Part shown: in pieces, positions 1-64,000 of the stretch
Position numbering within the stretch: the first letter of the stretch is position 1
Layout: each line of letters opens with the position of its first letter
Source of the DNA: Mycolicibacterium phlei
Lineage (GTDB): Bacteria > Actinomycetota > Actinomycetes > Mycobacteriales > Mycobacteriaceae
Reading direction: 5' to 3'
NCBI RefSeq assembly: GCF_001583415.1
Contig: NZ_CP014475.1
Location: 806,001-870,000, forward strand
DNA length: 64,000 bases
Translations under genes and position numbers: made by a program
Notes under the pieces: generated by a model
Databases searched by the model: none
The model's input: the letters and a program-made list of their open reading frames with translations, nothing else
Told to the model about the DNA's origin: nothing

Positions 1-1
1 G

Positions 2-652
2 CCGGACCTGAACTGGGTTGGCCGCGTGCATAACTCGCTGCGCATCGACGAGTGGCCGTTCAACGCGGACAAGGGCGACTACGCACTGTTTCTGGGCCGC
101 TACGCCCCGTACAAGGGTGCGCACCTGGCGCTGGAGGCCGCCCACGCCGCGGGGGTCCCGCTGGTGCTGGCAGGTAAGTGCGACGAACCCGCCGAACAGG
201 CCTACTTCGAGCAGGAGGTCCGGCCCCGGCTGACCGCCGACGACCACGTCTTCGGCATGGCCGACGCCACCGACAAGCGCAAGCTGCTGGCCAACGCCCG
301 CTGCCTGCTGTTCCCGATCCAGTGGGAGGAGCCGTTCGGCATGGTCATGATCGAGGCGATGGCCTGCGGCACACCGGTTGTCGCGCTGCGCGGCGGCTCG
401 GTGCCCGAGGTCGTGGTCGACGGCGTCACCGGCGTCATCTGCGACTCGCCGGAGGAACTGCCCGCCGCCATCGACAAGGCCGCGACCCTGGAACCGGCCG
501 CGTGCCGCCGCCACGTCGCCGCGCACTTCGCGGTCGCGCAGTTCGGCTCCGGCTACGAGCGCATCTACCGCTCCGTGGTCGGCGCACCGCGCGAGGCGAT
601 CAGCCTGCGCCGCGTGATCGGGCCGCACACCTCCGAGCGGGCCAGCGCATGA
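2..652 (+). CDS. Glycosyltransferase family 4, C-terminal part (5' partial)
   Basis: The reading frame is open from base 2, so the N-terminal domain lies outside the window. About 216 residues remain and form the nucleotide-sugar-binding Rossmann half of a GT-B retaining glycosyltransferase. The family-4 hallmark EPFGMVMIEAMACGTPVV carries the E-x7-E motif that contacts the donor, followed by GGSVPEVVVDGVTG. Its stop codon overlaps the ATG of the debranching-type gene (ATGA), so the two are probably translated together and act in alpha-glucan or trehalose-type metabolism. The acceptor and donor cannot be read from this half. Confidence 0.85.
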   Translation, partial: PDLNWVGRVHNSLRIDEWPFNADKGDYALFLGRYAPYKGAHLALEAAHAAGVPLVLAGKCDEPAEQAYFEQEVRPRLTADDHVFGMADATDKRKLLANARCLLFPIQWEEPFGMVMIEAMACGTPVVALRGGSVPEVVVDGVTGVICDSPEELPAAIDKAATLEPAACRRHVAAHFAVAQFGSGYERIYRSVVGAPREAISLRRVIGPHTSERASA

Positions 653-2775
653 CCGCGCCGGCCCCGCTCAACAGTGGCGGTGCCACCGGGGTCGGATACG
701 GGGGCGACACGGTCACCCTGGTGGAGGGCGCCACCTTCTGCCTGTCCGACCGCTACGGCGACATCCACACCGGGCGCGCCCATGGGCTGTTCTACCGCGA
801 CGCCCGCGTGCTGTCCCGGTGGGAGCTGCGCGTCGACGGCCGCGAACCCGAGCCGCTGTCCGTCGAGACGCCCGAAGCGTTTGCCGCGCAGTTCATCTCA
901 CGGCGTACCCCGCGTAACGGGCTGGCCGACAGCACGCTGCTGGTGGTGCGGGAACGGCTGGTCGCCGACGGGATGCGCGAGACCATCTCGGTGCAGAACC
1001 TCGACACCGAGAGCACCGTGGTCACCCTGGAACTGCTCGTCGACGCGGACTTCGCCGACCTGTTCACGGTCAAGGAGGGCCGCCCCGTCGGCGGCGGCGC
1101 CGAGGCCACCGTCGTCGACGACGAGATGGTGCTGCTCGACCACGCCGACCACGTCCGCGGTGTGACCGTGCGGGCGTCCGGCGCGCCCACCACGCTGCCC
1201 GGCATGTTCACCTGGCGCATCGTGGTGCCCCCGCGGCAGCGCTGGCAGACCGAGATCCTGGTGCAGCCGACGTGGTCGAACCAGAGCGTGCAGAGCCGGT
1301 TCCGCAGCGGTGAGCACTTCGAGGCCAGCGCGCCCGCACAGAAGATGAAGGCCTGGCGCAACACCGCCACCAAGGTCGAACCGGAGCACCGCGGGCTGGC
1401 ACAGGTGTTGTACCGCACCGAAACCGACCTCGGCGCGCTGCTGATCCGCGACGACAGCGACAGCGGCCGGCCCTACGTCGCCGCCGGTGCCCCCTGGTAC
1501 ATGACGCTGTTCGGCCGCGACAGCCTGTTCACCGCGTGGATGGCGCTGCCGCTGGACACCGGGCTGTCCGTCGGCACCCTGCACCACCTCGCGGAGATGC
1601 AGGGCCGCCGTGTGGACCCGTTCACCGACGAGCAGCCCGGCCGGATCATGCACGAGATCCGCCGCGGCCCGGCCAGCACGGCCGCGCTCGGCGGCAGCGT
1701 CTACTACGGATCCGTCGACGCCACACCGCTTTTCGTGATGCTGCTGGCCGAGTGCTGGCGGTGGGGTGCCGACGAGGCGTTCGTCCGGTCGCTGCTGCCC
1801 GCCGCCGACGCCGCGCTGGACTGGGCGGTGCGCTACGGCGACCGTGACGGCGACGGGTTCATCGAGTACCAGCGCGCCACCGACCGCGGCCTGCTCAACC
1901 AGGGCTGGAAGGACAGCTTCGACGGCATCACGTTCGCCAGCGGTCGCGCCGCGGAGCCGCCGATCGCGCTGTGCGAGGTGCAGGGCTACCAGTACGCGGC
2001 GCTGCTGGCGCGCGCCGAGCTGGCCGAGGCGTTCGGTGAGCCGGCCACCGCGGCGCGGATGCGGGACCGCGCCGAGGCGCTGCGCAAGCGGTTCCACGAC
2101 GTGTTCTGGCTGGCCGACAAGGGCTGGTACGCGCTGGCGCTGGACGGCCACAAGAACCCGGTCGACTCGCTGACCAGCAATGTCGGCCACTGCTTGTGGA
2201 CCGGTATCGCCTCCGACGAGCACGCCGCGACGCTCGTCGAGCGGCTGGGTTCCGAGGAGATGGACTCCGGGTTCGGGCTGCGCACCCTGGCGTCGAACAT
2301 GGGCGCCTACAACCCGATGAGCTACCACAACGGGTCGGTGTGGCCGCACGACACCGCGCTCGTCGTCGCCGGCCTGATGCGCTACCGGCACATCCCGGGT
2401 GCGGTCGAGCTGGCCGAACGGCTGACCTGCGGGCTGCTCGACGCGGCGGCCGCGTTCGGCGGACGCCTGCCCGAGCTGTACTGCGGGTTCTCCCGCTCGG
2501 AGTTCCGGTCGCCGGTGCCGTACCCCACGTCGTGCTCGCCGCAGGCCTGGGCCAGCGCCGCGCCGCTGCTGCTGGTGCGCGCGTTCCTCGGGCTGGACCC
2601 GCACGTGCCCAGCAAGCGCATCGTGGTCTCGCCGCGGCTGCCGCGGGACTGGGGCCGGGTCTCGCTGACCGATCTGACCCTGGGCGACGTGACCGTGCAC
2701 ATCGAGGCCGAGGGCGTTTCGGTCAAGGTCCACGACGTTCCCGAGGACTGGGAGGTCGTCACCCCGGACGGCTGA
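649..2775 (+). CDS. Glycogen debranching-type amylo-alpha-1,6-glucosidase
   Basis: Protein of 708 residues starting at an ATG that overlaps the previous stop. The first 250 or so residues resemble the GDE_N_bis beta-sandwich (GDTVTLVEGATFCLSDRYGDI near the N-terminus). The rest is an (alpha/alpha)6 barrel as in amylo-alpha-1,6-glucosidase and GH15/GH63-like enzymes, with GRDSLFTAWMALPL, an acidic DRDGDGFIEYQR segment and LNQGWKDSFDGI, where family catalytic acids lie. Bacterial members are often annotated as glycogen-debranching enzymes but substrates vary. Pairing with a family-4 glycosyltransferase is in keeping with alpha-glucan turnover. No signal peptide is visible, so it is presumably cytosolic. 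Confidence 0.85.
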   Translation: MTAPAPLNSGGATGVGYGGDTVTLVEGATFCLSDRYGDIHTGRAHGLFYRDARVLSRWELRVDGREPEPLSVETPEAFAAQFISRRTPRNGLADSTLLVVRERLVADGMRETISVQNLDTESTVVTLELLVDADFADLFTVKEGRPVGGGAEATVVDDEMVLLDHADHVRGVTVRASGAPTTLPGMFTWRIVVPPRQRWQTEILVQPTWSNQSVQSRFRSGEHFEASAPAQKMKAWRNTATKVEPEHRGLAQVLYRTETDLGALLIRDDSDSGRPYVAAGAPWYMTLFGRDSLFTAWMALPLDTGLSVGTLHHLAEMQGRRVDPFTDEQPGRIMHEIRRGPASTAALGGSVYYGSVDATPLFVMLLAECWRWGADEAFVRSLLPAADAALDWAVRYGDRDGDGFIEYQRATDRGLLNQGWKDSFDGITFASGRAAEPPIALCEVQGYQYAALLARAELAEAFGEPATAARMRDRAEALRKRFHDVFWLADKGWYALALDGHKNPVDSLTSNVGHCLWTGIASDEHAATLVERLGSEEMDSGFGLRTLASNMGAYNPMSYHNGSVWPHDTALVVAGLMRYRHIPGAVELAERLTCGLLDAAAAFGGRLPELYCGFSRSEFRSPVPYPTSCSPQAWASAAPLLLVRAFLGLDPHVPSKRIVVSPRLPRDWGRVSLTDLTLGDVTVHIEAEGVSVKVHDVPEDWEVVTPDG

Positions 2776-2802
2776 CCGGCGCCCGGTCGTTAGGCTGGCG
2801 GC

Positions 2803-3537
2803 ATGATTGGTGTGACCCGCGACGGCAACGTGCTCACCCTGGAGATGCAGCGCGCCGAACGCCGTAACGCCCTGAACGTCGCCCTGGTCGACGCCCTGCG
2901 CGAGGAGGTGGAGCGCGCCGCCTCCGAGGACGTCCGGGCCATCGTGCTGACCGGGGCGGGCTCGGTGTTCAGCTCGGGCGCCGACCTGACCGACCCGTCC
3001 GGGATGGCCGAGCAGCTGCCCGAGAAGGCCAAGGACCTCAACCTCGCCATCGACCGGGCGCCGATGCCGGTGATCGGCGCGATCAACGGCCCCGCCATCG
3101 GCGCCGGCGTCATCCTCGCGATGATCTGCGACCTGCGGGTCGTCGCACCCAACGCCTACTTCCAGTTCCCGATCGCGAAATATGGTCTGGCGCTGGACAA
3201 CTGGAGTATCCGCCGATTGACATCGCTGGTCGGTGCGGGGCGGGCCCGCGGCATGCTGCTGGCCGCCGAGAAGCTCACCTCCGACGTCGCGCTGCAGACC
3301 GGGATGGCCAACCGCATCGGCACGCTGGCCGACGCGCAGGCGTGGGCCGCCGAGATCGCCGGCTACGCGCCGCTGTCCCTGCAGCACAGCAAGCGGGTGC
3401 TCAACGACGACGGCGCTTACGAGGATCCGTGGCCCAACCACCAGGAGATGTTCGACCGGGCCTGGAAGAGCCAGGACGTCATCGAGGCGCAGGTCGCGCG
3501 CATCGAGAAACGACCGCCGAAGTTCAAGGGCGCCTGA
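2803..3537 (+). CDS. echA6: EchA6-type enoyl-CoA hydratase family protein, catalytic glutamates absent
   Basis: A 244-residue crotonase-fold protein, the length expected of EchA6 (Rv0905). The oxyanion-hole region [11 protein letters not shown] and the [14 protein letters not shown] helix are recognisable. At the two positions where hydratases carry catalytic Glu (GGGCE-LAMMCD and QPE-ILLG), this protein has Ile104 and Ile124. Loss of both residues agrees with published work on M. tuberculosis EchA6, which binds long-chain acyl-CoA and feeds the mycolic-acid pathway without hydratase activity. The downstream order (MBL-fold protein, serine hydrolase, ctpE) supports the assignment. The next gene's ATG overlaps its TGA. 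Confidence 0.85.
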
Positions 3538-4646
3538 TGCTGCGCGGCGCGCTGCGCATCGGCTTCGGCACGGCGTCACTGCTGGCCGGGGGCTGGGTGC
3601 TGCGCGCGCTGCGAGGCACGCCCGCCGCGCTGGGGGCGACCCCGGCCGAGATCGAATCGGTGGCCCGGCACTCGCCGAACTACCGCGACGGCGTGTTCCA
3701 CAACCTGGAGCCGGCGTCGGTGCTGAGCATCGAGGCCGAACAGCAGCGGGTGCTGCTGCGCGAGCTGATCGGTTCCCGCGACGTCACCCGGCCGCGTGCC
3801 CCGATCCCCGTCGTGCCCCCGGAGCCCGCCGCCGCGGGGGAGGCGTCGGTGTGCTGGTTCGGTCACTCCTCGGCGCTGATCGAGGTCGACGGCTACCGGG
3901 TGCTCGCCGACCCGGTGTGGAGCAGGCGGTGCTCACCGTCGCAGACCGTCGGGCCCGAACGCATGCACGAGGTGCCCGCCCCGCTGGAGGCGCTGGCCGC
4001 CGTCGACGCGATCGTGATCAGCCACGACCACTACGACCACCTCGACATGGACACCGTCGTCGCGCTGGCGCGCACCCAGCGGGCCCCGTTCGTGGTGCCG
4101 CTGGGCATCGGGGCGCACCTGCGCAAGTGGGGCATCCCGACGAGCCGGATCGTCGAGCTGGACTGGCACGAGGGCCACACCATCGGCGAGCTCACCCTGG
4201 TCTGCACCCCGGCCCGGCACTTCTCCGGCCGGCTGTTCACCCGCAACACCACGCTGTGGGCGTCGTGGGTGATCCTCGGTCCCCGGCACCGCGCGTACTT
4301 CGGCGGCGACACCGGCTACACCAAGAGCTTCGCCCAGATCGGCGCCGACCACGGGCCGTTCGACCTGACGCTGCTGCCGATCGGTGCCTACCACCCGGCC
4401 TGGCCCGACATCCACATGAACCCCGAGGAGGCGGTGCGGGCCCATCTCGACGTCGCCGACGCCGGCCGCGGCCTGCTGGTGCCGATCCACTGGGCCACAT
4501 TCCGGCTCGCCCCGCACCCGTGGTCCGAACCCGTCGAACGGCTGCTGCGCGCCGCCGACGCGGAGAAGGTGCAGGTGACTGTGCCCAGGCCCGGCCAGCG
4601 GGTGGCACCGGACGCGCCGCCGTCCGAGCCGTGGTGGCGGCTCTGA
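3537..4646 (+). CDS. Metallo-beta-lactamase-fold hydrolase (Rv0906-like)
   Basis: A 369-residue protein starting at the ATG overlapping the echA6 stop. It carries the zinc-binding HDHYDHLD motif (H-x-H-x-D-H), then ARHFSGR, GGDTGYT and PIHWATF, which supply the remaining His and Asp ligands. The overall pattern is that of the UlaG / NAPE-phospholipase-D branch of the MBL fold. The N-terminus has a hydrophobic stretch (GFGTASLLAGGWVL) that may anchor it at the membrane. The M. tuberculosis counterpart in the same position is Rv0906. The substrate is unknown; a lipid phosphodiester is plausible for this branch. Confidence 0.8.
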   Translation: MLRGALRIGFGTASLLAGGWVLRALRGTPAALGATPAEIESVARHSPNYRDGVFHNLEPASVLSIEAEQQRVLLRELIGSRDVTRPRAPIPVVPPEPAAAGEASVCWFGHSSALIEVDGYRVLADPVWSRRCSPSQTVGPERMHEVPAPLEALAAVDAIVISHDHYDHLDMDTVVALARTQRAPFVVPLGIGAHLRKWGIPTSRIVELDWHEGHTIGELTLVCTPARHFSGRLFTRNTTLWASWVILGPRHRAYFGGDTGYTKSFAQIGADHGPFDLTLLPIGAYHPAWPDIHMNPEEAVRAHLDVADAGRGLLVPIHWATFRLAPHPWSEPVERLLRAADAEKVQVTVPRPGQRVAPDAPPSEPWWRL

Positions 4647-4673
4647 CAGGGCGGGCAGGTTACCGTTCACGTC

Positions 4674-6257
4674 ATGAACGCACTGGTCAGACTCGTCGTC
4701 GCCGCCGGATTGCTGCTCGTCGCCGGGTGCGGCGCCGAGTCCGCGGACCCCGCACCGTCCACCAGTGCCCGGCCGGACAGTGCCGGATCGGAGGTGCCGC
4801 CGCCGCTGGTGCCCGCGATGCCGCTGCCCGACGACGCCGTCGACAGGGCGGTGGCTCAGCTCGACGGGCTGGCCGAGGACCTGATGGACAGGTCCGGTAT
4901 CCCGGGCATGGCCGTGGCGGTGGTGCACGGCGGGAAGACGGTGTACGCCAAGGGGTTCGGCGTCAAAGACATCCGCACCGGGGAGCCGGTCGACGCCGAC
5001 ACCGTGTTCCAGCTGGCGTCGGTGTCGAAGTCGGTGACCGCCACGGTGGTGGCCCAGCAGGTGGGGGAGAAGGTCGTCGACTGGGACACCCGGATAGTCG
5101 AGAAGCTGCCGTGGTTCGCGCTGGCGGACCCGGCCGTCACCCAGATGGTCACCGTCGCCGACATGCTGTCGCACCGCTCCGGCCTGCCCGATCACGCAGG
5201 CGACACGCTCGAGGACCTCGGCTACGACCGCCGCCACGTGCTCGAGAAGCTGCGCGAGCTGCCGCTGTCGCCGTTCCGGATCACCTACGAGTACACCAAC
5301 TTCGGGTTCACCGCCGGTGCTGAAGCGGTGGCCGTCGCCGCGGGTAAGCCGTGGGAGACGCTGGCCGAGGACGTGCTGTTCAAGCCGCTGGGCATGGGTG
5401 CGACGAGCTTCCGGCTGGCCGACTTCCAGGCCCGGCCCAACCGCGCCGTCGGCCACATCAACATCGACGGGCGCTACGAACCGCGGTATCTGCGCGAGCC
5501 CGACGCCCAGTCCCCGGCGGCCGGGGTCAGCTCGTCGGTGAACGACATGACGCGCTGGCTGGCGATGGTGCTGGCCGACGGCGAGCACGAGGGCCGCCGG
5601 CTGATCGACCCGGAGGCGCTGCTGCCCGCGGTGTCCCCACAGATCGTGGCCTCGAAGCCCTCGGAACCGGCGATGCGCGCCGGGTTCTACGGGTACGGCT
5701 TCAATGTCGGCGTCACCTCCGGCGCCCGCACCGAGATCAGCCACTCCGGGGCCTTCGAACTCGGCACCGGCACCAACTTCGTGATCCTGCCGTCGGCCGA
5801 CGTGGCGATCATCGCGCTGACCAACGCCACCCCGTCCGGGGTGCCGGAGACGCTGACCGCGCAGTTCGCCGACCTGGTGCAGTTCGGCGAGATCCGCGAG
5901 GACTGGTACAACCTCTACCGCCCGCTGTTCGAGGAGATGGAGAAGCCGATGGGCTCGCTGGTCGGCAAGGAGCCGCCCGCCGACCCCGCACCGGCCGCAC
6001 CGCTGGCGAGCTACGTCGGCACCTACGCCAACGACTACTGGGGCCCGGCCAGGGTGACCGAGCGCGACGGACAGCTGCGGCTCGCCATGGGCACGAAACT
6101 GGATGTGCCGCTGACACATTGGGACGGAAACACGTTCACGTTCGAGTTGATCACCGAGAACGCGCCCCCGGGCACGATCTCCACCGCGGTGTTCGACGGA
6201 AACCGGCTCACGCTGGAGTATTTCGACACGTTCGAGAAGGGGACGTTCGTCAAGTGA
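4674..6257 (+). CDS. Beta-lactamase-family serine hydrolase lipoprotein (Rv0907-like)
   Basis: A 527-residue exported protein. The signal peptide ends in the lipobox LVAGC, giving an acylated Cys19. The class C beta-lactamase / DD-peptidase fold shows the nucleophile motif SVSK (S-x-x-K) in LASVSKSVT and the YTN triad in [10 protein letters not shown]-terminal domain of about 100 residues beginning near [13 protein letters not shown] resembles the beta-barrel often attached to these hydrolases. It stands where Rv0907 stands in M. tuberculosis and its stop overlaps the GTG start of ctpE (GTGA). Probable role: hydrolysis of a cell-envelope ester or peptide; true beta-lactamase activity is uncertain. 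Confidence 0.82.
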
Positions 6258-8644
6258 CCACCACGCCGGAAACCACCGCTGCTGGCCTCAGCGACGCCGA
6301 AGTCGCCGAGCGGGTAGCGGCGGGTAAGACCAACGACGTCCCGACGCGTGCGGCGCGCAGTGTGTCGGACATCGTGCGCGCCAACGTGTTCACCCGGATC
6401 AACGCGATCCTCGGGGTGCTGTTGATCATCGTGCTATCCACCGGTTCGGTGATCAACGGCGCGTTCGGTCTGCTGATCATCGCCAACAGCGCGATCGGCA
6501 TCATCCAGGAGCTGCGGGCCAAGCGGACACTGGACAAGCTGGCGATCGTCGGGCAGACGAAACCGTTGGTGCGCAGGCAGTCCGGCACCCGGGCGGTGCT
6601 GCCCAACGAGGTGGTGCTCGACGACATCATCGAGATCGGGCCGGGCGACCAGATCGTCGTCGACGGCGAGATCGTCGAGGAGGCCAACCTCGAGGTCGAC
6701 GAGTCGCTGCTCACCGGTGAGGCCGATCCGATCGCGAAAGACCCCGGCGATCAGGTGATGTCGGGCAGCTTCGTGGTCGCGGGCACCGGCGCCTACCGGG
6801 CGACGAAGGTGGGCCGCGAGGCGTACGCGGCGCGGCTCGCCGAGGAGGCCAGCAAGTTCACCCTGGTCAACTCCGAACTGCGCAGCGGCATCAACAAGAT
6901 CCTGCAGTTCATCACGTACCTGCTGATCCCGGCGGGGCTGCTGATCATCTACACCCAACTGTTCACCACCGACGCCGGCTGGCGCGAGTCGGTGCTGCGG
7001 ATGGTCGGCGCGCTGGTGCCGATGGTGCCCGAGGGTCTGGTGCTGATGACGTCGATCGCGTTCGCGGTCGGGGTGATCCGGCTGGGCCGGCGGCAGTGTC
7101 TGGTCAACGAGCTGCCGGCGATCGAGGGGCTGGCCCGCGTCGACGTGGTGTGCGCCGACAAGACCGGCACGCTGACCGAGAACGGGATGCGGGTGAGCGA
7201 CCTGATCCGGCTCGACGAGACCGCCGACGTCGTCAACGTGCTGGCCCAGCTGGCGGCCGACGATCCGCGGCCCAACGCCTCGATGCAGGCGATCGCGGAG
7301 GCCTACCGGGTGCCGCCGGGCTGGACGGCGACCGCGGTGGCACCGTTCAAGTCGGCGACCAAGTGGAGCGGGGTGTCCTACGGCGAGCACGGCAACTGGG
7401 TGATCGGCGCCCCGGATGTGTTGTGCGAACCGGGTTCTCCGATCGCCGAGCAGGCCGAGGAGATCGGCGCCAAGGGGCTGCGGGTGCTGCTGCTGGGCCG
7501 CAGCGACCTGTCGGTGGACGACGCCGCCGCGCCGGGCCGGGTGACGCCTGCGGCGCTGGTGGTGCTCGAACAGCGGATCCGGCCCGACGCCCGCGACACC
7601 CTCGAATACTTTGCCTCCCAGGACGTGTCGATCAAGGTCATCTCCGGTGACAACGCGGTGTCGGTGGGTGCGGTGGCCGGCTCGCTGGGGCTGCACGGCG
7701 AGACGATGGACGCCCGCCAGTTGCCGGACGACATCGAGAAGCTGGCCGAGACCATGGAGGAGTGCACGACGTTCGGCCGGGTGCGCCCGGACCAGAAGCG
7801 GGCGATGGTGCACGCGCTGCAGTCACACGGGCACACGGTCGCGATGACCGGTGACGGCGTCAACGATGTGCTGGCGCTCAAGGACGCCGACATCGGTGTG
7901 GCGATGGGGGCGGGCAGCTCGGCGTCGCGGGCGGTGGCGCAGATCGTGCTGCTGGACAACAAGTTCGCCACGCTGCCCTACGTGGTGGGCGAGGGCCGCC
8001 GGGTGATCGGCAACATCGAGCGGGTCTCCAACCTGTTCCTGACCAAGACGGTGTACTCGGTGCTGCTGGCGATCCTGGTCGGGCTGGCGGGCCTGGCGTC
8101 GAAGATCTTCGGCACCGACCCGCTGCTGTTCCCGTTCCAGCCGATCCACGTGACGATCGCGGCCTGGTTCACGATCGGCATCCCGGCGTTCATCCTGTCG
8201 CTGGCGCCCAACAACGAGCGCGCCAAACCCGGGTTCGTGCGCCGGGTGATGACGTCGGCGCTGCCGTCGGGCCTGGTGGTCGGGATCGCGACGTTCACCT
8301 CGTACCTGGTCGCCTACCAGGGCCGCAACGCCAGCCCGGTCGAGCAGACGCAGGCGTCGACGGCGGCGCTGATCACCCTGCTGGTGTCGGCGGTGTGGGT
8401 GCTGGCCGTGGTGGCCCGCCCGTACCAGTGGTGGCGGGTGGCGCTGGTCGCGGTCTCCGGGCTGGCCTATGTGGTGATCTTCTCGATCCCGCTGGCGCAG
8501 GAGCTGTTCATGCTGGACATCTCGAATGTGAGGACGACCACGATCGCGCTGCTGATCGGCCTGGTCGGAGCGGCCGCGATCGAGGTGCTCTGGTGGGTCG
8601 AGGGGGCGGTCCTCGGCGAACGCCGGCGGCTGTGGCGGGAGTAG
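6254..8644 (+). CDS. ctpE: P-type cation-transporting ATPase CtpE
   Basis: A 796-residue P-type ATPase (the M. tuberculosis CtpE is about the same length). The phosphorylated aspartate is D302 in [10 protein letters not shown]. The ion-site helix has P259 in VPEGL, and the hinge motif [15 protein letters not shown] follows later. Membrane segments flank these motifs, including a C-terminal group of several helices. The GTG start overlaps the upstream stop. CtpE has been reported to mediate calcium uptake in M. smegmatis, so a calcium role is the best guess. The N-terminus lacks a heavy-metal-binding CxxC domain, which argues against a copper or zinc pump. Confidence 0.9.
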
Positions 8645-8654
8645 GGTAAGGCCC

Positions 8655-8861
8655 ATGTCATTCCTCGATAAGGCGAAGGACCTGCTGGCCAAGAACGCCG
8701 ACAAGGTCGAGACGGTGATCGAGAAGGCCGGCGACATCGTCGACGAGAAGACCGAGGGCAAATTCGCCCAGCACGTCGACAAGGTCCAGGAAGCCGCCAA
8801 GAACGCCGCCAAGAACTACGTAGAGAACCTCGACAACACCGAGAACAACCCGCAGAGCTGA
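8655..8861 (+). CDS. MT0933/Rv0909-type antitoxin
   Basis: A 68-residue, highly charged helical protein (SFLDKAKDLLAKNADKVE...), of the MT0933-like antitoxin family that includes Rv0909. It begins 10 bases after the ctpE stop and ends 2 bases before the next start, so the two small genes form a tight pair. Rv0909/Rv0910 has been described as a toxin-antitoxin module in M. tuberculosis. Low-complexity Lys/Ala/Asp helices are typical of the family and no DNA-binding motif is obvious. The assignment rests on sequence pattern plus conserved position behind ctpE. Confidence 0.75.
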   Translation: MSFLDKAKDLLAKNADKVETVIEKAGDIVDEKTEGKFAQHVDKVQEAAKNAAKNYVENLDNTENNPQS

Positions 8862-8863
8862 CT

Positions 8864-9301
8864 ATGGCCAAACTCTCCGTCTCCGTCGACGTCCCGCTGA
8901 CGCCGGAGCAGGCGTGGGCGTCCGCCTCTGACCTCTCGCGCTACAAGGAGTGGCTGTCCATCCACCGGGTGTGGCGCAGCAAGCTGCCCGAGACGCTGGA
9001 GAAGGGCACGACCCTGGAGTCCATCGTCGAGGTCATGGGCATGCCGAACCGGATCAAGTGGACCATCGTGCACTACCGTCCGCCGGAGTCGATGACGCTC
9101 AACGGCAACGGTGTCGGCGGTGTGAAGGTCAAGCTGATCGGCAAGGTGAAACCGGCAGCCGAGGGCTCGACCGTCCAGTTCGACATCCATCTCGGCGGGC
9201 CCGCACTGTTCGGACCGATCGGGATGGTGGTCGCCGGCGCACTGCGCGGCGATATCCAGGAGTCGCTGAACCGCTTCAAGTCGGTTTTCGCTCCCGCCTA
9301 G
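8864..9301 (+). CDS. SRPBCC-fold protein, Rv0910-type putative toxin
   Basis: A 145-residue protein of the SRPBCC/START-like fold: SVSVDVPLTPEQAWASASDLSRY at the N-terminus, a beta-rich core (TLESIVEVMGMPNRIKW) and a long C-terminal helix. It lies 2 bases after the Rv0909-type antitoxin gene, matching the Rv0909-Rv0910 arrangement. Rv0910 has been reported as the toxin of this pair, although the fold more generally binds hydrophobic ligands. The transcript is closed by a hairpin just after the stop codon. Whether it is toxic here cannot be judged from sequence. Confidence 0.72.
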   Translation: MAKLSVSVDVPLTPEQAWASASDLSRYKEWLSIHRVWRSKLPETLEKGTTLESIVEVMGMPNRIKWTIVHYRPPESMTLNGNGVGGVKVKLIGKVKPAAEGSTVQFDIHLGGPALFGPIGMVVAGALRGDIQESLNRFKSVFAPA

Positions 9302-9317
9302 TACTTTCGGCAGGCAG

Positions 9318-9346
9318 CCCCCACCCACTCAGAAGGGTGGGGGTTT
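9318..9346 (+). terminator. Hairpin terminator after the toxin-antitoxin pair
   Basis: Arms CCCCCACCC (9318-9326) and GGGTGGGGG (9335-9343) pair perfectly around an 8-base loop and are followed by TTTG. It lies 17 bases after the Rv0910-type stop. The stop codon of the convergent DUF222 gene (9329-9331) sits in the loop, so the same hairpin may end both transcripts. Confidence 0.7.
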
Positions 9347-10759
9347 GTCGTTGGTGGCGAGTTTGGCTTGGTGTTGGTGTTGTTGTTTGGTGGTGAGTTG
9401 GGCGCGTTGGCGGCGTTCGGTGCGGATGCGTTTGCGTTTTTCGTCGTCGTAGCTGCGTTTTCGGGGTGGCATGAGTGCGATGCGGTCACGCACGTCGGGT
9501 TGTGGGGCTGCCTTGATGTTGAGGTCGCCTGTTTCTTGTGCCAGGGCGGGGAACATCGCCGCGCCGTGGGGTTGGTGGATGTAGAGGTGTCCGGTGGGGG
9601 CGCGCAGTTCGAGGGTGCCGTCGGGGTGTTGGCGTTCGCTCCAGCCGCCGCGGCCGGTGAGGAAGGTTTTGACGATGTGGTGGGTCCGGCAGTAGGGCTT
9701 GGTGTTGGACGGGTGGGTGGGCCCGGCCGGCCAGGGGGTGGTGTGGTCGATATCGCAGCCCTGGGCGGGTTTGTCGCAGCCGGGCCAGCGGCAGGTCAGG
9801 TCGCGCCACTGCACGTAGGTGCGTAGTGCGGTGCTGGGCCGGTAGTTCTTCTCCGGCTTGGTGTCGGGGGTGGTGAGGGGTTTGCAGACGGCGTGTTCGG
9901 CCAGCTGTCGTACGGATTCGGCGGGCAGGACGCCGAAGCCGGGCAGGTATCCGGGTTTGTTGCTGGTGCCGTCGAGGGTGGCCTGTTCGGCCAGCACGGA
10001 GATGACCGCGGCGCCGGCGGCGGCCTTGGCGGCTGTGGCGGGGCAGTCGTGGCGTCGGCATTCACACCGCAGGGTGGCTTGCCCGCGGGCCAGGGGGCCG
10101 AGGGCGTCGGCGCGGCGTTGGGCTTTGGTGCGTGGGTCGTGGGCGCAGACGGTGTCGGCCAGTGCGTCCAGGGCGGCGTGGAGGGCGGCGCCGTCGGTGG
10201 CGTGCACGGCCCCGGAGATCAACGCGATTCCGGGTTCGTTGGCCGGTTCGACGTGGAGGTGGCGGTTGTCGTCGACGTGGCGTGGGACGCGCACGGCTTG
10301 GGGGTCGAGGTCGGCGACGATCATGTCGATGCGGTCGATGAGTTGTTTGTCGGACAGTTTCATCCATTTCTCGGCCCGCGCGGCCAGGGCGTGATCGAGG
10401 AGTTCGAGGTAGTGGTCGTCGACGTTTTGGGTGCGGGTGTTGATGGTGGCCACGATGCGGTAGTCGATCGCGCCGCGTCGCATCGCGGCCATCACCTGCG
10501 GTAGCCGACGGTGCAGGTCGACGGCGGTGTGCACGAGGCTGTGGGCGCGGGCGTGGCTGATGTTGTGGGCGGCGCCGACTTCGGCGGCCACCGCCACCGA
10601 CACGTCGGTGTGGGTGAACCCGGCATCCAGATACTGCAGTTTGCGCAGCTCATACAGTTCGGCGACCGCCGCCAGGCGGCGGCCTTTGGCCGCGGCCTCC
10701 TCCCGGGCCTCCTCACCCATCACGGTGATCAGCTCCGCCGACCGCGGGTCATCGAACAT
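9329..10759 (-). CDS. DUF222 / HNH endonuclease protein (13E12 repeat family)
   Basis: A 476-residue protein with an N-terminal alpha-helical DUF222 domain and a C-terminal HNH nuclease: TCRWPGCDKPAQGCDIDHTTPW, then NTKPYCRTHHIVKT, which contains the zinc-knuckle Cys pairs and the His-Asp-His catalytic core. These are the traits of the mycobacterial 13E12 repeat family, multi-copy genes associated with mobile repeats. A TAGTAT -10 hexamer lies 6 bases before the ATG, so translation is probably leaderless. A LexA-like box overlaps this promoter, in line with reports that several 13E12 genes in M. tuberculosis are DNA-damage induced. The C-terminus is rich in Gln, Lys and His. Confidence 0.88.
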   Translation of the reverse strand: MFDDPRSAELITVMGEEAREEAAAKGRRLAAVAELYELRKLQYLDAGFTHTDVSVAVAAEVGAAHNISHARAHSLVHTAVDLHRRLPQVMAAMRRGAIDYRIVATINTRTQNVDDHYLELLDHALAARAEKWMKLSDKQLIDRIDMIVADLDPQAVRVPRHVDDNRHLHVEPANEPGIALISGAVHATDGAALHAALDALADTVCAHDPRTKAQRRADALGPLARGQATLRCECRRHDCPATAAKAAAGAAVISVLAEQATLDGTSNKPGYLPGFGVLPAESVRQLAEHAVCKPLTTPDTKPEKNYRPSTALRTYVQWRDLTCRWPGCDKPAQGCDIDHTTPWPAGPTHPSNTKPYCRTHHIVKTFLTGRGGWSERQHPDGTLELRAPTGHLYIHQPHGAAMFPALAQETGDLNIKAAPQPDVRDRIALMPPRKRSYDDEKRKRIRTERRQRAQLTTKQQHQHQAKLATNDKPPPF

Positions 10760-10767
10760 ACGTTCAT
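10752..10767 (-). promoter_or_regulatory. LexA-like SOS box over promoter and start of the DUF222/HNH gene
   Basis: TCGAACATACGTTCAT on the plus strand matches the mycobacterial SOS consensus TCGAAC-N4-GTTCGA in the whole left half and in GTTC of the right half. It covers the start codon (10757-10759) and touches the TAGTAT -10 hexamer (10766-10771), where bound LexA would block transcription. Confidence 0.7.
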
Positions 10768-10805
10768 ACTAAAGACGGGCACCGACAAAAACCGCCCGCC
10801 GACCC

Positions 10806-12269
10806 TCAGGAACGCACGCGCTCGCGCAGCTCCCGCTTGAGCACCTTGCCGTAGCTGTTCTTCGGCAGCTCGTCGATGAACTCGTAGCGCTTGGGCCGCT
10901 TGAACCGGGCGATCCGCTCGAGCAGGTGCGCGTCGAGTTCCTCGGCGGTCACATCGCCGACGATGAACGCCACCACGATCTCGCCCCACTCCTCGTCGGG
11001 CGCCCCGACCACACCGGCCTCGACGACCCCCGGATGCTCGAGCAGCACCTCCTCCACCTCACGCGGGTAGATATTGCTGCCACCGCTGATCACCACGTCC
11101 TTCGACCGGTCCCGCAGCGTCAGATAGCCCCGCTCGTCGAACGACCCCATGTCGCCGGTGCGCAGCCATCCGTCCTGCAGCGTGGCCGCCGTCGCCTCCG
11201 GGTTGTTCCAGTAGCCGCTCATGACAACGTCACCGCGGCAGACGATCTCGCCGATCTCGCCGACGTCGGCGAAGCTGCCGTCGGAGCGCAGCACCGCCAC
11301 ATCCACCCCGGACCGCGCGTACCCGACCGAACCCAGCACCGCGTCGTCGGCGTCGATGTGGTCGGCCCGCCGCAGCCCGGTGATCGTCATCGGCGCCTCA
11401 CCCTGGCCGTACAGCTGCACGAACACCGGACCGAACGCGGCCATCGCCTTCTTCAGGCTCTCCACGTACATCGGGCCGCCGCCGTACACGATCGTGCGCA
11501 GATTGCCCGGGCACGACCGGCCCGTCTGCACCAGCCGCTGCACCATCGTCGGGGCCAGGAATGCGCTCGAATTCGGATGGTGCTCACACAGATCCAGGAA
11601 CTCGTCGGGTTCGAACGCCCCCGACGCCGGGATCACCTGCCGCGCCGCCCGCAGCACATACGGCGGGACGTACAGCCCCGACCCGTGCGACATCGGCGCA
11701 CCGTGGATCAGGCTGCTGTTCTCATCCGGCGAGTCGAAATCCGCCAGATGCGACACCGTCATCGCCATCAGGTTGCGATGCGACAGCATCGCGCCCTTCG
11801 ACTTCCCGGTGGTGCCGCTGGTGTAGAACAACCACGCCAGCGTCGCCGGATCGGTCACCGGCGGCGCCACAGCCGAAGCGGCGAACCGACTTTCGTACGC
11901 GGGCTCGCCGATGACCTCAATCGGCACCGACGTCTCCGGCGCCAGGCCGGCGGCGATCTTCGGCGACGCGAAGACCACCGACGCCCCGGAGTCGTCGAGG
12001 ATCTGCACCATCTCGCGCGGATGCAGTTTGAAGTTGATCGGCACGTACACGCACTCGGCGGCCCACACGCCGAACATCAACTCGATGATCTCCGGGCGGT
12101 TCTCGCTGGCCACCGCGATGCGGGTACCGGGCGAACCCAGCGTCGACGCCAACCGCAGCGCCCGCTGACGCAGCTCACCCCACGTCAGCACCTGCCGCTC
12201 ACCGTGATACACCGCGCCGCGGTCGGCGAACCGGGCGGCGGCCTGGTCCAGAAGCGCGAACAGGTTCAC
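10806..12269 (-). CDS. Acyl-CoA synthetase (AMP-binding, FadD type) 1
   Basis: A 487-residue ANL-superfamily ligase that adenylates a carboxylic acid and transfers it to CoA. The P-loop-like motif FYTSGTTGKSKGA, the TGDMGSFDERGY hinge region with RSKDVVISGGSNIYPREVE, and the late catalytic lysine in NSYGKVLKREL are all present. The chosen start is the GTG at 12269, which overlaps the stop of the upstream SDR gene (GTGA); an upstream extension would run into that gene. It is the last gene of the five-gene leftward arm of the catabolic island, so it probably activates an acid produced by that pathway. The substrate is unknown. Confidence 0.85.
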   Translation of the reverse strand: MNLFALLDQAAARFADRGAVYHGERQVLTWGELRQRALRLASTLGSPGTRIAVASENRPEIIELMFGVWAAECVYVPINFKLHPREMVQILDDSGASVVFASPKIAAGLAPETSVPIEVIGEPAYESRFAASAVAPPVTDPATLAWLFYTSGTTGKSKGAMLSHRNLMAMTVSHLADFDSPDENSSLIHGAPMSHGSGLYVPPYVLRAARQVIPASGAFEPDEFLDLCEHHPNSSAFLAPTMVQRLVQTGRSCPGNLRTIVYGGGPMYVESLKKAMAAFGPVFVQLYGQGEAPMTITGLRRADHIDADDAVLGSVGYARSGVDVAVLRSDGSFADVGEIGEIVCRGDVVMSGYWNNPEATAATLQDGWLRTGDMGSFDERGYLTLRDRSKDVVISGGSNIYPREVEEVLLEHPGVVEAGVVGAPDEEWGEIVVAFIVGDVTAEELDAHLLERIARFKRPKRYEFIDELPKNSYGKVLKRELRERVRS

Positions 12270-13045
12270 TGCCGGGGCACCCACTCGGACTCGAGCGCGA
12301 AGTCCGACAGGTACTTCGTCGAACTCCAGCCGCCGTCGACGACGATCGTCTGCCCGTTGATGAAACTCGCCCCGTCCGAACACAAGAACGCGACCGTGCT
12401 GGCGACGTCGTTGACCTCACCCAACCGCGGATACGGCGTCATCTCGGTGTTGATCTTGCGGAACCGCTCGTCCTCCAGCCGCGTCGCCACCATCGGCGTC
12501 AGCGTGACGCCGGGCGCGACGGCGTTGCAGCGGATCCCCAACGGCCCGTACTGGCAGGCGATGTGCTGGGTCAGCGACGTCAGCCCGCCCTTGGCCGCCG
12601 AGTACGCTCCGCCGCGCAACCCGCCGACCACCGCGAACGTCGACGTCACGTTCACGATCCCGGAGCCGGCCTTCATGTGTCCGATCACGTCGCGCGCCAA
12701 CCGGAACGGCGCCCGCAGCATCAGCCCGAGGAAGTAGTCCAGCGACTCGTCGTCGGTCTCGTGCAACGGTTTCGGGCTGCCCACTCCCGCGTTGTTGACC
12801 AGGAAGTCGATGCGCCCCCACCGGTCCAGCGCCGCCTGCACGATCCGCTGCGGGGCGTCGTCGGCGGTCAGGTCGACGGCCACCGTCTGCACCCGGGACG
12901 GATCGCCGATCGCCTTCTCCAGCTCGCCGAGCCGTTCCTCGTCGCGGCCGGTGCCTAGCACCGCCATCCCCATCTCGGCCAGCTTCGTCGCGCAGCCGAA
13001 CCCGATCCCGCTGCTGGCCCCCGTCACGATCGCCACCTGGGTCAT
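12266..13045 (-). CDS. Short-chain dehydrogenase/reductase
   Basis: A 259-residue classical SDR: nucleotide-binding TGASSGIGFGC at the N-terminus, NNAGV, and the catalytic YSAAK (Y-x3-K). The C-terminus has the usual INGQTIVVDGGWS segment. The ATG overlaps the stop of the upstream acyl-CoA synthetase (ATGA) and its own stop overlaps the next synthetase, so it is translationally coupled inside the leftward operon. Probable reaction: NAD(P)-dependent oxidation of an alcohol, or a 3-hydroxyacyl-CoA, of the catabolic pathway. Confidence 0.85.
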   Translation of the reverse strand: MTQVAIVTGASSGIGFGCATKLAEMGMAVLGTGRDEERLGELEKAIGDPSRVQTVAVDLTADDAPQRIVQAALDRWGRIDFLVNNAGVGSPKPLHETDDESLDYFLGLMLRAPFRLARDVIGHMKAGSGIVNVTSTFAVVGGLRGGAYSAAKGGLTSLTQHIACQYGPLGIRCNAVAPGVTLTPMVATRLEDERFRKINTEMTPYPRLGEVNDVASTVAFLCSDGASFINGQTIVVDGGWSSTKYLSDFALESEWVPRQ

Positions 13046-14556
13046 GTCCGCTCCTCGCTCCCGCGGCGCGTCAGCTCCGCTCTGATCCGATGCTTCAACA
13101 CTTTTCCGGCGTCGTTCTTGGGCAACGCATCCCACACCACGACCTGCTCGGGCGCCTTGAACTTCGCCACCCCTTGCGCCGCCAGCATCTCCCGCATGGC
13201 CGCTACGTCCGGCGGCGGCTCGGGGCCGGGGACGACGACGGCGCACGCCCGCTCCCCGGTGCGCTCGTCGGGCACCCCGACGATCGCGATCTCGGCGATC
13301 CCGGGATGGCCGATCAGGATGTCCTCGATCTCCTTGGGCGAGATGTTCTCCCCGTTGCGGATGATGATGTCCTTCGCGCGGCCGGTGACGACGAGGTAAC
13401 CGTCGTCGACCCAGCGGCCGAGATCACCGGTGTGGAAGTACCCGTCGTCGTCGAACGCCGCCGTCTCGTCCTCAGCGTGCAGATACCCGAGCAGCATCTG
13501 CGGCCCGCGCGCGCAGATCTCCCCGTCGATCAGCTTGACGTCCGCGATGCCCGGCCTGCCGTCGGTGTCGGCGGCGTGGTCGACGTCGCCCAGCGCGCCG
13601 ACCGTCGTCACCGGAACCTCGGTGGACCCGTACACCCGCGACACCGCGGCCGACTCGAAATACTCGGTGGCACTGCGGATCAGCGACGGCGGCACCGACG
13701 CTCCGCCGCAGATGAACACCTTGAGGTCCGGCAACCTGGTGCCCGCCCGCTGCGCCGCGTCCAGCAGACCGGTGAGAAACGGTGTGGCCCCGGCCATGTG
13801 GGTGACCCGCTCGGCGAGCATCAGCTGCACCGCGGTATCGGGATCCCAGCGCTGCATCAGCACCGCGGTGCTGCCCAGCAGCAGCGGGCACTCGAACGCG
13901 TAGATCGACCCGCCGATGTGCGCGATCGGCGACGGCACCAGGAACGTGTCCCCGGGTGCGACGCGCCAGTGCTCACCGATCTGGCCGATCAGTGCGTGGA
14001 TCGTGTTGTGGGTGTGCAGAACGCCTTTCGCCCGCCCGGTGGTGCCCGACGTGTACATGATCATCCGCACGTCGTCGGCATCGAGGTCCGGCAGCGCTGC
14101 CTGCGCAGTGCCGGACAGGGATCCCCACGGGGTGTGCGGACCGGCGTCGCCGCGCACCACCACGACCTCCGGCGGCGACGTCAGCGCCCCGCACACCCGC
14201 GACAGCATCGCCGCGTAGTCGTGGTCGTTGAACTCCGCCGGGATGAACACCGCCCGGCAGTCGGCGTCGTCGAGGATGAACGTCAGCTCGTGGTCGCGCA
14301 GCGACGGCAGGATCGGGTTGACCGCCATCCCGGCCAGCGTCGCCCCGAGGTAGATGATCGCCGCCTCATGCCAGTTCGGCAGCATGAACGACACCACGCT
14401 GCCGGTCGGCATCCGGGCCAGCAGCGCCTGCGCCAGCCCGGTGGCCCGCTCCAGCAGCGCCGCGCAGGTGAGCCGGACGTCCCCGTCCACTACCAGAACC
14501 CGGTCCGGCGTCGACTCCGCGGCCTCGCGCAGTGCGTCAGCCAGTGTCGGGTGCAT
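13042..14556 (-). CDS. Acyl-CoA synthetase (AMP-binding, FadD/cyclohexanecarboxylate-CoA ligase type) 2
   Basis: A 504-residue adenylate-forming ligase. It shows MYTSGTTGRAKGV, TGDLGRWVDDGYLVVTGRAKD, the IIRNGENISPKEIE hinge and a C-terminal NDAGKVLKHRI with the catalytic lysine. The pattern resembles ligases annotated as cyclohexanecarboxylate-CoA or medium-chain acyl-CoA ligases, though specificity cannot be read. It starts 3 bases after the GntR gene and overlaps the SDR gene, in one leftward operon. Two ligases in one operon suggest that two different acids, or two steps, need CoA activation. Confidence 0.85.
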   Translation of the reverse strand: MHPTLADALREAAESTPDRVLVVDGDVRLTCAALLERATGLAQALLARMPTGSVVSFMLPNWHEAAIIYLGATLAGMAVNPILPSLRDHELTFILDDADCRAVFIPAEFNDHDYAAMLSRVCGALTSPPEVVVVRGDAGPHTPWGSLSGTAQAALPDLDADDVRMIMYTSGTTGRAKGVLHTHNTIHALIGQIGEHWRVAPGDTFLVPSPIAHIGGSIYAFECPLLLGSTAVLMQRWDPDTAVQLMLAERVTHMAGATPFLTGLLDAAQRAGTRLPDLKVFICGGASVPPSLIRSATEYFESAAVSRVYGSTEVPVTTVGALGDVDHAADTDGRPGIADVKLIDGEICARGPQMLLGYLHAEDETAAFDDDGYFHTGDLGRWVDDGYLVVTGRAKDIIIRNGENISPKEIEDILIGHPGIAEIAIVGVPDERTGERACAVVVPGPEPPPDVAAMREMLAAQGVAKFKAPEQVVVWDALPKNDAGKVLKHRIRAELTRRGSEERT

Positions 14557-14559
14557 GGG

Positions 14560-15297
14560 CTATCCCTTCACCCGGCGCATGGTCATCGAGTGCCGGTAGC
14601 GCGACGAGGGATGGGTGTTGACCGTCACCTGGGCGATCTCCCCGTCGGAGGTGGTGTAGGTGCGACGCATCTCCATCGCCGCGCTGCCCGCGCTCACCTT
14701 GAGTTTGTCCGCGAGTTCCGGGGTGACGGTGACCGCGACGATCTCCTGGTGCACCTCGACGATGCTGACCCCGAACAGGTCCTCGATGAGCGGGAAGATC
14801 GGCCCGGTGTGGCGTTGCAGCAGCCGGCCCACCGCGGCGAACGCCCGGTTGATGTAGTACTCGGTGGTGCACACCGCGGTGTCGCTGCCGTCGGCGCGCC
14901 GCACCCCGCGCACTGCCAGCCACTGCGAGCCGGCCTGCAGCCCGGTGTGCCGGGCCAGCCTGTCGTCGACGCTGATCATCGCGTTCGACTCGATCGCCAG
15001 CTGGGCGCCCTGCGCGAACGCCAGCAGGTCGTCGATCGAAACAACATCCTGCACATAGGTGTTCGTGGTCGGTCGCGGGACCACCAGGGTGCCCGCCCGT
15101 GGCCGGGACTCGACCAGGTTGTCCTCCCGCAGCCGGCGCAGCGCCTCGCGGACCGTGTAGCGGCTGACCGCGAACCGCTCGCACAGCTGCTGTTCGGTGG
15201 GCAGCTGCGAGCCGACGGGGTACACCCCGTCGACGATCTCCTTGCGCAGTGTGCGCGCCACCTGCAGATAGCGGTGGTCGGTGGAGCTCACGGTCAT
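14560..15297 (-). CDS. GntR-family (HutC/UTRA type) transcriptional regulator
   Basis: A 245-residue regulator. The N-terminal winged helix reads RKEIVDGVYPVGSQLPTEQ, then CERFAVSRYTVREALRRL (recognition helix) and LVESRPRAGTLVV (wing). The C-terminal half is a UTRA ligand-binding domain typical of the HutC subfamily. The ATG overlaps the stop of the lactonase gene (ATGA). It is the only regulator in the 20-kb catabolic island and probably controls both arms through the two TTGTC-type palindromes in the divergent promoter region. Such regulators are commonly repressors relieved by a pathway intermediate. Confidence 0.88.
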   Translation of the reverse strand: MTVSSTDHRYLQVARTLRKEIVDGVYPVGSQLPTEQQLCERFAVSRYTVREALRRLREDNLVESRPRAGTLVVPRPTTNTYVQDVVSIDDLLAFAQGAQLAIESNAMISVDDRLARHTGLQAGSQWLAVRGVRRADGSDTAVCTTEYYINRAFAAVGRLLQRHTGPIFPLIEDLFGVSIVEVHQEIVAVTVTPELADKLKVSAGSAAMEMRRTYTTSDGEIAQVTVNTHPSSRYRHSMTMRRVKG

Positions 15298-16888
15298 GTG
15301 CGTCGCAGCGCGAGCACGCTGCCCTCACCGTCGGCCGAGACGAACAGCGTGCCGTCGGCGCCGACCGTGATGCCCGCGAACGGGCCCTGCGGACCGGAGA
15401 ACGGCGGCATGCCCTTCAGCGGTTTGGGTTCCACGCCGGGCGGCGGGCCGATCGGAAGACCCGAGGCGATCACGCTGCGCGCCTTGGTGTTCAGGTCGAC
15501 GGCGACGACCTCCTTGGCGCCGGCGTCGACGATGTAGAGCACCCCGTCGGCGACCGCCAGGCCCTGCGGCCGCACCAGCCCGTCGACCACGGTCTCGGTC
15601 GCACCGCCGACGGCGACCACCCGGCCCGCGCCCGACTCGGCGACCAGCGGGCGGCCGTCGGCGAACACCACGCCCACCGGGTCGGCCAGACCCGACGCCA
15701 GCACCTCGGTGGTGCCCGACCGCAGCGCGTGCACCCGGCCGGTGCCCAGCTCGGCGAACACGATGTCCGCGCCCGGGCCGATCGCCACCCCGTAGAGCTG
15801 GTCGAAACCATCGGCCAGATAGTCGGTTTCGCCGTCGGCGGGCCGGTACCGGGCGATCTGCCCGCCCGAGGTGGCGACGACGAACGCGCCGCCCGGTTCG
15901 GGGGCCAGCCCGCGCAGGAACCCGGGATAGCCGGGGGAGAACAGCATCCCGACGGTCTGCAGCGCCCCGTCGTCGGCGACGGTGTAGAAGTAGGTGCCGT
16001 CGGCGATGTAGAGCCTGCCGTCGGCGCCGATCGCCAGGTCCAGCGGCCAGTTCAGCCCGCCGGGCAGCAGCGTGGAAGTGCCGCCGCCGGGCAGGATCTC
16101 GGTGATCTCGCCGGTGAAGTTCGAGACGAACAATCGGCCGTCGACGAACGTCAGGTTGTCCAGACCCGGATTCAGCTGCGCCAGCACGGTTTTCTCGCCG
16201 CTGCGCGGATCGATGCGCAGCACCTGCCCGCTGGCCACCTGCGACGAGACGATGTAGCCGTCCTTGTCGAACTTCAGCGCGTCGGGCACGCCGAGCTCGG
16301 CGGCCACCCGTTGCGGTTCACCGCCCTCCGGAGAGATGCGCCAGATCTCGTTGGCCGTCATCAGCGGGTAGTAGAGGAACCCGTCCGGGCCGACCTCCAT
16401 CGCGTTGGGCGACGGCAGGTTCTCCAGCAGGATGCGCTGCGCCCCGGTGGCCCGGTCCAGCTCCATCAGCCGGCCGCCGTCGCGGCACTCGTTGATGAAC
16501 AGCCGGTTCTGGTGCACGGTGATGCCGTTGGCGCACGGCAGGTCGTCGCGCAGTACCCGGGTGCGGCCTGCGGAGTCGCGGACGCTGACCCGGCCCTCCA
16601 TCACCTCGGTCGCGAACAGGTTGCCGTCCTCGTCGAACGCGACGTCGTCGGGCGAGACGATGTCGCCGCCCTTGGCGCTGACCGTGTCGATCCCCCGGTG
16701 CCGAGATTGAGGGCGCTGATCTGGCTGCCCGTCACCTGCGCGACGTAGATACGGCCGTCGGGACCGGTGCGCAGCCCGTTCGCGCCGAACAGCCGGCTGG
16801 GTGCGGTCAGTCGCTCCAGCCGCCAGCCGGTGGCGATGTCCGGGACCGACACCGGATAGCGGGATTGCTGGGTCGCGGAGGACGTCAT
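15294..16888 (-). pseudogene. SMP-30/gluconolactonase-type beta-propeller protein, frameshifted near its N-terminus
   Basis: The protein starts at ATG 16888 (MTSSATQQSRYPVSV) and continues in frame as far as ALNLGTGG. The remaining 460 or so residues (IDTVSAKGGDIVSPDDVAF...) lie in another frame. One extra G in the G5 run (complement of C5 at 16692-16696) would join the parts into a protein of about 530 residues. Repeated blades (DPVGVVFADGRPLV, GPDGFLYYPL) and family metal-site-like motifs point to SMP-30/LRE lactonases. It is first in the leftward arm and would fit opening of a lactone made by the monooxygenase. True mutation and sequencing error are both possible. Confidence 0.8.
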
Positions 16889-16896
16889 GAACTCGC

Positions 16897-16925
16897 ACCG
16901 TAGCAAGCCCGTGTAGTCCAGACAA
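16897..16925 (-). promoter_or_regulatory. Promoter of the leftward catabolic operon
   Basis: On the minus strand, -35 TTGTCT (16920-16925), a 17-base spacer, and -10 TACGGT (16897-16902) lie 8 bases before the lactonase ATG. The -35 hexamer is inside the palindrome at 16914-16925, so a bound regulator would compete with RNA polymerase. Confidence 0.5.
16914..16925. promoter_or_regulatory. Putative GntR operator 1
   Basis: TAGTCCAGACAA, an imperfect palindrome sharing T-x-GTCC-x-GACAA with the perfect copy at 17010-17021. The half sites (T-x-GT / AC-x-A) are those known for FadR-type GntR proteins. It overlaps the -35 of the leftward promoter. Confidence 0.55.
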
Positions 16926-16952
16926 TAGCGTCGAAAAAGCGGAATTCGGCCC

Positions 16953-16982
16953 TTGACTCGTCGATTCGCGCTGCGGAATAGT
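16953..16982 (+). promoter_or_regulatory. Promoter of the rightward catabolic operon
   Basis: TTGACT (16953-16958), 18 bases, then AATAGT (16977-16982) form a reasonable sigma-A-like promoter reading toward the SDR gene. The perfect palindrome at 17010-17021 would lie about 20-30 bases downstream of the expected transcription start. Confidence 0.4.
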
Positions 16983-17009
16983 GTTCTGCAATATGGAGAG
17001 CACCAATTC

Positions 17010-17021
17010 TTGTCCGGACAA
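17010..17021. promoter_or_regulatory. Putative GntR operator 2
   Basis: TTGTCCGGACAA is a perfect 12-bp palindrome, 96 bp centre-to-centre from operator 1. It lies between the rightward promoter and the SDR gene, a position suited to repression. The in-frame TTG at 17010 falls inside it. Confidence 0.6.
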
Positions 17022-17027
17022 ATAGCC

Positions 17028-17873
17028 ATGGACGACCTTCTGAGGCTGGACGGCCGCATCGTCGTCGTATCGGGGGCGGGCGGTGGTGGCATCGGCACCA
17101 CGGTCACGCGGATGGCGGCCGAGGCCGGGGCGACGGTGGTCGCGGTCAGCCGATCGAGGGACAACCTCGACGAACACGTCGCACCGCTGGCCGAGCGTGG
17201 GCTCTCCGTGCTCCCGGTGTCCGCCGACGCGTCCACCGACGACGGCATCGCCACCGTGATGGAGGCGGTGCGCCGGACCGACGGCGACCTCTACGGGCTG
17301 GTCAACATCGCGGGCGGCGCCGCGCCGTCGACGTGGATGCCGTCCACCCGGGTCAGCCGCGAGGACTGGCGGGCGCTGTTCACCGCCAACCTCGAGACCG
17401 CGTTCTTCATGAGCCAGGCCGTCGCCGCCGAGATCCGCGCCACCGGCGCCCGCGGCTCGATCGTGTCGGTGTCGTCGATCAGCGGCATGAACACCGCGCC
17501 GTTCCACATCGCCTACGGCACCGCCAAGGCGGCGGTCGTCGCGATGACCCGCACCATGGCCGTCGAGCTCGCACCCGCCGACATCCGCGTCAACGCCGTC
17601 GCGCCCGGCGTCACCGAGACCGCCGCGTCGCGCACCTACGTCGACATCGACCCCGACCGGGACCGCCGCGCGATCGCGATGGGCCGCCGCGGCCGGCCCG
17701 AGGAACAGGCCGGCGCCATCCTGTTCCTGCTGTCGGACCTGTCCAGCTACATCACCGGCCAGACGATCCTGGTCGACGGCGGGCTCAACCTGCGGTGGTC
17801 GCACCTGGCCGCCGACAACACGTCGCTGTTCCTCAAGGACGAAACCTTCCGCGCAGAGATCAGTCGGTTCTAA
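17028..17873 (+). CDS. Short-chain dehydrogenase/reductase, first gene of the rightward catabolic arm
   Basis: A 281-residue SDR with VSGAGGGGIGTTVTRMAAEAG as nucleotide-binding region, a YGTAK catalytic motif after SSISGMN, and a C-terminal TGQTILVDGGLN. The start is uncertain. ATG 17028 is listed because family homology begins just after it, but it has no Shine-Dalgarno; an in-frame TTG at 17010 has GGAGAG 9 bases upstream. It is divergent from the lactonase operon and begins the long rightward operon. Probable role: oxidation of a ring or side-chain alcohol to a ketone ahead of the Baeyer-Villiger step. Confidence 0.85.
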   Translation: MDDLLRLDGRIVVVSGAGGGGIGTTVTRMAAEAGATVVAVSRSRDNLDEHVAPLAERGLSVLPVSADASTDDGIATVMEAVRRTDGDLYGLVNIAGGAAPSTWMPSTRVSREDWRALFTANLETAFFMSQAVAAEIRATGARGSIVSVSSISGMNTAPFHIAYGTAKAAVVAMTRTMAVELAPADIRVNAVAPGVTETAASRTYVDIDPDRDRRAIAMGRRGRPEEQAGAILFLLSDLSSYITGQTILVDGGLNLRWSHLAADNTSLFLKDETFRAEISRF

Positions 17874-17883
17874 GGAGTTTCAG

Positions 17884-19275
17884 ATGACCGATACGCAGGA
17901 CCGCGAAGTGCAAGCGCCAGAAGAGCTTTCGGAGCCGATGCTGATCCCGGTGGAGGCGTACACCTCGGAGGAGTACGCCCGCGCCGAACGGGACAGGCTG
18001 TGGCGCAAGGTGTGGCTGCAGGTCGGTCGCGTCGAGGAACTGCCCGAGGTCGGCAGCTACCTGACCTACGACATCCTCGACGACTCGATCCTCGTCGTGC
18101 GCACCGGTCCCGGCCCCAACGACTTCATGGCGCACCACAACGTGTGCATGCACCGCGGCCGCCGGCTCGTCGACACCCCCGAGGGCGCCAAGAACGCCTG
18201 CGGGCGGGCCCGCAAGTCGTTCGTCTGCGGATTCCACGGCTGGACCTACGGTCTGGACGGCGCCTGCACCCACATCCGCGAGCAGGACGACTGGAAGGGT
18301 GCGCTCACACCGCAGAACACCCGGCTCACCCCGGTCAAGGTCGACACCTGGGGCGGCTGGCTGTTCATCAACATGGACCCCGAGTCCGAGCCGCTGGCCG
18401 ACTACCTGTTCCCGGCCGCCAAGATCCTCGACCCGTTCGGGCTGGAGAACATGCGCTACCGCTGGCGCAAGTGGCTGTACTTCGACTGCAACTGGAAGGT
18501 CGCGCTGGAGGCGTTCAACGAGACCTACCACGTGTTCACCACCCACCCGGAGTTCAACAAGTTCGGCGAGTTCAAGGGCTGGGCCAAGGCGCAGGGCAAG
18601 CACAGCAACATCGGCTACGACGCCCCGAAGGACCTGGAGGCCACCAAGTCCAAGATCCGGCTCGGCACCGGCGACGACCCGCGCATCTCCACCGCCGAGA
18701 TGCAGATGTACACCTGGGAGCAGACCAACGCCACCACCACCGAGACGCTGGTCAACGCCGCCAAGCGGCTGGTCGACGAACTGCCCCCGGGCACCCCGCC
18801 GGACAAGGTGCTCGAGCACTGGCTGGCCTCGGCACGACGTGATGACGCGGCGCGTGGTGTCGAATGGCCCACCATCCCGCCCGACATCCTCGGCGAGGCG
18901 GGCACCGCCTGGCAGATCTTCCCGAACTTCCAGATCGGCCAGGGTCTGACCACCGCGCTGTGCTACAGCGCCCGCCCGCACCCCAGCTACGACCCGAACA
19001 AGTGCATCTTCGAGGTCGCCACGCTGGAGCTGTTCCCGAAAGGCCAAGAGCCGCAGACCGAGTGGGAGTACACCCCGAAGGACAGCCCGAAGTGGCTTTC
19101 GGTGCTGCCGCAGGACTTCTCCAACATGGCGGCGGTGCAGCAGGGCATGAAATCCCTCGGCTTCCCGGGCACCCGGCCCAACCCGTACCGCGAACGCAGC
19201 ACGGTGAACCTCCACTACCAACTGTCCAAGTACATGGGCACCGGCGCACCACAGGAGCTGGACACGAATGACTGA
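17884..19275 (+). CDS. Rieske non-heme iron oxygenase, alpha (catalytic) subunit
   Basis: A 463-residue ring-hydroxylating oxygenase. Rieske cluster ligands are C88-x-H90 (CMH) and C115-x2-H118 (CGFH). The mononuclear iron ligands H216 and H221 lie in ETYHVFTTH. AAGGAG precedes the ATG. It overlaps the monooxygenase gene by 8 bases. No beta subunit, ferredoxin or reductase gene is in the island, so electrons must come from partners encoded elsewhere. The length fits alpha-only oxygenases or alpha subunits. Expected reaction: NADH- and O2-dependent hydroxylation or dihydroxylation of a ring or side chain, or O-demethylation. Confidence 0.88.
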   Translation: MTDTQDREVQAPEELSEPMLIPVEAYTSEEYARAERDRLWRKVWLQVGRVEELPEVGSYLTYDILDDSILVVRTGPGPNDFMAHHNVCMHRGRRLVDTPEGAKNACGRARKSFVCGFHGWTYGLDGACTHIREQDDWKGALTPQNTRLTPVKVDTWGGWLFINMDPESEPLADYLFPAAKILDPFGLENMRYRWRKWLYFDCNWKVALEAFNETYHVFTTHPEFNKFGEFKGWAKAQGKHSNIGYDAPKDLEATKSKIRLGTGDDPRISTAEMQMYTWEQTNATTTETLVNAAKRLVDELPPGTPPDKVLEHWLASARRDDAARGVEWPTIPPDILGEAGTAWQIFPNFQIGQGLTTALCYSARPHPSYDPNKCIFEVATLELFPKGQEPQTEWEYTPKDSPKWLSVLPQDFSNMAAVQQGMKSLGFPGTRPNPYRERSTVNLHYQLSKYMGTGAPQELDTND

Positions 19276-21124
19276 CACCCTGGACACCCGGCCGTGCGGG
19301 CCGACCGACGTGCCGGATGACATCGACATCGAGGCGCTGCGCCGCAAGTACGCCGAGGAGCGGGAGAAGCGGCTGCGCCCGGAGGGTTCCAAGCAGTACC
19401 TGGAACTCAAGGACGAGTTCGCCGAGTTCGTCGAGGTCGACCCGTACACCCCGGTGGCCCCGCGCGACCCGATCAACGCCGACCTCGAGGTCGTCGTCCT
19501 CGGCGGCGGCATCGCCGGCCTGCTGGCGGGCGCCTACCTCAAGAAGGCCGGCGTCGACGAGGTCCACATCATCGAGATGGCAGGCGATTTCGGCGGCGTC
19601 TGGTACTGGAACCGTTTCCCGGGCATCCAGTGCGACAACGACGCCTACTGCTACATCCCGCTGCTCGAAGAGCTGAACTGGATGCCGAGCAAGAAGTTCG
19701 CCGACGGCGCGGAGATCCTCGAGCACTGCCGCAACATCGGCAAGCACTTCGGGCTCTACGACGGCGCGATCTTCCACACCCAGATCAAGACCATGCGCTG
19801 GGACGACGAGATCAACCGCTGGCGGCTGCACACCAACCGCGGCGACGACATCCGCGCCCGCTTCGTCGTGATGGCCCAGGGCAACTTCAACAAGCCGAAG
19901 CTGCCGAACATCCCCGGTATCAAGGAGTTCGGCGGCCACATGTTCCACTCGGCGCGGTGGGACTACGAGTACACCGGCGGTGACGCCAGCGGCAACCTGC
20001 ACAAGCTCAACGACAAGGTGGTCGCGCTGGTCGGTACCGGCGCCACCGGTGTGCAGCTGGTACCGCATCTGGGCCGCGACTCCAAGCACCTCTACGTCTT
20101 CCAGCGCACCCCGTCCTCGGTGGACCTGCGCAACAACACCCCGACGGACCCGGAGTGGGTGAAGTCCCTCAAACCGGGCTGGCAGGAGGAGCGCAAGCTC
20201 AACTTCCACCGCTGGACCCCGCTGGGTGGCGGCGTCGTCTTCGACGCCCCCGACTACGTCTGCGACTTCTGGACCGAGTTGGGCCGCAACCTGACCGCGC
20301 GCATCCTCGCCAGCGGTGACCCGGCGTCGCTCACCCCCGAGCAGATCGCCGCGATGCACGAGGAGGAGGACTACAAGGTCATGGAGCGGCTGCGGCGCCG
20401 CGTCGAGGAGATCGTCGAGGACCCGCAGACCGCCGAGGCGCTCAAGCCGTACTACCGCTTCATGTGCAAGCGGCCGTGCAGCAGCGACGAGTACCTGCCG
20501 ACCTTCAACCGGCCCAACGTCACCCTGGTCGACGTCTCCGAATCCAAAGGCGTGGAACGGCTCACCCGCACGGGCATCGTCGCCAACGGCGTCGAGTACG
20601 AGGTGGACTGCGTGATCTTCGCCAGCGGGTTCGAGATCTCCACCGAGATCAGCCGCCGCTACGCGGTCGACACCATCGAGGGCCGCGGCGGGCTGTCCCT
20701 GTTCGACAACTGGCGTGACGGTTTCAAGACCCTGCACGGAATGACCAGCCGCGGATTCCCGAACCAGTTCTTCACCGGCTTCATTCAGGGCGGTGTGTCG
20801 GGTAACACCACCGCGATGTTCGAACAGCAGGCCCGCCACATCGCCTACATCATCGCCGAGGCGCAGAAGCGCGGGGCGACGGTCGTCGAGACCACCCAGG
20901 AGGCCCAGGACAACTGGGTGCAGACGATCCGCGACACCGCGGTCGACGACGGCGGGTTCCTGGCCTCGTGCACCCCGGGTTACTACAACAACGAAGGCGG
21001 CGGCGGGGGCGAGGGCATCCGCTCCGCGCTCGGCGAACCCTACTCGCCCGGCTTCTACGCGTTCGAGGACCTGCTGACCGAGTGGCGGAACAAGGGCGAC
21101 CTCGACGGGCTGGAGCTGCGGTAA
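19268..21124 (+). CDS. Flavin-dependent monooxygenase of the Baeyer-Villiger type
   Basis: A 618-residue class B flavoprotein monooxygenase. The FAD site is GGGIAG (79-84). The Baeyer-Villiger fingerprint F-x-G-x3-H-x3-W-[PD] matches fully at 221-232 (FGGHMFHSARWD). The second Rossmann site reads VGTGATGVQ. An N-terminal extension of about 75 residues precedes the FAD domain, as in larger steroid- or cyclic-ketone-type BVMOs. It would insert oxygen next to a ketone to form an ester or lactone, which fits SDRs upstream and a lactonase-like gene across the promoter. The exact ketone is unknown. Confidence 0.87.
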   Translation: MTDTLDTRPCGPTDVPDDIDIEALRRKYAEEREKRLRPEGSKQYLELKDEFAEFVEVDPYTPVAPRDPINADLEVVVLGGGIAGLLAGAYLKKAGVDEVHIIEMAGDFGGVWYWNRFPGIQCDNDAYCYIPLLEELNWMPSKKFADGAEILEHCRNIGKHFGLYDGAIFHTQIKTMRWDDEINRWRLHTNRGDDIRARFVVMAQGNFNKPKLPNIPGIKEFGGHMFHSARWDYEYTGGDASGNLHKLNDKVVALVGTGATGVQLVPHLGRDSKHLYVFQRTPSSVDLRNNTPTDPEWVKSLKPGWQEERKLNFHRWTPLGGGVVFDAPDYVCDFWTELGRNLTARILASGDPASLTPEQIAAMHEEEDYKVMERLRRRVEEIVEDPQTAEALKPYYRFMCKRPCSSDEYLPTFNRPNVTLVDVSESKGVERLTRTGIVANGVEYEVDCVIFASGFEISTEISRRYAVDTIEGRGGLSLFDNWRDGFKTLHGMTSRGFPNQFFTGFIQGGVSGNTTAMFEQQARHIAYIIAEAQKRGATVVETTQEAQDNWVQTIRDTAVDDGGFLASCTPGYYNNEGGGGGEGIRSALGEPYSPGFYAFEDLLTEWRNKGDLDGLELR

Positions 21125-21128
21125 TCGC

Positions 21129-22073
21129 ATGGGAGAGCTCAGGTTCGACGGCCGGGTGGCGGTCGTCACCGGCGCGGGCCGCGGACTCGGCCGCGAGTAC
21201 GCACTGCTGCTGGCGTCGCGTGGTGCGAAGGTCGTCGTCAACGATCCGGGCGGCAGCCTGACCGGCGAGGTCGGCGACTACGACCCGGTGCACCCGCCGT
21301 CTGAGGAGCCGGGCCCCGCCGAGACCGTCGTCGGTGAGATCACCGCGGCCGGAGGGCAAGCCGTGGTCAACACCGACTCGGTGGCCTCCCCGAAGGGCGG
21401 GAGGGCGATCATCGACACCGCGCTGGAGGCGTACGGCCGGATCGACATCCTCATCCACAACGCAGGCATCGTGCGGCGCTCCCCGCTGCGCGAGATGTCC
21501 TACGAGGACTTCGAGGCGGTGCTCGACGTGCACCTGCGCGGCGCGTTCCACGTGCTGCGGCCGGCGTTCCCGCTGATGTGCGACGCCGGCTACGGCCGGA
21601 TCGTGCTGACCTCGTCGATCGGGGGACTGTACGGCAACCACGACGTCGCCAACTACGCGGTCGCCAAGGCCGGCATCCTCGGACTGTCCAACGTCGCCGC
21701 CATGGAGGGTGCCGCGCACGGTGTCGTCAGCAACGTCATCGTGCCCGCCGCGGTGACCCGGATGGCGGAGGGGCTGGACACCTCGGCGTACCCGCCGATG
21801 GGGCCCGAACTGGTGGCCCCCGCGGTGGGCTGGCTGGCCCACGAAACCTGTTCTGTCACCGGCGAAGTGCTGATCGCGCTGGCCGGCAGAATGGCGCGCG
21901 CGGTGATCGCGGAGTCGCCGGGCGTGTACCAGCCGTCCTGGTCGATCGAGGACGTCGCCGAACACATCGGGGCCATCCGCGACATGTCCCATCCGGTGGT
22001 GTTCCCGGTGGTGCCCGACGGCCACAACGACCACATCCGCTACAGCTTCGCGATGGCGGGCGGCAATGGGTAG
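21129..22073 (+). CDS. SDR similar to the hydroxyacyl-CoA dehydrogenase domain of MFE-2/17-beta-HSD4
   Basis: A 314-residue SDR with [27 protein letters not shown], the extended DPGGSL...VVGEI loop and a YAVAK catalytic motif. The ND after the second strand, and the length, resemble the (3R)-hydroxyacyl-CoA dehydrogenase domain of peroxisomal multifunctional enzyme type 2 and its actinobacterial single-domain relatives. It starts 4 bases after the monooxygenase and overlaps the CoA transferase gene by 8 bases. It would provide the beta-oxidation dehydrogenase otherwise missing from the island. Confidence 0.82.
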   Translation: MGELRFDGRVAVVTGAGRGLGREYALLLASRGAKVVVNDPGGSLTGEVGDYDPVHPPSEEPGPAETVVGEITAAGGQAVVNTDSVASPKGGRAIIDTALEAYGRIDILIHNAGIVRRSPLREMSYEDFEAVLDVHLRGAFHVLRPAFPLMCDAGYGRIVLTSSIGGLYGNHDVANYAVAKAGILGLSNVAAMEGAAHGVVSNVIVPAAVTRMAEGLDTSAYPPMGPELVAPAVGWLAHETCSVTGEVLIALAGRMARAVIAESPGVYQPSWSIEDVAEHIGAIRDMSHPVVFPVVPDGHNDHIRYSFAMAGGNG

Positions 22074-23220
22074 CGGACCGCTGTCGGGGGTACGCGTCGT
22101 CGACCTCACCGCGATGGTGTTCGGGCCGTACTGCACGCAGATCATGGCCGACATGGGCGCCGACGTCATCAAGGTCGAACCGCCCCAGGGTGATGACACC
22201 CGCTACGTGTCCGTCGGACCCGCGCCAGGGCTGAGCGGGGTGTTCGTCAACGTCAACCGCGGAAAGCGCAGCGTCGTACTGAATCTGCGCTCCGAGCACG
22301 GCAAGGCGGCGATCCGTGCGCTGATCGAACGGGCCGACGTGTTCATCCACTCGATGCGGGCCAAGGCGATCGCGCGACTGGGCCTGTCCTACGACGACGT
22401 CGCCGCGATCAACCCGTCGATCGTCTACACCAACTGCTACGGCTACGGCAGGCGCGGCCCGGACCGGGACCGCCCCGCCTACGACGACACCATCCAGGCC
22501 GAGACCGGGCTGCCCGCCGTCCAGCGGATGCTGACCGGGGAGGCCGACTACGTCGGCACCATCGTCGCCGACAAGGTCGCCGGGCTGACCGCCCTCTACG
22601 CGACGACGATGGCGCTGTTCCACCGGGAACGCACCGGTGAGGGCCAGGAGGTCGAGGTCGCCATGTTCGAGACCATGGCCTCCTTCATGCTGCTCGAACA
22701 TGCCAACGGCGCCATGTTCGAGCCTCCCCTCGGCCCGGCGGTGTACCCGCGCACGGTGGCGTCCAACCGCAGACCGTACGCCACCAGCGACGGCCACATC
22801 GCCGTGCTGATCTACAACGACAAACACTGGAACGCGTTCGTCGACGCGGTGCGACCGCCGTGGAACGACGAACGGTTCGCCAGCCTGGAGGGCCGCGCCC
22901 GCAACATCGACGAGGTCTACGGGCGGATCGCCGAGACACTCCGGGAGCGCACCACCGCCGAATGGCTGGAACTGTTCGGCAAGCTGGAGATCCCCGCCGC
23001 ACCGGTGAACTCGCCGGGCGACCTGTTCGACAACGCGCACCTCAACGCGGTCGGGCTGTTCGAGACCGTCGACACCCCGCACGGCCCGGTCCGGATCCCG
23101 GGCGTGCCGACCTGGTTCTCCCGCACCCCGGGCAAGGTCGCCGGGCCCGCGCCGCAGCTGGGCGCCGACACCGACGACGTGCTCGCCGAGCTCGGCATCG
23201 TCGCGAAGGAGGCCGGATAG
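22066..23220 (+). CDS. CaiB/BaiF (family III) CoA transferase
   Basis: A 384-residue class III CoA transferase. VDLTAMVFGPYCTQIMADMGADVIKVE at the N-terminus is the family opening, followed by NRGKRSVVLNLR, and the expected catalytic aspartate in RPAYDDTIQAETG. It moves CoA between acyl chains without ATP. In this operon it could recycle CoA from a product thioester to an incoming acid, complementing the two ATP-dependent ligases on the other arm. It overlaps the SDR by 8 bases and precedes the first acyl-CoA dehydrogenase by 2. Confidence 0.87.
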   Translation: MGSGPLSGVRVVDLTAMVFGPYCTQIMADMGADVIKVEPPQGDDTRYVSVGPAPGLSGVFVNVNRGKRSVVLNLRSEHGKAAIRALIERADVFIHSMRAKAIARLGLSYDDVAAINPSIVYTNCYGYGRRGPDRDRPAYDDTIQAETGLPAVQRMLTGEADYVGTIVADKVAGLTALYATTMALFHRERTGEGQEVEVAMFETMASFMLLEHANGAMFEPPLGPAVYPRTVASNRRPYATSDGHIAVLIYNDKHWNAFVDAVRPPWNDERFASLEGRARNIDEVYGRIAETLRERTTAEWLELFGKLEIPAAPVNSPGDLFDNAHLNAVGLFETVDTPHGPVRIPGVPTWFSRTPGKVAGPAPQLGADTDDVLAELGIVAKEAG

Positions 23221-23222
23221 CC

Positions 23223-24392
23223 GTGGACTTCGAGATGGGGCCCAAGGCCACCGCGCTACGCGCCGAGCTGCGGCAGCTCGTCAAAGACCATGTGCCCGAA
23301 CACTATCTGGGCGCATTCACCGACGACCCGAACGATCTGGAGATCGCGCAGCGGTTCTGCCGCATGCTCGCCGAACGCGAGCTGCTGTGTCTGGCCTGGC
23401 CGAAGGAGTTCGGCGGCGGCGGGGCGTCGGTGTGGGAGCAGACGGTGGTGCGCGAGGAGATGTGGGCGCACCACGAACCGCGCGGCGCCCAGTACATGGG
23501 CGTCAACTGGGTCGGACCGATCATCATGCGCCACGGCACCGAGGAGCAGCAGCGCAGGCACCTGCCGCCGATCGCCCGCGGCGAGGTGATCTGGTGTCAG
23601 GGCTTCTCCGAACCCGAGGCCGGCTCCGACCTGGCGTCGCTGCGCACCAGCGCCCGCCGCGACGGCGACGGGTGGCTGGTCAACGGCCAGAAGATCTGGA
23701 CGTCCTACGCCACGATGGCGCAGTGGTGTTTCCTGTTGGCGCGCACATCCAAGGTGGGAGAAGGCGCAACCCAGAAGAAACAGCAGGGCCTGACGATCTT
23801 CCTGGTCCCGATGGACAGCCCGGGAATCCAGGTCCGGCCGATTCGCGCCATGTTGGGCCCGCACCACCTCAACGAGGTGTTCTTCGACGATCTGCGGGTC
23901 ACCGAGGCCGACGTGCTCGGCACCGTCGATGCGGGCTGGTCGATCGTGCAGGACGTGATGGCGTTCGAACGGGTCGGCATCGCCCGCTACGCCCGCTGTG
24001 AACGACTGCTGGCCGCCGCGCCCACCGTGCTCGGCGACCGGTGGGACGACCTGCCCGCCGAGTTGCGCGGCCGCTGGATCCGGATGCTCACCCACTGCAG
24101 GCGCGCCCGGCTGATGGCCTACCGCGTGGTCGACCTGCAGAGCAGTGGACGCATCCAGCCCGGCGACGCCGCCGCCTACCGGATCGCCGTCACCAAACTC
24201 GACCAGGACAGCGCCGAGGTGCTGATGGACATCGCCGCCGAGGTCTCCCACGACGATCCCCGCGCGAAATGGTTCCTCGGCGAGGTCGAGGACCACTGGA
24301 AGTACTCGCAGGCCTCCACGGTCTCCTCGGGAAGCATTGAGATGCAACGAATCCTGCTGTCACGGGCGCTACTCGCGGGAGGGGCGCGGTGA
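23223..24392 (+). CDS. Acyl-CoA dehydrogenase, large-type subunit A1
   Basis: A 389-residue acyl-CoA dehydrogenase with a GTG start 2 bases after the transferase stop. It holds the FAD-binding WCQGFSEPEAGSDLASLRT region, then GWLVNGQKIWTS and a C-terminal helical domain ending in SSGSIEMQRILLSRALL. It is followed with 4-base overlap by a 305-residue acyl-CoA dehydrogenase family protein. This large/small pairing resembles the actinobacterial FadE alpha2-beta2 heterotetramers of steroid side-chain degradation. The subunit's partner is therefore probably the next gene. Confidence 0.85.
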   Translation: MDFEMGPKATALRAELRQLVKDHVPEHYLGAFTDDPNDLEIAQRFCRMLAERELLCLAWPKEFGGGGASVWEQTVVREEMWAHHEPRGAQYMGVNWVGPIIMRHGTEEQQRRHLPPIARGEVIWCQGFSEPEAGSDLASLRTSARRDGDGWLVNGQKIWTSYATMAQWCFLLARTSKVGEGATQKKQQGLTIFLVPMDSPGIQVRPIRAMLGPHHLNEVFFDDLRVTEADVLGTVDAGWSIVQDVMAFERVGIARYARCERLLAAAPTVLGDRWDDLPAELRGRWIRMLTHCRRARLMAYRVVDLQSSGRIQPGDAAAYRIAVTKLDQDSAEVLMDIAAEVSHDDPRAKWFLGEVEDHWKYSQASTVSSGSIEMQRILLSRALLAGGAR

Positions 24393-25306
24393 AGCTCGAT
24401 CTGTCGGACGACGCCCTGGAGTACGGGCGCGAGGCGCTGCGCGCGTTCGAGGCCGCGGGCGGCGACGAGCTCCTGCAGCAGGCCGAGGCCAAACCCGCCG
24501 ACCGCGAACGGCTCGTCGGACCGGTCCTGGCGGGCCTGGGCGCGTGGGACCTCGACCCGCGCACCGACCCCGACGGCCTGGAGGCCGCCGCCGCGCTGTG
24601 CCGCAGCGCCGGCTACTGGGCGCTGCCGTACCCGGTGGCCGAACGGCTCGCCGCACCGGCCGGCCTCGACACCGACGGTCTGGTCGTCATCGCAGGACCC
24701 CGGCCCGCCGCCGCGCTCGGCGGACTCGAAACCCGCTGGACCGCAGTCACACTCGACGGGGTCCGCAGCACCGTCACCGGTATCGGCGCCACCGGTCCGG
24801 CCTTCGTCGCCGAACTGCAGACCACACCCCTCGACGACGCCGGTGCCGGCGACCTCGCGCTCGCGGTGGCGTTGCCGTGCTGGACGCTGCTCGGCATGCT
24901 GGACCGGGCGATCGAGCTGACCGTCGCCCACGTCACCCTGCGCAAGCAGTTCGGCCAGACGCTGTCGTCGTTCCAGGGGGTGCAGTTCCAGCTCACCGAC
25001 GCCGAGGTGGAGCGCAGCGGCCTGGACATCCTCGCCAAGTACGCACTGTGGAGCATCGCCACCGGCAGGCCCGAGGCACTCAACGACGCGCTGGCGCTGC
25101 GGATGTCGGCGCTGGAGGCCGCCGAGGTGGTGTTCCGGGTGTGCCACCAGTTGCACGGCGCCGTCGGGTTCTGCGACGAGACCACGCTGTCCTGGCTGTC
25201 GCGCTACAGCCAGCCGCTGCGCAGGCTGCCGCTCGGCCTGTCCGCCACCCGAGACCAGCTGACCCGCCGCGCGGGTCGCGCCGGACTGACGGGGCTGTAC
25301 GCATGA
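24389..25306 (+). CDS. Acyl-CoA dehydrogenase, small-type subunit B1
   Basis: A 305-residue protein, about 80 residues shorter than a standard acyl-CoA dehydrogenase. The C-terminal helical bundle is well conserved (HVTLRKQFGQTLSSFQGVQFQLTD and CHQLHGAVGFCDETTLSW), but the N-terminal and middle domains are reduced and divergent. The GTG start overlaps the stop of the large subunit. Such shortened partners form heterotetramers in which active-site residues are split between subunits. Alone it is unlikely to be a complete dehydrogenase. Confidence 0.82.
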   Translation: MKLDLSDDALEYGREALRAFEAAGGDELLQQAEAKPADRERLVGPVLAGLGAWDLDPRTDPDGLEAAAALCRSAGYWALPYPVAERLAAPAGLDTDGLVVIAGPRPAAALGGLETRWTAVTLDGVRSTVTGIGATGPAFVAELQTTPLDDAGAGDLALAVALPCWTLLGMLDRAIELTVAHVTLRKQFGQTLSSFQGVQFQLTDAEVERSGLDILAKYALWSIATGRPEALNDALALRMSALEAAEVVFRVCHQLHGAVGFCDETTLSWLSRYSQPLRRLPLGLSATRDQLTRRAGRAGLTGLYA

Positions 25307-26463
25307 GCCTCGACGAGTTCCGGCACACCGTGCGGCAGTGGTGCGCCGAGCACATCCCGCCGGACTGGCGCCACACCCAGACCGGCGCCACCGACGAGGA
25401 GTTCGTCGCGTTCCAGAAGGCGTGGTTCGCCGAACTGCACAGCGCCGGATACGCGGTACCGCACTGGCCGAAAGAGTGGGGCGGTGGTATCAGCGTGGCC
25501 GAACAGGTGGTGCTGTACCAGGAACTGGCCGCCCACGACGCGCCGCGGCTGGTGCTGGCGTTCGTCGGTATCCATCACGCCGCGTCCACGCTGCTGGTGG
25601 CGGGCACCGAGGAGCAGAGGCGCCGCCACCTGCCCGCGATCCTCGACGGCGAGATCTGGTGCCAGGGTTTCTCCGAACCCGAAGCCGGCTCCGACCTGGC
25701 GAGCCTGCGCACCACGGCCCGCCGCGACGGCGACCACTACATCGTCAACGGGCAGAAGCTGTGGGCCAGCGGCGCCAAACACGCCGACTGGTGCCTGCTG
25801 CTGGCCCGCACCGACCCGGACGCCCGGAAACGTAACGGGATCTCGTACTTCCTGCTCGACATGACCACCCCCGGGGTGGAGGTGCGGCCGATCCGCAACG
25901 CCGTCGGCGACTCGCACTTCTGCGAGATCTTCCTCAACGACGTGGCGATCCCGGCCGCCAACCTGGTCGGCGAGGAGAACGCCGGCTGGCAGGTCGCACA
26001 GGCCACGCTGGGCGCCGAACGCGGGATGACCATGCTCGAACTCGCCGAACGGCTCGGCAACGCGGGCTTCCGGTGGCTGGTCGAGAGCGCCCCGGTCGAC
26101 GACCCGATCGTCGCCGACCGGCTGGCCTGCTTCGAGACCGAACTCACCGGGCTGCGCGGGCTGTGCCGGAAACTGGTGGAGGACAACGAGACCGGAAAAG
26201 CCGGGCCCGCCGACGCGTCGATCGTCAAGCTCTACTACAGCGAACTGTTGCAACGCATGACCGACTTCGCCGCCGAGATCGGCGGGCTCGAGGCCCACAC
26301 CCGCGTCGCCAAGCCGATGTCCAGCGGCTGGGAGTCGGGGGCGTGGGTGCTGGACTTCATCGGCTCGTGGGAGTGGACCATCCCCGGCGGCGCCAGCGAG
26401 ATCCAGCGCACCATCATCGGCGAGCGGGGGCTCGGTCTGCCCCGGGAACCGAGCGCCGTCTGA
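25303..26463 (+). CDS. Acyl-CoA dehydrogenase, large-type subunit A2
   Basis: A 386-residue acyl-CoA dehydrogenase whose ATG overlaps the preceding stop. WCQGFSEPEAGSDLASLRTTARRDGD is almost identical to the matching segment of subunit A1, pointing to duplication. The middle domain NGQKLWASGAKHADW and the C-terminal SWEWTIPGGASEIQRTIIGERGLGL are normal for the family. The stop overlaps the next start (TGATG). It probably pairs with the 331-residue protein that follows. Confidence 0.86.
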   Translation: MSLDEFRHTVRQWCAEHIPPDWRHTQTGATDEEFVAFQKAWFAELHSAGYAVPHWPKEWGGGISVAEQVVLYQELAAHDAPRLVLAFVGIHHAASTLLVAGTEEQRRRHLPAILDGEIWCQGFSEPEAGSDLASLRTTARRDGDHYIVNGQKLWASGAKHADWCLLLARTDPDARKRNGISYFLLDMTTPGVEVRPIRNAVGDSHFCEIFLNDVAIPAANLVGEENAGWQVAQATLGAERGMTMLELAERLGNAGFRWLVESAPVDDPIVADRLACFETELTGLRGLCRKLVEDNETGKAGPADASIVKLYYSELLQRMTDFAAEIGGLEAHTRVAKPMSSGWESGAWVLDFIGSWEWTIPGGASEIQRTIIGERGLGLPREPSAV

Positions 26464-27458
26464 TGAGCGACTTCACCGAGTTCCACGACGAACTGCGCTC
26501 GATCGCTGGGGATCTGCTCGTTAAGCGCACGCGAGGAGCACAAACAGGCGGAGACGCCTCCTGGCCGGCGCTGGTCGACGCCGGCTGGGTGGGCCTCGAG
26601 GTGCCCGAGGAGCTCGGGGGAGCGGGGGCGACCTTCGCCGAGACCGCGGTGATCTGCGAGGAGATCGGCCGCGCCGCCGCCGCGACCAGCTATCTGGGCA
26701 GCGCCGTGCTGACCGTCGCAACGCTGAACGCGCTGGAGCCCAGCGACACCCGCGACCGGCTGCTCGCCGAGGTCGCCTGCGGGCAGACCCGGCTGGCCGT
26801 GGCGCTGGAGTCGCTGGACTTCGTACCCGACGCCGACGGCGCCGATGCGATCCTGTTCGTGGTCAACGGCGCCGTCGCCGTCGCCGAACTCGAGACCAGG
26901 CCGACACCCGTCGTCGACGAGACCCGCAGCCTGGCCACGGTGTCCTCGCGCGCCGACGAACCCCCGACCGTGCTGCGGTTCGCCGGTGACCCCGACACCG
27001 CGGTCCGGCGCCTGCACGACCGCGCGGCGGTCGCGATCGCCTGCGACAGCCTCGGTCTGAGCCAGGCCATGCTGGACGCGACCGTCGCCTACACCAAGGT
27101 GCGCCACCAGTTCGGCCGCGCGATCGGCTCGTTCCAGGCCGTCAAACACGCCTGCGCCGACATGCTCGTGTCCATCGCGGTGTCGCGTCAGCTGGTCCGT
27201 GACGCGGTCACCGCGATCGCCGAGGACTCATCCGAGGCCGGCGTCGCCGCGGCCATGGCCAAATCGCACACCTGCGCGGCCGCCGTCGACATCGCGGGTA
27301 AGGCCATGCAGCTGCACGGCGGCATCGGCTACACGTGGGAGAGCGGTATCCACGTCTACCTCAAGCGCGCGACCCTCAACCGCTCGCTGTTCGGCTCGCC
27401 GACGGCGCATCGTTCCCGACTCGCACACCGCTATCGCACAGCAGATCAAGGAGTTTGA
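26463..27458 (+). CDS. Acyl-CoA dehydrogenase, small-type subunit B2
   Basis: A 331-residue protein of the acyl-CoA dehydrogenase family with a shortened middle domain. The N-terminus has WPALVDAGWVGLEVPEELGG, and the C-terminal half keeps VRHQFGRAIGSFQAVKHACAD and AMQLHGGIGYTWESGIHVYLKR. It is the last of four consecutive dehydrogenase genes in A1-B1-A2-B2 order. Each A-B pair likely forms one heterotetramer, giving two alpha,beta-dehydrogenation steps on different chain lengths or positions. Confidence 0.84.
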   Translation: MSDFTEFHDELRSIAGDLLVKRTRGAQTGGDASWPALVDAGWVGLEVPEELGGAGATFAETAVICEEIGRAAAATSYLGSAVLTVATLNALEPSDTRDRLLAEVACGQTRLAVALESLDFVPDADGADAILFVVNGAVAVAELETRPTPVVDETRSLATVSSRADEPPTVLRFAGDPDTAVRRLHDRAAVAIACDSLGLSQAMLDATVAYTKVRHQFGRAIGSFQAVKHACADMLVSIAVSRQLVRDAVTAIAEDSSEAGVAAAMAKSHTCAAAVDIAGKAMQLHGGIGYTWESGIHVYLKRATLNRSLFGSPTAHRSRLAHRYRTADQGV

Positions 27459-27459
27459 C

Positions 27460-29166
27460 GTGGGCGTACCCGTATACAAGCGGATTCTGGACCTGTTCGA
27501 GGCCGAGGGGGTCAACACCCTGTTCGGTATCCCGGACCCCAACTTCGTGCACATGTTCACCGAGGCGCACGCCCGCGGCTGGTCCGTCGTCGCCCCGCAC
27601 CACGAGCTGTCGGCCGGCTTCATGGCCGAGGCGGCGTCCCGCATGACCGGGGCACCCGGACTGTGCATCGGCACGCTGGGCCCGGGCATGGCCAACATCG
27701 CAGGCGCGATCCAGTGCGCGCTGGTGGAGAACTCGCCGGTGATCTTCATGGGCGGGCAGCGGGCCCGCATCACCGAGCGCCGGGTGCGCCGCGGCCGCAT
27801 CCAGTTCATCCAGCAGGAGGACCTGTTCAAGAACTCGGTGAAGTTCAGCAGCTCGATCGAGTACGCCGACCAGACCGACGAGATCATCCGCGAGGCCATC
27901 CGCCGGTCCATGTCGGGCACCCCCGGGCCGAGCTACATCGAGTTCCCGTCGCACGTCATCCTGGAGGAACTCGACGTGCCGGATCCGTTGCCGCCGAACC
28001 GGTATCGCCTCGTCAACCAGGGCGCCGGCCAGCGTGAGGTCGAGGAGGCCGTCGCGCTGATCAAGGCGGCTGAGAAGCCGATCCTGGTGGTGGGCCACGG
28101 GGTGCACACCTCCCGCACCCAGGAACCGGTGCGCGAACTGGCCGAGCTGATGGCCTGCCCGGTGGTGCAGACCTCGGGCGGCACCTCGTTCATCCCGGGT
28201 CTGGCCGACCGCACCTTCCCGTACCTGTTCTCGCCGGCGGCCAACGAGGCCGTCGAGGAGTCCGACCTGGTGCTGGCGCTGGGCACCGAACTCGGCGAGC
28301 CGATGCACTACGGCAGGACCCAGCACTGGGCGGTCAACAGCGAGAACCGCAAATGGATTCTGGTGGAACAGGATCCGACCGCGATCGGGGTGAACCGGCC
28401 GGTCGACGTGGCGCTGGTCGGTGACCTGCGTGGTGTGGTGCCGCAGCTGGTCGAGGCGCTGCGCGCCACCCCGCGCACCCCGTCGCCGAACCTGGAGAAG
28501 CTGATCAGAGACGACGCCGCCGAGATCGCCCGGGTCGCCGAGGAGGCCCCGAGCGGACGCACCCCGATCCACCCGGCGCGGTTCGTCGTCGAGGCCACCA
28601 AGGCGTTCCCCGAGGACGGCATCCTGGTCCGCGACGGCGGCGCCACCGTGATCTTCCAGTGGACCTACTCGCAGACCAAACCGCGAGACGTCATCTGGAA
28701 CCAGAACTTCGGTCACCTCGGCACCGGGCTGCCGTATGCGGTGGGCGCGTCGATCGCCGAGGGCCGCAAACGCCCGGTGATGCTGCTGACCAGCGACTCG
28801 TCGTTCCTGTTCCACATCGCCGAACTGGAGACCGCCCAGCGTGAGGGCGTGCCGCTGGTGTGCGTCGTCGGCGTCGATCACCAGTGGGGCCTGGAGGTCG
28901 GCGTCTACAAGCGCACCTTCGAGCAGCCGTCGCCGCAGCCCGGTGTGCACTGGAGCAAGGACGTCCGGATGGACAAGATCGCCGAGGGCTTCGGCTGCCA
29001 CGGCGAATACGTGGAGAAGGACACCGAGATCGGTCCGGCGATCCAGCGGGCGTTCGCCAGCGGCAAGGTCGGGGTGGTGCACGTCTGCATCGATCCGAAG
29101 GCCAACTCGGAGGAGATGCCGAAGTACGACCGATTCCGCACCTGGTATGCGGAAGGCACCCAATAG
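27460..29166 (+). CDS. Thiamine-diphosphate enzyme (benzoylformate decarboxylase / 2-hydroxyacyl-CoA lyase-like) with unusual ThDP motif
   Basis: A 568-residue ThDP enzyme with GTG start right after the previous stop and AAGGAG upstream. The cofactor-activating Glu is E49 in PHHELSAGF. The domain order is PYR, central (FIPGLADRTFPYLF), PP. The Mg/ThDP motif, normally GDG-x(24-27)-NN, reads S445-D446-S447 ... D473-H474, so the first and last positions are altered while the metal-binding Asp is kept. It may cleave a 2-hydroxyacyl-CoA or decarboxylate a 2-keto acid; either yields an aldehyde for the dehydrogenase encoded next. Confidence 0.8.
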   Translation: MGVPVYKRILDLFEAEGVNTLFGIPDPNFVHMFTEAHARGWSVVAPHHELSAGFMAEAASRMTGAPGLCIGTLGPGMANIAGAIQCALVENSPVIFMGGQRARITERRVRRGRIQFIQQEDLFKNSVKFSSSIEYADQTDEIIREAIRRSMSGTPGPSYIEFPSHVILEELDVPDPLPPNRYRLVNQGAGQREVEEAVALIKAAEKPILVVGHGVHTSRTQEPVRELAELMACPVVQTSGGTSFIPGLADRTFPYLFSPAANEAVEESDLVLALGTELGEPMHYGRTQHWAVNSENRKWILVEQDPTAIGVNRPVDVALVGDLRGVVPQLVEALRATPRTPSPNLEKLIRDDAAEIARVAEEAPSGRTPIHPARFVVEATKAFPEDGILVRDGGATVIFQWTYSQTKPRDVIWNQNFGHLGTGLPYAVGASIAEGRKRPVMLLTSDSSFLFHIAELETAQREGVPLVCVVGVDHQWGLEVGVYKRTFEQPSPQPGVHWSKDVRMDKIAEGFGCHGEYVEKDTEIGPAIQRAFASGKVGVVHVCIDPKANSEEMPKYDRFRTWYAEGTQ

Positions 29167-29220
29167 GCCCGCGATCTAGGGGAGAGTGGACGCGGTCGAA
29201 CCGCGAATTGAGGAGACGCC

Positions 29221-30657
29221 ATGCGTGAGTATCTGAAGCATTACATCGACGGCACGTGGGTCGACCCGGTCAAGCCCGCCGCCCTCGACGTCGACAACCC
29301 CGCCACCGAGGAGGTCACCGGCCGGATCGCGCTGGGCTCCGCCGAGGACGTCGACGTGGCGGTCACCGCGGCGCGGCGCGCGTTCGACACCTGGTCGCAG
29401 TCGACGGTGCAGGAGCGCCTCGAACTGCTCGGCGCGATCATGACCGAGTACAACAAGCGCACCGGTGACCTGGCCGAGGCCGTCACCGAGGAGATGGGCG
29501 CGCCGCCGTCGCTGGCGGCCGGGCCGCAGGTCAACCTCGGCATCGGGCATCTGGCCACCGCCATCGACGTGCTGAAGAACTTCTCCTTCGAGGAACAGCA
29601 CGGCAGCACGCTGGTGAGCAAGGAGCCGATCGGGGTGTGCGGGCTGATCACCCCGTGGAACTGGCCGATCAACCAGATCGCCTGCAAGGTGTTTCCGGCG
29701 CTGGCCACCGGCAACACGATGGTGCTCAAGCCGTCGGAGGTGGCGCCGTACTCCGCGCAGATCTTCACCGAGATCCTCGACGCCGCAGGCGTTCCCGCGG
29801 GCGTGTACAACCTCGTCTACGGCGACGGCCCGGGTGTGGGCGTGCCGCTGTCGAGCCATCCCGGCATCGACATGGTGTCGTTCACCGGCTCGACCCGCGC
29901 GGGCATCGAGGTGGCCCGCAACGCCGCGCCGACGGTCAAGCGGGTGACCCAGGAGTTGGGTGGCAAGAGCCCGAACATCGTGCTCGACGACGAGGACTTC
30001 GCCAAGAGCGTCACCGCGGGTGTCAGCGTGATGATGATGAACAGCGGGCAGAGCTGCAACGCCCCGTCGCGCATGCTGGTGCCGAACTCGCGGATGGACG
30101 AGGCGATCGAGGTGGCCCGGCAGACCGCGAGCGCGGTCAAGGTCGGCGATCCCGACGACACGACCGCGATCGGCCCGGTGGCGTCCAAGGCGCAGTTCGA
30201 CAAGATCCAGGGCCTGCTCCAGAAGGGCATCGACGAGGGCGCCACGGTCGTCGTCGGCGGCCCGGGCCGGCCCGACGGGATCGAGAAGGGCTACTACGTG
30301 CGCCCGACGGTGTTCGCCAACGTCACCAACGACATGACGATCGCCCGCGAGGAGATCTTCGGGCCGGTGCTGTGCATCCTCGGCTACGACGACCTCGACC
30401 AGGCGCTGGAGATCGCCAACGACACGGATTACGGTCTGGCGGGCTATGTTTCGGGTGCCGACCTGGAGAAGGCGCGCGCCGTCGCCCGCCGCATCCGGGC
30501 CGGGTCGATCGCGATCAACCACGGCTTCGACATGAACGCCCCGTTCGGCGGATACAAGCGCAGCGGCAACGGCCGCGAGTGGGGCGCGTTCGGGTTCGAG
30601 GAGTACCTCGAGGTCAAGGCCACCCTGAACTACGCACCGGAGGCCGCCACCGGCTAG
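29221..30657 (+). CDS. NAD(P)-dependent aldehyde dehydrogenase
   Basis: A 478-residue member of the ALDH superfamily. The catalytic cysteine is C279 in GQSCNAPSR and the general base is E245 in TQELGGKSPNIV. PWNWPINQ and GYVSGADLEKA match nucleotide-binding and C-terminal segments. GAGGAG lies before the ATG. It is the last gene of the catabolic island: the next gene already matches the Rv0911 position of the M. tuberculosis backbone. It would oxidise the aldehyde released by the ThDP enzyme to an acid, which one of the ligases could then activate. Confidence 0.88.
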   Translation: MREYLKHYIDGTWVDPVKPAALDVDNPATEEVTGRIALGSAEDVDVAVTAARRAFDTWSQSTVQERLELLGAIMTEYNKRTGDLAEAVTEEMGAPPSLAAGPQVNLGIGHLATAIDVLKNFSFEEQHGSTLVSKEPIGVCGLITPWNWPINQIACKVFPALATGNTMVLKPSEVAPYSAQIFTEILDAAGVPAGVYNLVYGDGPGVGVPLSSHPGIDMVSFTGSTRAGIEVARNAAPTVKRVTQELGGKSPNIVLDDEDFAKSVTAGVSVMMMNSGQSCNAPSRMLVPNSRMDEAIEVARQTASAVKVGDPDDTTAIGPVASKAQFDKIQGLLQKGIDEGATVVVGGPGRPDGIEKGYYVRPTVFANVTNDMTIAREEIFGPVLCILGYDDLDQALEIANDTDYGLAGYVSGADLEKARAVARRIRAGSIAINHGFDMNAPFGGYKRSGNGREWGAFGFEEYLEVKATLNYAPEAATG

Positions 30658-30734
30658 CGGCGTGCGGGCGCGATGACTTTCGGCGGGGCCGACGGTCTGC
30701 ATGGGTGACCATCCCTCATGCGAAGGAGCCACTC

Positions 30735-31510
30735 ATGCCCGTCCGCCACACCGCCCCCGTCGGCGCCCCGATCTGGATCGACCTGGCGACCTCGGACCTC
30801 GACCGCGCGCAGGCCTTCTACGGCGAGGTCTGCGGGTGGACCTTCGAATCATCGGGTCCGGAGTTCGGAGGTTACGTCACCGCGTTCAAGGACGGCAGGC
30901 CGGTCGCGGGGCTGATGCACAACGACCCGCAGTGGAACAGCCCCGACGGCTGGACCACCTACTTTCACACCGCCGATGCCCAGGCCAGCGTGGACACCGC
31001 CCTGGCCCACGGCGCCGTCACCTGCGGGATGGCAGAGCCGCTGGAGATTCCGGGCCGCGGCCGGATGGGCCTGTTCTCCGATCCGGCGGGCGCGTTCGTC
31101 GGACTGTGGCAGCCCGGCGGGCACCGCGGCTTCGAGTTGGTCAACGAGCACGGTGCGCCGGTGTACTTCCAGCTCACCACCCGCGACTACCGCGGCGCGC
31201 TGAGCTTCTATCAGAGCGTGTTCGGCTGGCGGTACGAGACCGTTTCCGACGTCGACGACTTCCGGTACAGCACAGCGCTGTTCGACGGCGAGGCGCTGCT
31301 GGGCCTGATGGACGGCGCCCGCATGCTGCCCGAGGGGTGCCCTCGCAGTGGTCGTTCTATCTGGGCGCCGACGACGTCGACAAGACGGTGGAGGTGATCC
31401 GCGACCTCGGCGGCAGCGTCGTCCGCGATGCGGAGGACACCCCGTACGGCCGGCTCGCCGCGGTCGCGGATCCGACCGGTGCGATGTTCAATCTGTCGTC
31501 GCTGCGGTGA
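30735..31510 (+). pseudogene. Two-domain VOC (glyoxalase-fold) protein, Rv0911-like, frameshifted in the second domain
   Basis: Starts at ATG 30735 behind AAGGAG. Two VOC repeats are visible: IWIDLATSDLDRAQAFYGEVCGW and, from about residue 140, YFQLTTRDYRGALSFYQSVFGW. The frame is lost at MLPEG. The rest (VPSQWSFYLGADDVDKTVEVI ... GAMFNLSSLR) continues in another frame, and one extra G in the G4 run at 31334-31337 would restore a 258-residue protein. Actinobacterial two-domain VOC proteins of this kind are often annotated as 27-kDa antigen-like. Substrate unknown. Sequencing error is as likely as a real mutation. Confidence 0.82.
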
Positions 31511-32056
31511 TCAGGCCGTCATAAGAAAGTTGGCGCTCCCGACGTAGACCATTCCGGTCGGGTTGTCGGTGTTGACCGCGTTGACCACCGCCGCCGGGAA
31601 GTTCGTGTCGTGCAGGTCGCCGGACACCACGGTGAAGTGGACGCCGGCCCGGTGGAACTCCGGGCGCATGGTGTACAGGGCGGTCTCGTTGGCCCGCATG
31701 CTGGCCGCGACGGCGGCGTAGCCCTTCGGGACGGCCTTGGTCGGGAAGAAGTGCGCCTGATGGGTGGTGGCGAACACGATGCGGCCACCCTCGGGCATCA
31801 CCGGCAGGGCGCGCAGCGCGAGCCGCCGGTCGGCGTCGCGGTCGAGACCCTGGGACACGTCGCTGCCCGCGGTCAGGATCAACGAGTCCAGGCGCCCGAA
31901 GCGGCTGTGGATGCTGTCGATCATCGCGGAGGCCTCGACCGTGGAGCCGGCCCGCACGACGTGCGTGTCGGCGTCGGCGAGGTGCTGCGCGACTTCGGCG
32001 CCGATGCCCGACGTTCCGTCGGTGACCAGGACGATTCGTGCCGGTTCCTGCTGCAT
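31511..32056 (-). CDS. SDR-fold protein lacking the catalytic YxxxK
   Basis: A 181-residue Rossmann protein starting at ATG 32056 behind GGAAGGA. The nucleotide-binding glycine motif is seen as VTDGTSGIGAEVAQHLADA, and a strand-helix pattern follows (RLDSLILTAGS, GGRIVFATTHQ). Where an SDR has Y-x3-K, this protein has GYAAVAAS, with no lysine. It is also about 70 residues shorter than a classical SDR. It may be a binding protein or regulator rather than an oxidoreductase. It ends 1 base after the VOC stop, convergent with it. Confidence 0.6.
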   Translation of the reverse strand: MQQEPARIVLVTDGTSGIGAEVAQHLADADTHVVRAGSTVEASAMIDSIHSRFGRLDSLILTAGSDVSQGLDRDADRRLALRALPVMPEGGRIVFATTHQAHFFPTKAVPKGYAAVAASMRANETALYTMRPEFHRAGVHFTVVSGDLHDTNFPAAVVNAVNTDNPTGMVYVGSANFLMTA

Positions 32057-32073
32057 GTCGGCTTCCTTCCGTC

Positions 32074-32093
32074 GTACCGTGCTCCCACAGTAC
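32074..32093. repeat. Inverted repeat upstream of the short SDR-like gene
   Basis: GTACCGTG, CTCC, CACAGTAC: 8-base arms with one mismatch, 17 bases before the ATG at 32056. It could be an operator for a TetR/MarR-type regulator; no regulator gene is adjacent. The AT-rich stretch beyond it (32097-32141) carries two ATAAGGT repeats and probably the promoters of both divergent genes. Confidence 0.35.
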
Positions 32094-32159
32094 AACAAAT
32101 CCTAAGAAAAATAAGACATAGATAAGGTCACGATAAGGTTGTGGTCCGCGCCGGGCATG

Positions 32160-32537
32160 ATGGAACGCGTGGATTCGACCCGCGTGGACCGGTGGTTGTG
32201 GTCGGTGCGGCTGGCCAAGACGCGGCCCGACGCCGCCGAGGCGTGCCGCGGCGGGCACGTGCGGGTCAACGGTCGGCCCGCCAAACCGGCGACCATGGTC
32301 TCGCCCGGTGACGAGGTGCGGGCCCGGGTCGGGCACACCACCCGGATCGTCGAGGTGGTGCGGGTGATCCACAAGCGGGTGGGCGCCGCCGACGCCGCGA
32401 CCTGCTACCTGGACCGCACCCCGAAACCCGAGCTCGCCGACACCATCGCCGTCGCGGTGCGGGAGCGCGGCGCCGGCCGGCCCACCAAGAAGGACCGCCG
32501 CATGCTGGAGAAGCTGCGGACAGGCCGGATCCGCTGA
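32160..32537 (+). CDS. S4-domain RNA-binding protein (Hsp15-like)
   Basis: A 125-residue basic protein. The S4 RNA-binding domain fills residues 5-65: STRVDRWLWSVRLAKTR, then CRGGHVRVNGRPAKPA. The tail GRPTKKDRRMLEKLR is highly positive. This is the pattern of heat-shock protein 15 (HslR), which binds free 50S subunits carrying nascent chains. Starts at 32157 (ATG), 32160 (ATG) and 32169 (GTG) are possible; 32160 puts the S4 domain at the usual distance from the N-terminus. Confidence 0.8.
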   Translation: MERVDSTRVDRWLWSVRLAKTRPDAAEACRGGHVRVNGRPAKPATMVSPGDEVRARVGHTTRIVEVVRVIHKRVGAADAATCYLDRTPKPELADTIAVAVRERGAGRPTKKDRRMLEKLRTGRIR

Positions 32538-32556
32538 GCGCTGCGATGATTGCGGT

Positions 32557-33270
32557 ATGCCCTATGTGAAGGCCTGCATCAACGGAGCCCGCACCCCCGA
32601 CCAGCACCCGGCTCTTCCGGTGACCCCCGAGCAGTTGGCGGCCGCCGCCGTCGCCGCGCACGAGGCCGGTGCCCAGGCCGTGCACATGCACCCGAAGACC
32701 GCCGAGGGCGTCGACTCGCTGCAGCCGGAGATCGTCGACGCCGCCGTCGCCGCCGTCCGCCAGGCGCTGCCCGGGCTGCCGCTCGGGGTGACCACCGGCT
32801 ACTGGGCGCTGCCCGACGCGACCGAGCGGCTGCGCGCTGTCGAACGCTGGAGCGTGCTGCCCGACTTCGCGTCGGTCAACTGGCATGAACCCGGCTCTGA
32901 GGAGCTGGCCAAGCTGCTGCTCGATCGCGGTCTCGGCGTCGAGGTCGGCATCTTCCACGCCGAGGCCGCCGAATCGTGGGCGCGCTCGGACGTGGCCGGG
33001 CACTGCATGCGGGTGATGATCGAGCTGCAGGCGCACGAGGACGTCGACACCGCCGACGACCTGCTCACCCGCGTGCGCGCCGCCGGCTCCCCGGCACCGG
33101 TCCTGCTGCACGGTCTCGACGAGAGCTGCTGGCCGCTGCTGCGGCACGCCGGCCTGCGCAACGTGCAGACCCGCATCGGGATGGAGGACACGCTGCTGCT
33201 GCCGGACGGGTCGACGGCGCCGGACAACGCGGCGCTGGTGACCGCCGCGCTGCAGGAGCTCACTCGGTAG
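32557..33270 (+). CDS. BKACE-family (DUF849, beta-keto acid cleavage) protein
   Basis: A 237-residue TIM-barrel protein of the beta-keto-acid cleavage enzyme family. It opens with YVKACINGARTP, followed by the metal-binding VHMHPK (H-x-H), GVTTGYWALP and a C-terminal NVQTRIGMEDTLLLPDG. Family members cleave beta-keto acids with acetyl-CoA (as in 3-keto-5-aminohexanoate cleavage). This one is some 40 residues shorter than typical members, so substrate and even activity are open. Its 3' end overlaps the convergent cupin gene by 11 bases. Confidence 0.78.
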   Translation: MPYVKACINGARTPDQHPALPVTPEQLAAAAVAAHEAGAQAVHMHPKTAEGVDSLQPEIVDAAVAAVRQALPGLPLGVTTGYWALPDATERLRAVERWSVLPDFASVNWHEPGSEELAKLLLDRGLGVEVGIFHAEAAESWARSDVAGHCMRVMIELQAHEDVDTADDLLTRVRAAGSPAPVLLHGLDESCWPLLRHAGLRNVQTRIGMEDTLLLPDGSTAPDNAALVTAALQELTR

Positions 33271-33706
33271 GTGCCGCCAGCGCGAAGTCGGCGAAGTCGA
33301 AGCCCGGCACCACCACGCAGCTGACCAGGGTCGGCTCGTCGTCGCGGGGCCGTGCCCGCTGCCAGTGCCCCGGCGGCACCAGGATCTGCGGCTGCTGGCC
33401 GGCCAGGATGTCGGCGCCGAGGAGGTGCTCTGTGGCCGTGTGCTGTTCGGCGCCGATCTCGAGGATCAGCGGGCTGCCCGAGTGGTACAGCCACAGCTCC
33501 GCGCTGCGCACGGTGTGCCAGGCCGACTGCTGGCCCGGCATGAGCAGGAACAGGATCGCGGTGCCTGCGCTGCGCGGCCCGGAGTAGTCCGGCGGCAGCG
33601 CGGACTGCGGCACGGTGAGGTCACTGCGCCAGGTCTCCCGGAACCAGCCGCCCTCCGGATGCGGGGACAGGTCCAGCCGGCGCGCCCATTCTGGAAGTTC
33701 GGTCAT
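33260..33706 (-). CDS. Cupin-fold protein (DUF985-like)
   Basis: A 148-residue single-domain cupin. The opening LSPHPEGGWFRETWRSD is the hallmark of the DUF985 group, followed by TAILFLLMPGQQSAWHTVRSAELW and LYHSGSPL, which form the first cupin motif. His and Glu residues in HTVRSAE could bind a metal. Its 3' end overlaps the BKACE gene tail to tail. Function unknown; related proteins have been proposed as epimerase-like or sugar-binding proteins. Confidence 0.78.
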   Translation of the reverse strand: MTELPEWARRLDLSPHPEGGWFRETWRSDLTVPQSALPPDYSGPRSAGTAILFLLMPGQQSAWHTVRSAELWLYHSGSPLILEIGAEQHTATEHLLGADILAGQQPQILVPPGHWQRARPRDDEPTLVSCVVVPGFDFADFALAAPTE

Positions 33707-33778
33707 ACCCGCCCTTTCGTGTCGGACACTCCACAGTAGAGACGAAACCCGGTTGTGGGCACCCGATAGGCTCAGGGC

Positions 33779-34201
33779 ATGTCGCGATTTCGTCCCGGAT
33801 GGCTTGTTGTGCTGTGCGGGGCGATCGTCTCGGTGAGCGCCTGGCTGCCGTGGCTGACCGAGGGCGCCAACCGGGTGTCCGCGATCGGCGGGATGGTCGG
33901 CGAGCTGCGGGGACCCGCGCCCGGTTTCGGTGTCGGTCAGCTGTTCGTGCTGCTGGCCTCGGCGCTGATCGTCGCGGGCGCGATGGCCGCGCAGGGCATG
34001 TATCCGCGGCTGGCATCGTCTGCGGCGCTGGCGGTTTCGGTGCTGCTGGTGGTACTGGCGGTGTGGTACTACCGGCTCTACGTGTACGCGCCGGTGTCGG
34101 CGGGCTACGGGCTGTACCTCGGTGCGGCGGTGGCGGCGGTCGCCGTGCTGTTGTCGGTGTGGACGATGGTGGCGGCGTGGGCGTCGCCGGCGCGGACGTG
34201 A
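33779..34201 (+). CDS. Four-helix membrane protein (Rv0912-like position)
   Basis: A 140-residue integral membrane protein. Hydrophobic segments lie near residues 7-24 (GWLVVLCGAIVSVSAWL), 46-64 (LFVLLASALIVAGAMAA), 70-90 (LASSAALAVSVLLVVLAVW) and 105-130 (YLGAAVAAVAVLLSVWTMVAA). No catalytic motif is seen. The position between the VOC gene and the carotenoid-oxygenase operon agrees with Rv0912, an uncharacterised transmembrane protein. The stop overlaps the GTG of the acetyltransferase gene, so the two are coupled. Confidence 0.75.
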   Translation: MSRFRPGWLVVLCGAIVSVSAWLPWLTEGANRVSAIGGMVGELRGPAPGFGVGQLFVLLASALIVAGAMAAQGMYPRLASSAALAVSVLLVVLAVWYYRLYVYAPVSAGYGLYLGAAVAAVAVLLSVWTMVAAWASPART

Positions 34202-34794
34202 GCGGGTTCGTCGAACCGGTCGAGCTGACCGGGCAGCGCTGGGTGCGGCTGGAACCGCTGCGCCGCGAACATCTTCCAGAGATCGCGGCCGCCGCGGCCG
34301 ACGGCGAGCTGGGCCGGCTGTGGTTCACCGCCGCCCCCGGACCCGACGAGGTGACGGCGTGGGTCGACGGGCGGCTGGCCGCCCAGGCTCCCGACCGCGG
34401 GTTGACCTTCGTGGTGCGACGGCTCGACGGCACGCTGGTCGGCTCGTCGAGCTACATGAACGTCGACGCGAAGAACCGCCGGCTGGAGATCGGGAACACC
34501 TGGTACGTCGCGTCGGCGCGGCGCAGCGGGGTCAACGCCGAGACCAAGCTGCTGATGCTCGGCCACGCGTTCGACCAATTGGGTTGTATCGCGGTGGAAT
34601 TCCGCACCCACTTCATGAACCTCACCAGCCGGGCGGCGATCGAGCGGCTGGGCGCCAAACAGGACGGGATCCTGCGCAGCCACCAGCTGATGGCCGACGG
34701 GTCGCGCCGCGACACCGTGGTGTACTCGATCCTCGATGTGGAGTGGCCGGCGGTGCGCAACAACCTGCGCTACCGGCTGGACCGGTACGCGTGA
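34198..34794 (+). CDS. GNAT-family N-acetyltransferase (RimJ/RimL type)
   Basis: A 198-residue protein with GTG start overlapping the previous stop (GTGA). It follows the RimJ/RimL subgroup: VELTGQRWVRLEPLRREHL at the N-terminus, RRLEIGNTWYVASARRSGVNAETK as the acetyl-CoA-binding strand-loop-helix, and FRTHFMNLTSRAAIERLGAKQDGILRSH near the C-terminus. It would acetylate an amine from acetyl-CoA, perhaps a protein N-terminus or an amino compound. The substrate is not deducible. Confidence 0.85.
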   Translation: MSGFVEPVELTGQRWVRLEPLRREHLPEIAAAAADGELGRLWFTAAPGPDEVTAWVDGRLAAQAPDRGLTFVVRRLDGTLVGSSSYMNVDAKNRRLEIGNTWYVASARRSGVNAETKLLMLGHAFDQLGCIAVEFRTHFMNLTSRAAIERLGAKQDGILRSHQLMADGSRRDTVVYSILDVEWPAVRNNLRYRLDRYA

Positions 34795-34810
34795 GGGTCG
34801 ACGCCGGGGG

Positions 34811-35269
34811 TCACCCGGCGTCGACGGTGGTGGCCTCGATGGACTTCTGCTCCTGGCCGCCGCCGATGGCGACCTCGATCTTGCGCGGCTTGGCGCGTTC
34901 GGACAGCGGGATCGTCACCGACAGCACGCCGTTCTCGTAGGTGGCCGAAATCCTCGACGCGTCAATGCCTTCGCCGAGTGCGAGCTGGCGGCGGTAGGTG
35001 CCGAAGAAGCGCTCGTTGGCCAGCCACTGCACACCGTCGTCATCGGAACGGGCGGTGCGGTGAGCGGAGATGGTCAGCATCCCGTTGTCCACGCTGACGT
35101 CCACCGAACCGGGGTCGACACCGGGCAGGTCAGCGGTCAACAGGTAGTGGTCGTCGACCTTGCACAAATCCATCGGCATGAACCGAGGGGAGCGGTTTGA
35201 TCCGGTCTGGGTCATGAGCAACCCTCGGGCGAGTGCATCGAGTTCGCTGAACGGATCAAAGCGGAGCAC
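34811..35269 (-). CDS. Hsp20 / alpha-crystallin small heat-shock protein
   Basis: A 152-residue chaperone with an alpha-crystallin domain at about residues 30-135: PMDLCKVDDHYLLTADLPGVDPGSVDVSVDNGMLTI, and the late ATYENGVLSVTIPLSE carrying the GVL motif. The GTG start at 35269 is preceded by AGGAGGT. A perfect CIRCE element lies about 75 bases upstream, so it is probably repressed by HrcA. It would hold unfolding proteins in heat or oxidative stress. In mycobacteria the better-known small heat-shock genes are under HspR, DosR or SigE/SigH control. Confidence 0.92.
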   Translation of the reverse strand: MLRFDPFSELDALARGLLMTQTGSNRSPRFMPMDLCKVDDHYLLTADLPGVDPGSVDVSVDNGMLTISAHRTARSDDDGVQWLANERFFGTYRRQLALGEGIDASRISATYENGVLSVTIPLSERAKPRKIEVAIGGGQEQKSIEATTVDAG

Positions 35270-35342
35270 AGCAATCCACCTCCTACTTCAGACAAGGCCC
35301 GCCGCCCTGGCGGGCAGCTAATCACTGTGTCCACCTCCCAAG

Positions 35343-35369
35343 TTAGCACTCTGGTCAAGAGAGTGCTAA
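35343..35369 (-). promoter_or_regulatory. CIRCE operator (HrcA binding site) of the hsp20 gene
   Basis: TTAGCACTC, 9 bases, GAGTGCTAA: a perfect match to the CIRCE consensus, with no mismatch in either arm. It lies 74 bases before the hsp20 GTG. A TTGACC hexamer (minus strand, 35353-35358) sits in its spacer and may be part of the promoter. Confidence 0.93.
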
Positions 35370-35386
35370 CAGAATTCTCGTGCCGG

Positions 35387-36259
35387 TCAGCCCACCGAGA
35401 CGGCCGTCCCGCGCAGCGGCCGCCGGCACTGGTCACAGGTCAGCACGGTGTCGAAGCGGTGCCCGGGGCCGACGTGGGTGAGCACCACCGCGGGCCCCTC
35501 CGGGGACGGATACCACCGCTGCGCCCACTGCAGCGCGGTCAGCAGGATCGGGAACAGCGCGCGGCCCTTCTCGGTCAACCGGTAGCGACCGCCGTCGTCG
35601 ACGAGCACCCCGTTGCCGACGAAGATCGACAGCCGGTCGGCGATCGACCCGGGCGGGGCGCCCAACTGGCGCTGGAAGTCGGTGAACCGGGTCATGCCGA
35701 CGAACGCGGCCACCAGCAGTGCGAACCCCCAGCGGTTGCCCATCACGCTCATGGTCTGCGGGAACAGGCCCGCCGCAGCGGATTCCGAGCGCCGGCGGGT
35801 CGACGTCGACGGCACCGACCGCTGCCACGACCCGCTGGGCCCCCACTGCGGCAGGACCTCCTCGCTGCGCACCACCTCACCGCAGGTGCGGCACGTCACC
35901 ACCGGCGCGAAGTCGGCGCCGCAGTCGCGGTGCCGCATGGCGGGCAACGCGGTGGCGTGCTCGGGCACCCACCGCCGCTCCCACTCCCAGATCGACACCA
36001 GCACCGGCCACAGGCTGCTGCCGCGCGTGGTGGCGACGTACTCGAACCGCGAAGGCGCGGTGTGGTATTCACGCCGCTGCAGCAGCCCCTCGTCGGTCAG
36101 GGTGCGCAGCCGGGCGGTCAGCACCGAGTTCGAGATCGGCAGCCGTGACTTGAACTCGCCGAACCGGGTCGCCCCCAGCAGCGACTGTTGCATGACCAGC
36201 AGCGTCCACTCGTCGCCCAGCACGTCGAGCATGCGGGCGACCGCGTTCGGCTGGCTCAC
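35387..36259 (-). CDS. Tandem HxlR-type winged-helix regulator
   Basis: A 290-residue protein built of two HxlR winged-helix units. The first has LGDEWTLLVMQQSLLGATRFGEF, LPISNSVLTARLRTL and LLQRREYHTAP. The second has MGNRWGFALLVAAFVGMTRFTDF, GAPPGSIADRLSIF and VLVDDGGRYRLTEKGR. Each unit ends in a short Cys motif (TCRTCGE and TCDQCRRP), which may bind zinc. The GTG start lies 6 bases after the carotenoid-oxygenase stop, so it is the third gene of the thiolase operon and probably regulates it. HxlR proteins usually dimerise; this one may act as a built-in dimer. Confidence 0.83.
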   Translation of the reverse strand: MSQPNAVARMLDVLGDEWTLLVMQQSLLGATRFGEFKSRLPISNSVLTARLRTLTDEGLLQRREYHTAPSRFEYVATTRGSSLWPVLVSIWEWERRWVPEHATALPAMRHRDCGADFAPVVTCRTCGEVVRSEEVLPQWGPSGSWQRSVPSTSTRRRSESAAAGLFPQTMSVMGNRWGFALLVAAFVGMTRFTDFQRQLGAPPGSIADRLSIFVGNGVLVDDGGRYRLTEKGRALFPILLTALQWAQRWYPSPEGPAVVLTHVGPGHRFDTVLTCDQCRRPLRGTAVSVG

Positions 36260-36265
36260 CCGGGG

Positions 36266-37792
36266 CTACAGGCCGATCGCGGCGGCCGCCGAGTCCTCGG
36301 TGCGCCAGCGGCGCAACTCGCTGCCCGCCACCCACGTCGAGTGCGTGCCGCTGGAAACCCGTTCGGGCAGAGCCAGCTTGCACATCGGGCCGTCGGCGAT
36401 GCGGGCGGCGTCGAACACCAGGGCGTAGGAGGCGTCGGCGTTCATGTCGGTGGCGATGGTGACCACGTAGCCGTCGTCCTCGCCGGTCGAGCCGACCCGC
36501 GGCGCCATCGCGGTCTCGCTGCCGTAGACGCCGTCGCCCAGCGGGTAGCGCTCCTCGGCGCCGGTCTTGAGGTCGTGGCGGATCAGGCCGTTGAACAGGA
36601 ACCAGCCCGGGTGACCGGTGGCGGCCCAGACGTAGCGGTAGTCACGGCCGCCGTGGGCGCCGTTGACCATGCCGAACTCGCTGATCGAGTCGCTGAGCCG
36701 CTCCTCACGGGTCTCGCCGGTCTTCAGGTTGAACCGCCAGCGGTGCAGCCGGGTCTGCAGCCGGTCCAGGGCCAGGAACCGGAACAGCTTCATGTACTTG
36801 TCGTCGGCGTCGGAGTCGGTGGGGGTGGGGTCGTCCTCGAAGAACCCGTCGAGCACGATCTCGTCGCCGTCCTCGTAGGCGTTGGTGAAGTGCAGCACGT
36901 ACGTCGGCGCCGCCTCGAACCACTTGACGTCACCGGCCCCGCCGCGCCGGGGCACCACCGCGAAACGCGACGGCAGCTCGGGGCGGAAGGTCGGCAGGTG
37001 GATGTCGGCCTCCAACAGCTTGGGGTCCCAGAACATCGGGAAGTCGTTGAAGATCACGTAGTTCTCGGTGAACGCCATGTCGTGGGGCAGGCGCGGACCG
37101 GGCAGTTCGACGTCGGCGGTGTGCACCACGTCGTTGTTCTCGTCCACCACGCCCCAGCGCATGTACGGGGCCTGCTTGGAGTAGCTGAAGTACAGCAGCT
37201 CACCGGTGTGCTCGTCGACCTTGGGGTGCGCCGAAACGCCCCAGTCCGAGGGGAACCCGCCGTTGAAGTCCTCCTTGCCCAGGGTCTCGGCGGTGTACGG
37301 GTTGAGCCGGTACAGGTCGCCGCACTGCCAGAAGCTGGTGAGCGCGGTACCGCGGTGCACCACCACGTCGGTGCTGGAGGCGTCCTTCATGAGAGTCCTT
37401 GCGCCCCAGCCGTAGTCACGCTTGGCCAGCTGGACGGGCTCGGCGCAGCCCGGCCACAGCGCGCCGCCGGCCTCCTGCTCCTCGAGGAACCCGTCGGTAC
37501 GCACGAACCGGTTGCGGTAGAACGCCTTTCCGTCGCGGAACCCGACCGCGTGGATCATGCCGTCGCCGTCGAACGGATGGTAGAAGGCCAGCGCGGGGTG
37601 CAGCGGGTTCTCCGTGTTGCGCAGGTAGACGCCGTCGAGGTCGGCGGGGATCTCGCCCTCGATCACCTGCAGGTCGTCGGCGTCGTACTCGGTGTTCTGC
37701 GGCCGCCACGGCCCGGTGCGGTAGGGGTGGTCGTCGTCATCGGGCAGGGTCGACAGAAACTTGCCGACGACCTCCACGTTCGCAGTACCCAT
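36266..37792 (-). CDS. Carotenoid (retinal/stilbene) cleavage oxygenase (Rv0913c-like)
   Basis: A 508-residue seven-bladed propeller of the RPE65/CCD family. LDGVYLRNTENPLHP near residue 50, HPFDGDGMIHAV, SAHPKVDEHTGELLYFSY, LPHDMAFTENYVIFNDFP and the C-terminal SGTHSTWVAG are family landmarks; histidines of the four-His iron site lie in these segments. The start at ATG 37792 has AAAGGA at a good distance; a longer form from 37810 would overlap the thiolase. It cleaves a double bond in a carotenoid or stilbene-like compound with O2. The order with thiolase matches Rv0913c-Rv0914c. Confidence 0.88.
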   Translation of the reverse strand: MGTANVEVVGKFLSTLPDDDDHPYRTGPWRPQNTEYDADDLQVIEGEIPADLDGVYLRNTENPLHPALAFYHPFDGDGMIHAVGFRDGKAFYRNRFVRTDGFLEEQEAGGALWPGCAEPVQLAKRDYGWGARTLMKDASSTDVVVHRGTALTSFWQCGDLYRLNPYTAETLGKEDFNGGFPSDWGVSAHPKVDEHTGELLYFSYSKQAPYMRWGVVDENNDVVHTADVELPGPRLPHDMAFTENYVIFNDFPMFWDPKLLEADIHLPTFRPELPSRFAVVPRRGGAGDVKWFEAAPTYVLHFTNAYEDGDEIVLDGFFEDDPTPTDSDADDKYMKLFRFLALDRLQTRLHRWRFNLKTGETREERLSDSISEFGMVNGAHGGRDYRYVWAATGHPGWFLFNGLIRHDLKTGAEERYPLGDGVYGSETAMAPRVGSTGEDDGYVVTIATDMNADASYALVFDAARIADGPMCKLALPERVSSGTHSTWVAGSELRRWRTEDSAAAAIGL

Positions 37793-37793
37793 T

Positions 37794-39002
37794 TCAGTCC
37801 TTTCCGACAACGAAGCTGACAGTGGTGGCGGTGCTGCCGCCGAAGTTCAAGGTGCCGAACGTCTTCGCGCCCTCGACCTGGTAGTCGCCTGCGGTTCCGC
37901 TGACCTGTTTGGCGGCGTCGAGCAGCATGCGCACCCCGGTGGCGCCGACGGGATGGCCGCCGCCGATCAGGCCGCCGCTGGGGTTGATCGGCAGCCGCCC
38001 GCCGATCTCGATGTCGCCGCTCTCGACCGCCTTCCAGGACTCACCCGGGTCGGTCAGGCCGATGTGGTCGATCGCGACGTACTCACTGGGGGTGAAGCAG
38101 TCGTGCACCTCGAAGCCGTCGAGGCTGTCGAGGCCCACCCCGGCGCGGGTGAACGCGTCGAGCACGGCGCCGCGCACATGCGGCAGCAGGTACGGGTTGT
38201 CGGCGTCGCGGTCCAGCTTCTGCCGCAGGCCGAGCCCGACGGTGCGGTGGCCCCACCCGGCGATGCGGGCCAGCGGCCGCGCGGTCGGGTGGTGGCGCAG
38301 GTAGTCGTCGGTGACCAGCACGACGCCGGCGCCGCCGTCGGTCATCTGGCTGCAGTCGAAGCGGCGCATCCGGCCCGCGACGACGGGGTTGTTCACGTCG
38401 TCGGCGGTGATCGGCTCGGGCACCGTCCAGCCGCGGGTCTGGGCGTTGGGGTTGTTTCGGGCGTTGGCGAAGTTGAGCTGCGCGATGGCGCTCAGGTGGG
38501 CGGGGTCGACGCCGTAGCGCGCGTCGTAGGCGTCGAGCACCTGGGAGAACATGTAGGGCCACATGTGGGTGACGCCCTGGCCCTCGTGGCCGATCCACGC
38601 GGCGGTGCCCAGGTGGGCGGCGCCGACGTCGCCGGGCACGGTGCGCTCCAGTTCGACGCCGAGCACCAGCGCGGTGCGGTAGTTGCCGGAGCGCAGATCG
38701 GCCAGCGCCGAGAGCACCGCGATGCTGCCGGACGCGCACGCGGCCTCGTGGCGGGCCGCGGGTTTGTCCCACAGGGCGTCGTGCACGGTGGCCGGCATCG
38801 CGCCGAGATGGCCCTGCCCGCCGAACAGTTCCCCGAACGCGTTGCCGACGTGGATGACCTCGATGTCGTCGGCGTCCACCTTGGCGGCGGCCAGGGTGCG
38901 GTCGACCACCTCGGCGGTCAGGTCCGCGAAGTCGCGGCCCTCCCGGGTGATGTTGCGGGAGAAGTCGCTCTGGTAGCCGCCGAGGATCCAGACGTTGGCC
39001 AT
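37794..39002 (-). CDS. Thiolase (Rv0914c-like, SCP-x/acetyl-CoA acetyltransferase family)
   Basis: A 402-residue thiolase-fold enzyme. The nucleophile is C89 in EAACASGSIAV. FEVHDCFTPSEY and the late GGGHPVGATG supply the His/Cys-like motifs. The pattern matches the sterol-carrier-protein-x branch rather than classic FadA. A TAGTAA -10-like hexamer lies about 15 bases before the ATG, giving a very short leader. It is followed 1 base later by the carotenoid oxygenase and then by the HxlR regulator, a three-gene operon. Probable reaction: thiolytic cleavage of a branched or cyclic 3-ketoacyl-CoA. Confidence 0.87.
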   Translation of the reverse strand: MANVWILGGYQSDFSRNITREGRDFADLTAEVVDRTLAAAKVDADDIEVIHVGNAFGELFGGQGHLGAMPATVHDALWDKPAARHEAACASGSIAVLSALADLRSGNYRTALVLGVELERTVPGDVGAAHLGTAAWIGHEGQGVTHMWPYMFSQVLDAYDARYGVDPAHLSAIAQLNFANARNNPNAQTRGWTVPEPITADDVNNPVVAGRMRRFDCSQMTDGGAGVVLVTDDYLRHHPTARPLARIAGWGHRTVGLGLRQKLDRDADNPYLLPHVRGAVLDAFTRAGVGLDSLDGFEVHDCFTPSEYVAIDHIGLTDPGESWKAVESGDIEIGGRLPINPSGGLIGGGHPVGATGVRMLLDAAKQVSGTAGDYQVEGAKTFGTLNFGGSTATTVSFVVGKD

Positions 39003-39123
39003 GGCGCGTAGGTTACTACAACTAAGAGAGTGACTCGGGGATTGCACGAGGCGGCCCCGCCGGCTACGACTCTGAACCGACGAGACCTCCCAGAGGTCTG
39101 CCCTGGCCGGTCCGTACCCAAAC

Positions 39124-39143
39124 GTAGGGAAACACCGGATTCC
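39124..39143 (+). promoter_or_regulatory. Conserved 20-base motif, copy 1
   Basis: A GTAGGGAAA-2-CCGG-x-TTCC motif, 17 of 20 bases identical to the copy at 50886-50905. It lies in the 228-base gap between the thiolase gene (start at 39002) and the small membrane protein gene, with no annotated rightward gene behind it. It could be a promoter or operator. Confidence 0.35.
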
Positions 39144-39176
39144 TCCGCGGGCACGATGGCTTACCGTCTAGGTGCG

Positions 39177-39208
39177 GCCCGGCACCTGATGACCTCCAGG
39201 TGCCGGGC
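39177..39208. terminator. Strong hairpin after the small membrane protein gene
   Basis: GCCCGGCACCTG and CAGGTGCCGGGC pair perfectly (12 bp) around an 8-base loop. It lies 22 bases beyond the stop of the leftward gene at 39231 and is not followed by a U tract, as is common for mycobacterial terminators. It could also end a short rightward transcript from the motif at 39124. Confidence 0.5.
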
Positions 39209-39230
39209 CGTGGCCCGTCTGTACAGCCGT

Positions 39231-39488
39231 TCAGCGGGTCGGGTCGGCGCAGCCGACGGTGCCGAGCAGGTCGTCGACCGAGACGCCCTGCCGGGCCGCG
39301 TCGGCCACGGCCTGGGCGACGCACATCCCGTACCGCGTCTGCGCGGAGTTGTGGTCGACGACGAACCAGACCCCGAACACGCCGATCAGCGCGGTGATCA
39401 CACCGAGCACGATGCGGTCGCGCGGGGAGAGGACGTCGTCGAAGAACTCGACGATCGCCGGTCGAGCACCCACCATCTGGTTCGCCAT
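39231..39488 (-). CDS. Small single-pass membrane protein
   Basis: An 85-residue protein from ATG 39488; an upstream in-frame ATG would add 14 residues. One membrane helix spans about residues 26-46 (IVLGVITALIGVFGVWFVV). The C-terminal part after the helix contains two cysteines (YGMCVAQ and TVGCADPTR) and ends in the word-like VSVDDLLGTVGC. A G-rich stretch precedes the start. No family is recognised. It stands alone between the thiolase operon and the truncated esterase gene. Confidence 0.6.
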   Translation of the reverse strand: MANQMVGARPAIVEFFDDVLSPRDRIVLGVITALIGVFGVWFVVDHNSAQTRYGMCVAQAVADAARQGVSVDDLLGTVGCADPTR

Positions 39489-39568
39489 GGAACCCACCCC
39501 CCAAGGCAAGTTGTGTGCTGGTTCCATGCTGCGCCGAAACCACCGTCGATGACGGGAAACGGCCGAAA

Positions 39569-39855
39569 TCAGTCCGGCAGCAGGCCGAGTTGGCGGTAGA
39601 TGTCGCGGCGGACCAGCGGCGCGGCGGAGTTGATCGGCAGGCCCGAGACCGGCCAGTTGTGGAACTGGCCGCGGCCGATCACCACCGAGATCGGCGAGCC
39701 GACGTCGACCGCCCGCTCGTACAGTCGCAGGGTGGCGGGCAGGAGGATCTCCTCGCTGCCGACGTAGATCGTGGTCGGTGGCAGCGCCTGCAGCACCTCG
39801 GTCTCCATCCGCAACGGGCTGATCCGCGGGTCCTTGTCGACGACGCCGTCGAAGA
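39569..39855 (-). pseudogene. C-terminal remnant of an alpha/beta-hydrolase (esterase/lipase) gene
   Basis: About 90 codons remain, ending in the natural C-terminus RRDIYRQLGLLPD. The frame reads DKDPRISPL, LPPTTIYVGSEEILLPATLRLYERA and VVIGRGQFHNWPV, where the last His is the expected catalytic histidine. The HGGG oxyanion motif and GxSxG nucleophile, which lie in the missing two thirds, are absent. Homology stops near 39840-39860, where terminase-like sequence begins on the other strand. The gene was evidently cut by insertion or deletion linked to the phage-derived DNA. Confidence 0.7.
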
Positions 39856-39861
39856 TGTGGC

Positions 39862-40836
39862 ACTCTCGCGACGCGGCTGCATCCCGGTGGCAGCGTGCTG
39901 CTCGTCATGACGAGATGGGCCGAAACCGACTTGGCCGGTTATCTTCTCGACAGCGAGCCCGAAGTCTGGCGGCACACCAACATTCCCGCAGTAGCCGAGG
40001 CCGGCATCCCCGATGCGTTGGACCGCAGACCGGGTGTGGTGATGACCAGCGCGCTCGGCTACACCGCCGATCACTTCGCAGCTGCGCGGCGCACATCGGG
40101 CGAGCGCGCATGGTTCGCGCTCTACGAAGGTGTGCCCACCGCGCCCGAGGGCGGGCTGATCAAACGCGAATGGCTCGACAACTGGCGTCTGCCCGCTGCG
40201 CCGAGCGCGCCGAGCATGACCGTCGTCGGCGTCGATCCCAGCGACAGCGGCAGCGGTGACAGCTGCGGCATCGTCGCCGCGTCGCTCACCCGAGACGGCG
40301 TCGTCGCCGTGATCGCCGACGTCAGCGCGCCGATGACGAGCGATCAGTGGGCGCGCGCAGCTGTCGAGCTGGCAGTCGATGTCGGCGCATCGGAGATCGC
40401 CGTGGAGAGCTTCGCGGCGCGCGAGACGTATCAGCGTGTCGTCAAAGACGCTATGCGCCGCTACAAGCTCACTCACCCGGTGCGCGTCACTGCGTGGCCG
40501 CCGAAGGGCAGCGGTCGCGGCGGCGGTGACGCAATCGCGCGCAGCTCTGCGCTGCTGCAAGGGCTTGAGACGGGCACGACGCGCATGGCGGGGCATCTGC
40601 CCGAGCTTGAGCGGGCTGCGGTGCAATGGCAGCAAGGCCAGCATCAGCCCGACGCGCTCGCTGCGCTCGTCGTCGCACACGACGTCTTGAGTCATTCCCT
40701 CGGGCAGCAGTGGCACATCGTCAGCCCGCTCGACGTCGAGCGGCGAATCCGCGCAGGCGCGAACGTGGCTCGCCCTTTTGCGCCGAGCCCGCTCAGCCCC
40801 AACTCACCGCTGAGACGGCGCATCAACGGGCTGTAA
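39862..40836 (+). pseudogene. Phage terminase large subunit, C-terminal (nuclease) part
   Basis: Terminase-like sequence is visible from about TLATRLHPGGS; the first plausible start codon is GTG 39895 (VLLVMTRWAETDLAGYLL). That TRW-x2-xDLAG region is the end of the ATPase domain, and VGVDPSDSGSGDSCGIV starts the RNase-H-like nuclease domain with its acidic metal ligand. The Walker A and B motifs of the packaging ATPase are missing. About 320 of the usual 500-600 residues remain, ending in a natural C-terminus. No portal, capsid or integrase gene is nearby, so this is a prophage relic. It may still be expressed from 39895. Confidence 0.78.
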
Positions 40837-40994
40837 TCGCTCGCCCAGCGAGTGGCCGACGCTTGCCTGTGCTGCACACGCGCGACGAACGCGGCCAGAC
40901 ATCGTCGCGTCGCTTTACATGCCGCTGATGTCATGGCCCTTTGCTAGCCTCTGTCGACCAACACGACATGACCGATCAGGGCGGGGGAGCAACG

Positions 40995-41789
40995 ATGACG
41001 AAGGCTGACGGTGAAACACGATTTTTGACCTGGAACATCCAGAGCGGAGGCGGCAGTCGGGTGCCGCAAATGATGCGAGAAGTGGACCTCTTGGCCCCCG
41101 AGATTCTCGCTTTCACCGAAGTGAAATCTAGTAATCTTGCGATGCTGACAAACGCTCTAGAAGCGAGTGGATTCGACCACATCGAAACGCCGTGCCCCGA
41201 GAAAGAAGTGAATAGTGTTCTGCTGGCATCGAAAATCCCCTTCGATGCCGTGAAAGAAGAGATAACGCACGACCAAGAGCGGTGGGCGTCCGTCTATATT
41301 CCAAGCCTCGATTTGCGCGTGTTATGTGTCCATATTCCGGGAGCACCGGATCACAAGTTCGACTCCGAGGGCCGCGGTATGTCTGGCCAGAAGCGTAAAG
41401 AACTGCTGTGGTACGAGGTCACACGATATGCCACGGCCCATAAGGACGAAAAGGTCGTGATTATGGGTGATCTCAACACGGGGCTGAATGAGATCGACAA
41501 GACTCCAAAGGGCACCCCGTTCAAGCTCTCAGAAAACATCCGCATATTGCGTATGGACGGCAAGTATATTGACACCTGGCGTCATCTGAACCCTAAGGCC
41601 AGAGATTACACATGGTTCACGACGCGCGATGGTAGAGACTTCAACGGTTTTCGCCTTGACTATATTTGGGTTTCATCTCCATTGCGGGAAAGCATCAGAA
41701 GCGCGCAGCACATTCACCATGTTCGTGGCAAGGTCTCCGACGGGAAGTTATCCGATCACGCGATAGTGGTCGCTGATCTAGCCCTATAA
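40995..41789 (+). CDS. Endonuclease/exonuclease/phosphatase (EEP) family nuclease
   Basis: A 264-residue protein with all EEP motifs in order: LTWNIQSG, the metal-binding Glu in AFTEVKSS, GDLNTG, FRLDYIWVS and the C-terminal LSDHAIV. This is the AP-endonuclease/DNase I fold. ATG 40995 has GGGGGAG upstream; an in-frame ATG at 40968 is possible. The DNA is visibly poorer in G+C than its surroundings (two lines counted by hand gave 43 and 53 percent) with AT-ending codons, a sign of recent transfer. Its neighbours (Mrr-type and OGG-fold) suggest DNA restriction or repair. Confidence 0.85.
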   Translation: MTKADGETRFLTWNIQSGGGSRVPQMMREVDLLAPEILAFTEVKSSNLAMLTNALEASGFDHIETPCPEKEVNSVLLASKIPFDAVKEEITHDQERWASVYIPSLDLRVLCVHIPGAPDHKFDSEGRGMSGQKRKELLWYEVTRYATAHKDEKVVIMGDLNTGLNEIDKTPKGTPFKLSENIRILRMDGKYIDTWRHLNPKARDYTWFTTRDGRDFNGFRLDYIWVSSPLRESIRSAQHIHHVRGKVSDGKLSDHAIVVADLAL

Positions 41790-41810
41790 ACCGGAAGTTG
41801 TGCGGGCAAC

Positions 41811-42734
41811 CTACAGCGTGTCGAAGAAGTCCTCGTCCAGCCGGTAGAGAGTCACCGACTGCTCCGGCTGAACGCCGATGCCATACTGCACCAACAGCTC
41901 GGCCAGCCGTGCGCCGTCTATAAGTTCAATGCGGGCGTTGATCCGCTCGGCCTCTTCGCGGGCACCTTTCGTGAACCGCGATGTTGTGATGAACACCCCG
42001 CGGTCGCCCTGCTTGGAAAGCAAGGCCCCAGCGAAGCCGTGAATTTGTGGTCTATCGACCGGTGTGTCGGTGTACCGCTTGGCCTGAATGTAGATGCGGT
42101 CTAGCCCGAGCGGGTCCTGGCTGATGATGCCGTCGATGCCGCCATCACCGGATGGGGCGGTTCGGTGAGCTGACCCGCGCGCACGCCCGTAACCCATGCG
42201 ATCGAGCAGCCGAACGACCAGTTCCTCGAAGCCGGTCGGCGACAGTTTGAGCGCAGCGGCCAATACTTCGCTTTCCACTGCTGCCCGGTTGATCCGCTCC
42301 GCGCGCTCGGCTAGATCGTTGGGCGTACTTGAGTCTTCCTCGGAGATCGACGGCTTCTCGGTTCCTTGGCCGTCGTCGGCGGGACGGTCTCGCTTGCGGT
42401 CACGGAACTCTAGATACGCCGGATACGCCTCCAGAGCCTTCATGTCGATCCGCTCGGGGTACTTGTCGAGCGCGGCGCGGCCCTCGTCGGAGATCGTCAC
42501 CAGCCCGCGTCCAGGCCGCTCGATGAGTCCCGCCTGACTTAGATAGGACATCGCCCATCCGCCCCGGTTGTCGATCCGCTTTTGTCCGCTCGGCACTTTC
42601 TCGGCCCGCTCTTCGGGGGTAAGGCCGAACTGGTCGGCCATCGCCTCGATGACATCCCGCGAACGATGAACCTCGCCGTCGGCTAGGTGGGCAAGTACCG
42701 GACGCATCAGCGTCTGGAAGTCGGGGATCGTCAC
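41811..42734 (-). CDS. Mrr-type restriction endonuclease
   Basis: A 307-residue protein with GTG start behind GGGAGG. Residues 1-90 form the Mrr N-terminal winged helix (PDFQTLMRPVLAHLADG ... GWAMSYLSQAGLIERPGRG). Residues 170-290 form the Mrr catalytic domain: GFEELVVRLLDRMGY, then D201 in GGIDGI and Q217-A-K219 in IYIQAKRY, the D-(Q/E)-x-K nuclease site. Mrr enzymes are type IV systems that cut modified DNA. No methyltransferase is adjacent, which fits that role. The gene converges on the EEP gene and is divergent from the OGG-fold gene. Confidence 0.88.
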   Translation of the reverse strand: MTIPDFQTLMRPVLAHLADGEVHRSRDVIEAMADQFGLTPEERAEKVPSGQKRIDNRGGWAMSYLSQAGLIERPGRGLVTISDEGRAALDKYPERIDMKALEAYPAYLEFRDRKRDRPADDGQGTEKPSISEEDSSTPNDLAERAERINRAAVESEVLAAALKLSPTGFEELVVRLLDRMGYGRARGSAHRTAPSGDGGIDGIISQDPLGLDRIYIQAKRYTDTPVDRPQIHGFAGALLSKQGDRGVFITTSRFTKGAREEAERINARIELIDGARLAELLVQYGIGVQPEQSVTLYRLDEDFFDTL

Positions 42735-42820
42735 ACAACTTCCTCCCGCTCTGATGGACGCTGATTGCTCCCGTTCGCGTCGGTCCGAACAACTTCGTAA
42801 TGAACTCGACGGTGTCGGGG

Positions 42821-42847
42821 TGTCAGCCAAACACAATGTCACTGACA
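42821..42847. repeat. Inverted repeat in the Mrr / OGG-fold divergent region
   Basis: TGTCAG (42821-42826) and CTGACA (42842-42847) are perfect 6-base arms 15 bases apart. They lie in the 223-base region shared by the two divergent genes, where a shared regulator could act. Nothing else distinctive is seen in this gap. Confidence 0.25.
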
Positions 42848-42957
42848 AATACCATTTATCGCCTCCTGAATCACAAGCAGTGCTCGGGTCTATGACTTCG
42901 CGACCCGTCTGAATGACCGGGTGCTGAGCGTCGGTGCGATCCTGCATACTCTCGCCC

Positions 42958-43617
42958 ATGACAGACGCGGGGGAAGAACTGGCGTACGACAACTGGGCGA
43001 AGTATCGGTCGGCATGGTGGACGCGATACTTCACTGGCGAGCTGGCGCACTTCTGGCCGCCGCAGCTCGATCAGTCCGAACCCGATGCACGCGGCTATCG
43101 CTGGCTTTCCCGCAGCGGCGTGTTCGACATCGCGGCCACCGAGTCCGAGCACCGCGAGCTGCACACGGCAGTCGCCGCCTACGTGTGGGGCGTCGGTTTC
43201 ACCGCTCGCATGTCGATAGGCCGCCTGGTCCGCGCCTTCACGGCCAACGCCGACACCGTGGAGGACAACTTGCGCCGCGCTGCTGCGGTCCTCGCTGATG
43301 ATGGCCCGGTCGCGGCTTACGAGTCGTTATTGGCGGGCGGCCCGAATCAGACGAAGTTCATGGGACCGGCCTACTTCACCAAGTTCCTGTTCTTCTCGGG
43401 CTACCGCGACCCGGATGCCGAGCTGCGACCGCTGATCCTCGACAGGCGGGTGGCTATCGCATTGCGTGAGCGCGGCGTGTTCGGACCGAAGGCAGGTAAC
43501 GCCGACTGGCCCAGCGAGCTTTACCGCCGGTATCTCATCTTCTGCCACGAACAGAACCCGACCGACCCTGCGGCAGTCGAGGCCGAGCTGTTCAACGCGG
43601 GTCGCGCTCCCGGTTGA
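42958..43617 (+). CDS. OGG-fold (8-oxoguanine DNA glycosylase-like) protein
   Basis: A 219-residue protein resembling the actinobacterial group annotated as 8-oxoguanine DNA glycosylase OGG-fold proteins. The helix MGPAYFTKFLFFSGY carries a lysine where HhH-GPD glycosylases hold the catalytic one, and LILDRRVAIAL carries the candidate catalytic Asp. The N-terminal half (DNWAKYRSAWW, FDIAATESEHREL) is not recognised. TACTCT lies 5 bases before the ATG, so a leaderless transcript is likely. Its place beside Mrr and EEP nucleases suggests action on damaged or modified DNA, but activity is unproven. Confidence 0.62.
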   Translation: MTDAGEELAYDNWAKYRSAWWTRYFTGELAHFWPPQLDQSEPDARGYRWLSRSGVFDIAATESEHRELHTAVAAYVWGVGFTARMSIGRLVRAFTANADTVEDNLRRAAAVLADDGPVAAYESLLAGGPNQTKFMGPAYFTKFLFFSGYRDPDAELRPLILDRRVAIALRERGVFGPKAGNADWPSELYRRYLIFCHEQNPTDPAAVEAELFNAGRAPG

Positions 43618-43774
43618 CGGGCGGCTGCACCGCTACGGGGCGCAGCAATTCGCGGAGACGGGCACGCTGCTCGGGCGTGAGCGGAGGGGCGGCGTCGACG
43701 ATCTTCTTGATGTACTCGCGATGGTCGTCTGACGGCACCGTGGACCCCTTTATCGCCCGGAAATTGCCCGTCAT
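43592..43774 (-). CDS. Small conserved-type protein next to tRNA-Arg
   Basis: A 60-residue protein from ATG 43774 (an in-frame ATG at 43786 is possible). The pattern HREYIKKIVDAAPPLTPEQRARLRELL is one I associate with small proteins in actinobacterial genomic islands near integration sites. It overlaps the 3' end of the OGG-fold gene by 26 bases, convergent. No function can be proposed. Confidence 0.45.
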   Translation of the reverse strand: MTGNFRAIKGSTVPSDDHREYIKKIVDAAPPLTPEQRARLRELLRPVAVQPPVNRERDPR

Positions 43775-43795
43775 CTGCGAAAACATGCGCTGAGC

Positions 43796-43871
43796 TGGTG
43801 CCCCCGGCAGGATTCGAACCTGCGACACCGGCTTTAGGAGAGCCGTGCTCTATCCCCTGAGCTACGAGGGC
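43796..43871 (-). tRNA. tRNA-Arg (anticodon CCT)
   Basis: On the minus strand GCCCTCG and CGGGGGC form the acceptor stem (with G-T and G-G-type irregularity only at the fifth and sixth pairs), GCTC-AGGGGATA-GAGC the D arm, CGGCT-CTCCTAA-AGCCG the anticodon arm with anticodon CCT, and GCAGG-TTCGAAT-CCTGC the T arm. A73 is followed by an encoded CCA. Its 3' end faces the foreign island at 39862-43795, the usual orientation for integration into a tRNA 3' end, but I found no repeat of the tRNA 3' end at the island's left border. Confidence 0.95.
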
Positions 43872-43904
43872 AACGGTTTGGAAGCTTACCGCCCGGCCGG
43901 CGGC

Positions 43905-44726
43905 CTACCGTAGCTCGGCGATCACCTTCGCGAACGCCTCGGCGTGCGGCTGCTGCACCGTGATGTAGGTGATGCCGTACTCGTCGCGGTAGCGGCGGAT
44001 CGTGTCGGCCATGTCCCGCGTCGACCCGGACAGCACCGCAGGCGTCGCCAGGATCTGCTCGTCCGACAGCCCGGGCAGGAACCGCCGCGGGATCGACAGG
44101 TCGGGCCGCCCCGAGCCGGCCACCGGCATCGCGGTCACCGACAGGTTCAGCTCCAGATCCGCGAACCGCTCCCCGGCGGCGGCCCGCACGAACGCGATCC
44201 GGTCGGCCAGCGGATCGTGGTCACCGGTGATCGGCGCCCCGCCCGTCAGCCCGATGATGTCGGCCCGCTGCGCGGCCAGCGTCAGCAGCTTGTCGCCGTT
44301 GCCCGCGATCAGCACCGGCACGTCGGGCACGTGCTTGCGGATGTGCCCGGTGACGTGCCCCAGCCACGCCACCCGCCGCCCCGGCGACGGGAACGCCAGC
44401 TCGGCCTGCTCGAACTCCTCCTTCACGTAGCCCGCCCCGAGGCCCAGGTCGAGCCGTCCGCCGCTAAGGTCGCGCAGTGTCGCGGCCTCCCGCGCCAGCA
44501 GCGCAGGCCGGTAGAACCCGGCGTTGAGCACGAACGTCCCGACCCGCAGCCGCTCGGTGGCCGTCGCCATCGCGGTCATCATCGGGAACGGCGCCGGTGC
44601 GTACAGGTGATCGGGCACGTGGACGATGTCGTAGCCCATGTCCTCGACACGACGGGCCCAGTCCTGCACCGACTTCTGCCGCCGCGCCGCCTGAATCCCG
44701 ACGCCGAACCGCCACGGTCTGGTCAT
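43905..44726 (-). CDS. LLM-class F420-dependent oxidoreductase
   Basis: A 273-residue TIM-barrel of the luciferase-like monooxygenase class: WRFGVGIQAARRQKSVQDWARRVEDMGYD, HVPDHLYAPAPFPMM, RLRVGTFVLNAGFYRP, and SGGRLDLGLGAGYVKEEF, the segment that binds deazaflavin in F420-dependent members. It is shorter than average for the group but looks intact, ending in EAFAKVIAEL. Mycobacteria encode many such enzymes, mostly with unknown substrates. The start at ATG 44726 is chosen because homology begins immediately; its 5' region is shared with the ybdK-type leader. Confidence 0.83.
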   Translation of the reverse strand: MTRPWRFGVGIQAARRQKSVQDWARRVEDMGYDIVHVPDHLYAPAPFPMMTAMATATERLRVGTFVLNAGFYRPALLAREAATLRDLSGGRLDLGLGAGYVKEEFEQAELAFPSPGRRVAWLGHVTGHIRKHVPDVPVLIAGNGDKLLTLAAQRADIIGLTGGAPITGDHDPLADRIAFVRAAAGERFADLELNLSVTAMPVAGSGRPDLSIPRRFLPGLSDEQILATPAVLSGSTRDMADTIRRYRDEYGITYITVQQPHAEAFAKVIAELR

Positions 44727-44747
44727 CTGCGAATCGTATGTTTGGCA

Positions 44748-44863
44748 CCCGCCGCGGCGGGGCAATACATGTGCCGCCGGCGTCAACGACGACGCCGCCT
44801 CGAACCTGGAAAAGACTTGCTGCCCGATCCGGCCCGTCGTGGAACGTTCCGACGGGCCGGATC
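44748..44863 (+). promoter_or_regulatory. Structured leader upstream of the YbdK-type gene
   Basis: Three hairpins in series: palindrome CCCGCCGCGGCGGG (44748-44761); GGCGTC-AACGAC-GACGCC; and a 14-bp perfect stem with GATCCGGCCCGTCG (44826-44839) and its complement (44850-44863) around a 10-base loop, followed by AATATTT. The last looks like a terminator or attenuator 31 bases before the ATG. Confidence 0.5.
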
Positions 44864-44893
44864 AATATTTCAAGCCGGAAAGGCCGAAAGATC

Positions 44894-45994
44894 ATGGCCA
44901 CACACCCCACGCTCGGCGTCGAGGAGGAGTTCCTGCTCGTCGATCCCGCGAGCGGTGAACCGGTCGCGCGCAACGCCGCCGTCGCGCAGCAGGCCGCCGA
45001 CCGAGGGGTGGAACTGCAGCTCGAGCTGACCACCTGCCAGGTCGAGACCGCCACCGAGGCCGTCGGCTCCACCGCCGACCTGCGCGCGGAGCTGAGCCGG
45101 CTGCGCCGTGTGGCCGCCGACTCCGCCACCGCGGCCGGTGCGCGACTGCTCGCCGCCGGGCTGCCGCCCACCCTGCCGCGCGAGTTCCCGCTCACCGACA
45201 CCCCCCGCTATCGCGAGATCGGCGAGCGGTTCGGGATGATCGCCCACGAGCAGGGCATCTGCGGCTGCCACGTGCACGTCGCGGTGCCCAGCCGGGAGGC
45301 CGCGATCCGGGTCAGCAACCGGCTGCGGCCCTGGCTGCCGACCCTGCTGGCGCTGAGCGCCAACTCCGCCATCTACCGCAACGCCGACACCGGCCACGCC
45401 AGCTGGCGCAGCGTGTTGTGGGCGCGCTGGCCCAGCGCGGGCCCGCCGCCGCACTTCGACTCCGTCGACGAGTACGACGCCACCGTGGCGATGCTGCAGC
45501 ACGCCGGCGCCATGCTCGACGACGGGATGGTCTATTGGGACGTACGCCCGTCGCGCAACTTCCCGACCGTCGAGGTCCGCGTCGCCGACGAGCCCGCCAC
45601 CGTCGCCGACACCGTGCTGCTGGCCGCGCTCGTCCGCGCCGCGGTGATGACGGCGCTCGACGACGAACGCCGCCGCGAACCGGTCCCGCCGATCGCCCCG
45701 CACGCGCTGTCCGCGGCGTACTGGAAGTCCGCGCGCGACGGTGTCGACGGCGACGCGGTCGACCTGCTGGACAGCCACCAGACCATCCCCGCGCGGGACC
45801 TGCTCGACCGCTTCGTCGACCGTCTGCGGCCCGCGCTCGAGGCCGTCGGCGACTACGACCTCGTCGTCGACGAACTGCACCGCCTCGCCGAGACCGGCAA
45901 CGGTGCGACCCGGCAGCGCCGGGCGTGGCAGTCCCGCCACGACGTCGGTGACGTCGTCGCCGCGGTCGCCGACGCGACGCTCGAGGGCGTCTAG
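44894..45994 (+). CDS. YbdK-type carboxylate-amine ligase (glutamate-cysteine ligase 2 family)
   Basis: A 366-residue GCS2-family ligase. It starts TLGVEEEFLLVDPASGEPV, the ATP/glutamate-site opening, followed by QLELTTCQVETAT, GICGCHVHVAVPSREAA and RPSRNFPTVEVRVADEP. These enzymes join glutamate to an amine with ATP. E. coli YbdK has weak gamma-glutamylcysteine ligase activity. Mycobacteria use mycothiol instead of glutathione, so another gamma-glutamyl product is likely. The gene overlaps the serine hydrolase tail to tail (4 bases). The gamma-glutamyl hydrolase fusion two genes on may act on a related compound. Confidence 0.85.
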   Translation: MATHPTLGVEEEFLLVDPASGEPVARNAAVAQQAADRGVELQLELTTCQVETATEAVGSTADLRAELSRLRRVAADSATAAGARLLAAGLPPTLPREFPLTDTPRYREIGERFGMIAHEQGICGCHVHVAVPSREAAIRVSNRLRPWLPTLLALSANSAIYRNADTGHASWRSVLWARWPSAGPPPHFDSVDEYDATVAMLQHAGAMLDDGMVYWDVRPSRNFPTVEVRVADEPATVADTVLLAALVRAAVMTALDDERRREPVPPIAPHALSAAYWKSARDGVDGDAVDLLDSHQTIPARDLLDRFVDRLRPALEAVGDYDLVVDELHRLAETGNGATRQRRAWQSRHDVGDVVAAVADATLEGV

Positions 45995-46977
45995 GGGCAG
46001 TACAGCGCGGTGAGCACGTCGCCGCGCGGGTCGGCCGCCGGTGAGTCCGCCGCCGGCTCCTGCGTCAGCGTCATCGAGATCGCAGGACCGTCAACTGTTT
46101 TCGCGACGAAGCTGTGATAGCCGGGGATATCGCCTGCGTGCCCCCATGCCGTCACCCCGCACGGCAGCGCGATCCGGCCCAGGCCGAGCCCGTAGTCGAG
46201 GACTCCCTCGCCGTCCGGCATCGGGACCGTCCGCATCATCTCCTCCAGCAGCGCCGGCGGCACGACCTCGCCGTCGAGCAGCGCGGTGAGGAACGCGGTG
46301 GTGTCCTCGTTGGTCGACACCAGATCGCCCGACATCGCCGCGGCCGAGGCGTTGAAGTCGGTGACGTCGGTGCGCCGGCCGTCGACGAGTTCGTAGCCGC
46401 GGGCGAACGGCGCGCGCAGCCCGCGGTCCCCGGGGGCGGGGAAGTAGGTGTCGAACAGGCCCAGCGGCAGGATGATTCGCGCGGTGACCTCATCCGCCGC
46501 CGGCCTGCCCGTGACCTTCTCGATCAGCAGCCCGGCGACGACGTAGTTGGTGTTGGTGTAGCGCATCTGTGTGCCGGGTTCGAACTGCGCGGGGCGGGAC
46601 AGCGCCATGTCGAGCAACCGCTCACCGGTCACCGGAAGCTGTGGGACCTCGGTGACGTCGTCGAAGTACTCGGGCAGGCCGCTCTGGTGGCGCAGCAACT
46701 GGCGCACGGTGATGCGGGAGGCGTCGATGCCCTCACCGCGGACGCGGCCGGGCAGATAGTGCTCGACGGATGCGTCGAGGTCGATCCGGCCCTCGTCGAC
46801 GAGTTGCAGAACAGTCGCGGCGACAAAGGGTTTCGTGATGCTCGCGACGCGCACGTGGGTGTCCGGTGCGAATCCGGCGGCCGTCTCGACGGCCGACGGC
46901 TGCGCGTGGGCCGGTGGGGTGCGGACCGCGGTGAGGACCAGGAGGAGGGCGAGGACGGCGACGGCGGCGAGGCGCAT
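45991..46977 (-). CDS. Exported serine hydrolase (class C beta-lactamase / DD-peptidase family)
   Basis: A 328-residue protein with an N-terminal signal peptide (RLAAVAVLALLLVLTAVRTPPAHA) and probable cleavage after AHA. The nucleophile motif is SITK, the second motif YTN (RYTNTNYVVAG) and the third HAGD in WGHAGDIPGYHS. The residues between resemble D-alanyl-D-alanine carboxypeptidase / esterase relatives. The start could be ATG 46977 or GTG 46980; both overlap the stop of the upstream gamma-glutamyl hydrolase fusion. The close coupling suggests a joint role in the cell envelope or with exported gamma-glutamyl substrates. Confidence 0.82.
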   Translation of the reverse strand: MRLAAVAVLALLLVLTAVRTPPAHAQPSAVETAAGFAPDTHVRVASITKPFVAATVLQLVDEGRIDLDASVEHYLPGRVRGEGIDASRITVRQLLRHQSGLPEYFDDVTEVPQLPVTGERLLDMALSRPAQFEPGTQMRYTNTNYVVAGLLIEKVTGRPAADEVTARIILPLGLFDTYFPAPGDRGLRAPFARGYELVDGRRTDVTDFNASAAAMSGDLVSTNEDTTAFLTALLDGEVVPPALLEEMMRTVPMPDGEGVLDYGLGLGRIALPCGVTAWGHAGDIPGYHSFVAKTVDGPAISMTLTQEPAADSPAADPRGDVLTALYCP

Positions 46978-48038
46978 CACGCCGAGCGTAGTTCCCAGGA
47001 GTGCGCGGCCGCCACCAAACCCTGGACCAGCGCCGACGTCGCCGGGGTGAGTCCGTCGTCGCCGGGAAGCTGGCTGCGCGGGCTGATTCCGCGGATCCTC
47101 GGGGTCAACTCGAGTTGCACTCCGCCGCGACGGGTTCGGTTGACCGGGTTGTCGGGGTGCAGGCCCCTCAGCTCGCGGGGAATCGCGTCCAGATCGGTGA
47201 CGACGTGATAGCCGGGCACCTGCACGTGCCGGGCGAGGTGACGGGCCAGCTCACGGTTGCCGCCACCGGCGAGCAGCTGGGTGCTGCGGCCGATCCGGCC
47301 GTACCCGTGCAGCGACACCACCACGTCGACGTGGTCGAGGAACTCTGCCAGCCGGGCGGATTCGGCGGCCAGATACCGCGACGACGGCAGGTGGTGCGGG
47401 TAGTGGTCGGGGTGGTGCACCACGTACGCCGACGCGCCCGCGGCGTCGGCGGCGCGCAGGGCGATCACATCGGTCATCTGTTCCAGGCCGCCGCCGTGGA
47501 TCGCCAAAAACCCGAACCGCGACCGCAGCGTGCAGGTCTCCACGACGCCCGGCTGGGCCAGCAGATCCGAAAGCGTCTGCGGGACAGGGATGTCCGGGTA
47601 CTCGGGGCGCTGTGGCCAGTGCGCCGGGTCCCAGCGCCGCAGGAAGTCCACCCAGCGCGGCGGCAGCCCGTGGTGCAGCGCGCCGTCGATGATGCGCTCC
47701 AGGTATCCGGGCCGGGGCGGGCCGGGTTCGACGCGGTGGTCGATGTACACCCAGGCGTCGGTGGACCCGTCGTCGGTGTGCACGGTGAGCCGGTCGCGGC
47801 GGTAGCGCACCGGGACGCCCTCGGCGCTGTCGAGCACCTTGAGGTCGCGGTCGCTGAGCTGCCACACCACCCCGTGCACCACCGAGCCGTGGAACGGTTC
47901 GACGGTGGCCACACCGCGCTGGTTGATGAGCCAGTCGTGGTGGTCGAGTCGCGCGGGCGTCGGGTTGATCGCGTCCGGGCAGCGGGCCGCCATCTGTGCC
48001 ACGTTGAGGTTCGACCCGTAGGCGAAGTACCGGTGCAC
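46977..48038 (-). CDS. Gamma-glutamylcyclotransferase / poly-gamma-glutamate hydrolase fusion
   Basis: A 353-residue two-domain protein. Residues 1-150 form a gamma-glutamylcyclotransferase fold opening with HRYFAYGSNLN and containing the catalytic-type Glu in LDSAEGVPV. Residues 175-345 match the phage PghP-type poly-gamma-glutamate hydrolase: FLAIHGGGLEQMTD, VVSLHGYGR and NRTRRGGVQLELTPRIRG with zinc-type His residues. GTG 48038 is chosen because the fold begins there; an open frame continues upstream into a palindrome but lacks homology. Both domains attack gamma-glutamyl bonds, one releasing 5-oxoproline. No signal peptide is seen. Confidence 0.8.
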   Translation of the reverse strand: MHRYFAYGSNLNVAQMAARCPDAINPTPARLDHHDWLINQRGVATVEPFHGSVVHGVVWQLSDRDLKVLDSAEGVPVRYRRDRLTVHTDDGSTDAWVYIDHRVEPGPPRPGYLERIIDGALHHGLPPRWVDFLRRWDPAHWPQRPEYPDIPVPQTLSDLLAQPGVVETCTLRSRFGFLAIHGGGLEQMTDVIALRAADAAGASAYVVHHPDHYPHHLPSSRYLAAESARLAEFLDHVDVVVSLHGYGRIGRSTQLLAGGGNRELARHLARHVQVPGYHVVTDLDAIPRELRGLHPDNPVNRTRRGGVQLELTPRIRGISPRSQLPGDDGLTPATSALVQGLVAAAHSWELRSA

Positions 48039-48063
48039 GAAGTCAGGCTGCCATATGCCGCTC

Positions 48064-48117
48064 GTTTGTGAATCTGACGACGTTTCGGGCGCGCGAAGCG
48101 TCGCCAGATGCACAAAC
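48064..48117. repeat. Near-perfect 24-bp inverted repeat with 6-base loop
   Basis: Arms at 48064-48087 and 48094-48117 match at 21 of 24 positions around the loop GGCGCG. The outer arm is GTTTGTG-x-ATCTG-x-CGACG. It lies between the mntH stop (48129) and the fusion gene start (48038), without a T tract. It looks like a palindromic intergenic element or REP-type repeat rather than a simple terminator. Confidence 0.75.
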
Positions 48118-48128
48118 GGCGTCCGCGC

Positions 48129-49367
48129 TCAGCCCGCCACGGTCAGGTAGATCAGCACGACGTTCAGCGCGCTGATCAGTGCGGCGACGAGCCAGCCCAG
48201 CGCCGTCGTCACCCGGTGGTTGGTGTCCTCGCCCATCAGCGCGCGGTCCCCGGTGAGCCGGATCAGCGGGATCAGCGCGAACGGGATCCCGAACGACAGC
48301 ACCACCTGCGACAGCACCAGCGCGCGGCTCGGGTCGACGCCGATCGCGAGGATGACCAGCGCGGGCAGCAGCGTGACCAGCCGTCGCACCAGCAGCGGAA
48401 TGTTCTTGTGCAGCAGGCCCTGCATGATCATCGCGCCGGCGTACGCGCCCACCGACGACGACGCCAGCCCCGACGCCAGCAGCCCGATCGCGAACAGCAG
48501 CGCGACCGTCGAACCGAGCGTGTCACCGACCGCGGCGTGCGCGCCCTCGATCGACTCGGTCAGGTTCCTGCCCTGCAGGTTGGTCGCCGCGACCAGCACC
48601 ATCGACAGGTTGACCGCGCCGGCGATGACCATCGCGATCCCGACGTCCCATTTGGTGACGCGCAGCAGCCGGCGCCGCGCCGGGCCCGCGTCGGGGTGCC
48701 CGTGCCGGTCGCGGACCAGCGCGGAGTGCAGGTACACCGCGTGCGGCATGACGGTCGCGCCCAGCATGGCCGCCGCGATCAGCACGCTCTCGGTGCCGGC
48801 GAACCGCGGCACCAGCCCGCCCGCGACCTCGCCGACCGGGGGTGCGGACACGACCAGGCTGGCCAGGAAGCCGACCGCGATGACGGCGAGCAGGCCGGTG
48901 ATGACCCGCTCGAACATGCCCTGTCCGCGGCGGTCCTTGATGATCAGCAGCAGCAGCGACACCACGCCGGTGATGACGCCGCCGACGAGCAGGGGCAGGT
49001 CGAACAGCAGATACAGCGCGATCGCCCCGCCCACCACCTCGGCGAGATCGGTTGCCATCGCCACGAGCTCGGCCTGCAGCCAGTAGGCCAGCCGCGTCGG
49101 CCGACGCATCCGGGACCCGACCGCCTCCGGCAGCGACATCCCGCTGACCAGCCCGAGTTTCGCCGACAGGTACTGCACCAGGCAGGCCATCGCGTTGGCC
49201 GCGACGATCACCCACACCAGCAGGAAGCCGAACTGCGCGCCCGCGCTGACGTTGGCCGCGACGTTGCCGGGGTCGACGTAGGCGATCGCGGCGACGAACG
49301 CCGGCCCGAGCAGCAACCAGCCCGGGCGGGTGCGTGTCTCGTCGCTGCGGTAGCCGCTCGGAATCAC
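48129..49367 (-). CDS. mntH: Nramp-family divalent metal (Mn/Fe) transporter MntH
   Basis: A 412-residue, eleven-helix transporter. The metal site is DPGN in AYVDPGNVAANV (helix 1) and MPHAVYLHSAL (helix 6), both diagnostic for Nramp. The N-terminus PGWLLLGPAFVAAIAYVDPGN is close to M. tuberculosis MntH (Rv0924c), and the position before the Rv0927c-type SDR agrees. The start is GTG 49367; TAAAGT lies 6 bases before it, pointing to a leaderless transcript. Proton-coupled Mn2+ uptake is the usual role. A palindrome 35 bases upstream may be a metal-regulator site. Confidence 0.92.
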   Translation of the reverse strand: MIPSGYRSDETRTRPGWLLLGPAFVAAIAYVDPGNVAANVSAGAQFGFLLVWVIVAANAMACLVQYLSAKLGLVSGMSLPEAVGSRMRRPTRLAYWLQAELVAMATDLAEVVGGAIALYLLFDLPLLVGGVITGVVSLLLLIIKDRRGQGMFERVITGLLAVIAVGFLASLVVSAPPVGEVAGGLVPRFAGTESVLIAAAMLGATVMPHAVYLHSALVRDRHGHPDAGPARRRLLRVTKWDVGIAMVIAGAVNLSMVLVAATNLQGRNLTESIEGAHAAVGDTLGSTVALLFAIGLLASGLASSSVGAYAGAMIMQGLLHKNIPLLVRRLVTLLPALVILAIGVDPSRALVLSQVVLSFGIPFALIPLIRLTGDRALMGEDTNHRVTTALGWLVAALISALNVVLIYLTVAG

Positions 49368-49401
49368 GCGGCTACTTTATCCGGTAGAGCGAATACAAAA
49401 G

Positions 49402-49415
49402 TTCGGTAGCCCGAA
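49402..49415 (-). promoter_or_regulatory. mntH: Palindrome upstream of mntH, possible MntR/IdeR-type operator
   Basis: TTCGG-TAGC-CCGAA, with perfect 5-base arms, lies 35 bases before the mntH GTG and just upstream of its likely promoter. It has the outline of DtxR-family boxes but does not match the IdeR consensus. It could instead be the terminator of the small secreted-protein genes ending at 49421. Confidence 0.35.
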
Positions 49416-49420
49416 ACCTG

Positions 49421-49645
49421 CTACTTACCGCCCAGGTTGATCACGATCGCGCCGCCCCACGGCCAGCTGGCCCAGGTCTGGTTCGTCGTGATCGACGGTG
49501 ACGTGACGATCTGCGAGCTGCCGTTGGTGTGGCACTGCGTGGTGTTGGGTGCGGTCGTGGTGCACTGGGGCGCCGCCCCTGCCGTGGGCGCGAGAAGAAC
49601 CGCCGCCGCAGCGGCGGGCAGCGTCACCCAGGCCCACCGGATCAC
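49421..49645 (-). CDS. Small exported protein 2
   Basis: A 74-residue protein with GTG start overlapping the stop of the preceding small gene (GTGA). A signal peptide covers about 25 residues (WVTLPAAAAAVLLAPTAGAAP), followed by a short mature part with two Cys (PQCTTTAPNTTQCHTNGS) that could form one disulfide, then a Thr/Ser-rich segment and WPWGGAIVINLGG. This looks like one of the small secreted actinobacterial proteins with no defined function. Confidence 0.6.
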   Translation of the reverse strand: MIRWAWVTLPAAAAAVLLAPTAGAAPQCTTTAPNTTQCHTNGSSQIVTSPSITTNQTWASWPWGGAIVINLGGK

Positions 49646-49896
49646 GGGAAGAAGAAGCCCTCGCCGCCCCACATGTTGCCCCACGGGCCGACGAACTCCT
49701 GCTCGGCAGGGGTGGCGTCGATCGACACGTTGCCGGGCGTCGCGCACTCGGTCGTGCTGCCGCCGAGCGCCTCCGCGCCGCCGGTGTCGACACACTTGGG
49801 GAGGTCCTGGGCCGTGGCCATCGGAGCCAAAGCGAGCGCTGCCGCGACACCCCCAGCGGCGATCACCGGAGCGAGAAAACGAATCGTGGTCCCCAT
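49642..49896 (-). CDS. Small exported protein 1
   Basis: An 84-residue protein from ATG 49896 behind AAGGAT. The signal peptide is RFLAPVIAAGGVAAALALAPMATAQ, and the mature chain is about 55 residues with two Cys (LPKCVDTGG and TTECATPGN) and an aromatic, glycine-rich end (GPWGNMWGGEGFFFP). It is coupled to the second small exported protein, which has the same signal/two-Cys/Trp-Gly-rich layout, suggesting a duplicated pair. No function is known. Confidence 0.65.
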   Translation of the reverse strand: MGTTIRFLAPVIAAGGVAAALALAPMATAQDLPKCVDTGGAEALGGSTTECATPGNVSIDATPAEQEFVGPWGNMWGGEGFFFP

Positions 49897-50003
49897 ACAC
49901 ACATCCTTCGGTTATCGGGCCATCCCGACCTCAGCGACAGCGTACAACTCTTACCGGCGGTTTCCCGGCTAACGCTTCGTCACAGCTCGGGTCATGGGTC
50001 GGG

Positions 50004-50798
50004 TCACAGGTCGGGGAGTGGCATCTCCAGGTTGGGGAACGTCAGGCCCCCGTCGACCTCCAGAACCTTGCCGGTGAGATAGCCGCCCGCCGGGGAGGCG
50101 AGGTAGACCGCCGCGGCGGCGATGTCCTCGGGCTGGCCCAGCCGGCGCAGCGGGGTGGCCTTCTCCATCGGCTCGCGCAGCTCGTCGTTGGAGGCGACGA
50201 CGTCGAGCGCCGAGGTCAGGATCGAGCCCGGGGCGATCGCGTTGACCCGGATGCGCGGGCTCAGGTCGAGGGCGGCCAACCGGGTGTAGTGCGCGAGCGC
50301 GGCCTTGGCGGTGCCGTACGCGGCGAACCCGCGGCCGGCCAGCCGGCCGATCGCCGAGGTGATGTTGATGATGCTGCCGCCGCCGGAGTGCTCCAGCATC
50401 AGCGGCACCGCGGCGGTGGTCAGCGCGTGCGCGGTGGCCACGTTGAAGGTGAACGCGTCACGCATGTCCTTGGTCGACGTGTTCAGCAGCGCGTTGGGCA
50501 TGGTGCCGCCGACGTTGTTGACGACGATGTCCAGCCGGCCGAACGCCTCCACCGCCTCACCGGCGAGTTTGGCGGTGTCCTCCGGATGTGCGAGGTCGGC
50601 CACCACGATGTGCGCGCGCCGGCCCACGCCGCCGATCTGCTCGGCGACCTCCTCGAGCTGCGCCTTGGTGCGCGACGCGATCACCACGTCCGCACCGGCC
50701 TCGGCGAACGCGAGCGCCATGGCGGCGCCCAGTCCGCGCCCCGCGCCGGTGACCACCGCGACCTGATCGTCGAGCCGGAACCTGTCCAGAATCACCAT
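50004..50798 (-). CDS. Short-chain dehydrogenase/reductase (Rv0927c-like)
   Basis: A 264-residue SDR with [29 protein letters not shown] (variant of NNAG), and YGTAK after SSAIG-like NITSAIGRL. The C-terminus has [22 protein letters not shown] precedes the ATG. The M. tuberculosis SDR gene Rv0927c lies at the same place relative to mntH and mku. Expected activity: NAD(P)-dependent alcohol/ketone conversion on an unknown substrate. The 186-base region upstream is shared with the divergent acidic exported protein gene. Confidence 0.85.
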
Positions 50799-50885
50799 CG
50801 ACTCCCTTCCCGTCCGGGCGAGACTAACTGAAACACGTTCTAATTCGCCGACCGGATTATCCGCACGGCGAAAATTTACGCATGT

Positions 50886-50905
50886 GTAGGGAAAATCCGG
50901 GTTCC
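50886..50905 (+). promoter_or_regulatory. Conserved 20-base motif, copy 2
   Basis: GTAGGGAAA-2-CCGG-x-TTCC, 17 of 20 identical to the motif at 39124-39143, in the same orientation and 80 bases before the acidic exported protein gene. The recurrence in two intergenic sites suggests a promoter element or regulator box. Confidence 0.4.
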
Positions 50906-50984
50906 CCGAGCGGCCTTCGCCCGTAGCTTCGTTGCGAACGCAAGCGCGGCCACCTCGAACGGCCTCGAACAGGACGGGAACATC

Positions 50985-52049
50985 ATGGGATCTGCCAACC
51001 ACATCGGCCGCGTCGCGGCACTCGCGGTGGCGCTGGGTGTCGGCGTCGCGGTCGCACAGCCCGGCCTGGCGGCAGCCGACGACACCGGCTCGGCGACCGA
51101 CGGCAGCACCCAATCGCAGTCGACGCCCGCCGACGACGGGTCGGTGACGGACACGGTCCCACCAGCCGAGCCGGAAGAGTCGGTCGAGCAGGACGAACCT
51201 GACGAGCCGGAGTCGGACGAGGCCGACCTGGACGAGTTGGACGAGTTCGAGCCCGAGGAGCCTGAGCTCGAGGAGCCGGAGGAACCCGAGGCGCCGAGCG
51301 AGCCGACGCTGGACCCGGTGCGCGTCAGGGACGCCGCGCGGCACGTCGTCGAGCCCGAGGTCGAGTCCGGGGTGGTGGTCGACGATGACGAACCGGCCGG
51401 GGACACCGGTGACGCCGTTGCCGAGGCCGTCGCCGAAGATGTCCCCGCCGCCGGTGCCGCGGCCCGCCGCGTGGACCCGCCGGTGGACTCCGTCGCACCC
51501 CTGGCAGTGGCGGTCGAGGAGCCGGTGATGGTCCCGATCCCGGCGCCGCCCAGCCCGGTGATGAGGCTGCTCGCCGTCCCGGCGGCGCTGTTCGCCGCGA
51601 CGGTCGACCTCGTCGTCACGTTCTTCGAACCGGTCGTCGGACCCGGCGCGCCGCTGGAGAACGCCCTGCTGTGGGGTGTGTTGGCCTGGACGCGCCGCCA
51701 GGTGAACGCCACGTTCGCCAACCGTGGCCCGGACATCGGCGCCGACGAGATCAGCCTCGAGGTCGCTGCGGGTGCGGGCCCGGTGTCGATCGGTGAGCTG
51801 CCCGCCACCGACGCCGACGGGGAGACCATCATCTACACGCTGCATCCCGACTACCTGCCCGCCAACGGCAGTGTGTCGATCGTCGGCAACGTCATCACCT
51901 ACACGCCGGACGAGGGTTTCGTCGGTGAGGACAACTTCCTGCTGTTCGCCCTCAACGGTGGCCTGGGCTTCCAGATCTACCATCCGATGGAGACCCCGTA
52001 CGACCGTGCGAGGGTGACGATCGCGGTGGCCGACGACGATCTGGACTAG
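50985..52049 (+). CDS. Acidic exported protein with a C-terminal cadherin-like/VCBS-type domain
   Basis: A 354-residue protein. A signal peptide ends near QPGLAAADD. Residues 40-115 are strongly acidic and low in complexity ([20 protein letters not shown]). A moderately hydrophobic segment lies near 188-215 ([23 protein letters not shown]). Residues 255-350 resemble cadherin-like or VCBS repeats ([32 protein letters not shown]). The ATG is preceded by GGACGGG. Such proteins may be surface-attached adhesins; a cell-wall sorting signal is not seen. Function unknown. Confidence 0.65.
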
Positions 52050-52059
52050 ACCGGGGCGG

Positions 52060-52962
52060 TCACTTCTTGGATGCGGCCTTCTTGGCCGGTGTCTTCTTGG
52101 CCGCCTTCTTCGCAGGCGACTTCTTGGCCGGTGACTTGTCGGCGGACTTCTTCGCCGGTGCCTTCTTGGCCTCGCGGCGGGCCTTCACGCTGGCCTCCAG
52201 TTTGGCCAGCAGATCGGACACGTCCTCGGTCTCGTCGAGCTCCTGCGGCTGCTCCTCGGTGGTAAACGCTTCGCCGCCTTCGAGTTTCGCGGTGATCAGC
52301 TCCTTGAGCTGTTCCTGGTACTCATCGTGGTAGCGGTCCGGGTTGAAGTCGTCGGTCATCGAGTCGACCACCTGCGCGGCCATCTTCAGCTCGGCCGGCT
52401 TGATCTCGACTTCCTTGTCCAGCACCGGGAAATCGGGATCACGGATCTCGTCGGGCCACAGCAGCGTCTGCACCACCATCACGTCGCGCTTGCTGAAGTC
52501 CTGCACCCGCAGCGCCGCCAGCCGCGTCTTGTTGCGCAGCGCGAAGTGCACGATCGCGACCCGGTCGGTCTCCTTGAGCGTCTTGGTCAGCAGCACATAG
52601 GATTTCGTGGACTTACCCTCGGGCTCGAGGAAATAGCTGCGGTCGTACAGCATCGGGTCGATGTCGCTGGCCGGGACGAACTCCAGCACCTCGATCTCGC
52701 GGCTGCGTTCCTCGGGCAGTGAGGCGATGTCCTCGTCGGTGATGATCACCGTCTGGCCGTCGTCGGATTCGAAGGCCTTGGCGATGTCGCGGTACTCGAC
52801 CTCCTCACCGCAGACCTCGCACACGCGTTTGTAGCGGATGCGTCCGTTGTCCTTCGCGTGCACCTGGTGGAACTTGACGTCATGGTCCTGCTGCGCGCTG
52901 TAGACCTTGACCGGCACGTTCACCAGGCCGAACGCGATCGAACCCTTCCATATGGAACGCAT
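52060..52962 (-). CDS. mku: Ku, DNA-end-binding protein of NHEJ
   Basis: A 300-residue bacterial Ku. The core (residues 1-250) starts [22 protein letters not shown] and includes the [12 protein letters not shown] motif and [14 protein letters not shown]. The tail of about 40 residues is a run of KK/APAKK repeats, the DNA-threading extension known from mycobacterial Ku. It recruits LigD, encoded about 9 kb away at 61955. The ATG overlaps the fructokinase stop (ATGA), so at least part of its expression may come from the polyol dehydrogenase operon. Confidence 0.95.
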
Positions 52963-53906
52963 CAGCCCAGTATGGCCGATTTGAGCGCCTCATCGCGGGT
53001 TGTGCGGTCAGGGAGTTGAGCGCCGGCTTTCGCGACCGTCAGCGCCGACGACATCGCGGCGGTGCGGATCACGTCCGTCAGTGTCTCGATGCTGATCCGG
53101 GCCAGGTCGCGGCGACGGTCGGCGCCCAGCAGGTTCAGCGTCCACAGCGCGTCGATCAGCCCGGTCATGAACGCGTCGCCGGCGCCGACGGTGTCGACGA
53201 CGTCCACCGGGAACGCCGGCACCCGCACCTCACCCGCCGCGCACACCGCGAACGCGCCCCGGCCGCCCATCGTCACCGCCACGATCGACGGGCCCAGCGA
53301 CAGCCACGTGCGCGCGATGTCCTCGGGGGAGCGGTCGGCGTCGATCCAGCGCATGTCCTCGTCGCTGGCCTTGACCACATCGGCGCGTTCGATGAGCCGG
53401 TCGATGCGCCCGCGCACCGAGTCGTCGTCGGTGATCAGCGCGGGGCGCACGTTGGGGTCGAACGTCACCGTCGCCGACGTCCGGTACGTGTCCACCAGCG
53501 CGGCGGCGGCGCGGCAGCCCGGTTCCAGTGCGGTGGCGATCGATCCGCTGTGCACGACGAGCGGTGGCCGCACCTCCGGGGTGCCCGACAGCTGCCAGTC
53601 GATGTCGAACTCGTAGCGCGCCGAACCGTGTTCGTCGAGCATCGCCCGTGCGGTCGGTGTCCGCGCCGCGGTGGTGCTGCCGGCGACCAGTCGCGCCCCG
53701 GAGGCCTTGACGTAGTCGGCGATCCGCCGCCCGCGGGCGTCGGTGCCGATGTGGGTGAGGAAGTCGACGTCGCGGCCCAGCCGGGCCAGCCCGACCGCGA
53801 CGTTGAGCGGGCTGCCACCGACGTACTCGGTGCCGCCGTCGCCGTCGACCTCGCCTGCGCGCTCGACGATGTCGATCAGCGCCTCCCCGATCACCAGTGC
53901 CCTCAT
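52962..53906 (-). CDS. PfkB-family carbohydrate kinase (fructokinase-like)
   Basis: A 314-residue ribokinase-fold sugar kinase: LVIGEALIDIVER at the N-terminus, GGSPLNVAVGLARLG, and the PfkB signature DTVGAGDAFMTGL with the catalytic Asp. The ATG overlaps the stop of the mannitol dehydrogenase gene (ATGA). Fructose is the product of both polyol dehydrogenases upstream, so fructokinase is the natural reading. It is the second of three coupled genes before mku. Confidence 0.85.
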   Translation of the reverse strand: MRALVIGEALIDIVERAGEVDGDGGTEYVGGSPLNVAVGLARLGRDVDFLTHIGTDARGRRIADYVKASGARLVAGSTTAARTPTARAMLDEHGSARYEFDIDWQLSGTPEVRPPLVVHSGSIATALEPGCRAAAALVDTYRTSATVTFDPNVRPALITDDDSVRGRIDRLIERADVVKASDEDMRWIDADRSPEDIARTWLSLGPSIVAVTMGGRGAFAVCAAGEVRVPAFPVDVVDTVGAGDAFMTGLIDALWTLNLLGADRRRDLARISIETLTDVIRTAAMSSALTVAKAGAQLPDRTTRDEALKSAILG

Positions 53907-55279
53907 CAGCGCAACGCCTCCAGGGTGGCGCGCGCGCCGTCGCGGTGCAGCGAGTCCAGCGCCCACAGGTAATCCCGCACGAACCGCTCGTGTTGCGCGA
54001 GATCGCCGAACAGCGCAGTGTTCTCGATGAACGCGGTCGGGTGCGCACGCTGGCTGCGGGCCAGCGGCACCAGGGTGTCGGCCAGCGAGTCCTGCACGTC
54101 GATCGGCTCGCCCTGCTCGTCGACGCCCTCGGCGTAGCGGGCCCAGCTGGCCACCACCGCGGCCGAACACCGAATCGGCGCACCGGTTTTCAGGTTCTCC
54201 CGGATCACCGGCAGCAGCCACTTCGGGATCCGGTCCGAGGATCCGAAACACAACCGCGCGATGGTGTCCTTCACGCCCGGATTGGCGAACCGCTCGATGA
54301 GGGTGCGCTTGTAGTCGGGCAGGTCGATGCCCGGCACCGGCTTGAGCGTGGGGGTCGCCTCGTCGTCCATGTAGGCCAACAGGAAGTCGGCGAACAGCGG
54401 ATCCGATGCCGCGTCGTGCACCAGTCGGTAGCCGGCCAGGCAGGCGAAGTAGCACAGCGCCTGGTGGCCGGCGTTGAGCAGTCGCAGCTTCATCAGCTCG
54501 TAGGGGGTGACATCGTCGACCAGCAGCACCCCCGCCTGCTCCAGCGGCGGGCGCCCGGCGCTGAAGGTGTCCTCCAGCACCCAGGAGGTGAACGGTTCGG
54601 CCACCACCGGCCACCGGTCCTCGACACCGAATTCGGTTGCCACGACCTCGATCACCTCGGGTGTGGTGACCGGCGTGATGCGGTCGACCATCGAGTTCGG
54701 GAACCGGGTGTGGCTGCTGATCCACTCGCCGAGGCCCGGGTGCCTGTGCTCGGCGTAGGTGGTGAACGCGTGGCGGGCGACCTCGCCGTTGCCCTCGATG
54801 TTGTCGCAGGACACGATCGTCGGTGAGCCGAGGCCGCGGTCGCGGCGGCGGGCCAGCGCGTCGGCCACCAGCCCGAAGACGTTCACCTCGGGCAGGTTGT
54901 CGAGGGTGTAGCCGCCCTCGGTGATGGTCAGCGAGATGATCCGGGTGTCCGGCGCGGCGAGCAGTTCGACGACGGACTCGGGATCGTCGGGGGCGTAGCG
55001 GTAGTCGACGATCGAGCCGATCACCTTGGCCTCGCGGGTGCCGTCGGGCTTCTCCAGCAGCAGCGTGTACCGGCAGTCCTGGGCGGCCATCACCTCGGCC
55101 ATCCGGCGGTCGGCGGGCATCACCCCGACACCGCAGATACCCCAGTCGCGGGCCAGGCCCATCTCCAGCAGCCGGTCGATATACATCGCCTGGTGTGCGC
55201 GGTGAAAGCCGCCGACACCGAAATGCACGATCCCGATTGAGATTTCGGACCGGTCGTAGCCGGGGGTCGCGAGCGTCAT
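53906..55279 (-). CDS. Mannitol 2-dehydrogenase family enzyme
   Basis: A 457-residue long-chain polyol dehydrogenase. FGVGGFHRAHQAMYID is the Rossmann opening, NSMVDRITP the central motif, and KLRLLNAGH supplies the catalytic K-x4-N-x2-H pattern. It oxidises D-mannitol (or D-arabitol) to fructose (or xylulose) with NAD. Its ATG overlaps the stop of the zinc dehydrogenase (4 bases). The cluster with ABC transporter and fructokinase supports mannitol as substrate. Confidence 0.88.
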   Translation of the reverse strand: MTLATPGYDRSEISIGIVHFGVGGFHRAHQAMYIDRLLEMGLARDWGICGVGVMPADRRMAEVMAAQDCRYTLLLEKPDGTREAKVIGSIVDYRYAPDDPESVVELLAAPDTRIISLTITEGGYTLDNLPEVNVFGLVADALARRRDRGLGSPTIVSCDNIEGNGEVARHAFTTYAEHRHPGLGEWISSHTRFPNSMVDRITPVTTPEVIEVVATEFGVEDRWPVVAEPFTSWVLEDTFSAGRPPLEQAGVLLVDDVTPYELMKLRLLNAGHQALCYFACLAGYRLVHDAASDPLFADFLLAYMDDEATPTLKPVPGIDLPDYKRTLIERFANPGVKDTIARLCFGSSDRIPKWLLPVIRENLKTGAPIRCSAAVVASWARYAEGVDEQGEPIDVQDSLADTLVPLARSQRAHPTAFIENTALFGDLAQHERFVRDYLWALDSLHRDGARATLEALR

Positions 55280-56304
55280 GACACCGTCACCACGCTCTTG
55301 ACGCTACCCGGTGTGCGATCGGAGTCCAGCGCCTCGGCGGTGCGCTCCAGCGGGAACCGCGCGGTCACCATCGCGTCGAGGTCGACCCGGCCGGACTCGA
55401 CCAGTTCGATCGCCGTCGGCCATGTGTCGGCGTACCGGAACACCCCGGTCAGCACCAGTTCCCGGTTCTGGATCACCTGCACCGGCAGTTCCATTGTCTC
55501 CGCGCCCAGCCCGACCAGCACGACGTTGCCCGCCGGCCGCACCGCGCGGATCCCGTCGGTGATCGCCGACGGCGCCCCGGAGGCGTCGATGAACGCGTCG
55601 ACCCCCAGGTCCGGCAGCGGGCCCGCGGTCGGATCGAGCACCTCGGTCGCGCCGAACGAGCGGGCCTGGGTGCGGCGGGCCTCGACCGGATCGGTGACGA
55701 CGATGTCGGTCGCCCCGTACGCGCGCGCCACCTGGGCCAGCACGATGCCGATCGGCCCCGCACCGGCGATCAGCACCCGGGAGCCCTCGCCGATCCCCGC
55801 CTTGCGCGTCGCCGCGATGCCCACCGACAGCGGTTCGCACAGCGCCGCGGCGTCGTCGGACATCGAGTCCGGCACCGGGTGCGCGAACTGCGCGCCGATC
55901 GTGACGTAGTCGCACAGCGCGCCGTCGACCGGCGGTGTCCCGTAGAACCGCATGTGCGGGCACAGGTTGTAGTGGCCGCGGCGGGTCTCGGCGGAGTCCG
56001 GGTCGGGGCGCTGCGGCTCGATCGACACCCGCTGACCGATCCGCGAGCGGTCCACCCCCTCGCCGACGTCGACGATGGTGCCCGCGGCCTCGTGGCCGAG
56101 CACCAGGGGGGCCTCGACGACGAACTCGCCGATCCGGCCGTGCCGGTAGTAGTGGGTGTCCGATCCGCACACCCCCACCGCGGACACCCGGATCAGCACG
56201 TCGCCGGGGTCGGGGCGGGGGACCGGCCGTTCCTGCAGTTCGATGCGTCCGGGTTCGAGGAGGACGGCGGCCCGCATTCGCGAAGAAGGTGTTGTGTGCG
56301 TCAC
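55276..56304 (-). CDS. Zinc-dependent sorbitol/xylitol-type dehydrogenase
   Basis: A 342-residue medium-chain dehydrogenase. The catalytic zinc ligands are the Cys of VGVCGSDTHYY, His and Glu of LGHEAAGTI. The structural-zinc lobe is degenerate (RGHYNLCPHMRFYG), as in sorbitol dehydrogenases. The Rossmann motif is GAGPIGIVLAQVA. The start is GTG 56304: a TAGCAT hexamer lies 6 bases before it, giving a leaderless transcript. An ATG at 56277 is an alternative. It would oxidise sorbitol or xylitol at C2. Confidence 0.86.
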   Translation of the reverse strand: MTHTTPSSRMRAAVLLEPGRIELQERPVPRPDPGDVLIRVSAVGVCGSDTHYYRHGRIGEFVVEAPLVLGHEAAGTIVDVGEGVDRSRIGQRVSIEPQRPDPDSAETRRGHYNLCPHMRFYGTPPVDGALCDYVTIGAQFAHPVPDSMSDDAAALCEPLSVGIAATRKAGIGEGSRVLIAGAGPIGIVLAQVARAYGATDIVVTDPVEARRTQARSFGATEVLDPTAGPLPDLGVDAFIDASGAPSAITDGIRAVRPAGNVVLVGLGAETMELPVQVIQNRELVLTGVFRYADTWPTAIELVESGRVDLDAMVTARFPLERTAEALDSDRTPGSVKSVVTVS

Positions 56305-56310
56305 ACCCCC

Positions 56311-56329
56311 ATGCTAGCGTCATGAGCAT
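56311..56329. promoter_or_regulatory. Putative polyol-regulator operator 1, over the dehydrogenase promoter
   Basis: ATGCT-N9-AGCAT overlaps the TAGCAT -10 hexamer (minus strand, 56311-56316) of the dehydrogenase operon. The GAGCA half site recurs in operator 2. Confidence 0.45.
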
Positions 56330-56342
56330 CTACTCGCACCCC

Positions 56343-56356
56343 TGAGCAAATGCTCA
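56343..56356. promoter_or_regulatory. Putative polyol-regulator operator 2
   Basis: TGAGCA-AA-TGCTCA, perfect 6-base arms, 24 bases before the SorC/DeoR regulator's GTG. It is the best palindrome in the divergent region and likely the main site of the regulator. Confidence 0.55.
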
Positions 56357-56379
56357 CGCATGAAAAGGTGGCAGGGTCA

Positions 56380-57378
56380 GTGACACGGTCTGGGGCACGT
56401 TCTGGGACAGGGGCCGACGGCGGCGCCCGCGAGGACATCCGGCTCGCGCTGCGAGCGGCGACGATGTACTACCTCGACGGCCTGACCCAGGCCGAGATCG
56501 CGGGCCGGCTCGGCGTCTCCCGGCCCACCGCCGGCCGGCTGGTCGCCCGCGCCAAGGCCAGGGGGCTGGTGCGCATCGAGGTCGCGATCCCGCCCGACCT
56601 CACCGACGATCTGCACGCCGAGGAGGAGCGCGAGCTCGAGCGCCGGTTCGGCCTAACCGAGGCGGTGATCGCCGGGCACGGCGCCGACGACTCCGCGCGG
56701 CCGTCGTCGTTCGCGCCGGTGGGCCGCGCCGCGGCCGCGCTGCTGATGCGCCGGCTGTCGGCCGACGACGTCCTCGGTTTCACCTGGGGCCCCGAGCAGG
56801 TCGCGGTCGCCAACGCGTTGCCCCCCGGGGTGGCCAGCTGCCGCGCGGTGGTCCAGCTCGACGGCGCCATGTCGACCGCCGCCTACCAGACCGGCACCGA
56901 GCAGATCCTGTCCCGCTGCGCCGACACGCTGCGCGCCGCGACGCTACGTTTACCCGCGCCGCTGTATGCCGATCCCTCGACCGTGGCGTCGATGCGCAGC
57001 GACTCGATCATCTCGCGCACCCTGGAGGCCGGCAGGCGCGCCGACATGATGCTGTTCGGCGTCGGCGCGGTCTCGACGTCCACCACCCTGTTCGAGGGCA
57101 GCTTCATCGACACCCGGATGCTCGACGAACTCGTCGCGCTCGGCGCCGTCGGCGAGATCGGCGGCCGGTTCTTCGACGCGCACGGCGCGCCCGTGGCCAC
57201 CGAACTGCAGGAGCGGGCGGTGTCGGTGCCGCTGGAGGACATCCGCAACTGCGAGAAGTCGCTGCTGATCTCCAGCGGCGCCGCCAAGTATCAGGCCACC
57301 CTCGGCGCCCTGCGGGGCAAGCTCGCCAAGCTGCTGGTGTGCGACATCGACTGTGCCCGTTGGCTCTTGGCTCAGTAG
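56380..57378 (+). CDS. SorC/DeoR-family sugar-responsive transcriptional regulator
   Basis: A 332-residue regulator. HTH: YYLDGLTQAEIAGRLGVSRPTAGRLVARAKARGLV. The rest is the sugar-phosphate-binding domain of the SorC family (GFTWGPEQVAVANAL, LFGVGAVSTSTTLFEGSF, LISSGAAKYQATLGALRG). The start is GTG 56380, behind AAGGTGG at 8 bases. An in-frame ATG at 56350 would lie inside the operator palindrome. It heads the ABC transporter operon and stands opposite the dehydrogenase operon, so it probably controls both. Confidence 0.87.
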   Translation: MTRSGARSGTGADGGAREDIRLALRAATMYYLDGLTQAEIAGRLGVSRPTAGRLVARAKARGLVRIEVAIPPDLTDDLHAEEERELERRFGLTEAVIAGHGADDSARPSSFAPVGRAAAALLMRRLSADDVLGFTWGPEQVAVANALPPGVASCRAVVQLDGAMSTAAYQTGTEQILSRCADTLRAATLRLPAPLYADPSTVASMRSDSIISRTLEAGRRADMMLFGVGAVSTSTTLFEGSFIDTRMLDELVALGAVGEIGGRFFDAHGAPVATELQERAVSVPLEDIRNCEKSLLISSGAAKYQATLGALRGKLAKLLVCDIDCARWLLAQ

Positions 57379-57406
57379 GGATTGGACCGATGAGAGGTGA
57401 GATGAA

Positions 57407-58765
57407 GTGAACGCGCTACGGAGATGGGCCGCAGGTCTGGCCGCGGCGGGGCTGACACTGACCGCCGGCTGCTCGGGCGCGGGTAGCCTCGGGGCCTCCG
57501 AGGACCAGGTCACGATCGCCATGGTGTCGAACTCCCAGATGACCGACGCCCGGCAGTTGTCGGCGGAGTTCGAGAAGGACAACCCGGGCACCAAGCTGAG
57601 GTTCATCACGCTGTCGGAGAACCAGGCCCGCGCCAAGATCACCATGTCGACGGCGATGGGCGGCAGCGAGTTCGACGTCGTGATGATCAGCAACTACGAG
57701 ACCCCGCAGTGGGCCAAGGACGGCTGGCTGGTCAACCTCTCCGACTACATGGCCGCCACCCCCGGATACGACGAGGACGACTTCATCCCGTCGCTGCGCG
57801 AGTCGCTGTCCTACGAGGGCGACATGTACGCGGTGCCGTTCTACGGCGAGTCGTCGTTTCTGATGTACCGCAAGGATCTCTTCGAACAGGCCGGCATCGC
57901 CGTGGACCCGTCCCCGGACTACCAGCCCACCTGGCAGGAGGTCGCCGGCTGGGCCGACACGCTCAAGACGCCCAACCGGGCCGGCATCTGCCTGCGCGGC
58001 AAGCCCGGCTGGGGTGAGGTGCTCGCCCCGCTGGACACCGTGATCAACACCTTCGGCGGCCGCTGGTTCGACGAGAACTGGAACGCGCAGCTGACCAGCC
58101 CCGAGGTGCGCAAGGCCGTCAACTTCTACGTCGACCTGGTCAACCGCTCCGGTGAACTGGGCGCGGCGGCAACGGGATTCCAGGAGTGCGCCAACCTGTT
58201 CGGTCAGGGCCAGACCGCGATGTGGTACGACGCCACCTCGGCGGTGTCGGTGCTCGAGGACCCCAAGGAGTACCCCGACCTGGTCGGCAAGATCGGCTAC
58301 CTGCCCGCCCCGATCGTCGAGAAGCCGGACTCCGGCTGGCTGTACACCTGGGCGCTGGGCATCCCGAAAGCCGCCAAGAACCCCGACGGCGCATGGAAGT
58401 TCATCTCCTGGATGACCAGCAAGGACTACATGAAGCTGGTCGGCGAGAAGCTGGGCTGGGCGCGGGTGCCACCGGGCAGTCGGGTGTCGACCTACACCGA
58501 ACTGCCCGAGTACGAGAAGATCTCGCAGTCCTACGGGCCGCTGACCCTGCGCTCGATCGAGAACGCCACCCCCAACGAGCCCACCGTGCAACCGGTGCCC
58601 TACACCGGGATCCAGTTCGTCGGCATCCCCGAGTTCCAGGACCTCGGCACCCGGGTGAGCCAGCAGATCAGCGCCGCCATCGCCGGCCAGAAGTCGGTGG
58701 ACGACGCACTCGAACAGGCCCAGCAGTACGCCGAGGTCGTCGGCCGCACCTATCAGGAGAAGTGA
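57407..58765 (+). CDS. Sugar/polyol ABC transporter, substrate-binding lipoprotein
   Basis: A 452-residue extracellular binding protein of the family-1 (MalE-like) type. The signal ends with the lipobox LTAGC, Cys22. SAEFEKDNPGTKLRF, GGSEFDVVMISNYETPQWA, AVPFYGESSFLMYRKD and WLYTWALGIPKAAKNPDGA are typical of the fold. The GTG start follows GAGGTGAG. The gene is followed by two permeases and an ATPase. The neighbouring dehydrogenases suggest mannitol/sorbitol as ligand, as in the SmoE system of Rhodobacter. Confidence 0.88.
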   Translation: MNALRRWAAGLAAAGLTLTAGCSGAGSLGASEDQVTIAMVSNSQMTDARQLSAEFEKDNPGTKLRFITLSENQARAKITMSTAMGGSEFDVVMISNYETPQWAKDGWLVNLSDYMAATPGYDEDDFIPSLRESLSYEGDMYAVPFYGESSFLMYRKDLFEQAGIAVDPSPDYQPTWQEVAGWADTLKTPNRAGICLRGKPGWGEVLAPLDTVINTFGGRWFDENWNAQLTSPEVRKAVNFYVDLVNRSGELGAAATGFQECANLFGQGQTAMWYDATSAVSVLEDPKEYPDLVGKIGYLPAPIVEKPDSGWLYTWALGIPKAAKNPDGAWKFISWMTSKDYMKLVGEKLGWARVPPGSRVSTYTELPEYEKISQSYGPLTLRSIENATPNEPTVQPVPYTGIQFVGIPEFQDLGTRVSQQISAAIAGQKSVDDALEQAQQYAEVVGRTYQEK

Positions 58766-59733
58766 TGACCGCAACCGCTGAGATCGACGTCGCCGATCCC
58801 GACGTCGCAGAACGGGTCCGCCGGATCCGGGAGTCGCAGGGCGCGGGGGTCAGCCGCGCCGAGGGCTGGCGGCGACGCGGCCCGTTGCTGCCCGCCCTGA
58901 TCTTCATGATCGTGGTCACCCAGGTGCCGTTCTTGTTCACCCTCTACTACTCGACCCTGTCGTGGAACCTGGTGCGGCCCGGGTCGCGGGAGTTCGTCGG
59001 GCTGCAGAACTACGTCACCGTGGCCAAGGACAGCCAGTTCTGGTCGGTGGCATGGCACACCGTGGTCCTGATCGTCGCGGTGGTGCTGGTCTCGGCGTTC
59101 CTCGGGCTGCTGCTCGCGCTGCTGCTGGACCGGGCCTTCCTCGGCCGCGGCGTCGTGCGCACGCTGCTGATCACCCCGTTCCTCGTCACACCCGTTGCGG
59201 GAGCGCTGATCTGGAAGACCACCATCCTGGACCCGAACAACGGCATCCTGAACTGGGCGCTGTCGCTGGTCGGCATCGACCGGGTCGACTGGATCGGCCA
59301 GTACCCGCTGACCATGGTGATCGTGGTGCTGGTCTGGCAGTGGACCCCGTTCATGATGCTGCTGATCCTCGCCGGCCTCCAGTCGATGCCACGCGACATC
59401 CTGGAGGCCGGCCGAGTCGACGGTGCGGGAGCGCTGCAGCTCTTCCGGGAGCTGACACTGCCGCACCTTCGGCGCTTCATCGAACTGGGCGTCGTGCTCG
59501 GCGCGGTGTATCTGGTCAACACCTTCGACACCATCTACATGATGACCCAGGGCGGGCCCGGCATCGCCAGCGCGAACCTGCCGTTCTACATCTACCAGCG
59601 CGCCTTCCTGGGCTTCGACATGGGCCAGGCGGCGGCCATGGGCGTGGTCGTGGTGGTCTTCACGATCATCATCGCCAGCTTCGCCCTGCGCCTGATCTTC
59701 AAATCGTTCTCCGGCAAGGAAGAGGCGGCCTGA
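58765..59733 (+). CDS. Sugar/polyol ABC transporter permease (MalF-like)
   Basis: A 322-residue membrane protein with six helices, the first at PLLPALIFMIVVTQVPFLFTLYY. The cytoplasmic EAA loop is EAGRVDGAGALQLFRELTLPHL, which contacts the ATPase. ATG overlaps the binding-protein stop (TGATG). Its partner is the next gene. A 40-residue charged N-terminal tail precedes the first helix. Confidence 0.9.
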   Translation: MTATAEIDVADPDVAERVRRIRESQGAGVSRAEGWRRRGPLLPALIFMIVVTQVPFLFTLYYSTLSWNLVRPGSREFVGLQNYVTVAKDSQFWSVAWHTVVLIVAVVLVSAFLGLLLALLLDRAFLGRGVVRTLLITPFLVTPVAGALIWKTTILDPNNGILNWALSLVGIDRVDWIGQYPLTMVIVVLVWQWTPFMMLLILAGLQSMPRDILEAGRVDGAGALQLFRELTLPHLRRFIELGVVLGAVYLVNTFDTIYMMTQGGPGIASANLPFYIYQRAFLGFDMGQAAAMGVVVVVFTIIIASFALRLIFKSFSGKEEAA

Positions 59734-60602
59734 TGACCACGACAGCCGAAAGAACAACGACGACAACCGAACCCGAGATCAAGCGGAAGAAGAAGTCGCG
59801 CGCCTTCAGCCCGTGGGGCGTGGTGGCCTGGATCGCCGGGCTGGCGTTCTTCTTCCCGGTGTTCTGGATGGTGCTGACGTCGTTCAAACGGGAGGCCGAC
59901 GCGGCGTCCACCCCGCCGAAACTGTTCTTCACCCCGACGCTGGACCAGTACGGCGAGGTGTTCAACCAGGGCATCGGCCCGGCGATGCTGAACTCGCTGT
60001 TCGCGACCGGCATCTCGACGCTGCTGGTGCTGCTGCTCGGGGTGCCCGCGGCGTTCGCACTGTCGCTGCGGCCGGTGCGCAAGACCCAGGACGCGCTGTT
60101 CTTCTTCATGAGCACCAAGATGCTGCCGATCGTCGCGGCCATCCTGCCGCTGTACGTGATCGTGTCGAATATCGGCCTGCTGGACAACATCTGGGCGCTC
60201 GTCGTGCTCTACACGGCGATGAACCTGCCGATCGCGGTGTGGATGATGCGCTCCTTCTTCCTGGAGGTGCCCGCCGAACTGCTCGAGGCCGCCAGCCTCG
60301 ACGGCGCCAGCCTGTGGCGCGCGGTGCGCGAGGTGATCCTGCCGCTGGTCTCACCCGGGATCGCGGCGACGGCGTTGATCTGCGTGATCTTCGCCTGGAA
60401 CGAGTTCTTCTTCGCGGTCAACCTGACCGCGGTCAACGCCCAGACCATGCCGGTCTACCTCGTCGGCTTCATCGCCGGCGAGGGGCAGTACTGGGCGGTG
60501 CTGTCGGCGGCGGCCACCATGGCCGCGCTGCCGGTGATCCTGTGCGGATGGTTCGCCCAGAACAAGCTCGTCCGCGGTCTGTCCTTCGGCGCAATCAAGT
60601 AG
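59733..60602 (+). CDS. Sugar/polyol ABC transporter permease (MalG-like)
   Basis: A 289-residue six-helix permease. WGVVAWIAGLAFFFPVFWMVLTSFK starts the membrane domain and the EAA loop reads EAASLDGASLWRAVREVILPLV. The N-terminus is Thr- and Lys-rich (KRKKKSRAF). ATG overlaps the stop of the first permease. With that permease it forms the heterodimeric channel. Confidence 0.9.
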   Translation: MTTTAERTTTTTEPEIKRKKKSRAFSPWGVVAWIAGLAFFFPVFWMVLTSFKREADAASTPPKLFFTPTLDQYGEVFNQGIGPAMLNSLFATGISTLLVLLLGVPAAFALSLRPVRKTQDALFFFMSTKMLPIVAAILPLYVIVSNIGLLDNIWALVVLYTAMNLPIAVWMMRSFFLEVPAELLEAASLDGASLWRAVREVILPLVSPGIAATALICVIFAWNEFFFAVNLTAVNAQTMPVYLVGFIAGEGQYWAVLSAAATMAALPVILCGWFAQNKLVRGLSFGAIK

Positions 60603-60614
60603 AGGAGCCCCTCA

Positions 60615-61694
60615 ATGGCATCAATCACCTACCGCAACGCCTCCTGCATCTACGAGGGTTCGGACAAGCTTGCGGTCGATTCGCTGAACCTCGACATCGC
60701 CGACGGCGAGTTCGTGGTGCTGGTCGGCCCGTCGGGCTCGGGCAAGAGCACCGCGCTGCGGATGCTGGCCGGGCTGGAGGAGATCGACGAGGGCACCATC
60801 GAGATCGGCGGCAAGAACATGGTCGGCGTGCCGTCCAAGGACCGCGACATCGCGATGGTGTTCCAGAACTACGCGCTGTACCCGAACAAGACCGTCGCCG
60901 AGAACATGGGCTTCGCGCTGAAACTGCGCGGGGTGCCCGCCGACGAGCGCCGCCGCAAGGTCGAGGAGGCCGCCAAGATCCTCGACCTCACCGAGTTCCT
61001 GGACCGCAAGCCCGCCAAGCTGTCCGGCGGTCAGCGCCAGCGCGTCGCGATGGGCCGCGCGATCGTGCGGGAACCGCAGGTGTTCTGCATGGACGAGCCG
61101 TTGTCGAACCTCGACGCGAAACTGCGGGTGCAGACCCGCACCCAGATCGCCGCGCTGCAGCGCCGGCTCGGCACCACCACCGTCTACGTCACCCACGACC
61201 AGGTGGAGGCGATGACGATGGGCGACCGCGTCGCGGTGCTGCGCGGCGGCAAGCTGCAGCAGTTCGCCGCCCCGAACGACCTGTACGACAAGCCCGCCAA
61301 CGCGTTCGTCGCCGGGTTCATCGGCTCACCGGCGATGAACCTGGTGACCGTGCCGCTCGCCCCGGACGGGGTGCGGATCGGCGATTCCACGCTGCCGCTG
61401 GAACGTGACCAGCTGACCAGACTCAGCGAGGCGGGCCTGTCGGAGGTCACCTTCGGCATCCGCCCGGAGGCGCTGGAGATCTCCGACGACGGCGGGGTCG
61501 CCGCGGTCGTCGACCTCGTCGAGGACCTCGGCAGCGAGGCCTACGTGTACACGCACGCGGGTCCGGACGTGCAACTGGTGGCGCGCTGCAACCCGCGCAC
61601 CGCGCCGCGGCTGGCCGACACCGTGCGGCTGCGCAGGCACCCGGAAGGCGCTGTGCACCTGTTCCACCCGAAGACCGGAGAGCGGCTCAACTAG
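60615..61694 (+). CDS. Sugar/polyol ABC transporter ATPase (MalK/UgpC type)
   Basis: A 359-residue ATPase. Walker A is GPSGSGKST (38-46), signature LSGGQRQRVAMGRAI, Walker B VFCMDEPLSNLD, then the switch His in YVTHDQVEAM. A C-terminal regulatory OB-type domain (GIRPEALEISDDG, YVYTHAGPDVQLVAR) places it in the MalK subfamily. GAGGAG precedes the ATG. It completes the importer. Its end overlaps the convergent small exported protein gene by 8 bases. Confidence 0.92.
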   Translation: MASITYRNASCIYEGSDKLAVDSLNLDIADGEFVVLVGPSGSGKSTALRMLAGLEEIDEGTIEIGGKNMVGVPSKDRDIAMVFQNYALYPNKTVAENMGFALKLRGVPADERRRKVEEAAKILDLTEFLDRKPAKLSGGQRQRVAMGRAIVREPQVFCMDEPLSNLDAKLRVQTRTQIAALQRRLGTTTVYVTHDQVEAMTMGDRVAVLRGGKLQQFAAPNDLYDKPANAFVAGFIGSPAMNLVTVPLAPDGVRIGDSTLPLERDQLTRLSEAGLSEVTFGIRPEALEISDDGGVAAVVDLVEDLGSEAYVYTHAGPDVQLVARCNPRTAPRLADTVRLRRHPEGAVHLFHPKTGERLN

Positions 61695-61920
61695 CCGCCC
61701 AGGACAGGCGCGTCGCCGGGGTCAGCCCGCCCGGCAGATCCGGATCCAGCCCGGAACCGTGCGTGACCTCCTGTTGCGCCATCGGGCGGCAGTGGGTGTC
61801 GATCGGGGTCTGATCGCCCGAGCAGTAGGGCAGCAGATCCTCGGGGTCCGCGCCCGCCGGCGCGGCCACCAGCAGCGGCACCGCCACCGCGGTCGCCAGC
61901 GCCGCGAGAATTCTGGTCAC
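61687..61920 (-). CDS. Small exported protein
   Basis: A 77-residue protein with an N-terminal signal peptide (RILAALATAVAVPLLVAAPAGA) and a mature part of about 54 residues with two Cys (LPYCSGDQ and DTHCRPMAQ), which probably form a disulfide. The N-terminal layout resembles many small mycobacterial secreted proteins. It is divergent from ligD and convergent with the ABC ATPase gene. No function is known. Confidence 0.6.
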   Translation of the reverse strand: MTRILAALATAVAVPLLVAAPAGADPEDLLPYCSGDQTPIDTHCRPMAQQEVTHGSGLDPDLPGGLTPATRLSWAAS

Positions 61921-61954
61921 GGATCCACGCTATCAGCGGGTATACGTTCTCACT

Positions 61955-64000
61955 GTGGATCGTTTCGGCCGGGTGAAGCTGACCAACCCGGACAAGGTGC
62001 TGTACCCGGCGACGGGCACCACCAAGGGCCAGGTGTTCGACTACTACGTCGGCATCGCCGAGGCGATGATCCCGCACATCGCGGGCCGCGCCGTCACGCG
62101 CAAGCGCTGGCCCAACGGTGTCGAGGAGGCGTCGTTCTTCGAGAAGCAGCTCGCGTCGTCGGCGCCGGAGTGGCTGGACCGCGCATCGGTCACCCACCGG
62201 TCCGGGACCACGACCTACCCGCTGATCGACACCGCCGAGGGACTGGCCTGGATCGCGCAGCAGGCGGCGCTGGAAGTGCATGTGCCGCAGTGGCGGTTCG
62301 TCGGCGAGGGCGGGGAGCGCAAACCCGGGCCGGCCACCCGCATCGTGTTCGACCTCGACCCCGGCGAGGGCGTGACCTTCCGGCAGCTGTGCGAGGTGGC
62401 CCACGAGGTGCGCGACCTGATCAGCGACATCGGGCTGACCACCTACCCGCTGACCAGCGGCAGCAAGGGCCTGCACCTGTATGTCCCGCTGGAGGAGCCG
62501 ATCAGCTCGCGGGGTGCGTCGGTGCTGGCGCGCCGTGTCGCCCAGCAGCTCGAACAGACGATGCCCAAACAGGTCACCGCGACGATGACCAGGAGCCTGC
62601 GCACCGGCAAGGTGTTCGTCGACTGGAGCCAGAACAGCGCCGCCAAGACCACCATCGCGCCGTATTCGCTTCGCGGACGCGAACATCCGACCGTCGCCGC
62701 GCCCCGCACGTGGGACGAGATCGCCGATCCGAAGCTGCGCCACCTGCGCTTCGACGAGGTGCTCGAGCGGGTGCAGGAGATGGGCGACCTGCTGGCGCCG
62801 CTGGACGAGACGGTCCCGGTGCCCGACCGGTTGACCGCCTACCGCAGCATGCGCGACGCGGCGAAAACCCCTGAGCCCGTTCCGGTCAAACCCCCGAAAC
62901 CGGGGCAGGACAACCGGTTCGTCATCCAGGAGCACCACGCCCGCCGGCTGCACTACGACCTGCGTCTGGAACGCGACGGGGTGCTGGTCAGCTGGGCGGT
63001 GCCGAAGAACCTGCCCGACACCCCGTCGGTGAACCACCTCGCCGTGCATACCGAGGACCATCCGCTGGAATACCTGACCTTCCACGGCGAGATCCCCAAG
63101 GGCGAGTACGGCGGCGGCAGGATGATCATCTGGGACACCGGCACCTACGAGGCCGAGAAGTTCAACGACGTCCCGCCCGACAGCAAGCGCCAGGGCGGCG
63201 AGGTGATCATCACCCTGCACGGCTCGACGATCGACGGCCGCTACGCGCTGATCCAGACCGACGGCAAGAACTGGCTGGCGCACCGGATGAAGGAACAGCA
63301 GCGCCCGCACGCCGGCGACATCGCGCCGATGCTGTCCACCGAGGGATCGGTGGCGCGGCTCACCAGCAAGCAGTGGGCGTTCGAGGGCAAGTGGGACGGC
63401 TACCGGATGATCCTCGACGCCGACCACGGCACGCTGCGGCTGCGCTCGCGCAGCGGCCGCGACGTCACCGCCGAGTTCCCCCAATTCCAGGCCATCGCAG
63501 CCGATCTCGCCGACCATCACGTCATCCTCGACGGCGAGGCGGTCGCGCTCGACGAGTCCGGGGTGCCGAGCTTCGGCGAGATGCAGAACCGCGCCCGCTC
63601 CACCCGGGTCGAGTTCTGGGCGTTCGACATCCTGCACCTCGACGACCGGCCGCTGTTGCGCGCCAAGTACTCCGACCGGCGCAGGATCCTCGGGGCGCTG
63701 GCCGACGGCGGCGGGCTGATCGTGCCGGACCGACTGCCCGGCGACACCGGTGCCGACGCACTCGAGTACGCGCGCACGAAGCGCTGGGAGGGTGTGGTCG
63801 CCAAGAAGCTCGACTCGACGTATCAGCCGGGGCGACGGTCGAAGTCGTGGATCAAGGACAAGCTGTGGAACACCCAGGAGGTGGTGATCGGCGGCTGGCG
63901 CCGCGGCGAGGGCGGCCGCTCCACCGGGATCGGTGCGCTGATGCTGGGGGTCCCGGTCGACGGTGGACTGCAGTTCGTCGGCCGGGTGGGTACCGGGTTC
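61955..64000 (+). CDS. ligD: LigD, multifunctional ATP-dependent DNA ligase of NHEJ (3' partial)
   Basis: The first 682 residues of a protein of about 750-760. Domain order is polymerase, 3'-phosphoesterase, ligase, as in mycobacterial LigD. The polymerase (1-290) has the metal-binding D133-x-D135 in FDLDPGEG. The phosphoesterase (310-450) has HHARRLHYDLRLE. The ligase has the nucleophile K479 in FEGKWDGYR. GTG 61955 is preceded by TATACG about 8 bases upstream, so the leader is absent or very short. It repairs double-strand breaks with Ku. The ligase's OB domain runs off the window. Confidence 0.95.
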   Translation, partial: MDRFGRVKLTNPDKVLYPATGTTKGQVFDYYVGIAEAMIPHIAGRAVTRKRWPNGVEEASFFEKQLASSAPEWLDRASVTHRSGTTTYPLIDTAEGLAWIAQQAALEVHVPQWRFVGEGGERKPGPATRIVFDLDPGEGVTFRQLCEVAHEVRDLISDIGLTTYPLTSGSKGLHLYVPLEEPISSRGASVLARRVAQQLEQTMPKQVTATMTRSLRTGKVFVDWSQNSAAKTTIAPYSLRGREHPTVAAPRTWDEIADPKLRHLRFDEVLERVQEMGDLLAPLDETVPVPDRLTAYRSMRDAAKTPEPVPVKPPKPGQDNRFVIQEHHARRLHYDLRLERDGVLVSWAVPKNLPDTPSVNHLAVHTEDHPLEYLTFHGEIPKGEYGGGRMIIWDTGTYEAEKFNDVPPDSKRQGGEVIITLHGSTIDGRYALIQTDGKNWLAHRMKEQQRPHAGDIAPMLSTEGSVARLTSKQWAFEGKWDGYRMILDADHGTLRLRSRSGRDVTAEFPQFQAIAADLADHHVILDGEAVALDESGVPSFGEMQNRARSTRVEFWAFDILHLDDRPLLRAKYSDRRRILGALADGGGLIVPDRLPGDTGADALEYARTKRWEGVVAKKLDSTYQPGRRSKSWIKDKLWNTQEVVIGGWRRGEGGRSTGIGALMLGVPVDGGLQFVGRVGTGF

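Follow-up and report, generated by a model that had tools for sequence, protein, structure and literature searches.

Three genes for DNA-acting proteins, encoding an EEP nuclease, an Mrr endonuclease and an OGG-fold glycosylase, lie side by side next to a tRNA-Arg gene in a 64,000-nucleotide stretch of Mycolicibacterium phlei DNA (contig NZ_CP014475.1, positions 806,001 to 870,000; hereafter the window), and the question they raise is whether they work together as one anti-phage module, as a sequence-only reading had suggested. The analysis reported here points elsewhere. What remains at the locus is most probably the right-hand part of an integrative element resembling a satellite, with three independently acquired DNA-targeting enzymes as its cargo. 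These probably act against phages each on its own, and not as components of a joint machinery.

All three genes are present as that reading had stated, as open reading frames open over their full length and with family matches far beyond chance, and they fill the interval between a fragment of a large terminase (TerL) and tRNA-Arg(CCT) (Table 1). The adjoining tRNA is likewise confirmed, and what had been called phage debris is the C-terminal part of the terminase, the sole phrog_38 match in the whole genome. The small ORF converging on the OGG gene has homologues of 49 amino acids at L192:8635-8781 and at L093:9482-9628; L085 shares this convergent region.

Table 1. Features of the locus (window coordinates), and UDG-like genes that adjoin PF21790 genes at other loci (coordinates of each locus).
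Feature	Position	Strand	Evidence or remarks
TerL C-terminal fragment, carrier-element remnant	39895-40836	+	phrog_38 1e-44, profile positions 446-714 of 760
EEP nuclease, ExoIII/APE1-like, 264 aa	40995-41789	+	Pfam Exo_endo_phos 5.8e-15
Mrr-type (type IV) restriction endonuclease, 307 aa	41811-42734	-	Mrr_N, Mrr_cat, PADLOC mREase_IV
OGG-like predicted DNA glycosylase, 219 aa	42958-43617	+	PF21790 7.7e-42
Small ORF converging on OGG gene	43592-43774	-	Same place in related elements
tRNA-Arg(CCT), attachment site	43796-43871	-	ARAGORN
att core GCCCCCGGCAGGATTCGAACCT	43800-43821	within tRNA-Arg(CCT)	These 22 bp are also the direct repeats bounding the 15.1 kb G152 element
PF21790-adjoining UDG-like genes	L082:8921-9607, L090:10499-11119, L107:8913-9431, L110:10447-11040, L072:11284-11896

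The low-G+C island that had been described applies chiefly to the EEP gene, whose composition is clearly foreign (52.3% GC and a GC3 of 0.61, against window gene means of 69.7 ± 2.6% and 0.92 ± 0.04); Mrr (63.5% GC) and OGG (65.6% GC) deviate mildly. The EEP and Mrr genes are convergent, separated by 21 bases, while Mrr and OGG are divergent, so that no single operon can hold the three and the trio is not co-transcribed. No second copy of the att core was found in the window at up to five mismatches, nor any direct repeat of the tRNA end, which indicates that the left attachment site and the left end of the element have been lost. To the left of the TerL fragment (39231-39808) are two short ORFs of 86 and 80 amino acids, one of which resembles a hydrolase C-terminus, in the position that a GAF-domain-like gene occupies in relatives; they are perhaps the scar of the deletion that took the left part of the element.

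An intact element of 15.1 kb is found in another genome (G152) at the same tRNA-Arg(CCT), bounded by 22-bp direct repeats of the tRNA end and with the window's luciferase-like gene nearby. Its genes run in the order integrase, excisionases, Prim-Pol, further genes, TerL, methylase, unknown, OGG and tRNA, and its proteins comprise a tyrosine integrase, two small excisionase-like proteins, a resolvase-like protein, a putative peptidase, a DNA methylase and one unknown protein, together with the Prim-Pol (phrog_906, 1e-136; PF09250), the TerL (phrog_38, 5e-82) and an OGG that is 89% identical to that of the window. Phages Dori and Mao1 and prophages of M. abscessus have TerL proteins that share 63-68% identity with this one, and among the 10 proteins scanned against PHROGs there was no match to a capsid, portal or tail protein. 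This element thus combines an integrase, att repeats and a replication gene with no detected head or tail genes, the gene content of a satellite, and on that basis I infer that the carrier is a satellite-like element, of which the window appears to keep only the right end. It resembles PICI-like phage satellites in its length of ~15 kb, integrase, tRNA att repeats, primase-polymerase, variable defence-like cargo and absence of detected capsid or tail genes, but differs from them in encoding a full TerL.

Related elements of ~15 kb form a family, with members at L152/L085 (G152), L192/L205 (M. novocastrense), L081, L093 and L118; they carry an integrase and TerL, and a Prim-Pol in one, and lie at tRNA-Arg genes or beside a flavodoxin-like gene; head and tail genes were detected in none. 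For M. novocastrense, integrase and att are present and a PF09250 Prim-Pol was not detected by Pfam; a search for close relatives of the Prim-Pol found none in viral contigs. The cargo of the family, between terL and attR, is variable. A TerL lies less than 5 kb from OGG or Mrr at six other loci (L081, L085, L093, L118, L119 and L120), each with a different cargo, including HNH and AAA proteins at L093, DUF4238 and DUF6602 at L118 and a protein without Pfam match at L120, and a BbrUII-like restriction protein lies upstream of TerL at L081. The orthologous tRNA site is an insertion hot spot and varies between genomes: tRNA and thiolase are 1.6 kb apart in G039 but roughly 11 kb apart in G035, and G055 has a DUF3800 gene there.

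By its modelled fold and its active-site residues, the EEP protein is predicted to be of the ExoIII/AP-endonuclease type, though it scores under the curated equivalog cut-offs (TIGR00633 xth, 2e-23 and 83.1 bits against 99.05; TIGR00195, 66.4 bits against 182.6). Its profile matches solved ExoIII at 1e-21, its model matches the folds of APE1, ExoIII and LINE-1 EN at about 1e-15, and the alignment shows no exchange at N14, E42, D159, N161 or D222, with the SDH motif kept. It shares fold and catalytic residues with ExoIII and APE1, and differs from them, besides its position below the NCBIfam cut-offs, in that its subfamily is mobile, mycobacterial and marked by a WNIQxGGG signature. The closest relative at the DNA level (G195) is 80% identical over the ORF and confined to it, similarity dropping just outside, and lies near another tRNA-Arg gene, with anticodon CCG. 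Close relatives (42% identity or more) occur in six other genomes among the 198 of the genus searched. Three EEP relatives adjoin defence genes, namely a DruE-like helicase (L113), JetC, ThsA-like and NERD-helicase genes (L114), and DrmD-like and DrmMI-like genes (L115), and these neighbours favour a defence role, short of proof; alternatively the protein could be a repair enzyme. At L113:9582-18702 the EEP relative is directly next to a 1,138-amino-acid protein and the DruE-like helicase, possibly an EEP-containing Druantia-like locus. Searches of viral contigs gave no match to EEP, and those of plasmids only distant xth-type genes of less than 30% identity.

The Mrr family consists of type IV restriction enzymes, and the window protein has both of its domains (Pfam Mrr_N, 4e-29, and Mrr_cat, 5.2e-37), matches the PADLOC mREase_IV model (8.3e-73) and possesses the GDGGIDG...QAKR motif; no difference from the type IV enzymes was seen. 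Its family membership makes it a plausible defence protein. Close relatives (60% identity or more) were found in seven other genomes of the 198, and phmmer found no match among PDB sequences. At two loci (L118:8258-10885 and L121:9257-10928), next to dapB, Mrr has a flavodoxin-like gene on either side, one copy truncated and the other complete; perhaps the element here rebuilds the gene into which it inserts.

The OGG-like protein belongs to PF21790, the sole Pfam family matched: none of 28 members has an HhH-GPD or Ogg Pfam match, and the PF21790 profile gave chance matches only against PDB sequences. Its AlphaFold2 model (pLDDT 89, pTM 0.87) gave weak E-values of 0.3-1 with Foldseek alone, human OGG1 at the top, and on re-alignment with VIA-align the top four matches were Ogg2 structures (Z 8.1-9.0, with MjOgg at 9.0, SsOgg at 8.2 and TmOgg at 8.1), followed by other HhH glycosylases, so that Ogg2, OGG1 and EndoIII types are all represented. 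The model thus points to an HhH glycosylase fold. Seven residues (R52, W77, T141, K142, D162, Y189 and E208) are invariant in the 28 sequences. K142 and D162, 20 residues apart, resemble K249 and D268 of OGG1, to which I take them to correspond, by motif and not by superposed coordinates; this invariant pair in an OGG1-like motif leads to the prediction, from fold and conserved residues, of a bifunctional glycosylase/lyase. MjOgg, SsOgg and TmOgg share with the window protein nearly the whole-chain fold (Z 8-9 over about 160 residues) and the Lys and Asp 20 residues apart, but sequence identity is 11-15%, and the OGG-like protein is found on mobile elements.

A repair function for this cargo is the alternative that survives best, and is nonetheless rather unlikely. 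It would make the OGG-like and EEP proteins accessory base-excision-repair enzymes carried on mobile elements, with Mrr as the sole defence gene, and it agrees with the structural neighbours of both, archaeal and bacterial 8-oxoG glycosylase/lyases for the OGG-like fold and ExoIII and AP endonucleases for EEP. Against it stand the defence islands in which EEP relatives sit and the distribution of PF21790, which is patchy (44 of the 198 genus genomes), extends to plasmids of Gordonia, Rhodococcus and Mycolicibacterium, and has as neighbours integrases, TrwC relaxases, restriction components and UDG-like glycosylases. A defence role for the OGG-like protein is made plausible by its fold, scattered distribution, presence on plasmids and mobile neighbours. 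It had no match in named phage records, and no PADLOC model matches it or EEP.

The three genes occur together in the window only, as judged from 198 genomes of the genus, 299 of the order, and searches of genome and viral contigs. In the three genus genomes with two of the families (G034, G166 and G180) these are on different contigs, and none of the families are co-located in the 299 genomes of the order. The nearest match, found by a scan of named genomes, is Mycolicibacterium novocastrense JCM18114 (L192), whose element is also an IMG/VR record of 15,819 bases and reads TerL, DUF4145, Mrr, HTH, OGG, small ORF and tRNA-Arg(CCG). DNA identity to the window is 89.6% in TerL, 94.7% in Mrr and 94.5% from OGG to the tRNA, the figure for OGG being 94.5-97%, and the EEP gene of the window falls in a non-matching stretch where the DUF4145 gene sits. 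Since the slot holds DUF4145 there, and EEP has its best match at another locus, EEP appears to have been exchanged in independently of Mrr and OGG.

This comparison also bears on the idea that Mrr and OGG form a two-gene defence unit with EEP as an unrelated passenger, which is unlikely, and more so than a repair function. The order Mrr-(HTH)-OGG is common to both species at different tRNA genes, with the high DNA identities given above, and the M. novocastrense block is flanked by att-like copies, namely a 16-bp copy of the att core just downstream of Mrr (L205+L192, contig position 13488, C29 of G473) and attR. An earlier insertion, next to which another arrived afterwards in tandem, may have left this block as its right end, or the block may be an att-flanked cassette. 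However, the two cases reflect one shared descent and not two independent pairings, the pair is divergently transcribed, and OGG and close Mrr relatives were never adjacent beyond the window in the genus and order searches (copies in G180 and G292 are far apart or on different contigs). I considered Mrr and OGG as an independently recurring pair, and rejected this as the second case is shared descent; joint inheritance in two elements leaves room for a functional link. Absence of co-occurrence beyond this genome, which the original proposal had listed among the findings that would count against it, is thus seen for the trio, but the pair is found together in one other genome.

A true three-gene module is very improbable. 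In such a module, abasic sites made by OGG in modified phage DNA would be cut by EEP, and Mrr would cover other modifications. In its favour, all three genes are undamaged neighbours that retain their active-site residues, ExoIII-type enzymes are able to work on the sites that glycosylases leave, and AP endonucleases enhance R.PabI restriction (PMC10273834); against it, the searches of genus and order gave no second instance, DUF4145 fills the EEP slot in the nearest relative, gene orientation excludes a single operon, the GC3 of EEP is strongly unlike that of Mrr and OGG, and Brig1 works without needing AP endonucleases (PMC11078745). Nor would the OGG-like protein need EEP to cut, as it keeps the invariant K142 and may nick DNA without a partner. 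Of the anti-phage interpretation, the gene identities and mobile setting stand, and the individual defence roles are supported or plausible; the joint module is not supported.

In the preferred reading of independent cargo on a satellite-like element, the element would have inserted at the 3' end of tRNA-Arg(CCT) and collected the three enzymes one by one at its cargo end, which would have been left when the rest was deleted. Judging from its family, Mrr would cleave DNA with foreign modification, as in type IV restriction. The OGG-like protein would flip out a purine carrying a modification or damage and excise it, with invading DNA as the probable target; its fold and conserved residues suggest that K142 would form a Schiff base and nick the strand by beta-elimination. 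From its family and the defence-island neighbours, EEP would be an ExoIII-like nuclease that needs Mg and attacks either phage DNA or damaged ends. Each would shield the element and its host alongside the others; chemically, OGG could pass its product on to EEP, but such a relay would not have been selected as a unit.

The closest known parallels to PF21790 are Brig1, Brig2 and Brig3 (PMC11078745, PMC13160076), which are likewise single mobile glycosylase genes near other defence genes; Brig1 is found mostly in Actinobacteria, and for all of them, as for the OGG-like protein, base excision is the proposed mode of attack. In contrast to the HhH/Ogg2-like fold of the latter, Brig1 and Brig3 are members of the uracil-DNA-glycosylase superfamily (Brig2 having been identified through its homology to Brig1), and Brig1 is mainly monofunctional, whereas the window protein, with its invariant Lys, is a predicted lyase. 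By its fold the OGG-like protein does not fit a Brig-type glycosylase: it lacks the UDG-superfamily fold, matching HhH structures and, in Pfam, PF21790 only.

In five genomes (G078, G079, G139, G043 and G034) a gene of the UDG superfamily is some 50-1,100 bases away from the PF21790 gene (Table 1); the neighbour is related to family 4, under the family cut-off. UDG-like genes occur in about 27 of the 198 genomes, and a rough estimate, taking 10 genomes with both genes, ~6 Mb each and an interval of ~2.4 kb per OGG copy, puts the number of adjacent pairs expected by chance below 0.01. Because G139 and G043 look alike, the independent cases number about four. The two genes are a possible two-glycosylase unit, and their adjacency suggests a tie between PF21790 and the superfamily of Brig1 and Brig3, not EEP or Mrr. 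In the mycobacteriophage Rosebush, about 28% of G is replaced by dPreQ0 (PMC6884629), so that a modified guanine is a conceivable, if speculative, substrate for the OGG-like protein. As a tentative proposal, less likely to be right than wrong, PF21790 could represent a second, HhH-fold and lyase-competent, class of antiviral glycosylase, mobile across the Mycobacteriales on plasmids and satellite-like elements, in some cases paired with a UDG-like glycosylase, which may attack modified phage purines such as 7-deazaguanines.

Adjacency within a cargo slot is therefore not to be equated with a system, as one near relative is enough to dissolve the trio. The locus instead brings out a family of mycobacterial elements, carrying TerL and lacking detected capsid genes, that appears to gather DNA-attacking enzymes at tRNA-Arg genes, and it singles out PF21790, a mobile and uncharacterised OGG-fold family, as a promising candidate for base excision against viruses, whose fold is unlike that of the known Brig enzymes.

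Follow-up and report, generated by a model that had tools for sequence, protein, structure and literature searches.

A gamma-glutamylcyclotransferase and a PghP-type hydrolase in one reading frame

The window analysed here, a 64,000-nucleotide stretch of the Mycolicibacterium phlei genome, carries on its minus strand a gene that joins a gamma-glutamylcyclotransferase (GGCT) to a poly-gamma-glutamate hydrolase of the PghP type in a single chain. The gene, its two domains and its neighbors are the following:

46977..48038, minus strand: GGCT-PghP fusion gene, 353 aa, GTG start at 48038, stop at 46977-46979
47616..48038, minus strand: N-terminal GGCT domain, residues 1-141, with YGSNL at 7-11 and catalytic-type Glu73; Z 21.4 to human GGCT 2rbh
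46980..47564, minus strand: C-terminal PghP-type zinc hydrolase domain, residues 159-353, with His181, Glu186, His244 and Glu310; Z 21.3 to 3a9l, 20.1 to YndL 5onj
48063..48118, no strand assigned: palindrome of 56 bp between mntH and the fusion gene, 28-nt arms, 86% complementary
48129..49367, minus strand: mntH, Nramp Mn2+ uptake transporter, upstream on the same strand and a conserved partner
45991..46980, minus strand: serine hydrolase of the beta-lactamase fold with an apparent signal peptide, overlapping the fusion gene by 4 bp
44894..45994, plus strand: YbdK-type carboxylate-amine (glutamate-cysteine) ligase, convergent with the fusion gene
43905..44723, minus strand: TIGR03621 family F420-dependent LLM oxidoreductase, downstream on the same strand

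The fusion is encoded by a single uninterrupted ORF of 353 codons plus stop. Because its orthologs open with MH[A/T]YFAYGSN, in several species directly after the mntH stop, the GTG at 48038 is the likely start, an alternative in-frame start being present further upstream at 48113. In many relatives mntH and the fusion gene lie much closer together than here, so that the palindrome at 48063-48118, whose abutting arms have no other copy within the window, may represent either an element inserted at this place or a terminator.

Both halves were recognized by domain profiles and by comparison with known structures. In the N-terminal half, Pfam GGACT (residues 4-100, 1.6e-13) and AIG2_2 (residues 54-133, 2.2e-15) matched above cut-off, the GGCT/AIG2-like profiles (PF06094, PF13772) scoring 51.7 and 57.3 bits against curated cut-offs of 22.8 and 27, and human GGCT was the PDB sequence match for residues 3-141. 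An AlphaFold2 model of the fusion, built from 42 sequences, reached a mean pLDDT of 89.5 and a pTM of 0.79, and its residues 1-141 superposed on 2rbh with a Z of 21.4 and an rmsd of 2.2 over 141 residues (VIA-align). Glu73, located within LDSAEGV, aligns with a human GGCT position occupied by Glu in the wild type but by Gln or Ala in the variant structures 3cry and 2rbh, and 105 of the 106 fusions carry both YGSNL and Glu73. The mycobacterial domain thus shares with human GGCT (C7orf24; 2pn7, 2rbh, 3cry) the fold, 32% identity, the YGSNL motif and the catalytic Glu, whereas the human protein stands alone and the mycobacterial one is joined to a zinc hydrolase. Human GGCT is tied to glutathione, which mycobacteria do not have.

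The C-terminal half matched Pfam Gamma_PGA_hydro (PF05908) at residues 166-316 with an E-value of 3.1e-33 and 115.3 bits against a cut-off of 22, and YndL and PghP were the PDB sequence matches for residues 173-314. His181, Glu186, His244 and Glu310 are invariant among 42 full-length and single-domain relatives as well as in the 106 fusions, and so are Arg248, Arg262, Asn297, Asn300, Arg314 and Arg316. The first four correspond in the alignment to HAGGIE, FHGY and QLE of the phage phiNIT1 PghP (3a9l), in which His, Glu and His bind zinc. Residues 150-352 of the model gave Z scores of 21.3 to 3a9l (rmsd 3.1 over 192 residues), 21.3 to the phage PM1 PghP (21dc) and 20.1 to Bacillus subtilis YndL in complex with a gamma-PGA pentamer (5onj). 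The mycobacterial domain therefore resembles these members of PF05908 in fold, in the His-Glu-His metal motif and in the C-terminal Glu; it differs from them in that they are stand-alone proteins of phage or prophage origin and 21 to 22% identical to it, and in that its own clade has additional invariant residues, among them Arg 248, 262, 314 and 316. In a separate PghP-like protein (L183:1432-2079, genome G946), HGGGLE is replaced by HGSNE, which represents a shifted metal motif.

Distribution and selection

Among 148 sampled genomes of the genus, the fusion is a single-frame, full-length protein in 113, broken or partial in nine and absent from 26. Together with the Pfam and PDB matches, the model and the invariant residues, this substantiates the preliminary description, which had proposed a one-chain fusion of the two domains; of the observations named there as speaking against it, two start sites with separate products or lost zinc ligands, neither was found, and the ligands of the hydrolase domain are retained. 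The fusion is real, an unusual combination of ordinary parts. Pairwise dN/dS was about 0.18 for the GGCT domain, 0.19 for the PghP domain and 0.32 for the linker, and both halves are under purifying selection of similar strength.

Outside the genus, a 251-genome family sample contained one full-length fusion (G175, 59%) and one PghP-only ortholog (G183, 62%). At the phylum level PF05908 was present in 24 of 396 genomes, outside the genus mostly in single-domain proteins that share 44 to 60% identity with the C-terminal half. For the single-domain orthologs L128 and L149-L159 from other Actinomycetota the identity to this domain is 44 to 63%; they keep the same invariant residues, but measure about 200 to 240 aa, lack a GGCT domain and have no TIGR03621-type oxidoreductase nearby. 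In family f29, the single-domain PghP gene lies directly behind a gene for a CcdA-like membrane protein and faces pdxH-like and serS-like genes (L165, L166, L168 and L172; names assigned by eye). No phage or plasmid record contained the fusion, by the criterion of one place covering 80% of the protein, and no NCBIfam model matched it.

The two domains are separable. Five genomes (G128, G045, G105, G072 and G029) have lost the PghP core with the GGCT motifs intact, and in one of them, G105, deletion of PghP has left the GGCT domain running in frame into the downstream TIGR03621 oxidoreductase, giving 456 aa without a stop (L193:968-2338). The reverse is seen in G175 of genus g29 (L126:1492-2544), where the PghP site is preserved but the GGCT half has YDIHL instead of YGSNL and no longer contains Glu73. 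Some of these reduced copies may be decaying genes. Since the domains part ways in evolution, in both directions, each can matter alone and their coupling in series is not essential.

Gene neighborhood

Gene order was compared at 80 loci, which were those that matched the query protein best and thus form an uneven sample. Of the 74 with enough upstream sequence, 62 have a co-oriented mntH no more than 200 bp upstream, and of the 69 with enough sequence, 52 have the TIGR03621 oxidoreductase downstream in the same orientation; these counts are inflated and overstate independence because the region is broadly syntenic. The conserved neighbors are hence mntH upstream and the TIGR03621 F420-dependent oxidoreductase downstream. 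Direct adjacency of the oxidoreductase (60 bp or less) was observed in 22 of 79 loci, a state that must have changed at least twice on the protein tree, the adjacent clades being one of 19 members (with gordonae, asiaticum and triplex) and an aquaticum/brisbanense clade of three; in this window the YbdK and serine hydrolase genes stand between it and the fusion gene.

These two intervening genes had figured in the preliminary description as close partners of the fusion. Coupling to the serine hydrolase holds for the 4 bp overlap found here, but the two genes are adjacent in just 8 of 79 loci, and we rejected such an operon as a defining feature. The YbdK-type ligase gene is indeed close by, yet it lies on the opposite strand and outside the operon. 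Of 69 loci, 36 have it within 6 kb in convergent orientation, and it never runs in the direction of the fusion gene, so that it was discarded as an operon mate.

Two further features of the window were noted. Upstream of mntH, at 49421-49902, overlapping short ORFs encode small secreted Cys-containing proteins, and similar pairs of short ORFs precede mntH in three other loci (L031, L042, L059). At 41811-42734, near a tRNA-Arg at 43796, a protein resembling Mrr-type restriction endonucleases was recognized by eye.

Discussion

The single chain, both folds, both catalytic sets, the conservation across the genus and the gene order are computed results. From them we infer, with somewhat better than even confidence, that the fusion acts in the cytosol as a bifunctional enzyme on gamma-glutamyl bonds, the two activities, their action in series, the cellular location and the substrate all belonging to the inferred part. 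The C-terminal metal-dependent hydrolase of the PghP/YndL family would cleave between gamma-linked glutamates, and the N-terminal GGCT would take the N-terminal gamma-glutamyl residue off the released oligomers as 5-oxoproline, which a 5-oxoprolinase would turn back into glutamate. This two-step chemistry, with the hydrolase supplying oligomers and the cyclotransferase 5-oxoproline as the preliminary description had it, is plausible, and the genome encodes a homolog of the PxpA-type 5-oxoprolinase subunit that can be expected to take 5-oxoproline further. By eye, no signal peptide was seen before the GGCT strand of the fusion, unlike two secreted PghPs of the Streptomyces-like genus g34, which have Tat-like leaders; this argues for an internal substrate. 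We therefore favor a role in trimming cytosolic poly-gamma-glutamyl chains, which in mycobacteria are the F420 tail and the folates, and regard the F420 tail (or folate) as the leading candidate.

The mycobacterial F420 tail consists of 5 to 7 gamma-linked glutamates, and the control of its length was called unsolved in a 2026 review (PMC12855090); the literature passages on F420 tail removal that we retrieved describe no tail-removing enzyme. Oligomers cut from F420 would carry the free alpha-amino end that the cyclotransferase requires. An F420 link is suggested within the genus by the neighboring TIGR03621 oxidoreductase and by the in-frame GGCT-TIGR03621 protein of G105, although the M. 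phlei genome has about 60 luciferase-like matches, and one of them near any given gene is not rare. Outside the genus, neither F420-linked neighbors nor a TIGR03621-type oxidoreductase were found beside the single-domain PghP orthologs. An F420 ligase was encoded by each of the 18 genomes with PghP that were examined outside the genus, but since most genomes without PghP have one as well, this co-occurrence is weak and has little power, and we discarded it as proof of an F420 link. Given the missing oxidoreductase beside the single-domain orthologs and the weak co-occurrence, we assign the F420 tail as substrate of the fusion only tentatively, as a possibility well short of even. The more specific proposal, for which our confidence is low, is that the fusion is the missing tail-shortening factor, in which PghP would remove oligo-gamma-glutamate and GGCT would convert it to 5-oxoproline, such that the balance between the ligase FbiB and the fusion would set the tail length and thereby tune F420-dependent enzymes.

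Other substrates have to be considered. Turnover of folate polyglutamates, in which the hydrolase would trim the gamma-glutamate tails and the cyclotransferase would remove the glutamyl pieces set free, would explain why PghP orthologs occur in other classes without F420 gene neighbors, as folates are universal and have gamma-linked tails; with no folate gene recognized beside either the fusion or its single-domain relatives, however, we consider this role improbable. Much the same low likelihood applies to a salvage of short gamma-glutamyl peptides, either peptidoglycan pieces (gamma-D-Glu-mDAP) or products of YbdK/EgtA-type ligases. It would fit the convergent YbdK-type gene found within 6 kb in about half of the loci and the resemblance of the PghP domain to peptidoglycan amidase and N-formylglutamate amidohydrolase folds (Z 11 to 12), but PghP and YndL are clearly the best structural matches (Z 20 to 21) and YbdK never shares the strand of the fusion.

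Two further readings fare slightly worse than these. That one domain alone is the working enzyme in vivo, the other being structural or regulatory, is suggested by the degenerate GGCT of G175 next to an intact PghP site and by the five genomes that retain only the GGCT motifs; we think it unlikely, considering that all but one of the 106 fusions retain both catalytic sets and that the halves are under similar purifying selection. Equally unlikely is the use or clearance of external gamma-PGA (a Bacillus capsule or soil polymer) by an enzyme possibly derived from a phage PghP. The founding PghP is a phage enzyme cutting gamma-PGA (PMC4497714), and the YndL structure contains a PGA pentamer, but the fusion has no visible signal peptide where two Streptomyces-type PghPs have Tat-like leaders. 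Its gene occurs widely across the genus in a syntenic position, unlike the cargo of a prophage, and the fusion is absent from phage and plasmid records, which likewise makes the phage or host capsule considered in the preliminary description an unlikely substrate.

PghP-like proteins have been reported from mycobacteria including M. tuberculosis, usually one per genome (PMC4497714). In a domain table of PMC3388012, DUF867 and AIG2-like occupy neighboring entries with an identical P-value, a pairing that fits one fused protein, on which the passage itself is silent. For M. tuberculosis, PMC3856593 gives Rv0923c as a conserved hypothetical adjoining mntH (Rv0924c), and the other literature passages on Rv0923c that were retrieved contain SNP listings or a cosmid boundary only. 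Rv0923c is a probable ortholog by this gene order and by the reported M. tuberculosis PghP-like proteins (PMC3856593, PMC4497714). It is thus probably the M. tuberculosis copy of the fusion. In the open-access literature we found no paper describing a GGCT-PghP fusion, while domain databases may hold it. A genus-wide bifunctional gamma-glutamyl enzyme would be a concrete candidate for the mycobacterial control of glutamate tails on folate or on F420, the cofactor needed for the activation of nitroimidazole prodrugs.
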